Positions 1 through 64,000 of a stretch of DNA of 64,000 nucleotides are shown here, in pieces. Source of the DNA: an uncultured Kordia sp. Lineage in GTDB: Bacteria > Bacteroidota > Bacteroidia > Flavobacteriales > Flavobacteriaceae. Numbering within the stretch: position 1 is the stretch's first letter; the number at the start of each line of letters is the position of its first letter. The notes under the pieces were generated by a model, which saw nothing but the letters and a program-made list of their open reading frames with translations, made no database searches and was not told the origin of the DNA. The stretch covers positions 496,001-560,000 of the forward strand of contig NZ_CANLEA010000001.1 of NCBI RefSeq assembly GCF_947489565.1, given 5' to 3'. Made by a program: the position numbers and the translations under genes.

Positions 1-5
1 TCAAC

Positions 6-1460
6 ATGAGAAAAATTGGAAGACTATTATTGCTAATAACGGCTATTGCATTGGTAAAATGTAAAAGCAATGCACACAAAAAAGAAAAAGCAGAAATTGA
101 AATTGAAACAGCAAGTATCAATGGACATTGGAAGAGTATAGGCTATGGAAGAATTATAAACATCACAGATGAAATCGTGGCTTTATATGATGTAAATAGC
201 ATTAGTTGTTTGCCTTCTGAGGAGTTTCCTAGAGAAGCTGCAGAACAAATGCTTTCAATTACTTTGAAAGAAGAAAACAAGCTGCAAGTGACAATGGGAA
301 TTAATACATATAATTTTAATCGTTTAGAAAAAATGCCTGAATATTGTGCGCCCTTAAGTGAAGCAAAACAAAATGATCCTGTTTATAATTTTGAATCCTT
401 ATGTCAAACTTTTACAGAGCAATACGGATATTTTAAAGAACGAAATGTAGATTGGAATGCTTTAAAAATGAAATATAAAAGCAAGGTGTCGTCAAAATCT
501 ACTCCGTTAGAATTATATATAACACTCAAAGAAATGCTAGATGAATTGAATGATGGACATGTTGGAATTGAGCTGCCTGAAGAATTAGAAGAAGCATACG
601 CTTTGCACAAACAAACAAAAGAAGCTGCGACAAAAAAAGGAAAAAGGAAGCGCATCGATTTTGATGAATTCAAAATGGTGCAATTAAAAAAGTATGTAAA
701 AAATGTGAATACGTATAATTATGGATTGCTCAATTGGGGAAACATAAATGACGATGTATTATTGCTGCAAATAAACGGAATGATGCAATTTCCAAACTAC
801 GACATTCCAAAAGATGATCCTGAAAAAGCAGAAGCATTGTTTGAGCAATATGCGGAAGAAAGCGAAAATTATACGCAAGATGAAATTGATGGAGCAACAT
901 ATATTATGGACAAAGTTTTTCCAGACTTAGCAAAAGTGAAAACCTGTATCATTGATTTGCGATTCAATGGAGGCGGAATGGACGAAGTTGCCTTAGAAAT
1001 CTTAAGTTACTTTACCAAACAAGAAACCGCTGTTTTCTCTAAAAAAGCATATCTCAAAGAAGGAGAATTTACAGCAGTAAATACGGTACGCATTTCGCCA
1101 GCAAAAAAAGTATTTGATGGTAATATATACATTCTAACAAGTCCATTATCGGCAAGTGCTACAGAAATATTTGTACTAAGCTCTCTAAAAGCGACACCAA
1201 AAGCAATACGCGTTGGTTCGAATACGGAAGGAATTTTTTCGGACATCTTAGATAAAAAGTTACCAAACGGTTGGAATTATGGTTTGTCAAACGAAATCTA
1301 TGAAAGTATTGATGGTGTTAATTATGAAAATAGAGGAATTCCTCCACATCATCGTATTGAATATAATAGAGAAAGTGGATATACAATGGTTTCTAAACTT
1401 CAAGAAAATGCCAAAGATGAAGCTATTGAAAAAGTACTAGAGCTGTTAAAAGAAAATTAA
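6..1460 (+). CDS. S41 family (C-terminal-processing-like) serine peptidase, probable lipoprotein
   Basis: A 484-residue protein starting with a hydrophobic leader and a Cys at residue 19 (LVKCKS), which fits an exported lipoprotein. Residues about 120-200 hold the S41 N-terminal helical region, with DELNDGHVGIE as its hallmark. The catalytic core follows: LRFNGGGMDE near residue 320 and SASATE at 382-387, where Ser384 is the expected nucleophile. No clear PDZ domain is visible between them. Family knowledge: S41 peptidases cleave periplasmic or exported proteins with a Ser-Lys dyad. The substrate cannot be told from sequence. The gene stands alone, is followed by a hairpin terminator, and starts 6 bases into the window, so its promoter is not visible. 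Confidence 0.85.
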   Translation: MRKIGRLLLLITAIALVKCKSNAHKKEKAEIEIETASINGHWKSIGYGRIINITDEIVALYDVNSISCLPSEEFPREAAEQMLSITLKEENKLQVTMGINTYNFNRLEKMPEYCAPLSEAKQNDPVYNFESLCQTFTEQYGYFKERNVDWNALKMKYKSKVSSKSTPLELYITLKEMLDELNDGHVGIELPEELEEAYALHKQTKEAATKKGKRKRIDFDEFKMVQLKKYVKNVNTYNYGLLNWGNINDDVLLLQINGMMQFPNYDIPKDDPEKAEALFEQYAEESENYTQDEIDGATYIMDKVFPDLAKVKTCIIDLRFNGGGMDEVALEILSYFTKQETAVFSKKAYLKEGEFTAVNTVRISPAKKVFDGNIYILTSPLSASATEIFVLSSLKATPKAIRVGSNTEGIFSDILDKKLPNGWNYGLSNEIYESIDGVNYENRGIPPHHRIEYNRESGYTMVSKLQENAKDEAIEKVLELLKEN

Positions 1461-1483
1461 ACACAATCGAATACATACAATTG

Positions 1484-1523
1484 GCGCTACACTAACGAAA
1501 GAAATTGTAGTGCTTTTTGTTTT
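1484..1523 (+). terminator. Rho-independent terminator of the S41 peptidase gene
   Basis: An 8-bp stem (GCGCTACA at 1484-1491 with TGTAGTGC at 1506-1513, one G-U pair) is followed by a T-rich run. Confidence 0.7.
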
Positions 1524-2028
1524 AATCTGAGACAATTCTGCGGAAGCAAAAAATCAAGAAAGAGTAAGAAATATCTAAAAGCGTTCACATTGAGCGAAGT
1601 CGAAATGAAGCAATCTAACAATCTAAGAGGCAAAGCCGTTCTAATATCTAATAGTGCAGCGTTCTAACATCTCCTTAAAATGTGAGATGCTGAATCAAGT
1701 TCAGCATGACGTGTTGAATCTGAGACAATTCTGCGGAAGCGAAAAATAAAGAAAGAGTAAGAAAGCTCTAAAAGCGTTCACATTGAGCGAAGTCGAAATG
1801 AAGCAATCTAACAATCTAAGAGGCAAAGCCGTTCTAATATCTAATAGTGCAGCATTCTAACATCTCCTTAAAATGTGAGATGCTGAATCAAGTTCAGCAT
1901 GACGTATTGAATCTGAGACAATTCTGCGAAAGCGAAAAATAAAGAAAGAGTAAGAAATATCTAAAACACAGCAATCTAACAATCTAAGAGGCAAAGCCGT
2001 TCTAACATCTAACAGCGCAGCGGTCTAA
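1524..2028. repeat. 193-bp tandem repeat, 2.6 copies, filling a gene-free interval
   Basis: Copies begin at 1524, 1717 and 1910 with the same AATCTGAGACAATTCTGCG. The first two are nearly identical over 193 bp. The third lacks about 28 bp (the CATTGAGCGAAGTCGAAATG part) and stops near 2028. Each full copy holds a perfect 7-bp hairpin, TGCTGAA-TCAAG-TTCAGCA (1688-1706 and 1881-1899). No reading frame of note crosses it. The parts resemble short interspersed elements found between genes in flavobacterial genomes (from memory). It separates the S41 gene from the convergent cphB gene. Confidence 0.9.
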
Positions 2029-2031
2029 AAC

Positions 2032-2895
2032 CTAAATAAAAGGTGCTTCAATAGGCAATACAGAAACCTTACGATTTTTAACATCAAATCGATCTCCGTT
2101 AGACAATACATGAATCGTCATATTTGCCATCGTCATAGGAGTTCCTTCTTTCAATACTTTTTCATTGTTATGTGTCAAGGTTGCACCATCAAACACAATC
2201 ACCATTCCAGAGCCAATTACGGTACAATCGTTTCCGTTCTTGATAATCATTCCGGTGTCTTCTGCCAAGCCAATTCCGATTAAATTAGGAAACTTAGCAA
2301 CAGCTTCAGACTGGCGTCCAAAACGTCCTCTACGGATAAAATGTGTATCAATAATCAATTCAGGAATCAAACTCAATCCTTTGTGCATGCGAACGGCTCC
2401 TTTAATAAACGATTCCGAAGCACTTCCGCCAGCAATCATTTCATTGGCCATTGCCATTGCACCAGCACTAGTTCCAGCAATTACAAAACCAGCTTCGTTT
2501 CTATAACGATCTGCTAAGATTTTATGAATGGTAGTTCCGCCAATTTTATCTGCAATTTTAGATTGATCTCCACCAGAAAACATAATACAATTCGCGGTTT
2601 GAATCAATTCAATAGAATCCTCTTTTTCAGAATCTTCTTTGCTTCTAATATCTAAAACGGTAACATTAGTACAGCCTAGTTTGTGAAAAGCATCTATATA
2701 ATTTTCACCAACTTCTACAGGAATACTTGAGGCTGTTGGAATAACGACAATCTTTGCATCAATGCCACCAGCTTCTTTTACGACGTGAAACAAAATTCCT
2801 TCGTCAATAAAATCGAGCGTGTACATTTCATCTTCCTCAATGCCTTTATCTTCATTTCCTCCAATAGGGATTAGTACTCCTTTGATCTGCTGCAT
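2032..2895 (-). CDS. cphB: Cyanophycinase (peptidase family S51)
   Basis: A 287-residue cytoplasmic enzyme predicted to hydrolyse cyanophycin (multi-L-arginyl-poly-L-aspartate) to beta-Asp-Arg dipeptides. Visible marks are the N-terminal IPIGGNEDKG, the FSGGDQ loop at 106-111, and the nucleophile motif GTSAGA with Ser143, all typical of S51 enzymes. Length is normal for cytoplasmic CphB and there is no signal peptide. ATG at 2893-2895 gives a full-length N terminus. It is transcribed divergently from cphA with 187 bp between the starts, so degradation and synthesis of the same reserve polymer can be controlled from one intergenic region. No isoaspartyl dipeptidase gene is adjacent in this window. 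Confidence 0.92.
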   Translation of the reverse strand: MQQIKGVLIPIGGNEDKGIEEDEMYTLDFIDEGILFHVVKEAGGIDAKIVVIPTASSIPVEVGENYIDAFHKLGCTNVTVLDIRSKEDSEKEDSIELIQTANCIMFSGGDQSKIADKIGGTTIHKILADRYRNEAGFVIAGTSAGAMAMANEMIAGGSASESFIKGAVRMHKGLSLIPELIIDTHFIRRGRFGRQSEAVAKFPNLIGIGLAEDTGMIIKNGNDCTVIGSGMVIVFDGATLTHNNEKVLKEGTPMTMANMTIHVLSNGDRFDVKNRKVSVLPIEAPFI

Positions 2896-2920
2896 GTTCT
2901 TGTGGATTTTTTTGTGACTG

Positions 2921-2928
2921 CAAAAGTA
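2921..2928 (-). promoter_or_regulatory. Probable promoter -7 box of cphB
   Basis: On the minus strand the sequence reads TACTTTTG followed by C. This matches the Bacteroidota -7 consensus TAnnTTTG and lies 25 bp before the cphB ATG. No convincing -33 TTTG is seen, so this is a partial match. Confidence 0.5.
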
Positions 2929-3082
2929 AAATAATTTTTTGTGTGTTAACCTTTTTTTAGCGTAATCTTAATCTAAGTCGATAGAATGTGAAAACGAACC
3001 TAGAAATCTGTGAAATTTTTCTATATTTATGACAGAACTTGTTACAAAACAGTTCATACTAACCAGCAAACCAAAATAGCAC

Positions 3083-5737
3083 ATGGAAATTAGAAGTATT
3101 AATGCAATGCGAGGACCAAACTATTGGTCTGTTAGAAGACACAAATTAATCGTAATGGTTCTTGATCTGCAAGAGATGGAAGAATATCCAACCAACAAAG
3201 TCGACGGTTTTGGAGATCGATTAAAAGCGATGTTTCCTTCCATGTATTCGCACAGATGTTCGGAAGGTTGTGAAGGTGGCTTTTTTATGCGTGTCGATGA
3301 CGGAACTTGGATGGGACACGTTATTGAGCATATTGCCTTAGAAATACAAACCTTGGCGGGAATGGACACAGGATTTGGAAGAACCCGCGGTTACGGAGAA
3401 GAAGGAGTTTATAATGTAGTCTTCTCGTATATGGAAGAAAAAGTAGGACGTTTTGCTGCAAAAGCTGCGGTTCGTATCTGCGAAGCGTTGATTGCTGGAG
3501 AAGAGTATGATTTAGCAGAAGACATTCAAGAAATGCGAGAAATTCGCGAAGAAGAACGCTTAGGACCAAGTACAGGTTCTATTGTAGAAGAAGCAGCTAG
3601 CAGAGGAATTCCTTGGATTCGATTGAACCGATATTCACTATGTCAATTAGGATATGGAGCCAATCAAAAACGAATTCAGGCAACAGTGACCAGCGAAACC
3701 AGTAATATTGGTGTCGAAATTGCTTGCGATAAAGAAGATACAAAGTACTTGCTAGAACAAGCAGAAGTTGAAGTGCCACGTGGCGATATTATTCGAAGAG
3801 AGCGTAACCTAGAAAGCGCGTGTCGCTATGTAGGATATCCATTGGTAATAAAACCAATTAATGGAAATCACGGGCGCGGAATTACCGTAGATATCAATAC
3901 TTATGACGAAGCGTTGGTAGCATTCAAAGCAGCGCAAGAAATTTCACGATCTGTCATTGTAGAAAAGTATATTACAGGAGACGATTATCGTTTGTTAGTC
4001 ATCAATAACAAACTAGTCGCTGCTGCAAAACGTACGCCTGCACATGTTGTTGGAGATGGAAAGTCTACGATTCAAGAACTCATTGATGAGGTAAATAAAG
4101 ATGAGCGTAGAGGATACGGACACGAAAAAGTGTTAACAATGATCAAAGTAAACGATTTAACACAAACACTCATTGCTGCCAAAGGATATACGTTAGAAAC
4201 GGTCTTAGAAAAAGACGAAGTCATGCTTTTAAAAGACACTGCAAACTTAAGTACAGGTGGAACTGCCGAAGATGTGACAGATATTGTACATCCAGCAAAT
4301 GTATTTATGGCAGAACGCATTTCAAAAATCATTGATTTAGATATTTGCGGAATCGATGTGATGACGTCCGATATTAGCAAACCACTTTCAGAAACGGGCG
4401 GTGCTGTATTAGAGGTAAATGCAGGACCAGGATTCCGTATGCACTTAGCACCAACAGAAGGATTGCCAAGAAATGTGGCGGCTCCGGTAATTGATAAATT
4501 ATTTCCTCCAGGATCAACATCGCGTATTCCAATTATTGCGGTTTCTGGAACCAATGGAAAAACAACTACGACTCGACTCATTGCGCACATGGCAAAAATG
4601 AAAGGGTATAAAGTTGGATATACCACAAGTGATGGTGTGTACATTCAAAACCGTTTGTTAATGACAGGCGATTGTACAGGTCCGGCGAGTACAGAATTTG
4701 TACTAAAAGATCCAACGGTGAATTTTGCGGTCTTAGAATGTGCGCGTGGTGGATTATTGCGAGCAGGTTTAGGATTTAAAAACTGTGATATCGGAATTGT
4801 AACGAATGTTGCAGCCGATCATTTAGGACTAAAAGGAATTCATACCATAGAGCAATTAGCCAAAGTAAAAGGCGTTATTCCAGAAACGGTATTACCTGAC
4901 GGAACCGCTATTTTAAATGCTGATGACGATTTGGTATACGCAATGCGTAAAAATGTAGATTGTAATGTGGCGTTGTTCTCGTTAGATGAAAACAATCCGC
5001 GAATCAAAGCCATGCAAAAACGTGGTGGAATTTCGGCAATCTATGAAAACGGATATATCACACTTTGTAGAGGTGAATGGAAAATGCGCATCATCAAAGC
5101 AGTAAATGTTCCATTGACGTTTGGCGGAAAAGCTACGTTTATGATTCAAAATGTATTGCCAGCCGTAATTACAGCATACTTAAAAGGATTTACCCTAGAA
5201 GATATGCGTGCGGCATTAGAAACGTTTATTCCATCTGCATCACAAACGCCAGGACGTTTGAATCTATTCAAATTCAAAAACTTCCAAATCTTAGTAGATT
5301 ATGCGCACAATCCAGCAGGAATGCGTGCCTTAAAACAATTTGTAGATAACTTAAATGCTACCGTAAAAGTTGGTATCATCGCAGGAATTGGAGACAGACG
5401 TATAGAAGATAATAATGAAATGGGCGGAATTGCAGCAGAAATGTTTGATGAAGTTATTATTCGTCAAGACAAACGCTTACGCGGAAAAACAGAGGAAGAG
5501 CTGATTAAAATGCTGAATGATGGTATTAAAATGCAAGATCCAAACAAGAAAACAACGATCATTCCATCGGAAAGTGAAGCCATTCTTCACGCTGTAAAAA
5601 ATGCAAAACAAGGTGCGCTAATTGTACTTTGTAGTGATGTTGTTCCTGATGCGTTAGATTTAGTCAAAAAATTAAAAGAAGAAGAGTCGAAAGATTTATA
5701 CAATTTTACACCTGACGATATTCCGAATTTGAATTAA
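3083..5737 (+). CDS. cphA: Cyanophycin synthetase
   Basis: An 884-residue enzyme predicted to build cyanophycin by ATP-dependent addition of Asp to the backbone and Arg to side chains. The order is the CphA N-terminal domain (about 1-160), an ATP-grasp domain (about 220-480, with YPLVIKPINGNHGRG and LEVNAGPGFRMH), and a Mur-ligase-like domain (about 485-880) with the P-loop SGTNGKTTTTRL near residue 489 and the late motif VDYAHNPAGM. Length is normal for CphA. All three domains look complete, so the enzyme should be active. It pairs with the divergent cphB. Cyanophycin would serve as an intracellular nitrogen, carbon and energy store. Confidence 0.95.
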   Translation: MEIRSINAMRGPNYWSVRRHKLIVMVLDLQEMEEYPTNKVDGFGDRLKAMFPSMYSHRCSEGCEGGFFMRVDDGTWMGHVIEHIALEIQTLAGMDTGFGRTRGYGEEGVYNVVFSYMEEKVGRFAAKAAVRICEALIAGEEYDLAEDIQEMREIREEERLGPSTGSIVEEAASRGIPWIRLNRYSLCQLGYGANQKRIQATVTSETSNIGVEIACDKEDTKYLLEQAEVEVPRGDIIRRERNLESACRYVGYPLVIKPINGNHGRGITVDINTYDEALVAFKAAQEISRSVIVEKYITGDDYRLLVINNKLVAAAKRTPAHVVGDGKSTIQELIDEVNKDERRGYGHEKVLTMIKVNDLTQTLIAAKGYTLETVLEKDEVMLLKDTANLSTGGTAEDVTDIVHPANVFMAERISKIIDLDICGIDVMTSDISKPLSETGGAVLEVNAGPGFRMHLAPTEGLPRNVAAPVIDKLFPPGSTSRIPIIAVSGTNGKTTTTRLIAHMAKMKGYKVGYTTSDGVYIQNRLLMTGDCTGPASTEFVLKDPTVNFAVLECARGGLLRAGLGFKNCDIGIVTNVAADHLGLKGIHTIEQLAKVKGVIPETVLPDGTAILNADDDLVYAMRKNVDCNVALFSLDENNPRIKAMQKRGGISAIYENGYITLCRGEWKMRIIKAVNVPLTFGGKATFMIQNVLPAVITAYLKGFTLEDMRAALETFIPSASQTPGRLNLFKFKNFQILVDYAHNPAGMRALKQFVDNLNATVKVGIIAGIGDRRIEDNNEMGGIAAEMFDEVIIRQDKRLRGKTEEELIKMLNDGIKMQDPNKKTTIIPSESEAILHAVKNAKQGALIVLCSDVVPDALDLVKKLKEEESKDLYNFTPDDIPNLN

Positions 5738-5860
5738 TTGATAATCAGCTTGTAATAGTGAAGTAATTCATAAAAATTGTTGTGTTTTTATAAACCATCA
5801 ATACGTGTATTTTGAATTAGTATGTAGGTAGACTACTTTCGTTTCAATAAAAAAAAGATT

Positions 5861-6871
5861 ATGAAATACTTTAGATTATTAGTAATAGGTTTATTTTTCA
5901 CTTTGTACAATTGTAGTAGTGATGACCAAAGTACAGATTTAATAACTGTTGGAGTAGACTTTGAAGTTTCAGGTTGTGATGAAGTTGCTTCTGGAGCTGT
6001 TGTAGGAACAATTACGTCAAATTTAACGACACCAATTACATTTTCATTAGAATTGGGCAGTGATAGTAATATGTTTACTATTGATCCTGTAACAGGAGAA
6101 ATTACAATAGCAACCAGTCTTGATGTCACAATAGTTGATTTAGAAGGAGTTTATGATTTTACAGTGGTAACTTTAAACGCTGATGGAACAGTTAATGGTA
6201 CGTATATGGTTACAGTTACTGTTTCTACGAGTACTATTAATGATGATGTGTCCTCTGGTTTGTTAGGGTATTATCCTTTTTCAGGGAATGCGAATGATGA
6301 AAGTGGAAATAATAACCACGGAGTTGTCTATGGAGCTGCTTTAACGACCGATGGAGCAAATACAAACGATAGTGCTTATCATTTTTCTAATAACAATTAT
6401 ATAAGCATTGAAAATGTACAAGCTTTTGATAATTTAAATGAGTTTACACTCTCTGCTTGGGTACATCCAGATTTTTTAGATGTGCATAATAACATCATTT
6501 CTAAAGTTACTCCAAATAGAGATTTTAACTTACAGCTTACAAATGTTGGTATAGATGCTCATTTTGCCGAAGGAAGTACTTATTACAGAGCTTGGTTTAA
6601 TGATTATGCTTTAAGTTTAAATACTTGGACACATGTTGTTTCTACTTGGGATGGAACTAATTGGAAAATTTACATCAACGGAGATTTGGTAAAAGTATCC
6701 GCAGATTATAATGTAGAACCATTATGGAATGGTGGATACATGACTATTGGAAACTTGTTGCCTAACTCTCATGAAGGTTTTAATGGAAAAATTGATGATG
6801 TAAGAATCTATAATCGAGTTATAACATCATGTGAAATAGACTATTTATCAGAAGAATATACGATCAACTAA
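5861..6871 (+). CDS. LamG-domain surface lipoprotein with a cadherin-like segment
   Basis: A 336-residue protein with a lipoprotein leader ending LYNCSSDD (Cys at about residue 19). Residues about 30-120 look like a cadherin-type repeat (SNMFTIDPVTGEITIATS). Residues about 140-330 form a concanavalin-A-like LamG fold, starting LLGYYPFSGNANDESGNNNH and ending FNGKIDDVRIYNR. Such proteins typically bind glycans or other surface ligands outside the cell; the ligand here is unknown. There is no catalytic signature and no T9SS sorting domain, so it is probably outer-membrane anchored. It is a single gene closed by a strong terminator. Confidence 0.8.
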   Translation: MKYFRLLVIGLFFTLYNCSSDDQSTDLITVGVDFEVSGCDEVASGAVVGTITSNLTTPITFSLELGSDSNMFTIDPVTGEITIATSLDVTIVDLEGVYDFTVVTLNADGTVNGTYMVTVTVSTSTINDDVSSGLLGYYPFSGNANDESGNNNHGVVYGAALTTDGANTNDSAYHFSNNNYISIENVQAFDNLNEFTLSAWVHPDFLDVHNNIISKVTPNRDFNLQLTNVGIDAHFAEGSTYYRAWFNDYALSLNTWTHVVSTWDGTNWKIYINGDLVKVSADYNVEPLWNGGYMTIGNLLPNSHEGFNGKIDDVRIYNRVITSCEIDYLSEEYTIN

Positions 6872-6896
6872 AAAGAATAACATTTACAAAATAATA

Positions 6897-6937
6897 AAAA
6901 CCTGTAGCAACGTGAATACCTTGCTACAGGTTTTTTT
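6897..6937 (+). terminator. Rho-independent terminator after the LamG lipoprotein gene
   Basis: A perfect 12-bp stem (AACCTGTAGCAA at 6899-6910 with its complement at 6921-6932), a 10-nt loop, then a T run. Confidence 0.95.
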
Positions 6938-7096
6938 AATGTTACACATACATGAAATTAAGAAGTGTATTTAATACAAGATTTTCCTATCAATTAAGGT
7001 ACATATAGAAAAAGAGACATTTTTATAAATGTTAATTTTTTCAAAAGCACGAAAACAGTCGTTAGATAAACAATTAAATTTGTTAAAATTTAATAA

Positions 7097-8404
7097 ATGC
7101 TAAGATTTATCATCCCCATTGTTCTAGTATTCATTCTAGAATTATATACGTTTTTTTCTATTCGTACCTTAACTAGTAATAAATTCATCCTCATAGGTTT
7201 CTGGGTTTTTACGGTGTTAGTGTATGGTATTTTTTTCTATCAATTAACTATGACGCAACGCGACAACCGTTTTAATCTTGCAACAGGGTACGCCATTGCG
7301 ATGTTGTTGACGCTTACAGTTCCAAAACTGTTTGTATTTGCTATTTTATTTATAGAAGACATCTTCCGCTTCTTTGTAGGTTTATTTAACTATTTTCAGC
7401 AAGCTGGAACAGTTTCTGAAGCATTACCAGGAAGAAGAAAATTCATTAGTCAATTAGCATTGGGAATTGCCGCGATTCCTTTTTCAGGATTTTTATACGG
7501 TGTTTTTAAAGGTCGATACAATTATAGAGTCATCAAGCATACGATGTTTTTTGACGATCTACCAGCAGCTTTTGATGGATATAAACTCACGCAAATTTCA
7601 GACATCCATGCAGGAAGTTTTGATAATAAAGAGAAAATTGAATACGCTGTCGATTTAATCAACGAGCAAAAAAGTGATGTCATTCTCTTTACAGGAGATA
7701 TTGTCAACGCGGTTGCGGAAGAAATGCATCCTTGGATCGATACTTTTAAGCGAATGAAAGCCAAAGACGGTTTGTATTCCGTGCTTGGAAATCATGATTA
7801 TGGTTTTTATGCCTATGAAACAAAAGCGGAAATTCAGGAAAATCATAAAAAAATAGAAAAAGTACACGAAGCTATTGGCTTCAATTTATTACAAAATGAT
7901 AAAAAAACCATTGAACGTAATGGTGAAAAACTTCACATTTTAGGTGTGGAAAATTGGGGATCATCCAGTCACTTTCCAAAAAAAGGAAGTCTAAAACAAG
8001 TGACTGAAAATATAGAAAACGGAGAATTCAATGTATTACTTTCGCATGATCCTTCACATTTTGATTACGAAAAAATGGACATGCCAAAAGATAAAAATGG
8101 AAAGGATATCATTCGTCCAACCGATATTGTAGATGAATCTAATATCATCAACTTTGAAAAAAAGATTCAATTGACATTGGCAGGACATACACATGGAATG
8201 CAATTTGGAATTGAAATTCCGTTTTTAAATTTTAAATGGAGTCCCGTAAAATATAGATATCCACGTTGGGCAGGTTTGTATGAAGAAGCTGGGAAATACC
8301 TACATGTAAACCGCGGATTTGGTGTGTTGGCGTTCCCTGGACGTGTTGGAATTTGGCCAGAAATTACAGTGATTGAGTTGAAAAAACGCGAGAAAGTGGC
8401 ATAA
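7097..8404 (+). CDS. Membrane-anchored metallophosphoesterase
   Basis: A 435-residue protein with four hydrophobic segments in the first 150 residues, then a calcineurin-like phosphoesterase domain. The metal-binding motifs appear in order: ISDIHAG, FTGDIVN, GNHD, LSHDP and LAGHTHGMQFG, so the active site looks intact. Relatives of this YaeI-like type hydrolyse phospho-lipid or nucleotide substrates at the membrane; the substrate here is not determined. Family knowledge places the enzymatic domain after the membrane segments on one face of the inner membrane. The next gene has its own promoter-like box. Confidence 0.85.
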   Translation: MLRFIIPIVLVFILELYTFFSIRTLTSNKFILIGFWVFTVLVYGIFFYQLTMTQRDNRFNLATGYAIAMLLTLTVPKLFVFAILFIEDIFRFFVGLFNYFQQAGTVSEALPGRRKFISQLALGIAAIPFSGFLYGVFKGRYNYRVIKHTMFFDDLPAAFDGYKLTQISDIHAGSFDNKEKIEYAVDLINEQKSDVILFTGDIVNAVAEEMHPWIDTFKRMKAKDGLYSVLGNHDYGFYAYETKAEIQENHKKIEKVHEAIGFNLLQNDKKTIERNGEKLHILGVENWGSSSHFPKKGSLKQVTENIENGEFNVLLSHDPSHFDYEKMDMPKDKNGKDIIRPTDIVDESNIINFEKKIQLTLAGHTHGMQFGIEIPFLNFKWSPVKYRYPRWAGLYEEAGKYLHVNRGFGVLAFPGRVGIWPEITVIELKKREKVA

Positions 8405-8418
8405 TCGCAAGAAAATAG

Positions 8419-8426
8419 TACATTTG
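8419..8426 (+). promoter_or_regulatory. Probable -7 box of the thioredoxin-like gene
   Basis: TACATTTG fits TAnnTTTG and lies 67 bp before the ATG at 8493, just after the phosphoesterase stop. The -33 part is not clear. Confidence 0.5.
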
Positions 8427-8492
8427 TAATAGAGGATTGCTATCTTTTCAGTTAAAAATATAGCAATTCAATAAAAATTAAAACATTCGCTT

Positions 8493-8789
8493 ATGTCTAA
8501 GTTTGGTGACTTAATTAGCGCAAACATTCCAATTCTGTTAGATTTTTATACAGAATGGAATGAGCAATCGAAAGCAATGCATGCTGTGTTACGTGATGTA
8601 GCAGCAGCACTTGGTGATAGAGCCAAAGTGATTAAAATAGACGTGGATAAAAACAAAGAATTAGCAGAAGCACTACGCGTAAAAGGACTTCCAACATTAA
8701 TGATCTACAAAGGTGGAGAAATGGTGTGGAGACAAAGCGGTGAGCAAGATGCAAATACTTTGATCGGATTGATATCTGAGCACGTTTAA
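8493..8789 (+). CDS. Thioredoxin-fold protein lacking both redox cysteines
   Basis: A 98-residue protein with the full thioredoxin fold: LLDFYTEW before the active site and the cis-proline segment GLPTLMIYKGG afterwards. Where thioredoxin has WCGPCK, this protein reads WNEQSK, and there is no cysteine anywhere in the chain. It therefore cannot do dithiol-disulfide exchange. A structural, chaperone or protein-binding role is more likely (inference). The frame is intact and conserved core positions are kept, which argues against simple decay. Its stop overlaps the stop of the convergent deacetylase gene by 4 bp. Confidence 0.8.
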   Translation: MSKFGDLISANIPILLDFYTEWNEQSKAMHAVLRDVAAALGDRAKVIKIDVDKNKELAEALRVKGLPTLMIYKGGEMVWRQSGEQDANTLIGLISEHV

Positions 8790-9439
8790 AGCGTTATTCG
8801 TTCAAACGTATAACCCAATTCATGAAAGTGTTTCAACACTTTTGGAAGCGTGTATTTTAGTTTTTCAAACGCTTTCAAACTGTCGTGGAATACAATAATA
8901 CTTCCTGTCTCTGCATTTTCTAGTACATTTTTAAGACATTTTTCTGGCGATAAACTTTTGTCAAAATCACCACTCAATACATCCCACATAATAATAGTAT
9001 AACCCAATTTTTTAAGCCGTATAGAAAGTTGAGGTGTTAGCTTTCCGTATGGCGGTCTAAATAGGAGCGAAGTTGTTTCTGTTGTTGTGCCTGTAGTATC
9101 TTCTATGGTGTTTTTTGCATGAATTGTATCTGCTATATAGCTTGCTTTAGAAGTTTTCCAACCATTTGTATGATGTTGTGTATGATTGCCTATAGCATGT
9201 CCTTCTTTGATAAGTTGCTTAAAAATTGTTGGATGTTTTAAAACATTATCGCCGATACAAAAAAACGTTGCTTTAGCATTATACTGAGCGAGTTGTTCTA
9301 AAACCCAAGGTGTCACTTCAGGAATTGGTCCATCGTCAAACGTAAGGAAGAGTTGTTTTTTAGAAACTGAAAACTCCCAAACTAGTGATGGAAATAACCA
9401 TTTTACAAGTTTGGGAGTTTTTGCAGTATAAAATCTCAT
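8786..9439 (-). CDS. Polysaccharide deacetylase (NodB homology, CE4 family)
   Basis: A 217-residue protein with the CE4 motifs in order: LTFDDGP (metal-binding Asp pair), GNHTQHH (HxxxH metal ligands), FRPPYGK (substrate groove) and the late IIVFHDS with its His. The catalytic set looks complete. Family knowledge: these enzymes remove N-acetyl groups from peptidoglycan, chitin or exopolysaccharide. No clear signal peptide is present, only a short hydrophobic stretch near residue 15-25, so location is uncertain. It lies 15 bp downstream of the DUF2723 gene on the same strand and is probably co-transcribed with it, which hints at envelope glycan work. Confidence 0.85.
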   Translation of the reverse strand: MRFYTAKTPKLVKWLFPSLVWEFSVSKKQLFLTFDDGPIPEVTPWVLEQLAQYNAKATFFCIGDNVLKHPTIFKQLIKEGHAIGNHTQHHTNGWKTSKASYIADTIHAKNTIEDTTGTTTETTSLLFRPPYGKLTPQLSIRLKKLGYTIIMWDVLSGDFDKSLSPEKCLKNVLENAETGSIIVFHDSLKAFEKLKYTLPKVLKHFHELGYTFERITL

Positions 9440-9454
9440 TAGCCTAGATTTGCA

Positions 9455-12400
9455 TTACTCTTCTAAGCTTTGAAGAAGTGGACCAAATGCTTTAATATAC
9501 CCATTAAATACTTCCATTTCTTGCTCTAATAATTTGTCTTGATCGTTGATATCTAAGAGTTCCATCAAGCTTTTATACTTTTCTAAATTAAGATAAATTT
9601 CTTCAAAGTCAGTGTATTTTTGACTCTCAGGAACTTCTTTATAATAATCTAAATATTCAAGATATTTCTCTTTGATCTCATTATAATGTTTGATCGCTTT
9701 TTCAGTTTTTCCTATTTTGAAATACCCATCAATAAACGGTTCGTTCAATCCGTAATAATCAAAATGCTTCACAGGCATTTTTTCAAAAGCTAAATCAATA
9801 ATATCTTCCGCTTTATCATTTTTACCTTCTTTGATCAATTGTTCTATTAATTTCGATAAATTCAATCGGTATGAAATACTTTGACGACGTGTTTGCGGAT
9901 CGTGATAAATGTCATCACTACCAGAATTACCCCAATCCCATTTCATTACGTTTTTATACATTAACTCAGAATTTACCTGTCCCATATCGAGTTCGTTCGG
10001 GAATTCTGTTTTAATCGGAATTAACTTGTATACCAATCCATCTAACTGCAAGTAATCTTTCATCCAAATATATTCGGCCTTATCAAAACTTCCTCCGGTA
10101 AAGTAAATTGGACGTTTCCAATCGTTTTGATTCAAGATGTCAAGCATCATTAAATTGTTCTTGTAAATCGCTGATTTCGGCAATTCGATGTCTATATAAT
10201 CTACAATCTTATCGTAGTCTTTCGGATCAACGTATTTCTTAGCGTTTTCTTTGTTCACTGGAACACGTACTTTATTTACAGGATAATAAATAACATTACG
10301 TTGACTGTCTGGAAGATCAATATCTCGTCTTTGATATACTTCATCAACTAAATGTCCGTACTTTGTTTCTCTTTTATCACTTAACACCCATTTCATAAAA
10401 CGATCCAATTCCCAAACCGTACTATCTGCATATTTTGGATTTGGTTCATAACGTACATAATTACGAGTTCCATGTTTGTATTTATCATGTGTCATTTCTG
10501 AAGGAACCGCTTCACTTTTGTATGCTTTTCGCTTCATTTGATCAATATACCAATCGGTTCCTAAAAGACTTGTATTGATCGTTCGTACATCCGTTCTGTA
10601 TCCTTCAATATCTTGTGCGTACCAAAGTGCAAACGTATCATTATCTCCAATTGTAAAAATCATGGCGCCAACATCTTCTTGAATCGAATTCAAATATGCT
10701 TTTGCCGTAGATTGTGCCGTATAACGATTAGATCTGTCGTGATCATCCCAGTTTTGACTTGCCATTAGTAACGGAACTGCTAACAAAGCAACTACCGTAA
10801 TGGAGCCTGCAACTGCGGTTCTGTTGGCAACGTATGATTTTACGGTGTCAAACAAGGCATACACACCATAGCCAATCCACATGGCAAACACATAGAATGA
10901 ACCTACTAATGCATAATCACGTTCACGAGGTTCAAAAGGTCGCTCGTTTAAGTATATTTTTAAGGCTAATCCTGTAAACATAAAGAATACGAATAATACC
11001 CAAAACTGTTTTTGTCCTTTAGATAATAAAAATACAAAACCAAAAATTCCAAAAAGTAAAGGCAAGAAGTAGTATGTGTTTCGTGCTTTATTATTCAATA
11101 CATCCGATGGAAGGTTGTCTTGCGATCTTCCTAAGTGCAATTCGTCAATAAGTTTAATTCCACTAATCCAATTCCCATGATTGTCAAGTTTTCCTTGAAT
11201 ATCATCTTGTCTTCCCACAAAATTCCACATGAAATAACGCCAATACATATAACTCATTTGGTAGTTAATCATATAATCAAGGTTTTGCCAAAGCGAAGGA
11301 GGTTTAATGTCTATAAACTCTCTAATTGATTTTATGTAGTTGATAAATTGCTCGGCAGGAACTTCTCCATTTTGTACTTGCTTCTTGAAATCGTTAATCA
11401 CTTCAACAGCTCTTGGATCAATTCGGTATTCTGGTTTAATTTCAAAATCGAGCAATCCACTATATTCCATGTAATTTTCTGCATGTTCGGAACTCCACAT
11501 TCTTGGTAAAAATCCTCTGTGATTGCTATCAGAATTTTGTCTTGCACCTTTCCATTGGTTTACAATTACATACTTCCCTAAATTATAATCACGTTCGTAT
11601 TTTGGTTTGTCGTCAACATACGGCTGATCAGCATCCAATCCACCATAAATGTCTGTATACATTGGTCCGTATAACAAGTGTGTTTCTGGATATTGCTCTA
11701 AATTATAGTAGGCTAAAAGTGAACGCGCATCCGAAGGATTATTTTCATTAATTACTGTATTTGCGTTTGCACGAATAGGAATCATCAACCAAGTAGAGAA
11801 TCCAATTAGGATGAATACTGTACATAAAATAATAGTATTAATAATAGGTAAGTTCTTCTTTCGCGTATAATTTAAACCATAATAAAAAGCACCAATTATT
11901 AACAATGCAGCTATAATAGAACCTGTATTGAACGGGAAACCAAAAGTGTTTACAAAGAATACTTCTAAGTATCCAAACAAGCGTAAAACATTTGGCAATA
12001 ACAATTTAAAGATAAAAAGTAATACTCCAACAGAAACTACATTGGCAATGATGAAGTTTTTAACGGTTACGACTTTAAAGTTTTTAAAGAAATAAATCAT
12101 TCCAATCGCTGGAATCGTCAATAATCCCATAAAGTGTACTCCAAAAGAAAGTCCAACTACAAGCGAAATTAAAACCAACCATTTGTTACCGCGTGGTGTG
12201 TGCATTTCGTCTGCCCAGCGTAGTGCTAGCCAAAACATCACAGACATGATACAAATTGCCATGGCATATACTTCCGCTTCTACGGCGCTGAACCAAAAAC
12301 TATCAGAAAATGTAAAAGCTAACGATCCAACCAATCCACTTCCTAAAACGGCAATTTTCTTGCCCATCGTAAATTCTGGAGTTTCGCTACTTCCTTGTAT

Positions 12401-12730
12401 CTTTTTTAAGGCCATTTTACGCACTAAGTTGGTGATAGACCAAAACATGAATAAAATGGTAAAGGCACTTGAAAACACAGATAAGTAATTCACCATTTTA
12501 GCAACTTCTTCTTGTGCAGTTGCAAAAGTGGCAAAAATAGCGCCCATCATTTGGTAAAATGGAGCTCCTGGCGGATGTCCTATTTGAAGTTTAGCAGAAG
12601 TTGCTATATATTCAGCACAGTCCCAATAACTTGCTGTAGGTTCTACAGTTAAGCTAAAAGTGACAAGTGCTATCAAAAAAACGATCCATCCTAAGATGAT
12701 GTTCCATTTACTAAAGTTCAGAGAAGCCAT
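9455..12730 (-). CDS. DUF2723 (GT117-type) multi-pass membrane protein
   Basis: A 1091-residue protein beginning with the typical DUF2723 N terminus: a TM helix, then TVEPTASYWDCAEYIATSAK and the GHPPGAPFYQM motif. About a dozen membrane helices fill residues 1-680. A soluble C-terminal part (about 690-1091) contains QNWDDHDRSNRYTAQSTAKAY and ends in TPR-like helices. DUF2723 resembles protein O-mannosyltransferases (GT-C fold) and is placed in family GT117, so a lipid-linked sugar transfer to exported proteins or glycans is likely, but donor and acceptor are unknown. Size is normal for Bacteroidota members. The downstream deacetylase probably shares its transcript. Confidence 0.85.
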   Translation of the reverse strand: MASLNFSKWNIILGWIVFLIALVTFSLTVEPTASYWDCAEYIATSAKLQIGHPPGAPFYQMMGAIFATFATAQEEVAKMVNYLSVFSSAFTILFMFWSITNLVRKMALKKIQGSSETPEFTMGKKIAVLGSGLVGSLAFTFSDSFWFSAVEAEVYAMAICIMSVMFWLALRWADEMHTPRGNKWLVLISLVVGLSFGVHFMGLLTIPAIGMIYFFKNFKVVTVKNFIIANVVSVGVLLFIFKLLLPNVLRLFGYLEVFFVNTFGFPFNTGSIIAALLIIGAFYYGLNYTRKKNLPIINTIILCTVFILIGFSTWLMIPIRANANTVINENNPSDARSLLAYYNLEQYPETHLLYGPMYTDIYGGLDADQPYVDDKPKYERDYNLGKYVIVNQWKGARQNSDSNHRGFLPRMWSSEHAENYMEYSGLLDFEIKPEYRIDPRAVEVINDFKKQVQNGEVPAEQFINYIKSIREFIDIKPPSLWQNLDYMINYQMSYMYWRYFMWNFVGRQDDIQGKLDNHGNWISGIKLIDELHLGRSQDNLPSDVLNNKARNTYYFLPLLFGIFGFVFLLSKGQKQFWVLFVFFMFTGLALKIYLNERPFEPRERDYALVGSFYVFAMWIGYGVYALFDTVKSYVANRTAVAGSITVVALLAVPLLMASQNWDDHDRSNRYTAQSTAKAYLNSIQEDVGAMIFTIGDNDTFALWYAQDIEGYRTDVRTINTSLLGTDWYIDQMKRKAYKSEAVPSEMTHDKYKHGTRNYVRYEPNPKYADSTVWELDRFMKWVLSDKRETKYGHLVDEVYQRRDIDLPDSQRNVIYYPVNKVRVPVNKENAKKYVDPKDYDKIVDYIDIELPKSAIYKNNLMMLDILNQNDWKRPIYFTGGSFDKAEYIWMKDYLQLDGLVYKLIPIKTEFPNELDMGQVNSELMYKNVMKWDWGNSGSDDIYHDPQTRRQSISYRLNLSKLIEQLIKEGKNDKAEDIIDLAFEKMPVKHFDYYGLNEPFIDGYFKIGKTEKAIKHYNEIKEKYLEYLDYYKEVPESQKYTDFEEIYLNLEKYKSLMELLDINDQDKLLEQEMEVFNGYIKAFGPLLQSLEE

Positions 12731-13008
12731 GAAATTTCTTTTAATAAGACTAACGGCGAATTTAAGAATTTATAATGTACAAAGAGTATTTTTTTGGAAA
12801 ACGTTAAGAAAACTACAAGAGGAAATAAATATTTAACGTTTATGGAGTTATTTTACGCTAAAAAAATGCCTTTAAGTGCTTGCAGAAAAACAATTTTTAT
12901 TTGGTGAAAGATTGAAAATGAACAAATTTCAAAACTAGATTCGTTTTTTTGTAAAAAATATTTGCACTTTTCAAACTTTGTCTTAAATTTGCAACCGCAT
13001 TACGCTAA
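12731..13008. other. Intergenic region between the DUF2723 gene and tRNA-Gln
   Basis: A 278-bp AT-rich stretch with divergent outputs. It holds the upstream region of the minus-strand DUF2723 gene and, at 12961-12991, the tRNA-Gln promoter. I see no small gene in it. Confidence 0.6.
12961..12991 (+). promoter_or_regulatory. Promoter of tRNA-Gln (Bacteroidota consensus)
   Basis: TTTG at 12961-12964, a 19-bp spacer, then TAAATTTG at 12984-12991. This is a full match to the Bacteroidota -33/-7 pattern. Transcription should begin about 10 bases before the tRNA. Confidence 0.8.
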
Positions 13009-13081
13009 TGGCCTATGGTGTAACTGGCAACACGTCTGGTTTTGGTCCAGAAGAGTCTAGGTTCGAGCCCTAGTAGGCCAA
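13009..13081 (+). tRNA. tRNA-Gln (anticodon TTG)
   Basis: A complete cloverleaf can be drawn. The acceptor stem is TGGCCTA (13009-13015) with TAGGCCA (13074-13080). The anticodon stem TCTGG/CCAGA encloses loop TTTTGGT with anticodon TTG at 13042-13044. The T arm is CTAGG-TTCGAGC-CCTAG. The discriminator base is A at 13081. CCA is not encoded. Its 3' end and the following terminator are repeated downstream. Confidence 0.95.
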
Positions 13082-13334
13082 CGAAAGTCCCTTTCAATAT
13101 GATTGGGACTTTTTTGTTTTTGATATTTTTTGAAATTACAGAGTTAAGGCGAGAAGTTTATGTCGAGCCTGTTGAGATAAGCCCTAGTAGGCCAACGAAA
13201 GTCCCTTTCAGTATGATTGGGACTTTTTTGTTTTTGATATTTTTTGAAATTACAGAGTTAAGGCGAGAAGTTTATGTCGAGCTTGTTGAGATAAGCCCTA
13301 GTAGGTCAACGAAAGTCCCTTTCGATAAGATTGG
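13067..13334 (+). repeat. Tandem 114-bp repeat of the tRNA-Gln 3' end plus its terminator
   Basis: Copies start at 13067, 13181 and 13295, each with GCCCTAGTAGG(C/T)CAACGAAAG, that is, the last 14 bases of the tRNA gene plus following DNA. Units one and two are almost identical over 114 bp. The third is cut short near 13334 and has one change in the tRNA tail. A weak open frame runs through the repeat but is only a product of the repetition. The stretch from 13082 to the SLATT gene at 13387 holds nothing else. Confidence 0.9.
13084..13117 (+). terminator. Terminator of tRNA-Gln
   Basis: Stem AAAGTCCC (13084-13091) with GGGACTTT (13105-13112), then T's. A second copy with the same stem lies at 13198-13231 in the next repeat unit. 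Confidence 0.85.
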
Positions 13335-13386
13335 TTTTAGTGGAAGGTGTTTTAAAATTATTTATGTAGTTGCATTTTAATGATTA

Positions 13387-14289
13387 TTATGGTTTGTCAG
13401 TAGTATGTTTTGGTAATGTAACTGACTGTAAAGAAATCTTTCCGTTCGTTATTTTTATAAAAACTTTCTTATGAATATGCTTATTTTTGGATATGCCACT
13501 TACAATTAAAATGTAGGTTCCAAGTGCTAATTTAGGAAAGATGGCATCTTGACTTCCATATTGTAATAATTGCTTTTCGGTTATAGGCTTCATTTCGTCT
13601 GAGAGTAATTCAACTTCAACCGAATCAAAATCTAAAGGATTTTTTATTTCAACTTTTAAAAAGCCAAACTCGTTTTTTGCTTTTTCTTTTTCTGCTTCGA
13701 TTTCTTTTCTGTCTTTTTGAATTTGACTTTCATATGTAGTAATATCTTCTTCAAATTGAGATTTTAAGGACGTAATTTTTTCATTTAAAACATTCAATCC
13801 TTTAAGGTATGTATCTGCCCATGATTTTGTTTCTTCTTGAACAATTTTGGATACTTCTTTATTAAAATTGATGAGTAAAACGAAGAAGCTTTCTGTGTCT
13901 TGCTTTGAAATATTATCAAAATCGATCTGTATACTAAGACGTTGCCACTCTTTAAGTAAGAGTTGTTTTAGTTTTTTTAATTCAATTTCGGTTTTAATAA
14001 ATCGTATCCAAGAGTTGGTGTTTCCAATTACTCTATCATATAATTGAAATCCTCCGGCAATACCAAGAGATGCATATCCCCAATAAATGAAACTATCATG
14101 TTCAAAAAAATCTATAGGTATATTGTCAAATAATGGTGTTAAAATACCGATAACCGTTAAAATAATAGATGACTTTGATAGTAGTAATGACCAACGCTTA
14201 TGTTTTTTAGCCTTTTTTTTATAATATGCTATGTGTTCGTCACATTCATGAACACTTTTTTCCTTTAAATCAAATAATTCCTTTTTCAT
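13387..14289 (-). CDS. SLATT-like two-TM protein with coiled coil and C-terminal beta domain
   Basis: A 300-residue protein from the ATG at 14287-14289. A longer frame to 14352 begins with TTG and adds 21 residues with no leader character, so I prefer the ATG. An N-terminal helix rich in Lys (ECDEHIAYYKKKAKKHKR) precedes two hydrophobic segments: LLLSKSSIILTVIGILTPLF and YWGYASLGIAGG. A long charged helical region (about 90-215) follows, then a beta-rich tail that resembles CNA-B or carboxypeptidase-regulatory folds (GTYILIVSGIS). The 2TM plus long helix layout matches SLATT-type proteins, proposed as pore-forming effectors in nucleotide-signal defence systems. No nucleotide cyclase or SLOG gene is adjacent. 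The assignment is by architecture only. Confidence 0.5.
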   Translation of the reverse strand: MKKELFDLKEKSVHECDEHIAYYKKKAKKHKRWSLLLSKSSIILTVIGILTPLFDNIPIDFFEHDSFIYWGYASLGIAGGFQLYDRVIGNTNSWIRFIKTEIELKKLKQLLLKEWQRLSIQIDFDNISKQDTESFFVLLINFNKEVSKIVQEETKSWADTYLKGLNVLNEKITSLKSQFEEDITTYESQIQKDRKEIEAEKEKAKNEFGFLKVEIKNPLDFDSVEVELLSDEMKPITEKQLLQYGSQDAIFPKLALGTYILIVSGISKNKHIHKKVFIKITNGKISLQSVTLPKHTTDKP

Positions 14290-14800
14290 AATATTTAGAC
14301 TTGTCAAAATTATGCGTAATGAAATAGGTAGACTATTGTCACTACAATGCAATTACGATTTTTTTTAATGTTTTACCTTACGGTTTACCGTAGATTATAG
14401 AAGTCATGATTAGGTATTCCGCTAGCTAAATGAATTAGTTCTTCTCTAGTATGTTCTTTAAATTTTCTATATTCTCCCAACTTTTAACACTTTTTCAATC
14501 TAAAATTATTCAAAAAATTGACTATTGCTGTTTGGTTAAATTCATGTGAAAAAACTTCAAAAACCCTGCTTATCAGACAATTAGTGCTCAAAGAATTGTT
14601 AAAATTTCTATATTTTCTTAACATATAAATAATTGTATATCAATGTTATAAGTTATATTAATGTTAATATTAATACTATTGTATGCAATGTTAATAGTAA
14701 TACTATTATATTTGCGCTTGTAAATATTAAAAGTGAAGTTTTTTGGATCTCATTTTATACTTACAAACCTCATAAATGAACGCTTTTTAATGAATAAAAT
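14290..14800. other. Long AT-rich control region between the SLATT-like gene and the ABC operon
   Basis: No gene is visible in these 511 bp. It contains a palindrome TACGGT-TT-ACCGTA at 14379-14392, about 90 bp before the SLATT-like start, and a direct-repeat promoter region at 14661-14714 for the ABC operon. Confidence 0.6.
14661..14714 (+). promoter_or_regulatory. Promoter with a 20-bp direct repeat upstream of the ABC export operon
   Basis: ATGTTAATATTAATACTATT (14661-14680) recurs with one mismatch at 14688-14707, a 27-bp period. A weaker relative starts at 14643. The second copy ends on the first base of TATATTTG (14707-14714), a full -7 box followed by C. A repressor or activator bound to the repeat would touch the polymerase site. 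The ATG is 86 bp downstream. Confidence 0.6.
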
Positions 14801-16459
14801 ATGGCAAATACACAATTAACACCTTGGCAACGTTTTGTTGGCTTGCTTCAACTAGAGAAGAAAGATATCTTTCAGATTCTATATTATGCCATTTTTGCAG
14901 GAATTGTAACGCTGTCATTACCGCTAGGAATTCAATCTATTATTAACCTTATTCAAGGAGCGCAAGTATCAACTTCCTGGGTTGTGCTTGTAATATTGGT
15001 AACTTTAGGAGTTGTTTTCTCTGGAGCCTTGCAGTTAATGCAATTGCGAATTATTGAAACCATTCAACAACGTATTTTTATGCGTGCTTCTTTTGAATTA
15101 AGCTATCGTTTTCCAAAAATCAGAATGGATGAGTTGCGTAATTATTATCCGCCAGAGTTGGCAAACCGATTCTTTGATACATTAACGATTCAAAAAGGAC
15201 TTTCTAAAATATTAATTGATGTGCCATCAGCATTGTTGCAAATTTTGTTTGCGCTGATTTTACTATCATTCTATCATCCGTTTTTTATCATTTTCGGAGT
15301 TTTATTAGTGGCGTTGATCTTTGTAGTGTTCAAATACACAGCGCGAAGAGGTTTGCAAACAAGTTTAGACGAATCGAAACATAAATACAAAGTTGCACAC
15401 TGGATTCAGGAAGTTGCTAGAACCATGGTAAGTTTCAAACTTTCAGGGAACACAAGTCTCGCACTGAAAAAAAATGATGTCTTGGTAGAAGCATATCTAA
15501 AAGCAAGAGAAAGTCATTTTCGTGTATTGGTGCTGCAGTACATACAAATGATATCCTTTAAAGTGTTGGTAACAGCTTCCTTACTACTAATTGGTGGAGC
15601 ATTGGTACTGAATCAGGAAATGAATATTGGGCAATTTGTAGCAGCAGAAATCATTATTCTTTTAGTCATTGGATCTGTAGAAAAACTGATTGTTGGTTTG
15701 GAATCTTTCTATGATGTACTAACGTCTATTGAAAAACTAGGACAAGTAGTAGATAAAGGATTAGAACAGCAAGAAGGTGAAATGCCAAACTTTGAAAAAG
15801 ACATGACGATTGAACTTGATAAAGTAGTGTATGAAGTTGCAGAAAAAGAAAAGCCGATACTAAAAGATATTTCATTAAAAATAACGCCAAGTAGCAGAAT
15901 CCTTATTCAAGGAGAAAGTGGTTCTGGAAAGTCAAGTTTATTACGAACCATTGCAGGAGTTATTGCGCCAAGCGGCGGAAGTATTTATGTAAATTCTTTT
16001 TCGATGGAAAGTTTACACTTAAATCATTACCGATCGCATTTAGGATTGTCCTTGTCGGAAGAAACACCTTTTGAAGGAACCATCAGAGAAAATCTAGCTT
16101 TTGGAAATGAAGAAGTGTCTGATGAGCGCATTTTTTGGGCACTTGACAAAGTTGGTTTGACACAATTCATAAAGGAACAACCACAAGGATTAAAAACCAT
16201 TTTAAATCCGGAAGGAAAGCAAATATCATACAATATTTCCAAAAAAATAGTACTGGCAAGAGCTATTATCAAAAAGCCAAAAGTACTGATTTTAGAAGAT
16301 CCGTTAGATCAATTTAACGTAGATGAAAGTAATGATATTATCGACTTTATAACGGACGAATCCAATCCGTGGGCATTGATTGTAGTAAGCAGCAATAAAC
16401 GTTGGAGAACAAATTGTGGAGAGTTAATTACATTAGAAAAAGGAGAAATTAAAAAATAA
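14801..16459 (+). CDS. ABC exporter subunit (fused permease and ATPase) with degenerate ATPase motifs
   Basis: A 552-residue type I exporter half: six TM helices in residues about 20-310, then a nucleotide-binding domain at about 340-552. Walker A is intact (GESGSGKSS, 371-379). The other ATPase signatures are not: the ABC signature LSGGQ reads ISYNI, the Walker B plus catalytic Glu pair reads LILEDP instead of LDEA, the Q-loop Gln is Ser, and the switch His is replaced (VVSSNK). No C39 peptidase domain is present at the N terminus. It is followed 5 bp later by an HlyD-type adaptor and then a TolC-type channel, so a tripartite exporter is the natural reading. Whether it hydrolyses ATP is doubtful. 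Confidence 0.85.
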   Translation: MANTQLTPWQRFVGLLQLEKKDIFQILYYAIFAGIVTLSLPLGIQSIINLIQGAQVSTSWVVLVILVTLGVVFSGALQLMQLRIIETIQQRIFMRASFELSYRFPKIRMDELRNYYPPELANRFFDTLTIQKGLSKILIDVPSALLQILFALILLSFYHPFFIIFGVLLVALIFVVFKYTARRGLQTSLDESKHKYKVAHWIQEVARTMVSFKLSGNTSLALKKNDVLVEAYLKARESHFRVLVLQYIQMISFKVLVTASLLLIGGALVLNQEMNIGQFVAAEIIILLVIGSVEKLIVGLESFYDVLTSIEKLGQVVDKGLEQQEGEMPNFEKDMTIELDKVVYEVAEKEKPILKDISLKITPSSRILIQGESGSGKSSLLRTIAGVIAPSGGSIYVNSFSMESLHLNHYRSHLGLSLSEETPFEGTIRENLAFGNEEVSDERIFWALDKVGLTQFIKEQPQGLKTILNPEGKQISYNISKKIVLARAIIKKPKVLILEDPLDQFNVDESNDIIDFITDESNPWALIVVSSNKRWRTNCGELITLEKGEIKK

Positions 16460-16464
16460 CAGAC

Positions 16465-17817
16465 ATGCTAAATATTTCAAATAATCAGCTAAATAAAAAG
16501 GTGAAACTTACACATTTCGCATCTGGAAAGCTTGTCTTTAATAAAAAATATTACAGGCAACTAAACCGATTCTTATTTGTGTTTGCAGTCATTGTAATTA
16601 TCACATTGTTTCTTCCTTGGACACAAAATATATCGGGACAAGGACAAGTAACAACCTTGCGACCAGATCAGCGTCCGCAAACAATTCAGTCGCAAATTCC
16701 AGGGCGTATTGAACAATGGTATGTTCGTGAAGGTGATTCGGTTCGTAAAGGAGATACGATCTTGAAAATATCTGAAGTTAAAAGTGAATACTTTGATGAT
16801 AAGTTGGTAGAAAGAACCAACGATCAAATCAAAGCAAAGTCTTCTTCGGTGGTTGCATATAAAGGAAAAATCAATGCTTTAGAGCGTCAAGTAAGTGCTT
16901 TAAATCGCGAAAGAGACTTAAAATTACAGCAAACAGAAAATAAACTCTTGCAAGCGAAACTGAAAATCAAAGGAGATAGTATCGATGTGGAAGCAGCACG
17001 AATCAACGAAAAAATTGCTAAAACACGTTACGATCGTGCAGTAACTCTAGAAAAAGAAGGTTTGGCAGCGGTAAAAGATGTGGAGGAAAAACGATTGAAA
17101 CTGCAAGAAACGCAAGCGAAGTTGATTTCTATTGAAAATAAATACTTGGCGAATAAAAATGATATCATCAATGCGCAAATAGAATTATCGCGTACCAGAG
17201 CAACGTATGCAGATAAAATTTCAAAAGCGCAAAGTTCTATGTTTACAGCGCAATCGAGTCAATACGATACGGAAGCGCAAGTGACGAAGTTAGAGAATCA
17301 GTATACGAATTATAAAGTACGAAGTGGATTGCTTTACATTTTGGCGCCACAAGATGGTTTTATCAACAAAGCACTCAAAGGCGGAATTGGGGAAACATTC
17401 AAAGAAGGAGAAGAATTGGTCGGTATTATGCCGTCAAATTATGAGTTGGCTGTGGAAAGTTTTGTGCGTCCAATTGATTTACCGCTCATTCACATAGGAG
17501 AAAAAGTACGTGTGCAGTTTGATGGTTGGCCAGCAATTGTATTCAGCGGATGGCCTAATGTTTCATACGGAACGTACGGTGCAAAAGTAGTCGCTATTGA
17601 AAACTTTATCAGTGAAAACGGTAAATACAGAATATTGCTTGCGCCAGATGAGGACGATCATCAATGGCCAACAGCAATTCGTGTAGGTTCGGGAGCAAAA
17701 ACAATTGCATTGCTAGACGATGTGCCAATTTGGTTCGAATTATGGCGACAGTTAAACAGTTTTCCTCCAAATTATTATCAGCCGGAAGGCAAAAGCAAAA
17801 CCGCTAAGAAGAAATAA
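16465..17817 (+). CDS. HlyD-family membrane fusion protein
   Basis: A 450-residue adaptor with one TM helix at about 35-53 (FLFVFAVIVIITLFLPW), a lipoyl-type segment QSQIPGRIEQWYVREGDSVRKGD, a long coiled-coil hairpin at about 100-280, and the second lipoyl half LYILAPQDGFINKAL, then a beta-barrel part. This is the periplasmic adaptor that joins an inner-membrane ABC exporter to an outer-membrane TolC channel. It sits between those two partner genes with gaps of 5 and 2 bp, so co-translation is likely. Size is normal for type I secretion adaptors. Confidence 0.92.
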   Translation: MLNISNNQLNKKVKLTHFASGKLVFNKKYYRQLNRFLFVFAVIVIITLFLPWTQNISGQGQVTTLRPDQRPQTIQSQIPGRIEQWYVREGDSVRKGDTILKISEVKSEYFDDKLVERTNDQIKAKSSSVVAYKGKINALERQVSALNRERDLKLQQTENKLLQAKLKIKGDSIDVEAARINEKIAKTRYDRAVTLEKEGLAAVKDVEEKRLKLQETQAKLISIENKYLANKNDIINAQIELSRTRATYADKISKAQSSMFTAQSSQYDTEAQVTKLENQYTNYKVRSGLLYILAPQDGFINKALKGGIGETFKEGEELVGIMPSNYELAVESFVRPIDLPLIHIGEKVRVQFDGWPAIVFSGWPNVSYGTYGAKVVAIENFISENGKYRILLAPDEDDHQWPTAIRVGSGAKTIALLDDVPIWFELWRQLNSFPPNYYQPEGKSKTAKKK

Positions 17818-17819
17818 CT

Positions 17820-19220
17820 ATGAGATATATTTTTCTGTTACTTGTATTTCTTTTCAGTAGAAATGTCATGGCGCAAGTGGACAATCCGTTAGATTCTATC
17901 ATGTCTTTAGATGAATATTTGGGTTATGTAAAAACCTATCATCCAATTGTAAAACAAGCAAATTTGATCATTAACGAAAGTGAAGCAAAATTGCTAAAAG
18001 CGCGTGGTGCGTTTGATCCGAAATTGGAAGTCGATTACGATCGTAAAAAATTCAAAAACACAGAATATTACGACAAACTCAATGCTACGTTTAAAATTCC
18101 AACTTGGTATGGTGTTGAATTCAAAGCAAATTTTGAGGAAAACACAGGCGAATTTCTAAATCCAGAATTCAATGTGCCAACAGATGGTTTGTACAGCGCA
18201 GGAGTTTCTGTTTCTCTGGCAAAAGGATTGTTGATGAATGAGCGAATGGCAATGCTAAAACAAGCAAAACTATTTACACAACAAGCACAAGCCGATCAGC
18301 AGTTATTGGTCAATGAAATTTTATATGAAGCTTCTATAACGTATTTCAAATGGTTAAAATCGTTCCGAAATCGTGAAGTATACCAATCGTTTCTGTCCAA
18401 TGCGCAATTGCGTTTCAACGGAATCAAGAAAAGTTACCGCGAAGGAGAAAAAGCAGCTATTGATACGCTAGAAGCACGTTTAACGCTCAACACGCGAAAA
18501 CTCGATTTAGAAAAAGCACGCATCAAGTATATAAAGTTGTCGTTGGAATTGTCTAACTTTTTATGGTTGAATAATGATACGCCGGTAGAATTGCGTCCAT
18601 CAATTCGTCCAGATATTGACACGTTCAATCGTATTGACGAAGTTTTAAATGTTACAGGTTTTGATCGTGCGGATTTTGATGTAGAAGCACATCCAAAAAT
18701 TCAATCGTTGAACTTAAAATATGAAAGTCTATTGCTCAATAAACGTTTAAAGCAAAATAATTTATTGCCAAAAATAGACTTGCAATATAACTTTTTGACG
18801 CAAACGCCCGATGAAACGGGAACGTTCAATACGCAGAATTACAAAGCTGGATTAAACATCAGTTTTCCATTATTCTTACGAAAAGAACGTGGAGACTTGC
18901 GTTTGGCAAAATTAAAACTGCAAGATGTAGAATTTGAACGCACAACAACACGTGTAAATTTGAAAAACAAAATTGATGCGGTAACACAAGAAATAGAATC
19001 CTATCAAATTCAAAATCAACTTACGCAAGAATTGGTAGATGATTATGAAGTCATGTTAAAAGCGGAAGAGCGTAAATTCTTTTTGGGAGAAAGCTCATTG
19101 TTCTTAGTCAATTCGCGCGAAGCAAAATTGATTGAAAACACAATAAAAGCGATTGACTTAGAAAATAAATACTTTACCACCAAAGCTAATTTATTCAACA
19201 TTATGGCGAATATGTTATAA
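17820..19220 (+). CDS. TolC-family outer membrane efflux/secretion channel
   Basis: A 466-residue protein with a signal peptide ending NVMAQ (about residue 19) and two repeated TolC-type helical domains, visible as long heptad-like stretches (ALRPS region apart) with QLLVNEILYEASITYFKWLK and LTQELVDDYEVMLKAEERKF. It would form the outer-membrane exit duct for the ABC/HlyD pair encoded just upstream (2-bp gap). The exported substrate is not known; a GG-leader peptide gene lies convergently 112 bp beyond its stop. A terminator ends the operon. Confidence 0.9.
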   Translation: MRYIFLLLVFLFSRNVMAQVDNPLDSIMSLDEYLGYVKTYHPIVKQANLIINESEAKLLKARGAFDPKLEVDYDRKKFKNTEYYDKLNATFKIPTWYGVEFKANFEENTGEFLNPEFNVPTDGLYSAGVSVSLAKGLLMNERMAMLKQAKLFTQQAQADQQLLVNEILYEASITYFKWLKSFRNREVYQSFLSNAQLRFNGIKKSYREGEKAAIDTLEARLTLNTRKLDLEKARIKYIKLSLELSNFLWLNNDTPVELRPSIRPDIDTFNRIDEVLNVTGFDRADFDVEAHPKIQSLNLKYESLLLNKRLKQNNLLPKIDLQYNFLTQTPDETGTFNTQNYKAGLNISFPLFLRKERGDLRLAKLKLQDVEFERTTTRVNLKNKIDAVTQEIESYQIQNQLTQELVDDYEVMLKAEERKFFLGESSLFLVNSREAKLIENTIKAIDLENKYFTTKANLFNIMANML

Positions 19221-19245
19221 TGATATAAATAAAAAAATTGCAAAT

Positions 19246-19275
19246 AAAATCCCAGTCGCACAACTGGGATTTTTT
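19246..19275 (+). terminator. Terminator of the ABC-HlyD-TolC operon
   Basis: A 10-bp stem (AAATCCCAGT at 19247-19256 with ACTGGGATTT at 19263-19272), 6-nt loop, T run. Confidence 0.92.
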
Positions 19276-19332
19276 ACTTTCATAATAATCGGATTGTATA
19301 CACCTTTTCTTTTTTAGTTAAAAGATTTTATA

Positions 19333-19533
19333 TCAATCGTTTTGGCATAAGTCAGTAGGAACTTGATTGCACTTAGTTTTTGGTTTTGTCTTTGTGCCAC
19401 AACCAGCCGCAGAGGGAAATTCAAAACTTCCTCCAGTTGGATCTGTTCCTCCAGTAATTTCATCTAGTTTAACTAATGTTGCAATACTAATTTTTTGTAA
19501 CTCTAATTGCTTTTTTTCGTTTGTTTTACGCAT
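19333..19533 (-). CDS. GG-leader natural-product (lanthipeptide-like) precursor peptide
   Basis: A 66-residue peptide from the ATG at 19531-19533; an in-frame TTG two codons earlier is less likely. The leader reads KKQLELQKISIATLVKLDEITGG, given here in part as LELQKISIATL and DEITGG. This is the L-x-L-x-K-x-[ST]-I pattern with a double-glycine site seen in Bacteroidota class I lanthipeptide and related precursors. The core after GG has 37 residues with three Cys and many Thr/Ser. No lanthionine synthetase or C39 peptidase is adjacent. It is 119 bp downstream of a same-strand TPR-AraC regulator and convergent with an ABC/HlyD/TolC operon, which could export it (inference). Confidence 0.6.
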   Translation of the reverse strand: MRKTNEKKQLELQKISIATLVKLDEITGGTDPTGGSFEFPSAAGCGTKTKPKTKCNQVPTDLCQND

Positions 19534-19658
19534 GGTCAAAAATTTTATGATTTAGCATAAAAGTATTACAAGTTTTAGGGGTTTTATGTATAATTTTTAG
19601 TGTCCTTTGTACAATTTATAAATTGCATGTGTTTTTATAATGTATAATTATAAGGCTT

Positions 19659-21398
19659 TTATGCTTTTTCAAGTTGTCGTATAAAGTCAGAAGGTTTAAT
19701 TCCTGTTTTTCGTTTAAACGCTCTTGCAAATGATTGCGAATTATTAAAACCAACTTCTAGTGCAATTGCTTTAATAGTATACAAATGAAAATGCTTGTCA
19801 GACTGAATTTTTTCAATAGCATAATCAACGCGTAAATCATTTAAATACTCTGCAAACTTTTTGTTTTTGTAGGTATTGATAACTTTAGATAAGTATGCGG
19901 AATTTGTTTTAAATTGTTTTGATAAACTAGGGAGTGTTATGTCTGATTTAATATAAGTATGTTCTGTTTCAAAATTATTTAAAGATGAAAGTAAGTGATC
20001 AATGATATCATCTGCCAAACCTATTTTTTGGACTTCTTCATTGGCAATCTCTATAGGTTTTTTCTTTGTCTTTTGTGTTTTTTCATGATTCTTTACAAAT
20101 TCCTGAAAACGCTTTTTAATTTGTCTTTGTTTGATGTAAAAAGCAGCTAATGCAAGCATGAAAACGATAAAAACGATCCAAAAAATAATCATAAATGTGG
20201 TGTATTTTTTGTCTTTCCGATTCAGTGCTTCATTCAATTCTTTTTGTTTCTCCAGTAAATCTCTACGATCAAATGTTTTTATAATTTTATTACTCAACGA
20301 TCTGTAATCTTCATTATGAGCATCATAGGCAAGCAGTGCTTTTTCAATATATGTAACTTCATTCACTTGATCATTGATTGTTTTGTAATAACTAGACAAC
20401 GCTTTATAGCTCTCCATTAAATTCATTGAAAAATTATAAGGATGCATGGTAAAAACAGAATCTACTTTTCTGTAATACCTAATGGCTTTTTCCTTTTCTT
20501 GTAAGGAATCGTAGGCTTTTGCAGTATAAAACAATCCATTCATAATAACTCGTTTTGGGATGTCTTCTCCCAAAGAATCAATGACGCTATTTATAAGTGC
20601 AATTGTTTTTCGATATTTTCTTTGATGGAAATTAATAATACCTTCATTCAATATAAAAGGTTTAATATATTGTTTATCTAATTTTTGTGCTAAATGATGC
20701 CCCGCAATATTGTATTTTACAGCAGAATCTAACACACGAGTTTCTATATAAATATCTGCAAGCGAAAAGTGAGAATGTAAAAAATCAAATTCGTCTCTAT
20801 TAGGATCATTCAATTCATAATCATAACATTCTTTAAAAATATTCAATGCTTCGTCATATAGTTCTAAATGCCTTTTTAAAATTCCTATATTATGTTTATT
20901 AACATATACTAACTCTACATTATTATTGGCTTCTGCATATTCAATAGCTTTCAAATGATTTTCTAAAGCATCTTTATAATTGCCTTTTTCTGAAAAAATG
21001 GCGCCTTTATATGTAAACAAAATAGCTGGATAACGCGCATTTTTTAAATCCTTACTCGTCTCAATAGCTTTATCGTAAAAAATGAAACTCTTCTTATAAT
21101 TATGATTGTGTGCAAATCCTAACAGTTCATATCCTTTGGTCATTTCCAACCGATTATTATTCTTGGTAGCTTTTGCTACGTATGATTTGGCATACACAAA
21201 TCGACGTATTGAATCTTTTCGGTCAGAATTAAACGCAGCTCTCAATTCTTTATATGATTTAGATTGAAGCGAATCGGGAATTACAAATTCAAAACCTTCC
21301 TGCGCAAAAGAAACAGCGCAGAATAAAAGAAGTGTTGAGGGAAGCAATGTATTTTTCAACAAAAGAGAAAAGCACTTGCACGTAAAATTAATTATCAT
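19659..21398 (-). CDS. TPR-membrane-AraC hybrid transcription regulator
   Basis: A 579-residue protein with a signal-like N terminus (LLLFCAVSFAQ), TPR repeats in residues about 60-360, one TM helix at about 400-420 (MIIFWIVFIVFMLALAAFYI), and a cytoplasmic AraC-type DNA-binding domain at about 480-575. The second helix-turn-helix is clear in IKAIALEVGFNNSQSFARAF and GIKPSDFIRQL. This layout places a periplasmic sensing part and a cytoplasmic DNA-binding part in one chain, a common Bacteroidota arrangement. It is upstream of, and co-oriented with, the GG-leader peptide gene, which is its obvious candidate target (inference). Confidence 0.88.
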   Translation of the reverse strand: MIINFTCKCFSLLLKNTLLPSTLLLFCAVSFAQEGFEFVIPDSLQSKSYKELRAAFNSDRKDSIRRFVYAKSYVAKATKNNNRLEMTKGYELLGFAHNHNYKKSFIFYDKAIETSKDLKNARYPAILFTYKGAIFSEKGNYKDALENHLKAIEYAEANNNVELVYVNKHNIGILKRHLELYDEALNIFKECYDYELNDPNRDEFDFLHSHFSLADIYIETRVLDSAVKYNIAGHHLAQKLDKQYIKPFILNEGIINFHQRKYRKTIALINSVIDSLGEDIPKRVIMNGLFYTAKAYDSLQEKEKAIRYYRKVDSVFTMHPYNFSMNLMESYKALSSYYKTINDQVNEVTYIEKALLAYDAHNEDYRSLSNKIIKTFDRRDLLEKQKELNEALNRKDKKYTTFMIIFWIVFIVFMLALAAFYIKQRQIKKRFQEFVKNHEKTQKTKKKPIEIANEEVQKIGLADDIIDHLLSSLNNFETEHTYIKSDITLPSLSKQFKTNSAYLSKVINTYKNKKFAEYLNDLRVDYAIEKIQSDKHFHLYTIKAIALEVGFNNSQSFARAFKRKTGIKPSDFIRQLEKA

Positions 21399-21714
21399 TC
21401 AGGTAGTTGTCGTAATATTATGTGAATCGGCTCTGCTTAAATATAGTAGTTTTTTACTTAAAAAGTCGATTTAAACTCACATAAATCGTAGAAATAAATA
21501 GATGTATGAATTTATAAATTGATAGTTGCAATTCATAAAAAGCAAAATACAACACTTTTCTAGCTGCAAATTCAATCTTACTTTTATCCTGTTGCAACGC
21601 TTCATCTGCACTGTATAATATATAAAAGTGCATGTTGAAAATTAAGGAGTTATTCGGAAAATCCTAAGTTCTACACAGAACAAAAGAGTACGAAAAACCA
21701 AAAATTCAATTATT
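21399..21714. other. Divergent intergenic region between the TPR-AraC gene and the lipoprotein gene
   Basis: A 316-bp stretch with no gene. It holds an inverted repeat TGCACT-N14-AGTGCA at 21607-21632, about 85 bp before the lipoprotein start. No clean TAnnTTTG box is evident. Confidence 0.5.
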
Positions 21715-23094
21715 ATGAAAATAAAGCATATAAAAATAGTATTCTTATCACTATTAATTATAGGTCTTCATTCTTGTTCTAAAGATGAAGCTTTCGATGG
21801 GGAAAACGATCCAATAGCATTAGATCAAATAGATGTCAGTAAACAATCCATAGAAGATCAGGCGTTATTTGAATATGCACGATTAATGTCTGTTGCAATT
21901 CAAAAACATGCAAATATGAATAATTTGCTACAAGAAGAAGCAATACGATTACAAAGACGTGGATATTACGAGCAAGAATTTTTTGTAGGAATGCAGGGGA
22001 AGTCCGAAATGAAAGGTTTTGCAGGGAAATCATTAAATCAAATCATAGCGAATGTTGACGAAGCTAAATCCAATGTTAATATAAAAGAGTTTTTAAATGT
22101 AAATCCAGGAATGTCAGTATTATTGGCTGGAGACAGACGTACAGAAGAATTCTCTAATCGTGTATATGTAGATAATGGCTTTGACGACGGTAATCCAAAT
22201 GAAGTTGTGCATTACTATGAAAATGGAGTAATGCATAGTGAATTATTATCTGTAGAGCGATATAAAAAGTCGTTTGTAGTGCGTATCAGTGAAGTATATA
22301 TGGGAGTTGCATCGGGTTCACTTGACAAATCAGATAAAGCTAGTACTGTATTATTTACTTATGACGATGGAAGATCGGTTGTCGTAAATGCAGGATCTAT
22401 AGAAACGGTAAATTCCAAGCTTTTAGAAAATGAAGATCCATTTTTAGATGGAATTGATGATGATGATGATGTAATTTTTCCAGGTGACGGAGGTTACCCA
22501 GGTGGAGGTTCTACAGGAGGCGGTTCTACAGGAGGTGGAACAGGAAATCCACCATGTGCAGAAGATTGTGAGCGTGACTGTGAAGATGGAACAGAAAATT
22601 TATGGCGTTTTAGAACAACAAACGATTATGATGGATTCTTAGCCGGAAAAGGTGAGTGGTTCTTCGTAATTATATGGGCAGATGGAGCTAATTACACTAT
22701 TGAAAATGGTGCGGTGGTAACATCAGGGTCGGCATTAAGTTACCTACGCACAGGTCAAATAACAAAAGTAACTGGTGACGATACTTGGTTTTATCCAAAT
22801 TTTAGCTCCATCATTTGGGATCCTCATGTAAGCGCTACAAATCCAAAGCCAGATGGAAATCGTATGAAAGTAGCATGTTTTGAATCTGATGGAGGACGTA
22901 CAAAAAGCTTTGAAACAAAGTTGAGCTTTAAAGTATTTGATCTTATTGATGTAGAATTACCAATTAATTTTACCATTAACAGAGGTGATGACTTTATCGG
23001 AGAATATATAGTGGAATATTGCCATGATATAGGTTCTGGAGGATTTATTTATCATCCAGCAGCAGCGGTTGATGTACAACACAATGAAAGATAA
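21715..23094 (+). CDS. Uncharacterised lipoprotein with Gly/Ser-rich linker
   Basis: A 459-residue protein with a lipoprotein leader (LLIIGLHSCSKDEAF, Cys at about residue 21). An N-terminal domain of about 230 residues is followed by an Asp run (DGIDDDDDV) and a flexible GGGSTGGGSTGGG linker near residue 255-275. A Cys-rich hinge (CAEDCERDCEDG) comes next, then a C-terminal domain of about 170 residues that ends in a conserved-looking YIVEYCHDIGSGG. I do not recognise either domain. It is probably displayed on the outer membrane. It is transcribed divergently from the TPR-AraC regulator, which may control it. A strong terminator follows. Confidence 0.75.
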   Translation: MKIKHIKIVFLSLLIIGLHSCSKDEAFDGENDPIALDQIDVSKQSIEDQALFEYARLMSVAIQKHANMNNLLQEEAIRLQRRGYYEQEFFVGMQGKSEMKGFAGKSLNQIIANVDEAKSNVNIKEFLNVNPGMSVLLAGDRRTEEFSNRVYVDNGFDDGNPNEVVHYYENGVMHSELLSVERYKKSFVVRISEVYMGVASGSLDKSDKASTVLFTYDDGRSVVVNAGSIETVNSKLLENEDPFLDGIDDDDDVIFPGDGGYPGGGSTGGGSTGGGTGNPPCAEDCERDCEDGTENLWRFRTTNDYDGFLAGKGEWFFVIIWADGANYTIENGAVVTSGSALSYLRTGQITKVTGDDTWFYPNFSSIIWDPHVSATNPKPDGNRMKVACFESDGGRTKSFETKLSFKVFDLIDVELPINFTINRGDDFIGEYIVEYCHDIGSGGFIYHPAAAVDVQHNER

Positions 23095-23116
23095 AACAAA
23101 AAGGGTTTTTTAGGGT

Positions 23117-23163
23117 AAAAGCTGTTCGATGCGTAGTTTACAATTCGAACAGCTTTCTTTTTA
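23117..23163 (+). terminator. Terminator after the linker lipoprotein gene
   Basis: Stem AAAGCTGTTCGA (from 23118) pairs with TCGAACAGCTTT (23145-23156), followed by T-rich DNA. Confidence 0.88.
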
Positions 23164-23181
23164 TTTCAATAATTCGGTTTT

Positions 23182-24006
23182 TTAAATCTTAAATGTAATC
23201 ACAGGACGCAACGAATGATTTACCAAATCTTCGCTAATACTTCCGTTAAAAAAATGCGCCAATCCTTGTCTTCCATGTGTGCTCATTCCAATTAAATCTG
23301 CATTAATAGCACGCGAAAAATTCAAAATTCCTGTTTCAATCTTATTATCATTATAAATATGCAATTCATGATCGCCAAGTTCTTCAAACTCTTCAATAAA
23401 GGCATCCATCTTCTTCTGAGCAGCTTCTGTAGTAACAAAACGGTTTGGAGTATTTACAAACAGTAAATGCAGTTTCGCATGAAAACTATTTGCAAAATCA
23501 ATGGCTTGTTCAAATACCAATTTCTGATCTTCTGAAAAATCGGAAGCAAACACAAAATTAGCAACTGTAAAATCTTCAATTTGATTCTTAATCACCAAAA
23601 CAGGCGCATCTGCTGTACGTACCACTTTTTCAGTATTTGAGCCAATAAACATTTCCTTCAAGCCAGAAGCGCCACTTGAGCCCATAACTACAAGGTCAAT
23701 TTCGTGCTGACGAATTGCTTGTGTAATTCCATCAAATGCTTTGTGCGTTTCCACGGTAATTTCGACATTAATATCTTTCATAAAATCTTGCGCCATTGTT
23801 TTTTCAAAACGTTCGTGGGCAATTTTCATAAATAACAATTGTTCTGGGACGTTTAAGTTGGTGTCGCCAGATAAAAAATGCGAAGGCATTTCTAACATAT
23901 GCATCAAATAAATAGTGGCATCGTTCTGTTTTGCCAAAGAAGCGGCAACTTTCAATGCGTATTCAGCTTGGTCTGAAAAATCGGTTGGAAGTAGAATTTT
24001 TTTCAT
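23182..24006 (-). CDS. Tandem universal stress protein (two UspA domains)
   Basis: A 274-residue cytoplasmic protein made of two UspA folds (about 1-140 and 150-274). The first carries a GSSGASGLKEMFIGSNTEKVV loop of the ATP-binding G-2x-G-9x-G(S/T) type; the second has MSTHGRQGLAHFFNGSISE. Both nucleotide loops look preserved, so it probably binds ATP. Such proteins appear in stress and energy-limited cells; the specific role is unknown. It is a single gene divergent from the rimP operon, whose promoter lies in the shared 150-bp region. Confidence 0.9.
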   Translation of the reverse strand: MKKILLPTDFSDQAEYALKVAASLAKQNDATIYLMHMLEMPSHFLSGDTNLNVPEQLLFMKIAHERFEKTMAQDFMKDINVEITVETHKAFDGITQAIRQHEIDLVVMGSSGASGLKEMFIGSNTEKVVRTADAPVLVIKNQIEDFTVANFVFASDFSEDQKLVFEQAIDFANSFHAKLHLLFVNTPNRFVTTEAAQKKMDAFIEEFEELGDHELHIYNDNKIETGILNFSRAINADLIGMSTHGRQGLAHFFNGSISEDLVNHSLRPVITFKI

Positions 24007-24087
24007 TCAGAATAGATTTTTGGATGTTCACTAAAGTTACAAATAAAAACCTTTGGATGAATAGTTTTTAAGATTAGAAAAAATGTG

Positions 24088-24095
24088 TATATTTG
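24088..24095 (+). promoter_or_regulatory. -7 box of the rimP-nusA-infB operon
   Basis: TATATTTG followed by CA is a full TAnnTTTG match, 72 bp before the preferred rimP ATG. No TTTG at the right spacing was found. Confidence 0.6.
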
Positions 24096-24124
24096 CACCG
24101 TTATAAGAAGTTAAGACTAAAAAT

Positions 24125-24149
24125 GAGGGGGCGTGAAGTCCCCTCTTTT
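24125..24149 (+). terminator. Terminator-like hairpin in the rimP leader
   Basis: GAGGGG (24125-24130), a 9-nt loop, CCCCTC (24140-24145), then TTTT. It lies between the -7 box and the rimP ATG at 24160, so it would form in the untranslated leader and could act as an attenuator for the whole operon. Confidence 0.6.
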
Positions 24150-24159
24150 CATACTAAAA

Positions 24160-24624
24160 ATGTTTAAACAGAAAGTTACAAATTTATTACAAGAAGTACT
24201 AGAAGAAGAATCTTCGCTGTTCCTTATTTCTAAGGAAATCAAAGCAGGAAATAAGATTGTGATTGTGATTGACGGTGATAATGGCGTTACCTTGAGTGAC
24301 TGTATGAAAGTAAGTCGACACATCGAACATAATCTTGATAGAGAGGAAGAAGATTTCTCTCTAGAAGTATATTCTTCTGGAATTTCAGAAGGAATTACAC
24401 ACATTCGTCAATACAAGAAAAATGTGGGTAGAAAATTAGAAGTCATCGTGGAAGACAGTTCAAAAATAGAAGGTACACTAATTGCTGTTGATGATGAAAA
24501 AATTAAACTACAATGGAAAGCGCGTGAGCCAAAACCCATTGGAAAAGGTAAAGTGACGGTTCAAAAAGAACAAGAAATACCTTATGAAAATATTGTAAAA
24601 GCTAAAGTTATGGTAACATTTTAA
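24160..24624 (+). CDS. rimP: Ribosome maturation factor RimP
   Basis: A 154-residue protein from the ATG at 24160. An upstream in-frame ATG at 24133 lies inside the leader hairpin and adds nine non-conserved residues, so I reject it. Typical RimP features are LFLISKEIKAGNKIVIVIDGDNG and the conserved VSRHIEHNLDREEEDFSLEVYSSG, followed by a C-terminal SH3-like domain. RimP binds the 30S subunit and is needed for its late maturation. It leads an operon with nusA (13-bp gap) and infB, a conserved bacterial order that ties ribosome assembly, transcription elongation and translation initiation. Confidence 0.95.
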   Translation: MFKQKVTNLLQEVLEEESSLFLISKEIKAGNKIVIVIDGDNGVTLSDCMKVSRHIEHNLDREEEDFSLEVYSSGISEGITHIRQYKKNVGRKLEVIVEDSSKIEGTLIAVDDEKIKLQWKAREPKPIGKGKVTVQKEQEIPYENIVKAKVMVTF

Positions 24625-24637
24625 TTAAAGACATGTC

Positions 24638-25870
24638 ATGGAGAATCTAGCATTGATAGAGTCGTTTTCAGAGTTTAAGGACGACAAGCTAATAGATCGT
24701 GTAACGCTAATGGCGATATTAGAAGATGTTTTTAGAAATGCATTAAAAAAGAAATTTGGATCAGATGATAATTTTGACATCATTATAAATCCCGACAAAG
24801 GAGATTTAGAAATTTGGAGAAATAGAATTGTTGTAGCAGATGGAGAAGTAGAAGATTCTAATCAAGAAATAGAGTTGACAGCGGCAAGAGAAATTGAGCC
24901 TGACTTTGAAGTTGGAGAAGATGTATCTGAAGAAGTAAAATTAATTGACCTAGGGAGAAGAGCCATCTTAGCACTACGTCAAAACTTAATTTCAAAAATA
25001 CACGAACACGACAATACAACGATCTATAAACAATTTAAAGATCTAGTAGGAGATATATATACTGCAGAAGTACATCACATTAGACACAGAGCAGTAATTT
25101 TATTGGATGATGAAGGAAATGAAATCGTGTTGCCAAAAGAAAACCAAATTCCATCTGACTTTTTCCGTAAAGGAGAAAATGTAAGAGGAATTATTGATAG
25201 AGTAGACTTAAAAGGAAATAAGCCTATGATTGTCATGTCGAGAACAGCACCGGAATTCTTGGAAAAATTATTTGAACAAGAAATTCCTGAAGTTTTTGAC
25301 GGGTTAATTACAGTGAAAAAAGTAGTAAGAATTCCAGGTGAAAAAGCAAAAGTAGCTGTAGATTCTTATGATGATAGAATTGATCCAGTAGGAGCATGTG
25401 TGGGAATGAAAGGTTCTCGTATCCATGGGATCGTAAGAGAATTAGGGAACGAAAATATAGATGTAATTAATTACACAACTAACTTACAACTATACATAAC
25501 GCGTGCCTTAAGTCCGGCGAGAGTGAGTTCGTTAAAAATTAGCGAAGACACAAAGCGTGTAGAAGTGTTCTTAAAACCAGAAGAAGTTTCAAAGGCAATT
25601 GGAAAAGGTGGATTCAATATCCGATTAGCAGGACAACTTACAGGATATGAAATTGATGTATATCGTGAAGGTGTCGAAGAAGATGTTGAATTAACAGAAT
25701 TCTCTGATGAAATTGAAGCTTGGGTAATTGAAGAATTTAAGAAAATTGGTTTAGATACCGCTAAAAGTGTATTAGACCAAGAAATGGACTTCCTCGTTAA
25801 ACAAACAGATTTAGAGGAAGAAACTGTTGGCGAAGTCATTAGAATTCTAAAAGAAGAATTCGAAGATTAA
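24638..25870 (+). CDS. nusA: Transcription termination/antitermination factor NusA
   Basis: A 410-residue protein with the NusA N-terminal RNA-polymerase-binding domain (to about 130), an S1 domain (about 135-200), and two KH domains (about 235-375) with DPVGACVGMKGSRI and the KH signature AIGKGGFNIRLAGQLTGYEI. The C-terminal acidic repeats of enterobacterial NusA are absent, as is usual in Bacteroidota. It modulates pausing and termination by RNA polymerase. It lies between rimP and infB, all on one strand. Confidence 0.96.
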   Translation: MENLALIESFSEFKDDKLIDRVTLMAILEDVFRNALKKKFGSDDNFDIIINPDKGDLEIWRNRIVVADGEVEDSNQEIELTAAREIEPDFEVGEDVSEEVKLIDLGRRAILALRQNLISKIHEHDNTTIYKQFKDLVGDIYTAEVHHIRHRAVILLDDEGNEIVLPKENQIPSDFFRKGENVRGIIDRVDLKGNKPMIVMSRTAPEFLEKLFEQEIPEVFDGLITVKKVVRIPGEKAKVAVDSYDDRIDPVGACVGMKGSRIHGIVRELGNENIDVINYTTNLQLYITRALSPARVSSLKISEDTKRVEVFLKPEEVSKAIGKGGFNIRLAGQLTGYEIDVYREGVEEDVELTEFSDEIEAWVIEEFKKIGLDTAKSVLDQEMDFLVKQTDLEEETVGEVIRILKEEFED

Positions 25871-25915
25871 AAAGCAGTTTTTTATTTAAAAAGAGGGTAA
25901 AATTTAAAATAGCTT

Positions 25916-28789
25916 ATGGCTGAACAAAACAAAATAAGGCTTAGTAAAGTACTACGCGAATTAAATATTTCGATCGATAGAGCTGTCGACTTCTTATCAC
26001 AGAAAGGGTTTTCTGTGGAAAAAAGACCTACGACTAAAATATCGCACGAAGTATACAATGTGCTACTTGATGGTTTCCAGACCGACAAGAGTAAAAAAGT
26101 AGCTTCCAAAGAGCTGGGAGAAGAGAAAAGGAAGGAGAAAGAAGCATTGCGAGAACAACTTGTAAAAGAGCAAGAAGAAGCGCAACGTTTACGTGAAGAG
26201 CGCGAAAAAGTAGTGCGTGCCAAAGCAAACTTATCTGGACCGAAAACGATTGGAAAAATAGATCTAAACCCTCAAAAAGATACATCGTCTACGGAAAAGA
26301 AAGAAGAAGCGGAAGAAGCACCAAAAGTAGTTGCTGAGCAAAAAGTTCAAGAGCAGACAAAGCCAAAGCCAAAGCCAGTTCAAAAAGCACCAGAGAAACC
26401 AAAGCCTTCTCAAAATGAGAGAAAGCCTCAGCGTCCTGAAACAATTTCAAACAGGCCGAAATTCTCGAAGCCTAAGCCAGTTCAAAAAGTTGAGCATAAG
26501 CCAAAACCTAAAGCTGTGGAGAAATCTGCAGCGAAAGAAAATAAGCCTGCGCCACCAGCAACGCCTGTAGAGCCAGAAAAGAAAGTAATTGAGACAAAAT
26601 ACCAAAAACTTTCTGGTCCTAAAATGACAGGTCAAAAGATTGACTTGACGCAGTTCAATAAAACGAAAAAGAAAAAAGAAGATTCTAAAAAAGAATCTGA
26701 AGCAGATAAAAGAAAGAAACGTAAACGTATTTCTAAATCTGGACCTGGAGGAAACAACAATAACAACAACCGTCAAGGAGGAAATAACCGATTTGGAGGA
26801 AACAAAGGTGGAGGAAACCGCGGAGGCGGAGGAAACCGAAGAGGTGGAGGAAACCGTAAACCGCCTGTGGTAAAAGTTGAGCCAACAGAAGAAGAAGTAC
26901 AAAAACAAGTACGTGAAACGCTTGAAAAGCTGCAAGGGAAAAGTAACAAGTCCAAAGGAGCTAAATATCGTAGAGATAAGCGTGACATACGTAGACAAAA
27001 AACTGAAGAAAATTTAGAGCAACAAGCAGCGGAAAGCAAAGTATTAAAAGCAACAGAATTTGTAACTGTTGGTGAACTTGCTACGATGATGGATGTTGGT
27101 ATCAATGATATTATCTCTAAATGTATGATGCTTGGAATCATGGTAACCATGAACCAACGTCTAGATGCAGATACCTTATCAATAGTTGCAGAAGAATTCG
27201 GATTTACGGTAGACTTCGTAGCAGCTGATATTGAAGAAGCAATTCAGGAAGAAGAAGATTCACCAGAAGATTTATTGCCAAGAGCGCCGATTGTAACCGT
27301 AATGGGACACGTAGATCATGGTAAAACATCGTTGCTAGATTATATCCGTAAGGAAAATGTAATCGCCGGAGAATCTGGAGGAATTACACAGCATATTGGA
27401 GCATATGGAGTAAGATTAGAAAGTGGTCAACGAATTACATTCTTAGATACACCAGGTCACGAGGCCTTTACAGCAATGCGTGCACGTGGTGCGCAAGTAA
27501 CGGATATTGCAATTATTGTGATTGCTGCCGATGATGATGTAATGCCGCAAACAAAAGAAGCAATCAGTCATGCGCAAGCAGCTGGAGTTCCTATTGTATT
27601 TGCAATCAACAAAATTGATAGACCTACAGCAAACCCAGATAAAATTAAAGAGAAACTAGCAGCAATGAACTTGTTGGTAGAAGATTGGGGAGGAAAAATC
27701 CAATCGCACGATATCTCTGCAAAAATGGGGCAAGGTATTGATGAATTATTAGAAAAAGTATTGCTTGAAGCTGAATTACTTGAGTTGCAAGCAAACCCAG
27801 ATAAAAACGCAGTAGGAACGGTTGTAGAAGCATTCTTAGACAAAGGTCGTGGATATGTATCAACCATTCTAGTTCAAAACGGTACATTAAAAATTGGAGA
27901 TTATCTATTGGCTGGAAAGCATAGTGGAAAAATCAAAGCAATGTACGATGAGCGTGGTAAAAAAGTAAAAACTGCCAATCCTTCAACGCCAGTTTCTATT
28001 CTTGGTTTAGATGGTGCGCCACAAGCAGGTGATAAGTTCAATGTCTTTGAAGATGAAAAAGATGCGAAACAAATTGCAGCTAAACGTACACAATTACTCA
28101 GAGAGCAATCGGTAAGAACGCAGCGTAGAACTACCTTAGGAGATATTGGTAGAAGAATCAAAATAGGTGACTTTAAAGAGCTTAATATTATCCTTAAAGG
28201 TGATGTGGATGGTTCTGTTGAAGCCTTAACGGATTCGTTCCAAAAGCTATCTACGGAAGAAATCGAAGTGAAAATCATTCACAAAGCTGTAGGTGCAATT
28301 ACGGAAAGTGATGTATTGTTAGCAAGTGCTTCTGATGCAATTATTATCGGATTTAATGTGCGACCTGCAGGAAATGCAAGAATGGTTGCAGATAAAGAAG
28401 AAATCGATATCCGTACATACTCAATCATCTATGATGCTATCAATGATGTGAAAGATGCAATGGAAGGTCTATTGTCTCCAGAGATGAAAGAAGAAATCAC
28501 TGGTAATGCTGAAATTAGAGAAACATTCAAAATCTCTAAAATTGGTACCATTGCTGGATGTATGGTGACGGATGGTAAAATCTTTAGAAACTCTAACATT
28601 CGATTAATCCGTGATGGAGTTGTTATCTTTACAGGAGAATTGGCTTCTTTAAAACGTTTCAAAGACGATGTAAAAGAAGTGAGCAAAGGGTACGATTGTG
28701 GATTGCAAGTTAAAAACTATAATGACATCAAAGAAGGTGATATTGTAGAAGCATTCCAAGAAGTAGCAGTAAAGAAAAAGTTGAAATAA
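25916..28789 (+). CDS. infB: Translation initiation factor IF-2
   Basis: A 957-residue GTPase. An N-terminal IF2_N segment ([19 protein letters not shown]) is followed by a long Lys/Pro/Glu-rich linker and a low-complexity Gly/Asn/Arg tract at about 278-315. The G domain starts near residue 460 with [12 protein letters not shown] (G1), DTPGHEAF (G3) and NKID (G4). Domains II to IV follow, ending at [17 protein letters not shown]. It brings initiator fMet-tRNA to the 30S subunit and drives subunit joining. The long unstructured N-terminal part is typical for the phylum. It is the last gene of the rimP-nusA-infB unit; a strong terminator follows. Confidence 0.97.
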
Positions 28790-28807
28790 ATACTGTTCAA
28801 TATATAC

Positions 28808-28839
28808 GAAAAAAGGATCGCAATTGCGATCCTTTTTTT
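28808..28839. terminator. Bidirectional terminator between infB and the SPOR gene
   Basis: A 13-bp perfect stem (AAAAAAGGATCGC at 28809-28821, loop AATT, complement at 28826-28838) with A and T runs on the two sides. It serves both convergent genes. Confidence 0.93.
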
Positions 28840-28861
28840 ATGTCTTAAAATCTGTAAAAGC

Positions 28862-29266
28862 TTAGTTTTTCTTTTTCTTCTTTTTTGGAGTGAATACAAA
28901 TGCATTTGGGAAGGTTTCTTTAACTTCTACCAAATAACGTTCGGCTTCCAAGCTGTTTCTAAAATTTCCTACCCAAACCTTATAATTTGGTGTTTCAAAT
29001 TTAATATTTACAGGAATATCTGAATGTTTATTTTTGAATTTTGATTTAACTTTTTCTGCATTTCGAAGATTTCCATTGAAGATTTGAATCTTCAAACGAT
29101 TGTCATTATCCGTTTCTTGGTTGATTTCTTTTTGATATGTAAGTAATTTATCTATTTTCGGGTCTTTTGAAATGGTAATTTCCCCTTGTTGTGCAAATGC
29201 AAATCCAGCACAAAAAAATGCCGAAACAGTTAAAATGGTGCGTCTTTTTAAAGCTAAAAATCTCAT
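28862..29266 (-). CDS. SPOR-domain exported protein
   Basis: A 134-residue protein from the ATG at 29264-29266; the longer frame starts with TTG and adds seven residues ahead of the signal peptide. The leader MRFLALKRRTILTVSAFFC ends near AFAQQ. The C-terminal 75 residues form a SPOR fold (NYKVWVGNFRNSLEAERYLVEV), which binds denuded glycan strands of septal peptidoglycan. The tail is a Lys run. It is a small single gene, probably periplasmic, that could work in cell division or envelope upkeep (family-based). Confidence 0.8.
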   Translation of the reverse strand: MRFLALKRRTILTVSAFFCAGFAFAQQGEITISKDPKIDKLLTYQKEINQETDNDNRLKIQIFNGNLRNAEKVKSKFKNKHSDIPVNIKFETPNYKVWVGNFRNSLEAERYLVEVKETFPNAFVFTPKKKKKKN

Positions 29267-29390
29267 AATGAATACAATTTTATACAAATGTAAAATAACC
29301 TAACGAACTAACATGCTAAAATGTTATTTAGAATTACTATAAATTACAAATTAAGAGTTCACTATAATTTCTCAAATTCATCGCGATTTG

Positions 29391-29398
29391 TATTTTTG
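29391..29398 (+). promoter_or_regulatory. Possible -7 box of the act-cox operon
   Basis: TATTTTTG followed by C fits TAnnTTTG and lies 82 bp before the actA ATG. The -33 element is unclear. Confidence 0.4.
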
Positions 29399-29479
29399 CT
29401 CAAATTTGGAAAAAGCATGAACGTCTAAAGTTATGTAATACTTAGAAAAAACCATGCCAAATTAAGAAGACATTAAGAT

Positions 29480-30778
29480 ATGAAAAAGGTGAATCACCGC
29501 AATTCAATTTCAAGAATTTTAGGAGCCGCACTAGCGCTGATGCTAGTATTTTCGACGACTGCGTTTGCGCAAGACGATGCAGCAGTCGCAGCAGGTAAAG
29601 CTTTGTTTAATGCAAACTGTGCTGCTTGTCACAAACTGGATAGTAAGTCGACAGGTCCTGCGTTAAGAGGTGTGGAAGCACGTTTGGCAGAAGATGAAGG
29701 TTTAGATCGTGAATGGTTGTACAAGTGGATTAGAAATAGTTCGGCGTTAATCAAGTCAGGAGATCGTTATGCTAACAAAGTGTTTGAAGAGAACAAGAGA
29801 AGTGTGATGACAGCATTTCCTACGTTTTCAAACGAGGATATCGATAACATCTTAGCGTATACGGCGCAACCTAAGCCAATTCCTCCGAAACCGGAAATAA
29901 CTCCAGGAGAAGAAACTGCTGGTGGAGGTTTTTCTACACAAGTAGTTTTAATCGCTTTAATCGTTTTATTTGGATTGTTAGCATTAGGATTGTTCTTGGT
30001 AAACAAAACACTTCGAAAGTTTGCGGTTGCAAATGGAACTTTAAATATAGAGAAGGAAGTAAAAAGACCTTCGCTTTGGAAAGCTTTCGTTCAAAACCAA
30101 TTCTTAGTAATTGTGTCAGTGATCTTCTTAATGTTAGGAGCTGCATACTTCGCATATGGTTATTTTATGCAAGTTGGAGTTGATCAAGGATATCAGCCAA
30201 TTCAGCCAATTCACTATTCGCACAGAATTCACGCAGGTGATAACAAAATAGAATGTAAATACTGTCACTCTTCAGCAAGAGTTAGTAAGCATTCAGGAAT
30301 TCCATCATTAAATGTTTGTATGAACTGTCACAAGAACATTGCGCAAGTTTCAGACGATGTGCAAAGAGAAGGTGTTACTAAGTATGGAGTTGACTACAAT
30401 AAAGAAATTCAAAAGCTATACAATGCTACAGGTTGGGATCCAGCACAGCAGGATTATGTAAATGAACCAAAGCCAGTAAAATGGGTGCGTATTCATAACT
30501 TACCAGACTTTGTATACTTCAACCACTCGCAGCACGTTTCTGTTGCCGGAGTTGAATGTCAAACGTGTCATGGTGAAATTCAAGAAATGGAAATTGTTGA
30601 GCAACACGCTCCATTAACTATGGGATGGTGTATCAACTGTCACAGAGATACAGATGTGAATTTCAAAGGAAACGCTTATTACGAAAAAATTCACGAGCAG
30701 TTAAAAGATAAATATGGTGTTGAAACATTCAAAGCAGCTAAAATGGGTGCGTTAGAATGTGGTAAATGTCACTATTAA
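29480..30778 (+). CDS. actA: Alternative complex III subunit A, multiheme cytochrome c
   Basis: A 432-residue protein with a signal peptide (to AFAQ at about residue 30), one monoheme domain with CAACH, a TM helix at about 153-175, another at about 210-230, and a pentaheme region with CKYCH, CMNCH, CQTCH, CINCH and CGKCH. Six CxxCH sites exist in total. Pentaheme ActA is the electron-transfer subunit of alternative complex III, which oxidises menaquinol and passes electrons to a cytochrome c or an associated oxidase. The extra N-terminal heme domain is a fusion. It heads the actABCDEF-cox cluster. Confidence 0.93.
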   Translation: MKKVNHRNSISRILGAALALMLVFSTTAFAQDDAAVAAGKALFNANCAACHKLDSKSTGPALRGVEARLAEDEGLDREWLYKWIRNSSALIKSGDRYANKVFEENKRSVMTAFPTFSNEDIDNILAYTAQPKPIPPKPEITPGEETAGGGFSTQVVLIALIVLFGLLALGLFLVNKTLRKFAVANGTLNIEKEVKRPSLWKAFVQNQFLVIVSVIFLMLGAAYFAYGYFMQVGVDQGYQPIQPIHYSHRIHAGDNKIECKYCHSSARVSKHSGIPSLNVCMNCHKNIAQVSDDVQREGVTKYGVDYNKEIQKLYNATGWDPAQQDYVNEPKPVKWVRIHNLPDFVYFNHSQHVSVAGVECQTCHGEIQEMEIVEQHAPLTMGWCINCHRDTDVNFKGNAYYEKIHEQLKDKYGVETFKAAKMGALECGKCHY

Positions 30779-30811
30779 TATTAATTAAGAAGCTAATTTT
30801 ATATATATAAT

Positions 30812-33800
30812 ATGGCATCAAACAAGAAATACTGGAAAAGTGTTGAGGAGCTAAATGAGAATAGTTCTATTGTTGAGGCACTTAGACAGAATGAGTTTGT
30901 AGAAGAAGTTCCTGTAGATGAATTCTTGGGAGATAAAGAGACATTAGAGTCTTCTTCAACTTCTCGTAGAGACTTTCTTAAATACGTTGGTTTTAGTACA
31001 GCCGCAGCAACATTGGCTGCCTGTGAAGGACCAGTAATCAAATCTATTCCTTATGTAGTGCAACCAGAAACTATTATTCCTGGTGTTGCAGACTATTATG
31101 CAACAACAATTGCAGATGGATACGATTTTGCTAGTATCTTAATTAAAACAAGAGAAGGTCGTCCAATAAAAGTAGAAAACAACAAAGAAGCATCTACTAA
31201 AGGAAGTGCAAATGCAAGAGTTCATGCATCTGTACTATCTTTATATGATAGCATGAGAGTGAAAAACCCAAAAATAGATGGTAAAGATGCCTCTTGGGAA
31301 ACGTTGGATGCTGAAGTTGGTCAAAAATTAAATCAAATCAGTGCTTCTGGAAAGCAAATTGTTTTACTAACCCAAACTTTTGCGAGTCCTTCAATAGTTA
31401 AATTAGTTGGAGACTTCAAAGCAAAATATGGAAATGTAAACCATGTAGTATATGATGCTGTGTCAGAATCAACTGCTTTAGATGCTTTTGAAGCTAAATA
31501 TGGTGAAAGAGCATTAGTAGACTATGATTTCTCAAAAGCAGAACTAATTGTTTCTGTTGGAGCAGATTTCTTAGGAGACTGGCAAGGTGGTGGATATGAT
31601 GATGGATATGCTAAAGGGAGAATTCCTCACGGTAAGAAGCATCACAAAAAAATGTCAAGACACGTTCAGTTTGAATCGAATATGACATTATCTGGAGCAA
31701 ATGCAGATAAGCGTGTGCCAATGTCGGCAGCTGATCAAAAAGTTGCTTTAGCAAAAATCTATGCAGGTGTTACTGGAAACAGTGTTTCTGGAAGACAATT
31801 GTCAGACAAGGCAGAAAGTGCTATCAAAAATGCAATTGGTCAAATCAAGCAAGCTGGCTCAAAAGCGGTTGTAGTATCTGGTATCAACGATGTAGATGCA
31901 CAAAGCTTAGTATTGGCAATCAATGAAAAACTTGGTAGTGCAGCATTTGATAAAGAAGCGCCTCGCAAAATAAGACAAGGAAATGATAAAGCAGTAGCAA
32001 AATTAATCAGTGATGTAAAAGCTGGAGCTGTTGGCGGAATCATTATGGCAGGAGTTAATCCTGTATATACATTGGCAAATGGAGATGAATTTGCTGAAAG
32101 CTTAAAAGGATTAGACTTAGCAGTTACATTTACTCAAAAAGAAGATGAAACTGCGCTAAATACGAAATATGTAGCTGCGACTCCACATTATTTAGAGTCT
32201 TGGGGAGATGTTGAAGTGAAAAAAGGTCACTACAGTCTTACGCAACCTACAATTCGTCCATTATTTAATACAAGACAATTTCAAGACGCTTTATTAAAGT
32301 GGACTGGAAATGACAAAACATATTATGAATACTTAAAAGAAGCTTGGACTACCGATATTTTAGGTGGAGCTTCTTGGAATCAAGCAGTGCATGATGGAGT
32401 ATTCAAAACAACAGCGACAGTTAGTTTAGCTGATGAAGCAAATGCAGCTATTGAAGAGGCTGATGCAGCTGCTCAAGAAAATGAAGAAGATGTAGAAGTG
32501 GTTGAAGCAGTAGATGTATCTAGTCAAGCTAGAAAATTAGCAAATACTGCACAAGCTTCAGGAATGGAATTAGTGTTATACACGAAAACAGGAATGGGTG
32601 ATGGACAGCAAGCAAACAACCCTTGGTTGCAAGAGTTTCCTGATCCAATTACCAGAGCTTCTTGGGATAACTACTTAACAATTTCTCAAGCTGACGCTGA
32701 AGCAAAAGAATTCAAAAACTGGAATGTTGCCAATGGTGGATTAAATGGTAGTCGTGCAAACGTTACTGTAAATGGAGTTACTATTAAGGAAGTTCCAGTA
32801 ATCATTCAACCAGGACAAGCGCCAGGAACTGTAGGTTTAGCATTAGGTTACGGTAAAAAAGCCGGAATCAAAAAAGATATGCAAACTGGAGTGAATGCTT
32901 ACAGATTGTATAGTAACTTTAATAGTATTCAAGAAGTTTCAATTGCTAAAGCTGATGGAGAGCATGAATTTGCTTGTGTTCAGTTGCACAATACCTTAAT
33001 GGGTAGAGGTGACATTGTAAAAGAAACTACTTTAGAGATATTCAATACCTACGAGAAAGACAATAAAAAGCACGGATGGAATATTCCTCCACATGTATCT
33101 AGAGATCATGAAATGATTGATGCTACGAGTCAAGAAGCAGATATGTGGGCTAAGTTTGATCGTTCTATTGGACATCACTTTAACTTATCAATTGACTTAA
33201 ACGCTTGTACAGGTTGTGGAGCATGTGTAATTGCATGTCACGCCGAAAACAATGTGCCAGTAGTTGGTAAAACGGAAGTAAGAAGAAGTAGAGATATGCA
33301 CTGGTTGCGTATTGATAGATACTATTCGTCAGCAGATACCTTTAGCGGAGATGTTGAGAAGAAAGAGAATATGAGTGGATTGTTTGGTGAAAAAGGTTCG
33401 CTAGGAGGTTTCTTAGAAATGGAAAGTCCTGCAACAAATCCTCAAGTAGCTTTCCAACCTGTAATGTGTCAGCACTGTAATCACGCACCATGTGAAACAG
33501 TTTGTCCTGTTGCAGCAACATCACACGGACGTCAAGGTCAAAACCATATGGCATATAACCGTTGTGTAGGAACACGTTACTGTGCAAACAACTGTCCATA
33601 TAAAGTACGTCGATTCAACTGGTTCTTATACAATAAGAATGATGAATTTGATTATCACATGAACGATGACTTAGGTCGTATGGTATTAAATCCAGATGTA
33701 GTTGTACGTTCAAGAGGTGTGATGGAAAAATGTTCTATGTGTATCCAAATGACACAAAAAACAATCTTAGATGCGAAACGTGAAGGACGTCAAATCAAAG

Positions 33801-33991
33801 ATGGTGAATTCCAAACAGCGTGTTCTGCAGCATGTAGTTCAGGTGCAATGGTATTTGGAGACCTTAACGACAAGCATGGTAAAGTTGCTGAGTTGCACGA
33901 AGATGATCGTATGTATCACCTATTAGAGCACGTAGGAACAAAACCAAATGTACAGTATCACGTAAAGGTGAGAAACACAAAAGAAGCATAA
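30812..33991 (+). CDS. actB: Alternative complex III subunit B, molybdopterin-oxidoreductase-like Fe-S protein
   Basis: A 1059-residue fusion. A Tat-type region (TSRRDFLKYVGFSTAAATLA, about 50-70) comes first, then a molybdopterin-oxidoreductase-like domain (about 80-750) and a ferredoxin-type Fe-S domain with CTGCGACVIACH near residue 800 and further clusters CQHCNHAPCETVCP, CANNCPYK and CSMCIQ. Family knowledge says the first domain lacks the metal cofactor in ActB, while the second holds [3Fe-4S]/[4Fe-4S] clusters. The domains are one chain here, as in other Bacteroidota. It passes electrons between ActC and ActA on the periplasmic side. Confidence 0.95.
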   Translation: MASNKKYWKSVEELNENSSIVEALRQNEFVEEVPVDEFLGDKETLESSSTSRRDFLKYVGFSTAAATLAACEGPVIKSIPYVVQPETIIPGVADYYATTIADGYDFASILIKTREGRPIKVENNKEASTKGSANARVHASVLSLYDSMRVKNPKIDGKDASWETLDAEVGQKLNQISASGKQIVLLTQTFASPSIVKLVGDFKAKYGNVNHVVYDAVSESTALDAFEAKYGERALVDYDFSKAELIVSVGADFLGDWQGGGYDDGYAKGRIPHGKKHHKKMSRHVQFESNMTLSGANADKRVPMSAADQKVALAKIYAGVTGNSVSGRQLSDKAESAIKNAIGQIKQAGSKAVVVSGINDVDAQSLVLAINEKLGSAAFDKEAPRKIRQGNDKAVAKLISDVKAGAVGGIIMAGVNPVYTLANGDEFAESLKGLDLAVTFTQKEDETALNTKYVAATPHYLESWGDVEVKKGHYSLTQPTIRPLFNTRQFQDALLKWTGNDKTYYEYLKEAWTTDILGGASWNQAVHDGVFKTTATVSLADEANAAIEEADAAAQENEEDVEVVEAVDVSSQARKLANTAQASGMELVLYTKTGMGDGQQANNPWLQEFPDPITRASWDNYLTISQADAEAKEFKNWNVANGGLNGSRANVTVNGVTIKEVPVIIQPGQAPGTVGLALGYGKKAGIKKDMQTGVNAYRLYSNFNSIQEVSIAKADGEHEFACVQLHNTLMGRGDIVKETTLEIFNTYEKDNKKHGWNIPPHVSRDHEMIDATSQEADMWAKFDRSIGHHFNLSIDLNACTGCGACVIACHAENNVPVVGKTEVRRSRDMHWLRIDRYYSSADTFSGDVEKKENMSGLFGEKGSLGGFLEMESPATNPQVAFQPVMCQHCNHAPCETVCPVAATSHGRQGQNHMAYNRCVGTRYCANNCPYKVRRFNWFLYNKNDEFDYHMNDDLGRMVLNPDVVVRSRGVMEKCSMCIQMTQKTILDAKREGRQIKDGEFQTACSAACSSGAMVFGDLNDKHGKVAELHEDDRMYHLLEHVGTKPNVQYHVKVRNTKEA

Positions 33992-34025
33992 AAAATAATT
34001 AATAAGAAACAATTATAAACTGATT

Positions 34026-35417
34026 ATGGCGTCGCATTACGAAGCACCTATAAGAAAACCCTTAGTAACTGGAGATAAATCATATCATGATGTAACTCTT
34101 GATATTGTAGCTCCGGTAGAAGGGAAAGCAAATAAGCAATGGTGGATAGTATTCTCAATTGCTTTGGTAGCATTCCTTTGGGGAATTGGATGTATCATTT
34201 ATACAATATCTACCGGAATTGGAGTTTGGGGTCTTAACAAAACCGTTGGTTGGGCTTGGGATATTACAAACTTCGTATGGTGGGTTGGTATTGGTCACGC
34301 AGGAACACTGATTTCTGCCGTACTATTACTATTCCGTCAAAAATGGAGAATGGCAATTAACCGTTCTGCGGAAGCAATGACTATCTTCTCGGTAGTGCAA
34401 GCAGGATTATTCCCAATTATTCACATGGGACGTCCTTGGTTAGCATTCTGGGTATTGCCAATTCCAAACCAATTCGGATCACTTTGGGTAAACTTTAACT
34501 CACCCTTACTTTGGGATGTATTCGCGATCTCTACGTATTTATCTGTATCATTAGTATTCTGGTGGACAGGTTTACTTCCAGATTTCGCAATGATTAGAGA
34601 TAGAGCTGTAAAGCCTTTCCAAAAGAAAATATACAGTATTGTAAGTTTTGGATGGAGTGGACGAGCAAAAGATTGGCAACGTTTTGAAGAAGTATCTTTG
34701 GTACTTGCAGGTTTAGCAACACCACTTGTACTTTCTGTACATACCATTGTATCGTTTGACTTCGCAACGTCAGTAATACCAGGATGGCATACCACAATCT
34801 TCCCGCCATACTTTGTGGCAGGAGCGATTTTCTCAGGATTTGCCATGGTAAACACCTTATTGATCATTATGAGAAAAGTATGTAATATGGAAGACTATAT
34901 TACATTACAACACATCGAATTGATGAACATTGTAATTATGATTACTGGTTCTATCGTAGGATGTGCATATATCACAGAGTTATTCATTGCATGGTATTCA
35001 GGAGTAGAATATGAGCAATATGCATTCTTAAACAGAGCAACAGGACCTTACTGGTGGGCATATTGGGCAATGATGACGTGTAATGTATTCTCTCCACAAT
35101 TTATGTGGTCTAAGAAATTAAGAACAAGTATTATGTTCTCTTTCATAATCTCTATTGTTGTAAACATTGGAATGTGGTTTGAGCGTTTCGTAATTATCGT
35201 AACATCATTACACAGAGATTATCTTCCATCATCTTGGACGATGTTCTCACCAACGTTTGTAGATATAGGAATATTTATTGGTACGATCGGTTTCTTCTTC
35301 GTATTGTTCTTGTTGTACTCTAGAACATTCCCTGTAATTGCACAGGCAGAAGTAAAATCAATCTTAAAATCATCAGGAGAAAAATATAAAAAACTAAGAG
35401 ACGGTAACCATGAGTAG
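34026..35417 (+). CDS. actC: Alternative complex III subunit C (NrfD/PsrC-type membrane protein)
   Basis: A 463-residue integral membrane protein with about ten TM helices, of the NrfD/PsrC family that holds the quinol site. Typical segments are WAWDITNFVWWVGIGHAGTL and FPIIHMGRPWLAFW. It is the quinol-oxidising core of alternative complex III. Its stop overlaps the actD start by 8 bp, indicating translational coupling. Confidence 0.95.
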   Translation: MASHYEAPIRKPLVTGDKSYHDVTLDIVAPVEGKANKQWWIVFSIALVAFLWGIGCIIYTISTGIGVWGLNKTVGWAWDITNFVWWVGIGHAGTLISAVLLLFRQKWRMAINRSAEAMTIFSVVQAGLFPIIHMGRPWLAFWVLPIPNQFGSLWVNFNSPLLWDVFAISTYLSVSLVFWWTGLLPDFAMIRDRAVKPFQKKIYSIVSFGWSGRAKDWQRFEEVSLVLAGLATPLVLSVHTIVSFDFATSVIPGWHTTIFPPYFVAGAIFSGFAMVNTLLIIMRKVCNMEDYITLQHIELMNIVIMITGSIVGCAYITELFIAWYSGVEYEQYAFLNRATGPYWWAYWAMMTCNVFSPQFMWSKKLRTSIMFSFIISIVVNIGMWFERFVIIVTSLHRDYLPSSWTMFSPTFVDIGIFIGTIGFFFVLFLLYSRTFPVIAQAEVKSILKSSGEKYKKLRDGNHE

Positions 35418-35934
35418 TAAAGTAATACAAGCAATGTATATTGATGATGATGTATTAATGGCAGCAGTCAAAAAAGTACGTCAAGAAAACCATCATATCG
35501 AGGAAGTGTTTACACCATTTCCTGTGCACGGACTAGACAAAGCTATGGGATTAGCGCCTACGCGCCTTGCCATTACAGCATTCATGTATGGATGTGTTGG
35601 ATTGTCAGTTGCAATCACCATGATGTATTATATCATGATTAAAGATTGGCCGCAAAACATTGGTGGAAAACCAAGTTTTAGTTTCTTAGAAAACATGCCT
35701 GCATTTGTGCCAATTATGTTTGAAATGACCGTATTTTTCGCAGCGCATTTAATGGTAATCACTTTTTACTTAAGAAGTAGATTGTGGCCATTCAAAGAAG
35801 CTGAGAACCCAGATCCAAGAACTACAGACGATCACTTCTTAATGGAAGTATCTGTTCATGGAAATGAAGAAGAATTAAAAGCACTTTTATTAGAAACAGG
35901 TGCTACAGAAATTAAAGTTACAGAAAAGCACTAA
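35410..35934 (+). CDS. actD: Alternative complex III subunit D (DUF3341)
   Basis: A 174-residue protein with two TM helices (about 55-78 and 98-122) and the DUF3341 signature FTPFPVHGLDKAMGL. ActD is a structural membrane subunit of the complex. Its start lies inside the end of actC. Length matches the family. Confidence 0.93.
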   Translation: MSSKVIQAMYIDDDVLMAAVKKVRQENHHIEEVFTPFPVHGLDKAMGLAPTRLAITAFMYGCVGLSVAITMMYYIMIKDWPQNIGGKPSFSFLENMPAFVPIMFEMTVFFAAHLMVITFYLRSRLWPFKEAENPDPRTTDDHFLMEVSVHGNEEELKALLLETGATEIKVTEKH

Positions 35935-35942
35935 TAAGAATT

Positions 35943-36512
35943 ATGAAGAGCCTTATAAAAATAGGAGTCGTTTTTGGAGCAGCATTGCTCATGACTTCAT
36001 GCTTTGATAAATCACAGCCAAACTATCAGTACTTTCCTAACATGTATGAATCTATAGGATATGAAGCATATCAGGAAGTAAATGGTGTGCCTTATGGAGG
36101 ATTTGAAACGAAAATGGAAGCGCAAATTCCTGCAGATGGTACTATAAAGAGAGGTTGGATGCCTTATGACTATGACAATACGAATGAAGGCTATGAAGCA
36201 GCGAAAGCAGAATTGCTAAATCCAATACCAACAACAGAAGAAAGTTTAGCAAAAGGAAAAGAGCTTTACGGAATTTATTGTGCAGTTTGTCATGGAAATA
36301 AAGGTGATGGACAAGGAACGTTAGCAAAGCGTGAAAAATTCTTAGGAATTCCTAAATATAATGACCCAGCGAGAGCCATTACAGAAGGAAGTATTTATCA
36401 TGTAATTATGTATGGTAAAAACAACATGGGATCACACGCAAATCAATTAAATACAAAAGAACGCTGGCAAGTGGTACAGTATGTATTAAAATTGAAATCT
36501 GAATTAAAATAA
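35943..36512 (+). CDS. actE: Alternative complex III subunit E, monoheme cytochrome c lipoprotein
   Basis: A 189-residue protein with a lipoprotein leader (LLMTSCFDK, Cys at about residue 20) and one heme motif, CAVCHGNKGDGQG. The distal Met lies in MYGKNNMGSH, as in mono-heme cytochromes. ActE carries electrons within or out of alternative complex III. It is 8 bp after actD and 28 bp before actF. Confidence 0.93.
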   Translation: MKSLIKIGVVFGAALLMTSCFDKSQPNYQYFPNMYESIGYEAYQEVNGVPYGGFETKMEAQIPADGTIKRGWMPYDYDNTNEGYEAAKAELLNPIPTTEESLAKGKELYGIYCAVCHGNKGDGQGTLAKREKFLGIPKYNDPARAITEGSIYHVIMYGKNNMGSHANQLNTKERWQVVQYVLKLKSELK

Positions 36513-36540
36513 GACCAATAACGATATAGAATTATATACA

Positions 36541-37947
36541 ATGTATACGTTTTCAAATAGATTAAGACTTTTTGCAATTATTTCCTTTGTACTTGGAGCT
36601 ATTATGGTAGGGTTAAGCTTTGCTAGTGTGCCAGGTTCAGTAGAAGATATGAAGGCAATGGAAGCAGATCACGGACATGGACATGGCGCAGGTCATGGAG
36701 ATGCAAAACACGATGATGGTAAAACAGCACATCACGATGATCATAAAACAGAAGCTAAAGAACATCATGGCGATGCATCTCATGGAGAAGCACATGGAAC
36801 TGAAGCTGGCGGTCATCACGATTCTGCAAAGCACGATGCGCACAAATTAGGTCAATTGCAAAATAAGCCTTGGGCAGCAGTATATGTAGCAGCCTTTTTC
36901 TTTATGATGATTGCTCTAGGAGTATTAGCATTCTACGCTATACAACGTGCAGCACAAGCAGGTTGGTCACCACTATTATTTAGAGTCATGGAAGGTATTG
37001 GAGCCTACATCATTCCAGGAACAATAATTATGATCATTCTAATTGTTTGTTCGGTAATGCATTGGAATCACTTATTCCATTGGATGGAACCAAGCTTACA
37101 AGATCCAAATAGTGTAAACTATGACAAGCTAACTGTTGGTAAAAGCGGTTGGTTAAATGGAACAGGATTTATCGTCAGAGCTATTATTTATAGTTCTATA
37201 TGGATTGCATACAGTGTACTTTCAAGACGTTTTTCTTCTCGTCAAGATGAAGCAAGCGACAATAGCAACTTTAAAAAGAACTTCAGACTATCTGCGGTAT
37301 TCTTAGTATTGTTCTTAATCTCAGAATCAATGATGTCTTGGGACTGGATTATGTCATTTGATCACCACTGGTTCAGCACATTATTTGGATGGTATGTATT
37401 TGCAAGTATGTTTGTATCTGGGATTACAGTAATCGCATTAATTACAATATACCTTAAATCAAAAGGATATCTAGAATATGTAAATGATAGTCATTTACAC
37501 GATTTAGCAAAGTTTATGTTCGGTATTAGTATCTTCTGGACATACTTATGGTTCTCTCAATTCATGTTAATCTGGTACTCAAACATTCCAGAAGAAGTAA
37601 CATACTTCATTACAAGAATTGATGATTATAACTTGCCATTCTTTGGAATGTTAGCATTAAACTTAATATTCCCATTATTAATCTTAATGAATAGTGATTT
37701 CAAGAGATTAAATTGGATTATTGTAATCGCTGGAATTATAATTCTATTCGGTCACTATATAGACGTGTTCAACATGGTAATGCCTGCAACGGTAGGACCA
37801 AACTGGTCACTTGGAATGGCAGAAATAGGAGCAGTCTTATTATTCTTAGGATTATTCATCTTTGTAGTATTTACAACACTGACAAAGAAACCATTATTGG
37901 CAAAACGAAATCCGTTTATTGAAGAAAGTAAACAATTTCATTATTAA
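36541..37947 (+). CDS. actF: Alternative complex III subunit F with a histidine-rich segment
   Basis: A 468-residue membrane protein with about ten TM helices, homologous to ActC (NrfD-like) but without the quinol site. Between the first TM helix (to about residue 30) and the second (about 113) lies an extraordinary segment of about 60 residues rich in His, Asp, Lys and Gly (DHGHGHGAGHGDAKHDDG and similar). Such segments bind divalent metals in other proteins. It closes the act group and is followed 26 bp later by coxB. Confidence 0.93.
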   Translation: MYTFSNRLRLFAIISFVLGAIMVGLSFASVPGSVEDMKAMEADHGHGHGAGHGDAKHDDGKTAHHDDHKTEAKEHHGDASHGEAHGTEAGGHHDSAKHDAHKLGQLQNKPWAAVYVAAFFFMMIALGVLAFYAIQRAAQAGWSPLLFRVMEGIGAYIIPGTIIMIILIVCSVMHWNHLFHWMEPSLQDPNSVNYDKLTVGKSGWLNGTGFIVRAIIYSSIWIAYSVLSRRFSSRQDEASDNSNFKKNFRLSAVFLVLFLISESMMSWDWIMSFDHHWFSTLFGWYVFASMFVSGITVIALITIYLKSKGYLEYVNDSHLHDLAKFMFGISIFWTYLWFSQFMLIWYSNIPEEVTYFITRIDDYNLPFFGMLALNLIFPLLILMNSDFKRLNWIIVIAGIIILFGHYIDVFNMVMPATVGPNWSLGMAEIGAVLLFLGLFIFVVFTTLTKKPLLAKRNPFIEESKQFHY

Positions 37948-37973
37948 TTAATTTCAAAACAGTATAAAATAAG

Positions 37974-39041
37974 ATGACTACTGGTTTACTAACATTTATA
38001 GTACTTATCCTAATTGCAATCGCAATTTGGCAGCTGACGAAGATATTTGATTTATCACAAGCGAAAGCAGATAATACTCAAGTAGCGAATGACAAGGATA
38101 ATAATATCAATGGATACCTCATGATGGGATTCTTGATGTTCATATATGTAATCACAATAATCTCCTTCTGGAAATGGGGAGATCTGCCATTAATTGGAAA
38201 TTCAGCATCAGAACACGGAACAAGTGTCGATACCTTGATGGTTATATCAATGGTGTTGATCTTCTTTGTACAAACGGTGACACAAGCTTTATTACACTAC
38301 TTTGCATTCAAATACAGAGGTAAAAAAGGAAGAAAAGCATTGTACTATGCAGATAATGACAAATTGGAATTTATTTGGACAATCATTCCAGTAATTACAT
38401 TAGCAGGTTTAATTCTTTACGGATTATTTACTTGGAATGAAATTATGGATGTGAACATGGATGATGATCCAATCGTAGTTGAATTATATGCACAACAGTT
38501 TAACTGGAAAGCTCGATATGCTGGAGAAGACAATGTTCTTGGAAAAGCAAATGTTCGTTTAATCGATTTAGGCGATAATCCAAATATCTTAGGATTAGAC
38601 AGAGAAGATAAGTATGCACAAGATGATGTTATTACACAAGAACTTCGCTTGCCTGTTGGACGAAAAGTAGTTTTCAAAATGCGTTCACAAGACGTATTGC
38701 ACTCTGCATATATGCCACACTTTAGAATGCAGATGAACTGTGTTCCTGGTCAAACTACAGAGTTTGCAATGACACCAACGAAAACGACTGCTGAAATGCG
38801 TGAAACACCTAAAATTGTCAATAAGGTGAGTCGTATCAATTCGATCAGAGCAGCAAAAAGTAAAGAGCTTGCAGCTAAAGGTGAAGAGGCTTTAGAACCT
38901 TATGAGTTCGATTTTCTTTTATTATGTAATAAAATCTGTGGTGAATCTCACTACAACATGCAAATGAAAGTAATTGTAGAAAGCCAAGAAGACTTCGATA
39001 AGTGGATTGCAGCACAAGAAACTTTCGGAAAAAAGAAATAA
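37974..39041 (+). CDS. coxB: Cytochrome c oxidase subunit II
   Basis: A 355-residue subunit with an extra N-terminal TM helix, two main TM helices (about 45-65 and 85-110), and a periplasmic cupredoxin domain. The CuA ligands are visible as CNKICGESHYNM (Cys318, Cys322, His326, Met329), with the earlier His in VLHSAYMPHF. There is no fused cytochrome c domain. It accepts electrons from the act complex or a cytochrome c and passes them to subunit I. It directly follows actF, which suggests a supercomplex, as shown for the act-oxidase pair in a related Flavobacterium. Confidence 0.95.
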   Translation: MTTGLLTFIVLILIAIAIWQLTKIFDLSQAKADNTQVANDKDNNINGYLMMGFLMFIYVITIISFWKWGDLPLIGNSASEHGTSVDTLMVISMVLIFFVQTVTQALLHYFAFKYRGKKGRKALYYADNDKLEFIWTIIPVITLAGLILYGLFTWNEIMDVNMDDDPIVVELYAQQFNWKARYAGEDNVLGKANVRLIDLGDNPNILGLDREDKYAQDDVITQELRLPVGRKVVFKMRSQDVLHSAYMPHFRMQMNCVPGQTTEFAMTPTKTTAEMRETPKIVNKVSRINSIRAAKSKELAAKGEEALEPYEFDFLLLCNKICGESHYNMQMKVIVESQEDFDKWIAAQETFGKKK

Positions 39042-39074
39042 AATAAAAAATAATTAAAGATATAATAGATAGAT

Positions 39075-40883
39075 ATGTCAGCAGAAGCATTACACGCAAA
39101 AGATCACGGACACGATCACGGACATGATCACGGACATCATCATAAAGAGACATTCATCACTAAATATATATTTAGTCAAGATCATAAAATGATTGCCAAG
39201 CAGTACCTAATTACGGGTACTATCATGGGAGTTATTGGAGTCATGATGTCTATATTCTTCCGTATGCAAATTGCATGGCCAAAAGAATCATTTACAATCT
39301 TTGAAATATTCTTAGGAAACTGGGCACCAGATGGAGTATTAAGTGCTGATAAATACTTAGCATTAGTTACCATTCACGGTACCATCATGGTATTCTTTGT
39401 ATTGACAGCCGGACTGAGTGGTACGTTTAGTAACTTACTAATTCCGTTGCAAATTGGAGCTCGTGATATGGCTTCAGGATTCTTAAACATGGTATCATAC
39501 TGGTTATTCTTTATCTCAAGTGTAATCATGGTATTATCTTTATTTGTTGAAGGTGGAGCAGCATCAGCAGGTTGGACAATTTATCCTCCTTTAAGTGCGT
39601 TACCAGAAGCAATTCCAGGATCAGGTTTAGGAATGACATTATGGTTGGTATCGATGGCAATTTTCATTGCATCATCTTTACTAGGATCATTAAACTATAT
39701 CGTTACGGTAATCAACCTTAGAACAAAAGGGATGTCAATGACAAGATTACCATTAACAATCTGGGCTTTCTTTGTAACAGCTATCATTGGTGTTGTATCG
39801 TTCCCAGTATTATTATCTGCAGCATTGTTATTAATATTCGATAGAAGTTTTGGAACCTCGTTCTATCTATCCGATATATTCATACAAGGAGAAGTATTAC
39901 ATTATCAAGGTGGATCACCCGTATTATTTGAACACTTATTCTGGTTCTTAGGGCATCCTGAAGTATATATTGTATTACTTCCGGCATTAGGTATTACCTC
40001 CGAAATTATAGCCACCAACTCGCGGAAACCGATTTTCGGATATCGAGCCATGGTCGCCTCAATTCTAGCAATTGCATTCTTATCGACAATTGTATGGGGT
40101 CACCACATGTTTATCTCAGGAATGAATCCATTCTTAGGATCAGTATTTACATTCACAACATTATTAATTGCCATACCGTCCGCGGTAAAAGCATTTAACT
40201 ATATCACCACACTCTGGAAAGGAAACCTGCAGCTAAACCCTGCAATGTTATTCTCTATCGGATTAGTATCTACATTCATCACTGGTGGATTAACAGGTAT
40301 TATTTTAGGTGATAGTACATTAGATATCAACGTTCACGATACGTACTTTGTAGTAGCACACTTCCACTTAGTAATGGGTATCTCAGCATTATACGGAATG
40401 TTTGCAGGAATTTATCACTGGTTTCCACGTATGTTTGGAAGAATGATGAACAAAAACTTAGGGTATATTCACTTCTGGGTAACTGCTGTCTGTGCGTACG
40501 GAGTATTCTTCCCAATGCACTTTATTGGAATGGCAGGATTACCAAGACGTTACTATACAAACTCAGAATTCCCATTATTCGATGATTTAGCAGATGTGAA
40601 TGTAGTTATTACAATGTTTGCAATCATTGGAGGAATTTTCCAATTGGTGTTCTTGTACAACTTCTTTAGTAGTATGTTCTACGGTAAGAAAGCGCCACAA
40701 AACCCATGGAAATCAAATACTTTAGAGTGGACAGCGCCTGTTGAGCACATGCACGGAAACTGGCCAGGAGAAATTCCTCATGTACACCGTTGGGCTTACG
40801 ATTATAGTAAACCAGGACATGATGATGACTTTGTTCCTCAAAATGTACCAATGAAAGAAGGTGAAGAAGAATTGCACCACTAA
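39075..40883 (+). CDS. coxA: Cytochrome c oxidase subunit I
   Basis: A 602-residue heme-copper oxidase core with about 12 TM helices. It shows the CuB/Tyr site (GHPEVYIVLLP), WGHHMF, and HDTYFVVAHFHLVMG with the heme ligands. The N terminus has a His-rich stretch (AKDHGHDHGHDHGHHHKE), similar in style to the loop in ActF. It reduces oxygen to water and pumps protons. It lies at the end of the act-cox cluster; no subunit III gene is in the cluster. A strong terminator follows. Confidence 0.97.
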   Translation: MSAEALHAKDHGHDHGHDHGHHHKETFITKYIFSQDHKMIAKQYLITGTIMGVIGVMMSIFFRMQIAWPKESFTIFEIFLGNWAPDGVLSADKYLALVTIHGTIMVFFVLTAGLSGTFSNLLIPLQIGARDMASGFLNMVSYWLFFISSVIMVLSLFVEGGAASAGWTIYPPLSALPEAIPGSGLGMTLWLVSMAIFIASSLLGSLNYIVTVINLRTKGMSMTRLPLTIWAFFVTAIIGVVSFPVLLSAALLLIFDRSFGTSFYLSDIFIQGEVLHYQGGSPVLFEHLFWFLGHPEVYIVLLPALGITSEIIATNSRKPIFGYRAMVASILAIAFLSTIVWGHHMFISGMNPFLGSVFTFTTLLIAIPSAVKAFNYITTLWKGNLQLNPAMLFSIGLVSTFITGGLTGIILGDSTLDINVHDTYFVVAHFHLVMGISALYGMFAGIYHWFPRMFGRMMNKNLGYIHFWVTAVCAYGVFFPMHFIGMAGLPRRYYTNSEFPLFDDLADVNVVITMFAIIGGIFQLVFLYNFFSSMFYGKKAPQNPWKSNTLEWTAPVEHMHGNWPGEIPHVHRWAYDYSKPGHDDDFVPQNVPMKEGEEELHH

Positions 40884-40945
40884 AATTTTTGTGAAAACGA
40901 AAATCTCATGAAACATAAAATTCATACACTGAATTTATAAATAAT

Positions 40946-40982
40946 AAAAAGCCTTTCTACATAGAAAGGCTTTTCTTTTTTA
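40946..40982 (+). terminator. Terminator of the act-cox cluster
   Basis: A 13-bp stem (AAAAGCCTTTCTA at 40947-40959 with TAGAAAGGCTTTT at 40962-40974), 2-nt loop, T run. Confidence 0.93.
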
Positions 40983-40988
40983 TCTTTG
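40981..40988 (+). promoter_or_regulatory. Possible ruvB -7 box directly before the start codon
   Basis: TATCTTTG fits TAnnTTTG and ends 5 bp before the ruvB ATG (40994). If used, transcription would begin at or near the start codon. No -33 match is visible inside the preceding terminator. Confidence 0.4.
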
Positions 40989-40993
40989 TTTTA

Positions 40994-42016
40994 ATGAATG
41001 ATAACTTAGACCCTACAAATCAGAACTATTCATCCGAAGAATTAGATGTTGAAAAAGCATTACGCCCACTATCCTTTGATGACTTTACTGGACAAGACCA
41101 AGTGCTAGAAAACCTGCAAGTATTTGTGCAGGCAGCTAATCTTCGTGATGATGCATTAGATCATACCTTATTTCATGGTCCTCCAGGATTAGGAAAAACA
41201 ACCTTGGCGCATATATTGGCAAATGAACTTGGAGCCAGCATCAAGGTAACTTCAGGACCTGTGTTGGACAAACCAGGCGACCTAGCAGGATTGTTAACCA
41301 ATCTTGATGAGCGTGATGTATTGTTTATTGATGAAATACACCGATTGAGTCCCATTGTAGAAGAATATTTGTATTCGGCAATGGAGGACTATAAGATTGA
41401 TATTATGATTGAATCTGGTCCGAATGCCAGAACCGTTCAAATCAATCTAAATCCTTTTACACTCGTTGGAGCAACTACACGCTCAGGTTTATTAACAGCG
41501 CCAATGCGAGCGCGATTTGGAATTGCAAGCCGATTGCAGTACTATTCAACAGAATTGTTGTCTACCATCGTACAACGTAGTGCGCAAATATTAAATGTTC
41601 CTATTAGTATGGAAGCAGCTATAGAAATTGCAGGAAGAAGTCGTGGAACACCTCGTATCGCCAACGCATTACTGCGTAGAGTGCGTGATTTTGCTCAAAT
41701 CAAAGGAAATGGTAGTATTGATATAGAAATAGCGCGTTTCAGTCTAAAAGCGCTAAATGTAGATGCTTATGGTTTGGATGAAATGGACAATAGAATTCTG
41801 TCAACGATTATAGATAAATTTAAAGGTGGTCCTGTTGGAATTACAACCTTAGCTACGGCAGTTTCTGAAAGTGGTGAAACCATTGAAGAAGTATATGAAC
41901 CATTTCTCATTCAACAAGGATTCATTATCCGAACACCTAGAGGAAGGGAAGTCACGGAACTTGCTTACAAACATCTCGGAAGAGTCAAAGGAGGTATTCA
42001 AGGAGGATTGTTTTGA
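40994..42016 (+). CDS. ruvB: Holliday junction DNA helicase RuvB
   Basis: A 340-residue AAA+ motor. It has Walker [13 protein letters not shown], Walker [11 protein letters not shown], sensor 1 GATTRSGLL, the arginine finger in APMRARFG, and the C-terminal winged-helix domain with [18 protein letters not shown]. RuvB drives branch migration of Holliday junctions with RuvA. RuvA is encoded about 12 kb away in the same window rather than next door. The gene lies alone behind the act-cox terminator. Confidence 0.97.
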
Positions 42017-42110
42017 AACGATAAATTATGAATGTTGAATTTTAAATGTAAAAGTGTTTTAGAACAGCGAATAACGAATTAACAAACAGACAAATTAGCC
42101 AATACCAAGC

Positions 42111-43448
42111 ATGTCATACAAATACCCAAATAAGATTCCGTTTTTCAAATTGTTTCTGAAATCATCTTCAATTACCAGAAATCCTATTCCGTTTCATAGA
42201 GATGGTTTTCAAAAACATGGGGATTCATTTGCAATTGCTCCGCCATTCTCAAAAAAAGTGATGTTAACGCGCGATGCTGAAATCACAAAACATCTGTTGC
42301 GAAAAAATCATCGGAATTATAACAAATCTAAAATTCAAACAAAATTCTTATCAAAGTACGTAGGGAAAGGTTTGTTGACGTCTAGTGGTGATTATTGGTT
42401 AAAACAACGACGACTCATTCAGCCAGCATTCCATAGAGAAAAGCTGCAAAAATTAGTCGCAATCATGGAAAGCACGATTGAAAAACAAATCGAAAACATT
42501 CCAGAAAATAAAAGCATTGATTCCTATCCAATCATGAACGAATTGGCGTTTCATGTGGTTGCAAAATCTTTATTTAATTACTCTTCAGACGATGATACCA
42601 TGCATCAGCTGCAGAAAATTATAGAAACTTTGCAGGAATTTATCATTCGTGAAATTCGACAACCACATAAAAAATGGTGGTATGAAGTAAGCGGTTTGGT
42701 AAAAAAACATTTAAAACTAGTAGAAAAAAGTCGCGAAATTATCAACAAAGTCATCGATGAACGCCGCGTATCTGATGCAACACATGATGATTTATTAGAC
42801 ATGTTGCTCAAAGCAAAATATGAAGATGATGGTACTTCTATGACCAATGAACAATTGATTGACGAAATCTTAATCTTCTTTGTGGCAGGACATGAAACTA
42901 CTGCAAATGCGCTGACATTTACATTTCATCTCATTGCTAAAAATCCAGAAGTCTATCAAAAAGTATTAAAAGAAATTGATGCTATAGATGATGGCTTACC
43001 GCCGATGGAAAAAATTGCAAAACTCAACTATGTAAAAAACTGCGTAGAAGAATCAATGCGATTGTATCCGCCAGCGTGGATTACGGATAGAGTTGCCATT
43101 GAAGACGATTCGTTTGCAGATTATGCTATTGAAAAAGGAACCATGATCGGAATTTCTTTTTACGAACTTCATAGAAATGAAAAATACTGGAAAAATCCGA
43201 ACGATTTTGTGCCAGAGCGTTTCTCTGACGAACATCGAAAAGAAACCGCAGGATTTTATTTTCCGTTTGGTGCAGGACCAAGAATGTGTATCGGAAATGG
43301 TTTTGCACTCTATGAAATGATGTTGTCGGTGTATGCAATGCTGAAAAAATATCACATAGAAACCGATCAAGAAAAAGTGGAAGTGTCGCCACTCATTACA
43401 CTAAAACCAATCAATCTTACGCTAAAATTTACAAAAAGAACTACTTGA
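42111..43448 (+). CDS. Cytochrome P450
   Basis: A 445-residue soluble P450. It shows the I-helix oxygen-activation motif [10 protein letters not shown], the K-helix ExxR in [11 protein letters not shown], the PERF-type segment [10 protein letters not shown], and the heme-binding loop [15 protein letters not shown] with Cys393. All catalytic features look intact. The substrate cannot be told from sequence; bacterial P450s of this CYP102/CYP4-like type often oxidise fatty acids or other lipids. No ferredoxin partner is adjacent. It overlaps the queG start by 4 bp. Confidence 0.93.
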
Positions 43449-44380
43449 ATTCAACACAAAAACATACAGAACTCATCAAAGCTGAGGCAAAACGCTTGGG
43501 TTTTCTGTCCTGTGGAATTTCAAAAGCAGCATTCTTAGAAGAAGAAGCGCCACGATTAGAGGCTTGGCTCAACAAAAACATGCATGGCGAAATGCAATAC
43601 ATGGAAAATCATTTTGACAAGCGACTCGATCCAACGAAATTAGTAGAAGATTCAAAATCGGTAGTGTCTTTACTCTTAAATTACTATCCATCAGAAATAC
43701 AAAAAGATTTAGCAGCGCCAAAAATTTCCAAATATGCTTATGGAACGGATTATCATTTTGTCATAAAAGATAAATTAAAACACTTGCTAAATTTCATTCA
43801 AGAGGAAATCGGAGAAGTCTCAGGAAGAGCATTTGTCGATTCTGCACCTGTATTAGACAAAGCTTGGGCGGCAAAAAGTGGTTTGGGTTGGATTGGAAAA
43901 CACAGCAATTTACTCACACAAAAAGTAGGTTCGTTTTATTTTATTGCGGAATTAATCATCGACTTGGAGTTAGAATACGATTCGCCAGTTACTGATCATT
44001 GCGGAAGTTGTACGGCGTGTATTGATGCCTGTCCGACACAAGCTATTGTAGATCCGTATGTAGTAGATGGAAGCAAATGTATCTCGTACTTTACCATTGA
44101 ATTAAAAAATGAAATTCCGACGCATGTACAAGGGCAATTTGACGATTGGATGTTTGGTTGCGATGTTTGTCAAGATGTATGTCCTTGGAATCGTTTCTCA
44201 AAGCCACACAATGAACCGTTGTTCAATCCGCATCCAGAATTGCTTTCTATGTCTAAAAAAGAATGGGAAGAAATTACGCAAGAAGTTTTTAGTGAAATCT
44301 TTCGGAAATCTGCTGTAAAGCGAACAAAATACACAGGGTTAATGCGTAATATTAAGTTTTTAAAAACAGAGAAGAAGTAA
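43445..44380 (+). CDS. queG: Epoxyqueuosine reductase QueG
   Basis: A 311-residue enzyme of the last step of queuosine synthesis, reducing epoxyqueuosine in tRNA with cobalamin and two [4Fe-4S] clusters. It shows [20 protein letters not shown] and the clusters [16 protein letters not shown] and [15 protein letters not shown]. The start is TTG at 43445-43447, overlapping the P450 stop (TTGA). The next ATG would remove the conserved N-terminal [14 protein letters not shown] segment, so TTG is preferred. Length fits short QueG proteins. The overlap implies translational coupling to the P450, though the two reactions are unrelated. Confidence 0.94.
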
Positions 44381-44386
44381 AATCCT

Positions 44387-44665
44387 ATGAAATTTGCTAG
44401 TCGAGACTTTAGAGAGGGACAAGAAAAACGTTTGAAAGAGAAGGTTTTTAATATAAAAATGAATCCTAGGGAATGGATGGCTAGATTTGGACACAATATT
44501 CTAGCTGGAGACATGAGGATGTATAAATATCAAGATCAGGAATTTGAAACTTGGATTCACAAAGCATTTGAAGCGTTAGCGAATGAAGGAATTGAAAACT
44601 TATGGGAAGAGTTTTTAACAGAAGAAGAGATTGAAAAGGTTAGAGAAATGTATGAAAACCCATAA
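44387..44665 (+). CDS. Small uncharacterised soluble protein
   Basis: A 92-residue acidic and basic mix (starts MKFASRDFREGQEKRLKEK) with no TM helix, signal peptide, Cys or known motif. It is rich in Trp (four) for its size, with WMARFG and ENLWEEFLTEEE as the most distinct segments. It lies 6 bp after queG, so it is probably in the same transcript. I do not recognise the family. Codon use looks like the neighbours, which supports a real gene. Confidence 0.6.
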   Translation: MKFASRDFREGQEKRLKEKVFNIKMNPREWMARFGHNILAGDMRMYKYQDQEFETWIHKAFEALANEGIENLWEEFLTEEEIEKVREMYENP

Positions 44666-44750
44666 ATAAAAGACTAATTAATAAGATAGAAGCAACGATT
44701 CTGCATTTTTAGCATCTAATAAAGAAAAGGCTATTCAGTACAGTCAATAA

Positions 44751-44820
44751 TATATTTGTCTTATGTACTGCGAAGAATTTTAACAAGGTTCGTTTTTCAT
44801 TAGCGAATTTCTTATGTTTG
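44751..44820 (+). promoter_or_regulatory. Two candidate -7 boxes upstream of the sensor kinase gene
   Basis: TATATTTG at 44751-44758 and TATGTTTG at 44813-44820 both fit TAnnTTTG, 111 and 49 bp before the ATG. Neither has a clear TTTG at 19-20 bp upstream, so which is used is open. Confidence 0.45.
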
Positions 44821-44869
44821 GTAAAAATATCGGCACGTATTTTTTTAATCTAATAAGAGAAATCTAAAA

Positions 44870-46738
44870 ATGATCTATTCTCCACGAAAAAATCCCCTAA
44901 TACTGCTGTCAATATTGATGCTGCTTATATTTTCATGTACAAAGCTAGATTCAAAACGAAGCTTTTCTGAAAAAATAGCGGAAGTCAAAAGACTAAGAGC
45001 GCTTGAGCGGAATATAGAAGCTAGTGATTCTACATTGATTTATATTGAGCAAATTCAAAAAATTATTGATAGCGATAAAAACCTGCCAGATTCATTATAC
45101 ATTGAAAACGTTTTTAGAAAAGGTGTGTATCATTATAAAAAGCAAGCATTAGATTCTGCTTCATACTATTATCATAAAACGGTTGATTTAGTGAAAGGAC
45201 CAAATACTAGAGACCGAAATCTAATTTATTTCTGGAATACGTGGATACTTGATCGAAGCCAAGATAGATTGGCAAATGTAATTGATGTGGCAAAAAAATT
45301 CGTAAAGATTTCGGATGAAAAAAAACATGCGTATGGTTTGACAATAGCCTATAATTTCTTGGAAGTTTCGTATTTCGTTTTAGGTAATTATGAGCAAGCT
45401 TGGTATTACAATAAGAAAGGATTGGAAGCTGCAAAAGCAAGTAATAATATGGATATGTACGTTGTTGCGGGAAATTCAAAAGCAAGAATGTTGTATAATC
45501 ATTTCAATAAAAAGCAAGAAGCTTTTGCATTTCTGGATAGTCTGCAAGTTGTGAAAACAACAAAAAAAGATACGCGAAGGCAGTATCTGCGTCAATATGG
45601 AACACTCAGTTTTGCAGATAAAAACTATAAAAAAGCAATTAAATATTATGATAGTGTCATTGCGCTTACAAAAGAAATAGAGAGTGGAAAGAATTATAAC
45701 TTATTAGAAGGCTATAATAACTTGGCAGAATCATATATAGAGTTGAAAGAATATGAATTAGCCGAGCGTTATTTAGATACTGTAAGTACTATTATTGATG
45801 AAAATTCTTTTACGGAATATGTTTCGTTTTATAATGAATTGCGTTTTCGGGTAAATTATGGCAAAGGAAATAGTGAAGAAAGCTTGCTTGAAGAATACAA
45901 AGCGCTCATTGATCGTCAAAATAAATTACATGAAGAAAAAATTGATGAAGAACTAGAATCATTAAAAAGAGCTAATGAACAAGAAAAAATAACAACGGCT
46001 GAAAAAAATGCATCTGAACAACGAAATATTATATTTATTTCATTATCTGTTCTTTTAGGTTTATTAGTAATCATTGTATATTTATTTTACAGACAAAGAC
46101 GTCTCAAATTCCAAAAACAAGACTTGCAAATGCAACAACGTTTATTGCGCTCTCAAATGAATCCGCATTTTACGTTCAATATCTTATCGGTAATTCAACA
46201 TCAAGTCAAAGAAAATCAAGAAAAAGCGGTAAACTATTTGCTGAAATTTTCAAGATTGTTACGATTGATTTTAGAGAATTCGTTACACAATTATGTGCAA
46301 ATAGAGGATGAATTAGAATCTTTACGTAAATACTTAGAACTGCAATTGATACGCTTTCCTAAAAAGTTTGACTATACCATTACACTAGAAAATTTTGAAG
46401 AAGATGAATTCCTATTTATCCCGCCAATGCTCATGCAACCGTTCATAGAAAATAGTATAGAACATGGTTTCTTAGGAATAGATTACAAAGGGAATATAGA
46501 TATAAAGCTACGATTGGAAGATAAATTTATAGCCTGTACCATAGAAGACAATGGTATTGGTATAAAAGAAACGAACAATACCTATAAAAAATCGGTTTCC
46601 ACAAAATTAATTTCAAAATTTATCAATAAAACAACTAAGAGTAACGTTCAGATACAAAATAAAACCAATACCGATGCATCCAATTCAGGAGTTTTGGTAA
46701 AGTTTCTAATTCCTTATAAATTTTCACAAGATGATTAA
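44870..46738 (+). CDS. TPR-containing LytS-type sensor histidine kinase, lipoprotein-like N terminus
   Basis: A 622-residue protein. The N terminus has a lipobox-like MLLIFSCTKL (Cys at about residue 23), then TPR-like repeats over residues about 60-340, one TM helix at about 385-405 (IIFISLSVLLGLLVIIVYLFY), a His-kinase domain with MNPHFTFNIL (His433), and an ATPase domain with PPMLMQPFIENSIEHG and IEDNGIGI. The TM helix plus outer TPR domain suggests sensing in the periplasm and signalling in the cytoplasm. It overlaps the next gene, a LytTR response regulator, by 8 bp and is its cognate kinase. Confidence 0.9.
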   Translation: MIYSPRKNPLILLSILMLLIFSCTKLDSKRSFSEKIAEVKRLRALERNIEASDSTLIYIEQIQKIIDSDKNLPDSLYIENVFRKGVYHYKKQALDSASYYYHKTVDLVKGPNTRDRNLIYFWNTWILDRSQDRLANVIDVAKKFVKISDEKKHAYGLTIAYNFLEVSYFVLGNYEQAWYYNKKGLEAAKASNNMDMYVVAGNSKARMLYNHFNKKQEAFAFLDSLQVVKTTKKDTRRQYLRQYGTLSFADKNYKKAIKYYDSVIALTKEIESGKNYNLLEGYNNLAESYIELKEYELAERYLDTVSTIIDENSFTEYVSFYNELRFRVNYGKGNSEESLLEEYKALIDRQNKLHEEKIDEELESLKRANEQEKITTAEKNASEQRNIIFISLSVLLGLLVIIVYLFYRQRRLKFQKQDLQMQQRLLRSQMNPHFTFNILSVIQHQVKENQEKAVNYLLKFSRLLRLILENSLHNYVQIEDELESLRKYLELQLIRFPKKFDYTITLENFEEDEFLFIPPMLMQPFIENSIEHGFLGIDYKGNIDIKLRLEDKFIACTIEDNGIGIKETNNTYKKSVSTKLISKFINKTTKSNVQIQNKTNTDASNSGVLVKFLIPYKFSQDD

Positions 46739-47486
46739 AGCCATATTAGTCGATGACGAATCTTACATTAGAGATAATGTTCGTCAAAAAATACAACAAT
46801 ATTTCAGTGAGGATATTGCAATTATTGGAGAAGCAGAAAGTGTGGAGCAAGCGGTAACGTTGATCAAAGAAAAAAGTCCAGATTTACTCTTTTTGGATAT
46901 TCAACTCACGGACGGAACTAGTTTTGATATCCTAGATCAAATAGAAGCCAACAATTTGGATATTATCTTCATTACAGGTTTTGATAAACATGCTATAAAA
47001 GCGATTAAAGTAGGCGCGTTAGATTATATGTTGAAGCCTATTGATGATGCTGAGTTTAAAGAAGCTGTTGAAAAGGCCATTGAAAGTTCTAAAAAGGAAA
47101 ATGATATGGAGAAATTAATAGAGATTTCTAGTGAATACTTTAAAGGTGTGCAAAAAAAGCGAATTGTCCTCAAAACCATGGAGAATGTATATGTCATCTA
47201 TGAAGATGATATTCTGTATTGCAGATCAGAAGGAAACTATACAACATTCTACACCTTACAATCTGAAAAAATATTAGTCTCTAAACCAATCAAAAAAGTG
47301 ATAGAAATTCTTTCAGAAGATGTATTTATCCGTTGTCATCAATCATACATCGTCAATAAAAAACATGTCTTACGATACAATCGACAAGGTGTACTCATTG
47401 TAAATCACGAAATAAAAGTGCCTGTGTCTAGTAGACGTAAAGATTATGTCATCGAAAAAATATTCGATCAAACGAATATGAAATAA
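46731..47486 (+). CDS. LytTR-family response regulator
   Basis: A 251-residue protein with a receiver domain (about 1-120; phospho-acceptor Asp56 in LLFLDIQLTDG, Thr and Lys positions FITGF and MLKPIDD) and a LytTR DNA-binding domain (about 145-248; VYVIYEDDILYCRSEGNYT and FIRCHQSYIVNKKHV). LytTR regulators bind pairs of short direct repeats upstream of the -35 or -33 region. The start lies inside the kinase gene end. Three later genes carry a related upstream box, the first of which overlaps this gene's own stop codon. Confidence 0.95.
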   Translation: MIKAILVDDESYIRDNVRQKIQQYFSEDIAIIGEAESVEQAVTLIKEKSPDLLFLDIQLTDGTSFDILDQIEANNLDIIFITGFDKHAIKAIKVGALDYMLKPIDDAEFKEAVEKAIESSKKENDMEKLIEISSEYFKGVQKKRIVLKTMENVYVIYEDDILYCRSEGNYTTFYTLQSEKILVSKPIKKVIEILSEDVFIRCHQSYIVNKKHVLRYNRQGVLIVNHEIKVPVSSRRKDYVIEKIFDQTNMK

Positions 47487-47501
47487 TAAACTACGTATTT
47501 G
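47471..47501 (+). promoter_or_regulatory. Box A, upstream of the 47581 lipoprotein gene
   Basis: AACGAATATGAAAT (47471-47484) followed by TACGTATTTG (47492-47501). The first part overlaps the last codons of the LytTR gene. A clean -7 box, TAAATTTG, lies at 47554-47561, 20 bp before the ATG at 47581. The same elements occur at boxes B and C. Confidence 0.6.
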
Positions 47502-47580
47502 AATAAGAATAAAGCGAATCTGAAACTTCCCTAGTAAAAGATATTTAGCTTCTTAAATTTGATATAAAAAACAAAAAAAC

Positions 47581-48339
47581 ATGAAAAATTCACTAAAACT
47601 AATTGCATTAGTATTCATTTTTAGTTTTTCTTCTTGTGGTACAGAAGAATTAACGGAAACAAACACAGAAACACAATCCAGTATTGCTAAATCACTCACT
47701 GAGATAGAAGATATACGCTTGCATAACCTAATGGAATGGACCGGATATTTAGCTTCGCAAGTAGGTTTGAATAGCAATTTGGGACGAACTCAACTTCTCA
47801 ATGCATACAACGCTGGTTCTGGAAGTGTGTCATTATCAGATTTGCTTGAAGTTTCAGATCAATCTTTTAAAAAAGCTTTAAAAATTGAATTTTATAGATA
47901 TATTCTTACTCCTTCTTGTGTAAGTGATGGGCGTCCAAAAGATCACCCTACACCACCAGAATTACCAGGGCATCCAAACTATCAACATGGATCTTGGATT
48001 TTTGAATACGGAGATCCAAATGCAACAGAAGAAGAAATTAATGAAGAAAGATTTGAGCAATACTTAGGACTTATTTTAGAAGAAAACTGCTTAGAAATTT
48101 ACTTCCCTAATGGATTCAGTATGCCAATAAGAAATATCAAATCTTCTGCGCATCCTTTAGTAGATCAAAATTTTAATAATGAAGCGTATAAGCATGTCGC
48201 TGAATGTAATATTAGTGAAACAAATGTTACTAGTGGAACAGTAGGGAATATTATCATTGTAAGACCAAGCAGAAGTTTTCGCGATACCAACTGTACGTAT
48301 ACTCAATTTGATTTTGACTTTACAGATTTCTTAAATTAA
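47581..48339 (+). CDS. Uncharacterised lipoprotein
   Basis: A 252-residue protein with a clear lipoprotein leader (VFIFSFSSCGTEEL, Cys at about residue 19). A short Thr/Glu-rich stretch follows, then a domain I do not recognise, with conserved-looking PTPPELPGHPNYQHGSW and FEQYLGLILEENCLEIYFPNG. Three Cys after the lipid anchor (in SCVSDG, NCLEIY and ECNISE or NCTYTQ regions) may form disulfides. It is the first gene after the kinase/regulator pair and carries box A upstream. A strong terminator follows. Confidence 0.75.
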   Translation: MKNSLKLIALVFIFSFSSCGTEELTETNTETQSSIAKSLTEIEDIRLHNLMEWTGYLASQVGLNSNLGRTQLLNAYNAGSGSVSLSDLLEVSDQSFKKALKIEFYRYILTPSCVSDGRPKDHPTPPELPGHPNYQHGSWIFEYGDPNATEEEINEERFEQYLGLILEENCLEIYFPNGFSMPIRNIKSSAHPLVDQNFNNEAYKHVAECNISETNVTSGTVGNIIIVRPSRSFRDTNCTYTQFDFDFTDFLN

Positions 48340-48361
48340 CGCTAATAAAATATTAATTAAC

Positions 48362-48393
48362 AACCTCCTGATACATTTCAGGAGGTTTTTTTA
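48362..48393 (+). terminator. Terminator after the lipoprotein gene
   Basis: A 10-bp stem (AACCTCCTGA at 48362-48371 with TCAGGAGGTT at 48378-48387), T run. Confidence 0.93.
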
Positions 48394-48412
48394 TGAGTGA
48401 TTTTTAAAACGA

Positions 48413-48458
48413 AACGAATATGAAATAAAGTAATGCGCTTTTGTATTCTGTATTGTGA
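48413..48458 (+). promoter_or_regulatory. Box B, upstream of the fibre-like gene
   Basis: AACGAATATGAAAT (48413-48426) then TTTGTATTCTGTATTGTGA (48440-48458), 70 bp from its start to the ATG at 48510. The second element is identical to that in box C. A weak -7-like TAGTTTG lies at 48470-48476. Confidence 0.65.
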
Positions 48459-48509
48459 AAGCTTCTAAATAGTTTGATTTTTAACAAATTAACTGTTAAA
48501 AAACACATT

Positions 48510-49367
48510 ATGAAAAAATTAGTAGTAGTAGCAATCTTTATGCTGTCAACAGTCGCAACCTTTGCGCAATGGAACGGAAGTGCAACGGTAGATGGAACTA
48601 TTTACAGAAACGGAAATGTAGGTATCGGAACATCATTAGCCAATAAAATGTTGACGATACATCCGCCAAGTGATTTTAGCGGACATTTTTTAGCCATGGG
48701 GAAATTGGTAAATTCTAAAAAAGGAACTAGACTCTTTAATTTTGGATCGTCTAATTCAAGTGATCCTTCATCAGGTTTTTCTTTTTACAACATGAACAAT
48801 CAATTGAGCTTAGATTATTTATCTAAATCAGATAGAACGTACTTAACTCTAAATGATTATAATGGGAATAATATCTTCAAAACCTCTGTAAGTACTATTG
48901 GATTCGCATACATTCATTTGCCAAAATTAGATTCGCGTGTAGTCATCGGAGATTATGCAAGCTATTTGGAAAATGAAAATCACAAATTAATTGTAAAACA
49001 AGGAAGTGCAAAAATTGAAGGAAACATTCTAACAGACGCAAATGTTGGTATTGGGACAAACTCATTCACAGATGGTTCTGATACGTATCGTTTATCTGTG
49101 GATGGAAAAGTGCGAGCAACAGCCGTAAAAGTATATACAGACTGGGCTGATTATGTTTTTGAGTCAGATTACAACTTGCCAACACTTAAAGAAGTAGAAG
49201 CATATATTGCTAAAAACGGTCATTTAAAAGACATTCCAAGCGCCAAAGAAGTAGAAGAAAACGGAATTGACGTTGGAGAAATGAACAAGTTGCTACTGCA
49301 AAAAATAGAAGAGTTGACTTTATATGTGATAGCGTTGAAAAAAGAGGTAGAAGAACTTAAAAAGTAA
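48510..49367 (+). CDS. Fibre-like exported protein (GNVGIGT repeats)
   Basis: A 285-residue protein from the ATG at 48510; an ATG at 48474 upstream would add 12 residues before the signal peptide. The leader MKKLVVVAIFMLSTVATFAQ is typical. Two GNVGIGT or NVGIGTNS segments and a C-terminal region WADYVFESDYNLPTLKEVE with a coiled-coil tail (MNKLLLQKIEELTLYVIALK) match the tail-fibre-like exported proteins common in Flavobacteriaceae. The C-terminal part may form a trimeric stalk. It lies 4 bp before the subtilase gene and shares its transcript. No phage genes are near. Confidence 0.75.
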   Translation: MKKLVVVAIFMLSTVATFAQWNGSATVDGTIYRNGNVGIGTSLANKMLTIHPPSDFSGHFLAMGKLVNSKKGTRLFNFGSSNSSDPSSGFSFYNMNNQLSLDYLSKSDRTYLTLNDYNGNNIFKTSVSTIGFAYIHLPKLDSRVVIGDYASYLENENHKLIVKQGSAKIEGNILTDANVGIGTNSFTDGSDTYRLSVDGKVRATAVKVYTDWADYVFESDYNLPTLKEVEAYIAKNGHLKDIPSAKEVEENGIDVGEMNKLLLQKIEELTLYVIALKKEVEELKK

Positions 49368-49371
49368 GATT

Positions 49372-51342
49372 ATGAATGTAAATAAAATAATATTTACCTT
49401 TTTTATTTTATTCTCTTTTGGTGTATTAAAATCAAGTGCGCAAACATACGAATACTATGTAAAAGAAGCTAAGGTTGGTAGTATAACTGATAATCTTTAC
49501 AGAGATACGGATAACACGCTTAAATATAAAGGGAACGATAAAAAAATAAAAGAATTTTTTGAGACTTATAGTATTTACAAATTTGAAACAGCATTTCCAA
49601 GTGCTCCAAAAGATTGGACTAAGGTTGTAGATGTTATAACACTTACATCAGATTCTAATAAAATTGAAGAAGGAATACGTAAATCTGTAGGCAATGCTTT
49701 GTTGCTATTAGAGTTTAGGGGCGAAGTAAAAAAAGATGAAAATGTACTGTGTTACTACCCAAATGATTATGGTGTTACAGGAGGTGCTAATACTGGGCTG
49801 CCTGTAGATGTTTCATATTATGACTATACAGAAGTTCCGGATGCATGGGATATTACTACAGGTGATCCAAATGTTATTATTGGTATTTCTGATGGAGATG
49901 TGCATGAGAACGATGTGGAATTTGCAGGTAAAACAGTAGATTTAACTCCAAATAATAATACATCTAGTAGTCATGGTAATGGTGTTGCTGCAATCGCAGC
50001 AGCTCAAGGAGATAACGGAGCAGGAACTGTAGGTGTAGGGTATGATTGTAGTATGGTAACTATTTACTTTGAAAGTAGTGGTACTTTAGGATATGAAAAT
50101 TTAATACAGCTACATCAACAAGGAGCTAGAGTTATTAACTGTAGCTGGGCCGGACCAGAAACAGGTTATAGTGCATATCATCAATATATTATCAATCAAA
50201 TTACCGCAGCAGGTACGGTTATTGTTGGTGCTTCCGGAAACTATGATCAAGAAAATAATAATTATAACATACGTTATCCAGCAGCGTATGATAATGTTAT
50301 TTCTGTGGGAGGTGTTGGTTATATTAATGATTTTGATTGTAGTAATGTGTATACAACAGCCGCAGGGAATCCTGCAATGTCTAATGTCAAAGATGTTGTT
50401 GGTTTGTCTTTAGGTTTTTCAAATAATACTGCAGACTGTAGTGAGCCTCTAGAAAATCAAGCTTTTATATACGAGGTATCTACAGGTGTTTTAAATGAAA
50501 AAGTAGATCTTGTTGCCCCAGCTGGAAATATTTTTAGATATGGAAGGTACTTAGAAACAGGTAATTTAGAATATTCACAATTTAATGGTGTTCGTACTTC
50601 GTCATCGGCGCCACAGGTAACAGGTGCGGTAGGACTTATGTATTCTTTAAATGAATGCTTATCTTTTGGGGAAATAGAATCTATTTTAAAAATAACATCA
50701 AAATATATAGGAGATGTTGGTCCTAATGCGGCTTATGAAAATAAGTATGGATCTGGTACACTCAATACAGGAAAAGCAGTCAAGCTAACACATAACTTAA
50801 TGACTCCATTGTCAAATGCTTATCTTGAAAATCAAAAATTTAACCGATGGGATTTTGTGTTTGAAGGCGTATCTAGGAATATCATCATGAGGAATCAAGA
50901 ATTTACAGGATCATCCAGAGTGCATGTCACTGGAAAAAATGCAATCAAACTAGAACCAGGAACACTATTAGAACCTAATGCCAATGGTGAAGCCGAATTT
51001 GTAATTGATCCAAATCTTAACTTAACAGATCATTGTATTACGCCAACTATAATGCCGAGTCCAAGAGCTAGCAACAAACAAACGGAAGAACAAGCGCTTT
51101 ATCAAATGCTGCCAACATTAGTTGAGAACGAAATCAAACTAGAAAATAAAATTTCTAAAAAACCACTCATCTCTAAAATTTCTATTCATAATCTTTTTGG
51201 ACGAAAAGTATTTAATAAAGACAATATAGGTACTTCAGATATTACATTGCAGGTGTCGCAATTAGTCCCAGGAATATACATCCTAAAAGGATATTGCAAA
51301 ACAGGAGAAGAAATCTTTACTTCAAAATTTGTAAAACAATAA
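49372..51342 (+). CDS. Secreted subtilisin-like (S8) peptidase with T9SS type A sorting domain
   Basis: A 656-residue protein with a signal peptide (to about SSAQ), an S8 catalytic domain at about 140-470, and a C-terminal T9SS type A sorting domain at about 575-656 (ISKISIHNLFGRKVF to GYCKTGEEIFTSKF). The triad can be placed: Asp174 in IGISDGD, His201 in SHGNGVAAIA, and Ser410 in RTSSSAPQVTG, with the oxyanion Asn in VGASGNYD. The usual GTS motif is RTS, a mild deviation. It would be exported by T9SS (SprA is encoded in this window) and act at the surface. It is co-transcribed with the fibre-like gene. Confidence 0.9.
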   Translation: MNVNKIIFTFFILFSFGVLKSSAQTYEYYVKEAKVGSITDNLYRDTDNTLKYKGNDKKIKEFFETYSIYKFETAFPSAPKDWTKVVDVITLTSDSNKIEEGIRKSVGNALLLLEFRGEVKKDENVLCYYPNDYGVTGGANTGLPVDVSYYDYTEVPDAWDITTGDPNVIIGISDGDVHENDVEFAGKTVDLTPNNNTSSSHGNGVAAIAAAQGDNGAGTVGVGYDCSMVTIYFESSGTLGYENLIQLHQQGARVINCSWAGPETGYSAYHQYIINQITAAGTVIVGASGNYDQENNNYNIRYPAAYDNVISVGGVGYINDFDCSNVYTTAAGNPAMSNVKDVVGLSLGFSNNTADCSEPLENQAFIYEVSTGVLNEKVDLVAPAGNIFRYGRYLETGNLEYSQFNGVRTSSSAPQVTGAVGLMYSLNECLSFGEIESILKITSKYIGDVGPNAAYENKYGSGTLNTGKAVKLTHNLMTPLSNAYLENQKFNRWDFVFEGVSRNIIMRNQEFTGSSRVHVTGKNAIKLEPGTLLEPNANGEAEFVIDPNLNLTDHCITPTIMPSPRASNKQTEEQALYQMLPTLVENEIKLENKISKKPLISKISIHNLFGRKVFNKDNIGTSDITLQVSQLVPGIYILKGYCKTGEEIFTSKFVKQ

Positions 51343-51373
51343 TTACTACTGTAATTAAACCAATAATAGTATT

Positions 51374-51411
51374 AAAAAGCCTTATGAAACATTTCATAAG
51401 GCTTTTTTTAT
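51374..51411 (+). terminator. Terminator after the subtilase gene
   Basis: A 16-bp stem (51374-51389 with its complement from 51392), 2-nt loop, T run. It ends before box C. Confidence 0.95.
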
Positions 51412-51421
51412 TTGAATATAA

Positions 51422-51467
51422 AACGAATATGAAATTGATCAATACGTATTTGTATTCTGTATTGTGA
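51422..51467 (+). promoter_or_regulatory. Box C, upstream of the GG-leader peptide gene
   Basis: AACGAATATGAAAT (51422-51435) then TTTGTATTCTGTATTGTGA (51449-51467), 71 bp before the ATG at 51520. It lies directly after a terminator, so the peptide has its own promoter. Inside it GTATTTG and GTATTGTG lie 13 bp apart as an imperfect direct repeat. Confidence 0.65.
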
Positions 51468-51519
51468 GAGTAGACAAATAATAGGATTTTTATATAAATA
51501 ATAATTTAAAAAATACACT

Positions 51520-51702
51520 ATGAAAAAAAGAAATTTAAAATTGAATTTAGGAAAAAAGAGTATTTCAAGTTTTACATCTAATGAAGTAACTGGTGGAGGA
51601 AGAACTACAAGAGCATGTACTGTAATTGGTTGTTCTCAAGGTTGTGATGCTGGTGATACTGTTCAAACACTAAATAACGCTTCTGTTTGTATATGTAGGT
51701 AA
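51520..51702 (+). CDS. Cys-rich GG-leader (class I lanthipeptide-like) precursor peptide
   Basis: A 60-residue peptide. The leader has the flavobacterial lanthipeptide pattern: KLNLGKKSISSF followed by NEVTGGG. The core after the Gly run has five Cys (in RACTV, IGCSQGC and VCIC) and seven Ser/Thr, so thioether or disulfide rings are possible. No lanthionine synthetase or transporter is adjacent. It carries box C upstream and follows a T9SS subtilase gene. It is missed by long-ORF methods because of its size. The assignment rests on the leader pattern and core composition. Confidence 0.7.
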   Translation: MKKRNLKLNLGKKSISSFTSNEVTGGGRTTRACTVIGCSQGCDAGDTVQTLNNASVCICR

Positions 51703-51788
51703 TTCAGGTGCTATTCTGCAAATTAAAAATTTCAAACTATCAAATAAATTAACGGGGGAAAGATTAATTTAGGGTAGTTTGTATTATT

Positions 51789-51826
51789 AAAAGGTCATAG
51801 AAATTAACATACTATGACCTTTTTTC
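51789..51826 (+). terminator. Terminator before maeB
   Basis: A 12-bp stem (AAAAGGTCATAG at 51789-51800 with CTATGACCTTTT from 51812), T run; it closes the peptide transcript. Confidence 0.9.
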
Positions 51827-51851
51827 TTACTTTCCTTTCTCGCAAAAACGC

Positions 51852-51859
51852 TACATTTG
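51852..51859 (+). promoter_or_regulatory. -7 box of maeB
   Basis: TACATTTG followed by C, 24 bp before the maeB ATG at 51883. The -33 part is weak. Confidence 0.6.
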
Positions 51860-51882
51860 CATTTCGTATCTAAAGAAAATAT

Positions 51883-54180
51883 ATGAGTAACACAGAACGC
51901 AAAAGGAGAGAAGCGCTAGTATATCATGCTAAACCAACGCCAGGAAAAATTAAAGTAGTTCCTACAAAAAGATATTCTACGCAACGTGATTTATCTTTAG
52001 CGTATTCCCCGGGAGTTGCAGAACCTTGTTTAGAAATAGAAAAGGACAAAAAAAATGTCTACAAATATACCACCAAAGGAAACCTAGTAGCGGTCATCTC
52101 TAACGGAACGGCGGTTTTAGGTTTAGGTGATATTGGTCCGGAAGCATCCAAACCAGTTATGGAAGGAAAAGGGTTGCTCTTTAAAATCTTTGCCGATATC
52201 GATGTTTTTGATATTGAAGTAGATACGAAAGATGTAGATCAATTCATTGAAACGGTAAAAAATATTGCACCAACTTTTGGAGGAATCAATCTCGAAGACA
52301 TCAAAGCACCAGAAGCATTTGAAATAGAACGCAGACTGATAGAAGAACTCGATATTCCTGTCATGCACGATGATCAGCATGGAACGGCAATTATCTCTTC
52401 TGCAGCATTAATCAATGCCTTAGAATTGGCCGAAAAAAACATAGAAGAAGTGCGCTTTGTAGTATCAGGCGCAGGTTCAGCAGCCGTTTCTTGTATGAAT
52501 TTATACATAGCACTTGGCGCAAAACTTGAAAACATTGCTATGTTTGATGTAGATGGTTTATTACATAAAAATCGAACAGATTTATCACCAATGCAAGCGC
52601 GTTTCAGAACGTCAAAACACTATGATTCACTTGCAGATGCAATGAAAGATGCAGATGTGTTTTTAGGACTTTCTGTCGGGAATATTGTGTCGCAAGATAT
52701 GTTGCGCTCTATGGCAAACAATCCAATTGTATTTGCCATGGCAAATCCGACGCCAGAGATTTCTTATGAAGAAGCCATTACATCGCGTGATGATATTATT
52801 ATGGCTACTGGTCGTTCAGATCATCCAAATCAAGTAAACAATGTACTTGGTTTTCCATTCATCTTCCGCGGTGCACTAGATGTACGCGCAACGAAGATCA
52901 ATGAAGAAATGAAAATGGCAGCAGTAAAAGCTATTGCAGCATTGGCAAAAGAACCAGTTCCAGAGCAAGTAAATATTGCCTACGCAGAAACGAAACTGGC
53001 GTTTGGAAAAGAATACATCATTCCAAAACCATTTGACCCAAGACTCATTGCAAAAATTCCACCAGCCATTGCAAAAGCTGCGATGGAATCTGGAGTAGCA
53101 ACCGAACCAATAGAAGATTGGGCGCGTTATGAAGATGAGCTTTTACACAGACTTGGAGCAGACAATAAAATCATACGATTATTACATAAAAGAGCACGTA
53201 CGAATCCAAAACGTATTGTTTTTGCAGAATCCGATCACCTAGATGTACTCAAAGCGGCACAATATGTATACGATGAGCGCATTGCAATTCCAATTCTTTT
53301 AGGAAATGAAAAACTCATTCACGAACTCAGAGACGAATTAGAATTTGATGGCGATGTAGAAATCATTGATCCAAAAAGTGATGAACAAGCCGAAAGACGT
53401 GATAAATTTGCTGAAATTTATTGGGAATCCAGAAAACGTAAAGGCGTAACGTTCATTGATGCGCAAAAGAAAATGCGCGAGCGTAACTACTTTGCAGCTA
53501 TGTTGGTGAATGATGGATATGCAGATGGACTCATCTCAGGATATTCTAGAAGTTATCCAACAGTCGTAAAACCAATGCTAGAACTTATAGGAACGGCAAA
53601 AGGTGTGCGAAAAGCAGCGACCACAAACTTAATGATTACTGAACGCGGACCAATATTCTTATCAGATACATCAATCAATATAGAACCGTCTGCGCGAGAT
53701 TTGGCAAAAATTGCACAAATGACAGCATTAACGGTAAAAATGTTTGGACTAGAGCCAAATATTGCGATGTTATCGTACTCTAACTTTGGTTCTTCTGAAC
53801 ACGAAAATGCTAAAAAAGTAGGAGAAGCTGTTCAATACTTACACAGATATTATCCAGATATTAATGTAGATGGTGCAGTACAATCAGATTTTGCGTTGAA
53901 CCGCGAAATGCTTTCAGAAAAATTTCCTTTCTCTAAACTAGCAGGGAAAGAAGTTAATACTTTAGTCTTTCCAAACTTAGATTCAGCAAACATTACCTAC
54001 AAACTCATGAAGGAGTTAAACAAAGCTGATTCTATTGGGCCAATCATGTTAGGAATGCGAAAACCAGTGCACATTTTACAGCTTGGTGCAAGCGTTGATG
54101 AAATGATTAATATGGCAGCAGTAGCTGTGGTAGATGCGCAGGAAAAAGAAAAGTGGGAACAACGAAAAGGAGAATTATAA
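51883..54180 (+). CDS. maeB: NADP-dependent malic enzyme with C-terminal phosphotransacetylase-like domain
   Basis: A 765-residue protein. The N-terminal malic enzyme part (about 1-430) has [23 protein letters not shown] in part as [22 protein letters not shown], the nucleotide site [12 protein letters not shown], and [16 protein letters not shown]. The C-terminal part (about 440-765) resembles phosphate acetyltransferase ([21 protein letters not shown]), which is a regulatory acetyl-CoA sensor in MaeB rather than a catalyst. It makes pyruvate and NADPH from malate. Size is normal for the fused MaeB type. Confidence 0.94.
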
Positions 54181-54245
54181 TAAACAACTATACAAGATTA
54201 GTATATTAAAGGAGCGAATGGTTAAATTAATGTGAATAAATTTAT

Positions 54246-54253
54246 TACATTTG
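54246..54253 (+). promoter_or_regulatory. -7 box of the ruvA-sprA unit
   Basis: TACATTTG, 23 bp before the ruvA ATG. GTTAAA is present about 20 bp upstream but is a poor -33 match. Confidence 0.5.
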
Positions 54254-54276
54254 GGACTTTAACTAGTAAATAATAG

Positions 54277-54858
54277 ATGATTACTCATATACAAGGGAAG
54301 CTCGTAGAGAAAAATCCAACAGATGTAGTGATAGAATGTAATGGAGTCGGATACTTTATCAATATCTCGCTAACTACCTATACGCAACTTCCAAATCAAG
54401 AAAACATAAAACTGTACACGCATCTTCATGTTCGTGAAGACGCACATACACTTTATGGATTCTTTCAAAAAGCTGAGCGTGCTATATTTCGTTTGCTAAT
54501 TTCAGTTTCTGGAATAGGAACAAGTACGGCGCGTACAATGTTATCTTCTTTGTCTTCCCAGCAAATATGTGAAGCAATTGGCTCTGGAGATGTAGCAACT
54601 GTTCAAAGTGTAAAAGGAATTGGAGCGAAGACTGCACAGCGCGTAATCATCGAATTAAAGGATAAAATCTTAAAATTATACGATCTTGACGAAGTTTCGA
54701 TGTCTCAAAGCAATACAAACAAAGAAGAAACGTTATCTGCTTTGGAAGTATTAGGTTACACAAGAAAGCAATCTGAAAAAGTACTCGATAAAATAATTAA
54801 AGAAATGCCAAACGGAAGTGTAGAGGAATTGATCAAAATGGCATTAAAAAACTTATAA
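54277..54858 (+). CDS. ruvA: Holliday junction branch migration protein RuvA
   Basis: A 193-residue protein with three domains: an OB fold (about 1-65, MITHIQGKLVEKNPTDVVIE), two helix-hairpin-helix motifs (about 70-140, LISVSGIGTSTARTML and SVKGIGAKTAQRVIIEL), and a C-terminal helical domain that binds RuvB (about 145-193). It holds the junction while RuvB, encoded at 41 kb, turns. It precedes sprA by 5 bp; this ruvA-sprA order is seen in other Flavobacteriaceae. Confidence 0.95.
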   Translation: MITHIQGKLVEKNPTDVVIECNGVGYFINISLTTYTQLPNQENIKLYTHLHVREDAHTLYGFFQKAERAIFRLLISVSGIGTSTARTMLSSLSSQQICEAIGSGDVATVQSVKGIGAKTAQRVIIELKDKILKLYDLDEVSMSQSNTNKEETLSALEVLGYTRKQSEKVLDKIIKEMPNGSVEELIKMALKNL

Positions 54859-54863
54859 TTACT

Positions 54864-57800
54864 TTGGAAAACATTACCAACCTAATAACAAAACACACCA
54901 GGAATACGCTTGTCGTATTTGCTTTGTTATTTAGCACCATACTAGCGGCGCAAGAACCGACAACGCAGCCGCAAGACTCAACAAAAACGGGTTATGCTAT
55001 TGGAAAAATAAAACTAAAAAATCCAACGAGCATTGTCTCAAAATATACCTATGATCCAAAAATAGATAGATATATCTACACGGAAACGGTAAGTAATTAT
55101 GACATCCGATACCCATTAATCTTAACACCAAAACAATATCGTGAGCTATTACTTAAAGAAAGCATGAAAGGCTACTTTAAGGAAAAAATTGACGCGATTT
55201 CAGGAAAAAAAGATGGTTCGGAAGATGCACAGAAAAACTTACTGCCTAAATTTTATATCAACTCAAGCTTCTTTGAAAGTATTTTTGGTGGAAATACAAT
55301 TGAAGTAATTCCGCAAGGTTCGGTAGCCATTGACCTTGGAGTGCGTTTCCAAAAAAATGACAATCCAGCTTTATCGCCGAGAAACCGAAGCAACTTAAGT
55401 TTTGATTTTGATCAAAGAATTAGTTTAAGTTTACTAGGAAAAGTTGGGGAACGACTAAAAATTAATGCAAACTACGATACAGAATCTACATTTGACTTCC
55501 AAAATCAGATCAAATTAGAATACACACCAACAGAAGATGATATCTTACAAAAAATTGAAGTTGGTAACGTAAGTATGCCATTAAACAGTTCACTGATCAC
55601 AGGAGCACAAAGTTTATTTGGTGTAAAAACAGAATTACAATTTGGAAAAACACGTATCACAGGAGTTTTCTCTGAACAACGTTCACAAACCAGATCTATT
55701 ACAGCACAAGGTGGTGGAACTATAGAAGAATTCGCATTATTTGCTTTAGACTATGATGAAGATCGTCACTTCTTCTTATCACAATACTTTAGAGATCGAT
55801 ATAATATTGCACAAGCAAACTATCCGTTTCCAAACACACCAGTAGAAATTACACGTGTGGAAGTATGGGTAACAAACAGGTCTGCACAAACTCAAAATGT
55901 ACGTAATATTGTAGGTTTACAAGATTTAGGGGAATCCAATCCAGATAAGATGAGGACAACCCAAGCAATTATATTCAATGGTGCTGCTCTTGATGCATTT
56001 CCAGACAATGAAAATAACAGGTACAACCCTGAAGCTATTGGTTCTGCGAATTCAGTTTTACTAGAGTCAATTCGTGATATTGCTACTATTCAACAAGGAT
56101 TTGGAGCAGTTTCTACGAATGTGCAGCAAGGCTTTGATTATGTATACTTGGAAAATGCAAGAAAACTGAATGAGAATGAATATAAAATTGACACAAAATT
56201 AGGATACATCTCTTTAAATCAGCGTTTAAGTAATGATGAGGTGTTGGCTGTGGCATTTCAGTATACCGCAAACGGACAAGTATATCAAGTTGGTGAATTT
56301 GCTAATGGAGGAATTGATGCAACGCAAGTAACCGATACAGATGCAAATGGTAATGCAACTCAAATTCAAAATCAAAACTTAGTTGTAAAACTTCTAAAAA
56401 GTGCCATTACGGAAGTTGAAGATCCAATTTGGGACTTAATGATGAAAAACATCTACTCAACAGATGCATACCAATTAAGTCCAGAAGATTTCAGATTAAA
56501 TATCTTATACACCGATCCTTCTCCTGTAAACTATATTACAGCCGCGGAAGGTGGACCTGCATTACCTGCAGATGTGGCAGATGAAATATTACTAAGAGTA
56601 TTCAATTTAGACCGATTAGATATCTATCAAAATCCACAAGCAGGTGGAGATGGTTTCTTTGATTATTTACCCGGAATTACAGTCGATCAAGAGTTTGGAC
56701 GCATTATATTTACCACGGTTGAACCATTTGGAGAATACTTATTCGAAAAATTAAGAAATGCAGCTTCGGAAGATTATAATGATCCCAACGACTACAACGC
56801 CAACCAATCACGCTATGTATACAGAGCCATGTATAAAGAGACGAAAGCAGGTGCGTTAGATGATGCTGAGTTGAATAAATTCCAATTAAAAGGACGTTAC
56901 AAATCACAAGGTGGCGACGGAATTCCACTTGGAGCTTTCAATGTGCCAAGAGGTTCGGTAGTAGTAACTGCTGGTGGACGTGTATTACAAGAAGGAATCG
57001 ATTATACCGTAAACTATCAATTAGGACGTGTACAAATTTTAGATGAAGCCTTAAAAGCATCAAACACACCAATCAATGTTTCTGTTGAAAACAACTCACT
57101 CTTTGGTCAGCAAAACAAACGATTCACAGGAATTAATGTTGAGCATCAATTCAGTAAAGATTTCTTAATTGGAGCTACCTTCTTAAACTTAAATGAACGA
57201 CCAATAACGCAAAAGGCAAATTATGGTGCAGAGCCTGTAAATAACTCTATTTTCGGATTTAACGGAAACTATTCTACAGAAGTGCCATTCTTGACACGAT
57301 TGGTGAATAAATTACCAAACATAGATACAGATGTTCCTTCAAATGTATCTGTTCGTGGAGAATTTGCATATTTATTACCAGGAAGTCCAAAAAATGCAGA
57401 TTTCCAAGGAGAAGCTACAGCATATGTGGACGATTTTGAAGGTGCACAATCGACCATAGATATCAAATCTCCATTAGGATGGTTCTTAGCCAGTACACCT
57501 GGAACACCAGGAAATACATTAGGTGATAACTTAGGTGGTGAATTTGGAAACGATCAATTAGAATATGGATACAACAGAGCAAGATTAGCTTGGTATACCA
57601 TTGATCCTATATTTTACGGAAACCAAGCGCCAGGCGGAATATCTCCTACAGATGTATCTACAAGTGAAACACGTAGGATTTTTGTAAACGAAATATTCCC
57701 GCAAACAGATATTGCTCGTGGACAAACTACGGTACAAACTACATTAGATTTAGCGTATTATCCAAACGAAAGAGGACCATATAATAACAATCCAAGTTTT

Positions 57801-60800
57801 GCTGGGCAACCAGAACAAAACAATTGGGCAGGAATTATGCGTCCTGTAACAACGACAAACTTTGAGCAAGCAAACGTAGAATACATCCAATTTTGGGTGT
57901 TAGATCCATATTATTCTGAAGGTAATAACTCAAGTACAGGTGGAGAACTTGTTTTGAATATTGGTAATATTTCTGAAGATGTTTTGAAAGATGGACGTAA
58001 GCAATATGAAAACGGACTTCCGGAAGCAGATGCTGTCAATCCTTTAGTAACTCAAACAGCTTGGGGACAAGTACCGCAAACACAATCTTTAGTATATGCA
58101 TTTGATTCAGATGATGCTAACAGACAAGTACAAGATATTGGACTCGATGGTTTAAATGATACGGAAGAAGCTGCAAAATATACAAACTATGCAGGTGAAG
58201 CCGATCCAGCAGCAGATAACTATCAATACTTCTTAAATGCAAGTGGAGATGTTTTAGAACGTTACAAAAACTATAATGGAACACAAGGAAACTCACCAAT
58301 TACGGTAACAGATACCAATAGAGGTTCAACGACAGTACCAGATGTAGAAGATATCAACCGAGATCAAACGATGAACACGATTGATAACTATTTTCAGTTT
58401 AGAGTTCCTATCAGACCAAACTTAGATGAAGCTACAGAAACGTATATTACAGATGTGCGTTTGGTAGATGGTATTGAAACACCAGATCCAGGAGTAACAA
58501 CAACTGCGCGTTGGATTCAGTTCAAAATTCCAATTACAGATTTCTACAAGCAAGATGTTGACGACCGAATTTCTTTAGATGATTTAAGAGCCATTCGTTT
58601 TATTCGTATGTATATGACAGGATTTAACGAACGTACAGTATTGCGTTTTGGAACACTTGATTTAATTCGTGGAGACTGGAGGCGTTACAACTTATCATTA
58701 CAAGATAATGGCGATGATCCACAAGATGGAGCTGACGCAAACACACAATTTGATGTAAACATTGTAAACATCGAAGAAAACTCAAACAAACAACCAATTG
58801 GATACGTAATTCCACCAGGAGTAGTACGTGAACAATTGAACAATAACAATACGGTAATTCGTCAAAATGAGCAATCACTCGGAATGGTTTTATGTGATTT
58901 AGAAGCCGGAGATTCGCGTGGTGTATTCAAGAATATTGACATTGATTTACGACAATACAAAAACTTAAAAATGTTTGTGCATGCTGAAACACTAGCAGGA
59001 CAAACACAGCAGCTTGCGGATGAACAAGCCGTAGCATTTTTACGATTTGGTAATGACTTTACACAGAATTACTATCAAGTAGAAATTCCATTAAATGTAA
59101 CATTGCCAGATGAATCTTCTCCAGAAGATGTTTGGAGAAATGAATTTGACATACCGTTAGCATTGTTAACGCGAATAAAAGCGCAAAATTTCACGAACAC
59201 GAATAGTGCTAATGAAGTGAAATATTATGATGAGAATGCTCAAGAAATTTTAAACCAATTTGAACCGTATGGAACGGACGAACGTATGCGTATTGCCATT
59301 ATTGGTAATCCGACAATCGGTCGAGTACGTTCACTAATGGTAGGTGTAAAAAACGCGACAGCTACAGGCTTAGATGCAACAGATACGCCTGTTGGTGGAA
59401 TTCCAATTTGTGGTGAATTCTGGTTCAACGAATTGCGTTTAGCAGAATTAGAAAATCGTGGAGGTTGGGCAGCAGTTGGTTCGTTAGATGCAAACCTTGC
59501 AGACTTTGCTACAGTATCAGCAACAGGAAGAATTAGTACAGTTGGTTTTGGAAACATTGAGCAATCGCCAAACGATCGAAGCAGAGAAGAGGTAAAGCAA
59601 TATGATGTTGTTACCAATATGAGTTTAGGACAATTATTACCTAAAAAATGGGGAATTAAAATTCCATTCAATTATAGTGTTGGTGAAGAAATTATCACGC
59701 CAGAATTTGATCCATTCTATCAAGATATTAGATTGGACGATGCCATTGACGTTGAAACAACTGACGAAGGAAAAGAAAGGGTTCGAAACCGAGCGATCAA
59801 CTATACCAAGCGAAAAAGTATAAACTTTATTGGGGTTCGAAAAGAAAGAGGGCAAGATCAAAAAGCGCGTTTCTATGATGTGGAAAATCTTACGCTTTCA
59901 TATTCTTATAACGAAACCAAACATCACGATTTTGAAATTCAATCATTACGTGATGAAAATGTACGTGCAGGATTAGATTATAACTTTAACTTTCAACCAA
60001 AATCCATTGAGCCTTTCAAAAAGAATGATTCTTTATTTACAGGAAGATATTGGAAATGGTTAAAAGATTTTAACTTCAATCCATTGCCAACGAGTATTTC
60101 ATTAAACTCAAATATTACTAGAAGTTTTAACGATCAAATATACAGAGATCCAACGTTGGGAGAAGATAGTCAATTGCCTCGTTTGCAACAGCGTAACTTC
60201 TTATTTGATTGGTCGTATGCAATCAACTATAATTTGACAAACTCATTGCGATTTAATTTCACTGCTGCAAATAATAATATTGTCAATAATTATTTTGACG
60301 AAAGTGGAGAGGTGAATCCAGATTTGGGTATATGGGACGGATTCTGGGATATTGGTGATCCAAACACGCATACACAATCGTTACAGTTAACCTATGATTT
60401 ACCGCTGAATAAAATTCCAACGTTTAGCTTCTTATCAGCTTCCTATAGTTATACAGGAGATTTTAACTGGCAACGTGGTTCGGATGTATTACAAGAAGTT
60501 TCAGGAGAACGTTTAAACACCATTCAAAATGCAAACACGCATAACTTGAATGCTACGTTAGACATGACAAAATTCTATAAATACATAGGTTTTGTGAGAA
60601 AACGTAAAGGAAACCGAAAAACAAATCTAAAAACTAGAAATGCGCGTTCGCCAGGAGTTCCAGGCGATAAAGCAGCAGATCAGAACAGCAAAACGTCTAA
60701 AAATGCGAGTGTTGGAACAAAAGTATTTAACACAATAGTAGATATTGTAGGAAGTGTAAAGCGTATCAATATTAGCTATTCAGAAAATAATGGTAAAGTA

Positions 60801-62084
60801 TTGCCAGGATATACACCTTCTATTGGGTTTATAGGAACATTAAAACCATCTCTCGGATTTGTATTCGGTAGTCAAGCTGATGTTCGATATGAAGCAGCGC
60901 GACAAGGATATTTAACTGAATTTACAGGATTCAACCAACAATTCACGCAAGTGCACAACAAAAACTTGGACATTACGGCGATGGTTGAGCCAATGAGAGA
61001 TTTAAAAATAGATGTAGTAGCCAATCGTAACTTCTCAGAAAACTTCTCAGAGCAGTTCAATGTTCAAAATGGTGAATACATTTCTTTATCACCAAATGGA
61101 GCTGGAAATACCTTTGGAAACTTCGGAATCTCTACCTTATTAATAAAAACAGCATTTAAGCAGAGTGATGAAAATCAATCGGCAACATTTGAAGAATTTG
61201 AAAATAACCGAGAAATCATAGCAAGACGTTTAGCCGTTGCAAATGGGCAACCATTAACAGATACAGATGGCGATGGTTTCCCTGATGGATTCGGAAAAAC
61301 AAATCAAGCCGTATTATTACCAGCGTTCTTAGCAGCGTATTCAGGAAAAGATGCAAACGACATCAAGCTTGGAGCTTTTAGAGATGTGCCAATTCCAAAC
61401 TGGACAATAAAGTATACAGGATTGATGCGATTAAAATGGTTTAAAAAGCGTTTCAAACGTTTCTCATTAACACATGGATATCGTTCAAGTTATACCATCA
61501 ATTCGTTTAGAAACAACTTAGATTATGATGCGGCAAATCCATTTGGAACAACGAATGTAGATCAAGGAGGAAACTTCCACAATCAAAACATATTCTCTAA
61601 CATTAACTTAGTAGAGCAGTTCAATCCATTACTAAGAATTGATATGGAAATGAAAAACTCTGTTAAAATATTAGCAGAAGTAAAGCGTGATCGTGCATTA
61701 TCGTTAAGTTTTGATAACAATCTGCTTACGGAGGTTTCTGGAAATGAATACATCGTAGGATTAGGATATCGTTTCAAAGATGTGCGTATTGATACACGTA
61801 TTGCAGGAAAGAAAACAACCTTAAAAGGAGACTTAAACTTAAAAGCTGACTTATCATTACGAGATAATATTACCATCATAAGAAGCCTTGATTTATTTAA
61901 CAATCAAGTAACAGCAGGACAAACACTTTGGTCGCTTAAATTCACAGCAGATTATGCGCTAAGTAGAAATTTAACGGCACTGTTTTATTATGATCATACA
62001 TTCTCTGAATTTGCAGTATCTACAGCATTTCCACAAACAACCATTCGATCAGGAATTACACTTCGATACAATTTTGGAAATTAA
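54864..62084 (+). CDS. sprA: SprA, giant outer membrane translocon of the type IX secretion system
   Basis: A 2406-residue protein, the size expected for SprA/Sov. It has a signal peptide (FALLFSTILAAQ) and is followed by large beta-rich regions whose C-terminal strands are typical of an outer-membrane barrel (TALFYYDHTFSEFAVS, RSGITLRYNFGN). SprA forms the outer-membrane pore through which T9SS cargo leaves the cell, including the subtilase encoded at 49.4 kb. The start is TTG at 54864-54866, since no ATG occurs before the signal peptide. It follows ruvA by 5 bp and is probably co-transcribed with it. Confidence 0.96.
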   Translation: MENITNLITKHTRNTLVVFALLFSTILAAQEPTTQPQDSTKTGYAIGKIKLKNPTSIVSKYTYDPKIDRYIYTETVSNYDIRYPLILTPKQYRELLLKESMKGYFKEKIDAISGKKDGSEDAQKNLLPKFYINSSFFESIFGGNTIEVIPQGSVAIDLGVRFQKNDNPALSPRNRSNLSFDFDQRISLSLLGKVGERLKINANYDTESTFDFQNQIKLEYTPTEDDILQKIEVGNVSMPLNSSLITGAQSLFGVKTELQFGKTRITGVFSEQRSQTRSITAQGGGTIEEFALFALDYDEDRHFFLSQYFRDRYNIAQANYPFPNTPVEITRVEVWVTNRSAQTQNVRNIVGLQDLGESNPDKMRTTQAIIFNGAALDAFPDNENNRYNPEAIGSANSVLLESIRDIATIQQGFGAVSTNVQQGFDYVYLENARKLNENEYKIDTKLGYISLNQRLSNDEVLAVAFQYTANGQVYQVGEFANGGIDATQVTDTDANGNATQIQNQNLVVKLLKSAITEVEDPIWDLMMKNIYSTDAYQLSPEDFRLNILYTDPSPVNYITAAEGGPALPADVADEILLRVFNLDRLDIYQNPQAGGDGFFDYLPGITVDQEFGRIIFTTVEPFGEYLFEKLRNAASEDYNDPNDYNANQSRYVYRAMYKETKAGALDDAELNKFQLKGRYKSQGGDGIPLGAFNVPRGSVVVTAGGRVLQEGIDYTVNYQLGRVQILDEALKASNTPINVSVENNSLFGQQNKRFTGINVEHQFSKDFLIGATFLNLNERPITQKANYGAEPVNNSIFGFNGNYSTEVPFLTRLVNKLPNIDTDVPSNVSVRGEFAYLLPGSPKNADFQGEATAYVDDFEGAQSTIDIKSPLGWFLASTPGTPGNTLGDNLGGEFGNDQLEYGYNRARLAWYTIDPIFYGNQAPGGISPTDVSTSETRRIFVNEIFPQTDIARGQTTVQTTLDLAYYPNERGPYNNNPSFAGQPEQNNWAGIMRPVTTTNFEQANVEYIQFWVLDPYYSEGNNSSTGGELVLNIGNISEDVLKDGRKQYENGLPEADAVNPLVTQTAWGQVPQTQSLVYAFDSDDANRQVQDIGLDGLNDTEEAAKYTNYAGEADPAADNYQYFLNASGDVLERYKNYNGTQGNSPITVTDTNRGSTTVPDVEDINRDQTMNTIDNYFQFRVPIRPNLDEATETYITDVRLVDGIETPDPGVTTTARWIQFKIPITDFYKQDVDDRISLDDLRAIRFIRMYMTGFNERTVLRFGTLDLIRGDWRRYNLSLQDNGDDPQDGADANTQFDVNIVNIEENSNKQPIGYVIPPGVVREQLNNNNTVIRQNEQSLGMVLCDLEAGDSRGVFKNIDIDLRQYKNLKMFVHAETLAGQTQQLADEQAVAFLRFGNDFTQNYYQVEIPLNVTLPDESSPEDVWRNEFDIPLALLTRIKAQNFTNTNSANEVKYYDENAQEILNQFEPYGTDERMRIAIIGNPTIGRVRSLMVGVKNATATGLDATDTPVGGIPICGEFWFNELRLAELENRGGWAAVGSLDANLADFATVSATGRISTVGFGNIEQSPNDRSREEVKQYDVVTNMSLGQLLPKKWGIKIPFNYSVGEEIITPEFDPFYQDIRLDDAIDVETTDEGKERVRNRAINYTKRKSINFIGVRKERGQDQKARFYDVENLTLSYSYNETKHHDFEIQSLRDENVRAGLDYNFNFQPKSIEPFKKNDSLFTGRYWKWLKDFNFNPLPTSISLNSNITRSFNDQIYRDPTLGEDSQLPRLQQRNFLFDWSYAINYNLTNSLRFNFTAANNNIVNNYFDESGEVNPDLGIWDGFWDIGDPNTHTQSLQLTYDLPLNKIPTFSFLSASYSYTGDFNWQRGSDVLQEVSGERLNTIQNANTHNLNATLDMTKFYKYIGFVRKRKGNRKTNLKTRNARSPGVPGDKAADQNSKTSKNASVGTKVFNTIVDIVGSVKRINISYSENNGKVLPGYTPSIGFIGTLKPSLGFVFGSQADVRYEAARQGYLTEFTGFNQQFTQVHNKNLDITAMVEPMRDLKIDVVANRNFSENFSEQFNVQNGEYISLSPNGAGNTFGNFGISTLLIKTAFKQSDENQSATFEEFENNREIIARRLAVANGQPLTDTDGDGFPDGFGKTNQAVLLPAFLAAYSGKDANDIKLGAFRDVPIPNWTIKYTGLMRLKWFKKRFKRFSLTHGYRSSYTINSFRNNLDYDAANPFGTTNVDQGGNFHNQNIFSNINLVEQFNPLLRIDMEMKNSVKILAEVKRDRALSLSFDNNLLTEVSGNEYIVGLGYRFKDVRIDTRIAGKKTTLKGDLNLKADLSLRDNITIIRSLDLFNNQVTAGQTLWSLKFTADYALSRNLTALFYYDHTFSEFAVSTAFPQTTIRSGITLRYNFGN

Positions 62085-62096
62085 CAATAACAGAGG

Positions 62097-62127
62097 TTGA
62101 AAACTTAAAGAGAAAAAAGTACATTTG
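62097..62127 (+). promoter_or_regulatory. Promoter of gcvH (Bacteroidota consensus)
   Basis: TTG at 62097-62099, 20 bp, then TACATTTG at 62120-62127, followed by C. This is a good full match, 29 bp before the gcvH ATG. Confidence 0.75.
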
Positions 62128-62156
62128 CTCAAAATAACACTAAAATAGCACACAAA

Positions 62157-62537
62157 ATGAACATACCAGCAGATTTAAAATATACAAAAGACCACGAGTG
62201 GATTAAAATTGAAGGGGAAATTGCCATTGTTGGAATTACTGACTTTGCACAAGGAGAACTAGGTGATATTGTATATGTTGATGTTGATACTTTAGATGAA
62301 GAAGTAGAGAAAGATGAAGTTTTTGGTACCGTAGAAGCTGTAAAAACAGTATCTGACTTATTCATGCCGCTTACTGGAGAAGTAATAGAACTTAATGAGA
62401 AGTTAGAAGACGATCCAGAATTAGTAAACAAAGATCCTTATGGAGAAGGTTGGATGATTAAAATTGCCATCAAAGACGCTTCTCAAATTGAGGATTTACT
62501 TGATATAGAAGGTTACAAAGAAGTTGTAGGTGCTTAA
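62157..62537 (+). CDS. gcvH: Glycine cleavage system H protein
   Basis: A 126-residue protein carrying the lipoyl-binding lysine Lys63 in VEAVKTVSDLFMP. The N terminus MNIPADLKYTKDHEW is typical. GcvH shuttles the aminomethyl group between the P, T and L proteins of glycine cleavage and often also carries lipoyl groups to other enzymes. The partner genes are not in this window. The stop overlaps the next gene's GTG start. Confidence 0.97.
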   Translation: MNIPADLKYTKDHEWIKIEGEIAIVGITDFAQGELGDIVYVDVDTLDEEVEKDEVFGTVEAVKTVSDLFMPLTGEVIELNEKLEDDPELVNKDPYGEGWMIKIAIKDASQIEDLLDIEGYKEVVGA

Positions 62538-62922
62538 ATATATCTTTTCTGTTGGCGCTATTGCTTGGACAATTGCAATTACAATTTTAAGTCTAATAAC
62601 GCTAAAAGGCCCGCAGGTATTACATTTTTCTTATGCTGATAAACTCATGCATGGAATCATATATTTCCTGTTTACTATCGCTTGGTTTTTAGCTTTTTCT
62701 AGAGGAATCACCAATGATAAACTGCAAAAAAATGCACTGCTTATAAGCGCTCTTTTTGCTTTTGTGTATGGGATCATCATAGAAATTATGCAAGAAACAT
62801 TGGTTGAAAACAGACAAGGAGATTGGCAAGATGCACTTGCAAACACAACAGGCATAATATTTGCAATATTCATCATAAAATGGTTTATTGCGAAAAATAG
62901 AAAGTTAAAAACGCAGAATTAA
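62530..62922 (+). CDS. VanZ-like membrane protein
   Basis: A 130-residue protein with three to four TM helices and the VanZ-type signature DKLMHGIIYFLF, with the later EIMQETLVENRQGDWQDALANT. The start is GTG at 62530-62532, 8 bp inside the gcvH end, giving translational coupling. VanZ-like proteins are small membrane proteins of poorly known function; glycopeptide resistance should not be inferred. The gcvH-vanZ pair is common in Flavobacteriaceae. Confidence 0.85.
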   Translation: MLKYIFSVGAIAWTIAITILSLITLKGPQVLHFSYADKLMHGIIYFLFTIAWFLAFSRGITNDKLQKNALLISALFAFVYGIIIEIMQETLVENRQGDWQDALANTTGIIFAIFIIKWFIAKNRKLKTQN

Positions 62923-62976
62923 TTGTTATTTCTGCTAATAAATAATTAAATTAGCAACCATTAAAACTCTATTATT

Positions 62977-63693
62977 ATGGAAGCAAAGAAGAATCCAGAT
63001 GTTGACTTAAGAAAAAATAGTCTATTTTATCTAGCCTTAGGTTTAGCATTAGTGACATTCCTTATCTGGCAAGGTATGGAGTGGACAGCTTACGATGAAG
63101 TCGTAAAAGAAGAAACAGTTGACCTAATTGAAAGTGATGAAGAAGAAATGATCATCACGGAACAATTAACACAACCACCGCCACCGCCACCGCCACCAGC
63201 TCCAGAGATTATTGAAGTTGTTGAAGATGAAGAGGAAGTGGAAGAAACAGTAATCGAATCTACAGAAACAACAGAAGACGAAGTAATCGAAGAAGTTGAA
63301 GACGTAGAAGTGGTAGAAGAAGAAGAAGTTATTGAAGATGTACCATTCTCAGTAATTGAAGATGCTCCTATCTTTCCTGGTTGTGAAAAATTTACAAGTA
63401 AGGCAAAAAGAAAAAAATGTATGTCTGAAAAAGTGCAAAAGCACGTTAATAAAAAATTCAACACAGAATTAGCATCTGACCTAGATTTAGAAGGTGTGCA
63501 AAAAATCTTTGTTGTATTTAAAATTGACAGACAAGGAAACATTACAGATGTACGTTCAAGAGCGCCGCATCCAAGATTAGCAAAAGAAGCTGAGAAAGTA
63601 ATTAAGAGCCTTCCAAAAATGAAGCCTGGTAAGCAAAGAGGTAAGCCAGTAGGTGTAAATTACACGTTACCAATCGTTTTCAAAGTACAATAA
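62977..63693 (+). CDS. TonB-family energy transducer with acidic linker
   Basis: A 238-residue protein. An N-terminal TM helix (LALGLALVTFLIWQGM) is followed by a Pro run (PPPPPPPPAPE, about 67-77) and an acidic linker of about 55 residues full of Glu, Val and Asp. The C-terminal TonB domain (about 145-238) has VFKIDRQGNITDVRSRAPH and GKPVGVNYTLPIVFKV. TonB carries proton-motive force from the inner membrane to outer-membrane TonB-dependent receptors. Most TonB linkers are Pro/Lys rich; the strong acidic bias here differs but is seen in the phylum. Confidence 0.9.
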   Translation: MEAKKNPDVDLRKNSLFYLALGLALVTFLIWQGMEWTAYDEVVKEETVDLIESDEEEMIITEQLTQPPPPPPPPAPEIIEVVEDEEEVEETVIESTETTEDEVIEEVEDVEVVEEEEVIEDVPFSVIEDAPIFPGCEKFTSKAKRKKCMSEKVQKHVNKKFNTELASDLDLEGVQKIFVVFKIDRQGNITDVRSRAPHPRLAKEAEKVIKSLPKMKPGKQRGKPVGVNYTLPIVFKVQ

Positions 63694-63718
63694 GTTAAGA
63701 AAACATTAAAAGATATAG

Positions 63719-63747
63719 AAAGCCCGAGCAAAATGCTCGGGCTTTTT
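63719..63747 (+). terminator. Terminator after the TonB gene
   Basis: A 12-bp perfect stem (AAGCCCGAGCA with TGCTCGGGCTT) around an AAA loop, then T's. Confidence 0.95.
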
Positions 63748-63801
63748 CTTTTTGGTACGTTTCTTGATGTTAACACAACATTAACATTAAAACCGATTAA
63801 T

Positions 63802-64000
63802 ATGAAAAATGCAACTCACAACAAAGATGTGAATGCTAACGGTGTACACGAAAGTCACCTTGCTAAAAAGAACGACTTAAAAGGAGAAAAAAACTCTTTA
63901 TTAAGATTCTCAGTGAGCCTCATGCTGAGTTTATTTATTATTTACACACTATTTCAAGTACAAACAACTGATGCTGCTCCAAAAGTAGCAGAAAATGTAG
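63802..64000 (+). CDS. N-terminal part of a second TonB-like protein (cut by window end)
   Basis: An open frame of 66 codons from ATG runs off the window end. It starts with a polar tail (MKNATHNKDVNANG), then a hydrophobic helix (LRFSVSLMLSLFIIYTLF) and a region typical of TonB N termini. It follows the first tonB-like gene and its terminator, and such genes often come in pairs here. With the C-terminal domain missing the call is tentative. Confidence 0.5.
   Translation, partial: MKNATHNKDVNANGVHESHLAKKNDLKGEKNSLLRFSVSLMLSLFIIYTLFQVQTTDAAPKVAENV

Follow-up and report, generated by a model that had tools for sequence, protein, structure and literature searches.

The region analysed here, hereafter the window, is a 64,000-nucleotide stretch from the genome of an uncultured Kordia sp. 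(Flavobacteriaceae). It carries the genes for a sensor histidine kinase and a LytTR-type response regulator, followed by three units that encode, respectively, a lipoprotein (unit A), a secreted fibre-like protein with a subtilase (unit B) and a small GG-leader peptide (unit C) (Table 1). The kinase has the His_kinase domain of LytS-like sensor kinases, and the regulator combines, both over cut-off, the receiver and the DNA-binding domain of LytTR response regulators. Unlike a LytTR Regulatory System, in which the LytTR protein has a membrane inhibitor as its partner and no kinase, the locus encodes a receiver-domain regulator together with a kinase. No Pfam or NCBIfam family over cut-off was found for the lipoprotein, and no fold could be assigned to it. 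The fibre-like and subtilase genes, 4 bp apart, presumably form an operon. A relative of the fibre-like protein (30% identity) carries its own box in genome G344 (locus L173), and another is encoded directly 3' of the lipoprotein gene at locus L095. The peptide matches the class I lanthipeptide leader model NF038153 at 13.6 bits, under the cut-off of 22, and the genome encodes one LanB dehydratase, as looked for in class I lanthipeptide systems, on another contig (C2:166694).

Table 1. Genes and putative regulatory elements of the locus, in window coordinates.
Feature	Position	Strand	Evidence or remarks
Sensor histidine kinase	44870..46738	+	Pfam PF06580 5.3e-19, TPR_12 6.4e-9, HATPase_c below cut-off
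LytTR-type response regulator	46731..47486	+	Receiver PF00072 2.3e-19, LytTR domain PF04397 2e-16
Box A unit 1	47471..47484	+	Overlaps the regulator's last codons and stop; PWM 28.7 bits
Box A unit 2	47492..47504	+	21 bp after unit 1
Box A unit 3	47513..47526	+	42 bp after unit 1; units 2-3 score 21.0 bits
TAAATTTG, candidate -7 element of the lipoprotein gene	47554..47561	+	TAnnTTTG pattern at offset 50/51
Cassette-family lipoprotein, C-terminal DFTDFL motif	47581..48339	+	Alignments A1, A6
Box B unit 1	48413..48426	+	Exact match, PWM
Box B unit 2 (TGCGCTTTTG)	48434..48443	+	21.0 bits
TTG, candidate -33 element, box B, within the 19-bp element	48453..48455	+	Fixed offset in non-lipoprotein promoters
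Secreted fibre-like protein, first gene of unit B	48510..49367	+	Relatives in G344 and L095
Subtilase with T9SS sorting domain, second gene of unit B	49372..51342	+	PF00082 3.3e-28; TIGR04183 over cut-off
Box C unit 1	51422..51435	+	Exact match, PWM
Box C unit 2 (TACGTATTTG)	51443..51452	+	24.6 bits
TTG, candidate -33 element, box C	51462..51464	+	Fixed offset in non-lipoprotein promoters
GG-leader peptide precursor, 60 aa, five Cys after GG	51520..51702	+	Weak NF038153 match

An earlier note on this DNA had pointed to a shared 14-mer, AACGAATATGAAAT, about 100 bp before the start codon of each unit. Within the window, exact copies of it are indeed confined to 47471, 48413 and 51422; when two mismatches are allowed, the number of matches rises to seven, versus a shuffle mean of 2.3. 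The distances to the ATGs at 47581, 48510 and 51520 are as described, and box A does overlap the final codons of the regulator gene, among them the stop. In the whole 6.42-Mb genome, the only exact matches to the combined box pattern are these three. A feature missed in that note is that each 14-mer is the opening unit of a direct repeat with a 21-bp period and unit consensus ACGAATATGAA, comprising two units at B and C and three at A. The 19-bp element TTTGTATTCTGTATTGTGA reported for B and C occurs at 48440 and 51449 only, with 0.07 occurrences expected for up to three mismatches, and box A keeps the part of it, TACGTATTTG, that it was said to share with C. The 19-bp element is made up of the tail of unit 2, a spacer and a TTG whose offset is fixed in promoters of this class.

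EM motif discovery was performed on 27 of the 33 gaps between regulator and lipoprotein genes, all of them from outside Kordia; the four Kordia loci, including the window, and two others, whose gaps measured 39 and 49 bp, were dropped. Motif width was set at 32, a value picked after the 21-bp repeat had been seen, and each 32-mer was used as a seed. The resulting motif,.CgaATaTGAAat...t....aCgaataTGAA, attained a log-likelihood ratio of 267.9, as against 90.6-99.6 in six shuffled sets. On the 64-kb window, this non-Kordia matrix ranks box A, box C, units 2-3 of box A and box B first to fourth (Table 1), with the next match at 12.2 bits. Sites of at least 16 bits were found upstream of the lipoprotein gene at 29 of the 36 lipoprotein loci, and none at the remaining seven (L059, L087, L092, L093, L095, L097 and L098). 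Among these, L093, L095 and L097 branch outside the main regulator group, and both lipoprotein genes at L093 are preceded by a different shared repeat. Across 595 kb of locus DNA, 54 sites reached at least 16 bits and 38 at least 20 bits, compared with 0-6 and 0, respectively, in 20 Markov simulations (overlapping registers counted). Other sites in the relatives' loci precede genes for peptides, VKOR-thioredoxin/exporter operons or genes for secreted proteins, mostly within 60-135 bp; the exceptions are an in-gene site (L039:8085), one located 318 bp before a callable start (L101:8802) and one 365 bp before a metallopeptidase gene (L039:6710).

The search of the wider genome that the earlier note had proposed was carried out with a profile (R1) of 41 sites, none of them from the window's genome; alignment A5 omits in-register duplicates and window-genome sites but keeps other Kordia species (L041, L042). 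In the 6.4-Mb genome this profile returned ten sites of at least 17.6 bits (27.6-17.6), in the order A, C7:60781, B, C, C1:246707, C21:45744, C26:9923, C9:117494, C1:432673 and C5:129477. Five of the seven sites outside the window (C7, C26, C9, C1:432673 and C5) lie 62-113 bp before small GG-leader-type peptide genes, so that the box does mark such genes elsewhere, as it marks lipoprotein genes in relatives; the GG-leader assignment is a reading of the sequence, NCBIfam matches of the five peptides being absent or below cut-off. The site at C21:45744 stands 100 bp before the gene for a T9SS leucine-rich protein, and that at C1:246707 stands 365 bp before its nearest gene, encoding a T9SS M43 metallopeptidase. 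The next match (17.2 bits) falls within a gene and the following one (17.0 bits) belongs to a peptide of the paralogous cassette; matches of 17.2 bits or less are, among those checked, mostly inside genes or devoid of a near gene. Assuming 200 such genes, a random site would fall in the right-strand 100 bp upstream of one of them with a probability of about 1/600. The genome yields 88 NF038153 matches at E up to 0.1 and encodes dozens of GG-leader peptides, but none of its 30 best NF038153 leader peptides has a site of at least 14 bits within 260 bp upstream (scores from -8.7 to 5.0). The box is therefore not a general feature of leader-peptide genes.

Among 28 other genomes, the best match ranged from 18.6 to 30.3 bits in the 14 that harbor the cassette, some of these being training sites and two genomes peaking at only 18.6 and 19.2 bits, whereas it was at most 20.3 bits (G003, by chance) in the 14 lacking a close regulator. 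Sites that had not been used for training were also recovered. In G344 the gene behind such a site encodes a relative of the window's fibre-like protein, in G386 a protein whose match to a T9SS tail is weak and in G714 a GG peptide; in G219 the site stands before an exporter accompanied by GG peptides. GG-leader peptides lie behind the regulator's box, as in regulons of the Gram-positive type, and their control is suggested by the box itself.

The promoter consensus of the Bacteroidota comprises a TTG at -33 and TAnnTTTG at -7. We compared 29 lipoprotein and 25 non-lipoprotein promoters, hand-picked from the relatives' sites together with seven further sites and excluding weaker or later ones (L172, L174, L175, L178 and L179). 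A third repeat unit, matching at no fewer than seven of ten positions (background 15%), is present in 23 of the 29 lipoprotein promoters versus one of the 25 others. TAnnTTTG, with at least five of its six positions matched, follows the 32-mer by 50/51 bases in 17 of the 29 lipoprotein promoters, the next best pair of offsets yielding 6/29. Conversely, a TTG exactly seven bases after the 32-mer is found in 18/25 non-lipoprotein versus 1/29 lipoprotein promoters, and no clear -7 element emerged from the 25 cargo promoters compared. Two layouts exist, with lipoprotein promoters displaying three units and a recognisable -7 element in the absence of a -33 TTG, and cargo promoters displaying two units followed by a TTG at fixed distance. 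Box A, with its candidate -7 element, fits the former, while B and C fit the latter.

Regulators with 57-62% identity to that of the window were detected, in a search of 40 genomes, in G022, G005 and G002, and the window's own genome contributes a paralogue (C15) in this range; among the matches listed for these genomes, all remaining ones are at most 41% identical. The own genome provides 61 matches to the regulator protein, some of which may be receiver domains only. The window and the loci of these regulators all contain a kinase, a regulator, one or more lipoproteins and small peptides whose leader is of the GG type or resembles it, and the cassette of the paralogue bears a related box. 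Strong matches to the lipoprotein profile (E below 1e-7) occur in 17 of 397 family genomes, and its 15 named loci belong to Kordia, Altibacter, Tenacibaculum, Gilvibacter, Dokdonia, Saprospiraceae and other Flavobacteriaceae bins. Kinase and regulator adjoin the lipoprotein at 34 of 36 distinct lipoprotein loci in Flavobacteriaceae and Saprospiraceae. A full pair is lacking at L087, a contig-edge locus with a regulator fragment, and at L081, where an orphan lipoprotein is devoid of both genes and yet has a site of 20.9 bits. At eight loci, a VKOR-thioredoxin protein and peptides are encoded downstream of the cassette, and seven of these also present homologues of the C39 ABC exporter and HlyD protein of L040.

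On the inferred tree, a branch with support 98/89 separates the 33 cassette regulators used from 26 other LytTR regulators, and the nearest neighbours of the window regulator are the ones from G386 and G219. The cassettes of both genomes are flanked like that of the window, by queG and maeB-ruvA; G386 also has ruvB and a full P450 gene, whereas in G219 the P450 match is partial and ruvB is unmatched in its stretch. The fibre-subtilase-peptide block is absent from the syntenic locus in both. The address is conserved, whereas the block is cargo that varies, and the boxes therefore came or went with it.

The window kinase is made up of an N-terminal lipobox-like cysteine (Cys23), a TPR region, a single hydrophobic segment (residues 383-410) and a His_kinase domain with a weak HATPase_c match. 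Its predicted structure shows helix pairs at residues 32-332 and then a single long helix (336-430). Cys23 is invariant in 14 aligned kinases, and 32 of 34 kinases have a cysteine within residues 13-45, mostly in a lipobox-like context. All 34 have one hydrophobic region after residue 40, located near residues 370-415 in 32 of them. Based on the N-terminal cysteine, the single hydrophobic region and the kinase model, the protein is probably a lipid-anchored periplasmic TPR sensor.

LytTR two-component systems that govern bacteriocin or peptide regulons, such as Blp, Pln and ComDE, are established in the Firmicutes. The system described here resembles them in its LytTR regulator, in its direct repeats of about 21 bp before GG-leader peptides and, in some cases, in a C39-type exporter. 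It differs from them in its TPR lipoprotein-like kinase with one hydrophobic segment, its constant co-regulated lipoprotein and its different box, in having T9SS proteins among the targets, and in that no constant pheromone gene was found. Bacteroidetocins, for their part, have GG leaders, and the sensor of E. coli YpdA/YpdB is unlike that of the window. Bacteroidetocin loci encode antibacterial peptides of Bacteroidetes, but the terms two-component, histidine kinase, LytTR and lipoprotein do not appear in the main text of the paper describing them (PMC6671954). YpdB is also a LytTR response regulator, reported to recognize two 10-bp direct repeats with an 11-bp spacer, but YpdA/YpdB has a single target, yhjX, and responds to pyruvate (PMC4847170). 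According to the same source, the sites bound by LytTR regulators consist of two repeats, direct or inverse, that are 9-11 nt long and have spacers of 11-13 nt. The 21-bp period of the predicted motif fits this form. In S. mutans, LytTR operons are described with repeats separated by 11-12-bp spacers and positioned 4-11 bp upstream of the -35 element, and bacteriocin genes are driven by repeats built in this way (PMC6193735). Those of HdrRM/BrsRM (9 bp, 12-bp spacer) likewise drive bacteriocin genes, but their LytTR protein works with a membrane inhibitor, whereas the window has a receiver-domain regulator and a kinase (PMC6193735). No description of the cassette or of its box was found in the open-licence literature searched. 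The regulon works like Gram-positive LytTR peptide regulons but does not possess their receptor kinase; the constant lipoprotein and the T9SS targets are additions of its own.

Together, these results make it very probable that the neighbouring kinase/regulator pair controls a dispersed regulon of peptides and secreted proteins through the LytTR box. The small regulon under the adjoining pair that the earlier note had proposed is thus supported by sequence, although it extends beyond three units. The DNA itself shows a putative operator motif, how it is conserved, that it co-occurs with the regulator and which genes follow it; binding, activation, phosphorelay and sensor topology are what we infer. 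Since the boxes fit the published form of LytTR repeats, they are probably bound by the neighbouring regulator, which probably acts as an activator. A trigger acting on the lipid-anchored periplasmic TPR sensor would lead to phosphorylation of the LytTR regulator, which would bind the 21-bp-spaced direct repeats just upstream of the target promoters and, most likely, activate them. The targets would include the adjoining lipoprotein gene, genes for GG-leader (RiPP/bacteriocin-type) peptides across the chromosome and some secreted (T9SS) proteins.

Several other readings were weighed against control by the neighbouring pair. The box might be a general promoter element or an RNA leader of small secreted-peptide genes. 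It does lie 60-110 bp before start codons, and box A folds somewhat better than its shuffles (z -2.4, versus -1.1 for B and -1.0 for C), but the low upstream scores of the 30 other leader-peptide genes, none above 5.0 bits, speak against such a role. Hairpin pairing between units does not exceed that of shuffles (70.4% versus 69.0%; 92/500) and the covariation score is reached by 36/500; there is no Rfam match, and in A the repeats are upstream of the likely -7 element. We regard this explanation as largely contradicted already and extremely improbable. That a different LytTR regulator of the genome binds the box is very unlikely. The 61 matches in the genome, among them the C15 paralogue with its related box, make cross-binding conceivable, but the box adjoins this regulator subfamily in several genera, and genomes with the cassette and those lacking a close regulator differ in their best matches (see above). 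Sequence cannot show the direction of regulation, and the regulator could repress these promoters; the TTG at fixed short distance after the repeats in most cargo promoters, seen in one lipoprotein promoter, is however arranged as in activating LytTR promoters of S. mutans (PMC6193735), and we deem repression distinctly unlikely.

A boxed GG peptide could also be the pheromone of the TPR kinase, as in Gram-positive quorum sensing of the Blp/Pln type. The box is found before GG peptides and exporter operons, and LytTR sites are reported to drive bacteriocin genes of S. mutans (PMC6193735). The cores of the boxed peptides nevertheless differ, and because none was found to be constant across cassettes a dedicated pheromone is not supported. 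In the filtered neighbourhoods, no inducer peptide adjoining the kinase is constant across cassettes, several have none nearby and many have no peptide within about 8 kb by the filter used here; it is the lipoprotein that is constant. With its TPR region and single hydrophobic segment, the kinase is not a polytopic peptide-pheromone receptor. We therefore view peptide quorum sensing of this type as unlikely.

In the regulon proposed here for the neighbouring pair, the lipoprotein, as its most constant target, is most simply seen as a feedback, immunity or surface/sensor partner of the sensor. A bolder proposal, which we put forward tentatively and consider rather doubtful, is that kinase and lipoprotein constitute a new envelope-spanning device by which Bacteroidota sense peptides or competitors, in which one operator would switch an arsenal of peptides and secreted proteins dispersed over the chromosome and the lipoprotein would serve as receptor, immunity or feedback component. 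If true, Gram-negative bacteria would have a counterpart to the bacteriocin quorum sensing known from Gram-positive ones. To our knowledge, no switch has been described for these GG-leader peptides. A specific, scannable putative operator, a likely regulator and a short list of targets across several genera are now available, and the expression of GG-leader peptides and the role of the lipoprotein family become directly testable.

The queG, kinase, regulator, lipoprotein, maeB and ruvA genes form the conserved surroundings of the cassette in the window (40994-54858) and in the cassette loci of genomes G386 (L103) and G219 (L107), with ruvB and a P450 gene also belonging to the conserved neighbourhood in L103. 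The fibre-subtilase-peptide block is absent from this neighbourhood in both G386 and G219.

An orphan lipoprotein gene in genome G121 (L081:7779-8666) is boxed, with neither kinase nor regulator adjoining it; elsewhere in G121 the gap between regulator and lipoprotein lacks the box. Within the window, a further small ORF resembling a GG-leader peptide (19333-19533, minus strand) has no box among the window's 12 best box matches.

Two boxed peptides encoded on different contigs of the window's own genome share a core stretch, which the CGTTDP stretch of a Kordia aestuariivivens boxed peptide (L041:10034-10243) resembles.

Boxed peptides with a common core in the window's genome
Coordinates	Strand	Core stretch
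L168:6480-6719	-	TTDPGEIGPCTE
L177:5576-5767	+	TTDPGEIGPCTE

In G219, the genes at L174:6613-12200 encode an ABC exporter whose start is C39-like, together with GG peptides and an ATP-grasp protein, and a box lies upstream of them. The ATP-grasp protein yields an MvdD-like pre-ATP-grasp match slightly below the Pfam cut-off, and the gene set is possibly a graspetide-type cluster. The sole VKOR-thioredoxin homologue found in the window's own genome (C16:15913-17439; 36% identity) overlaps a C39-peptidase match at its N-terminus (28 bits; cut-off 22), and a profile scan of that genome revealed no box match of at least 13 bits nearby.

The L093 and L095 regulators are sisters whose sites have diverged: a different repeat, GCACCTACAAATTAG..., precedes both lipoprotein genes of L093, and a similar one, GTACACCTAC, precedes the fibre-like gene of L095. 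This suggests that box and regulator have diverged together.
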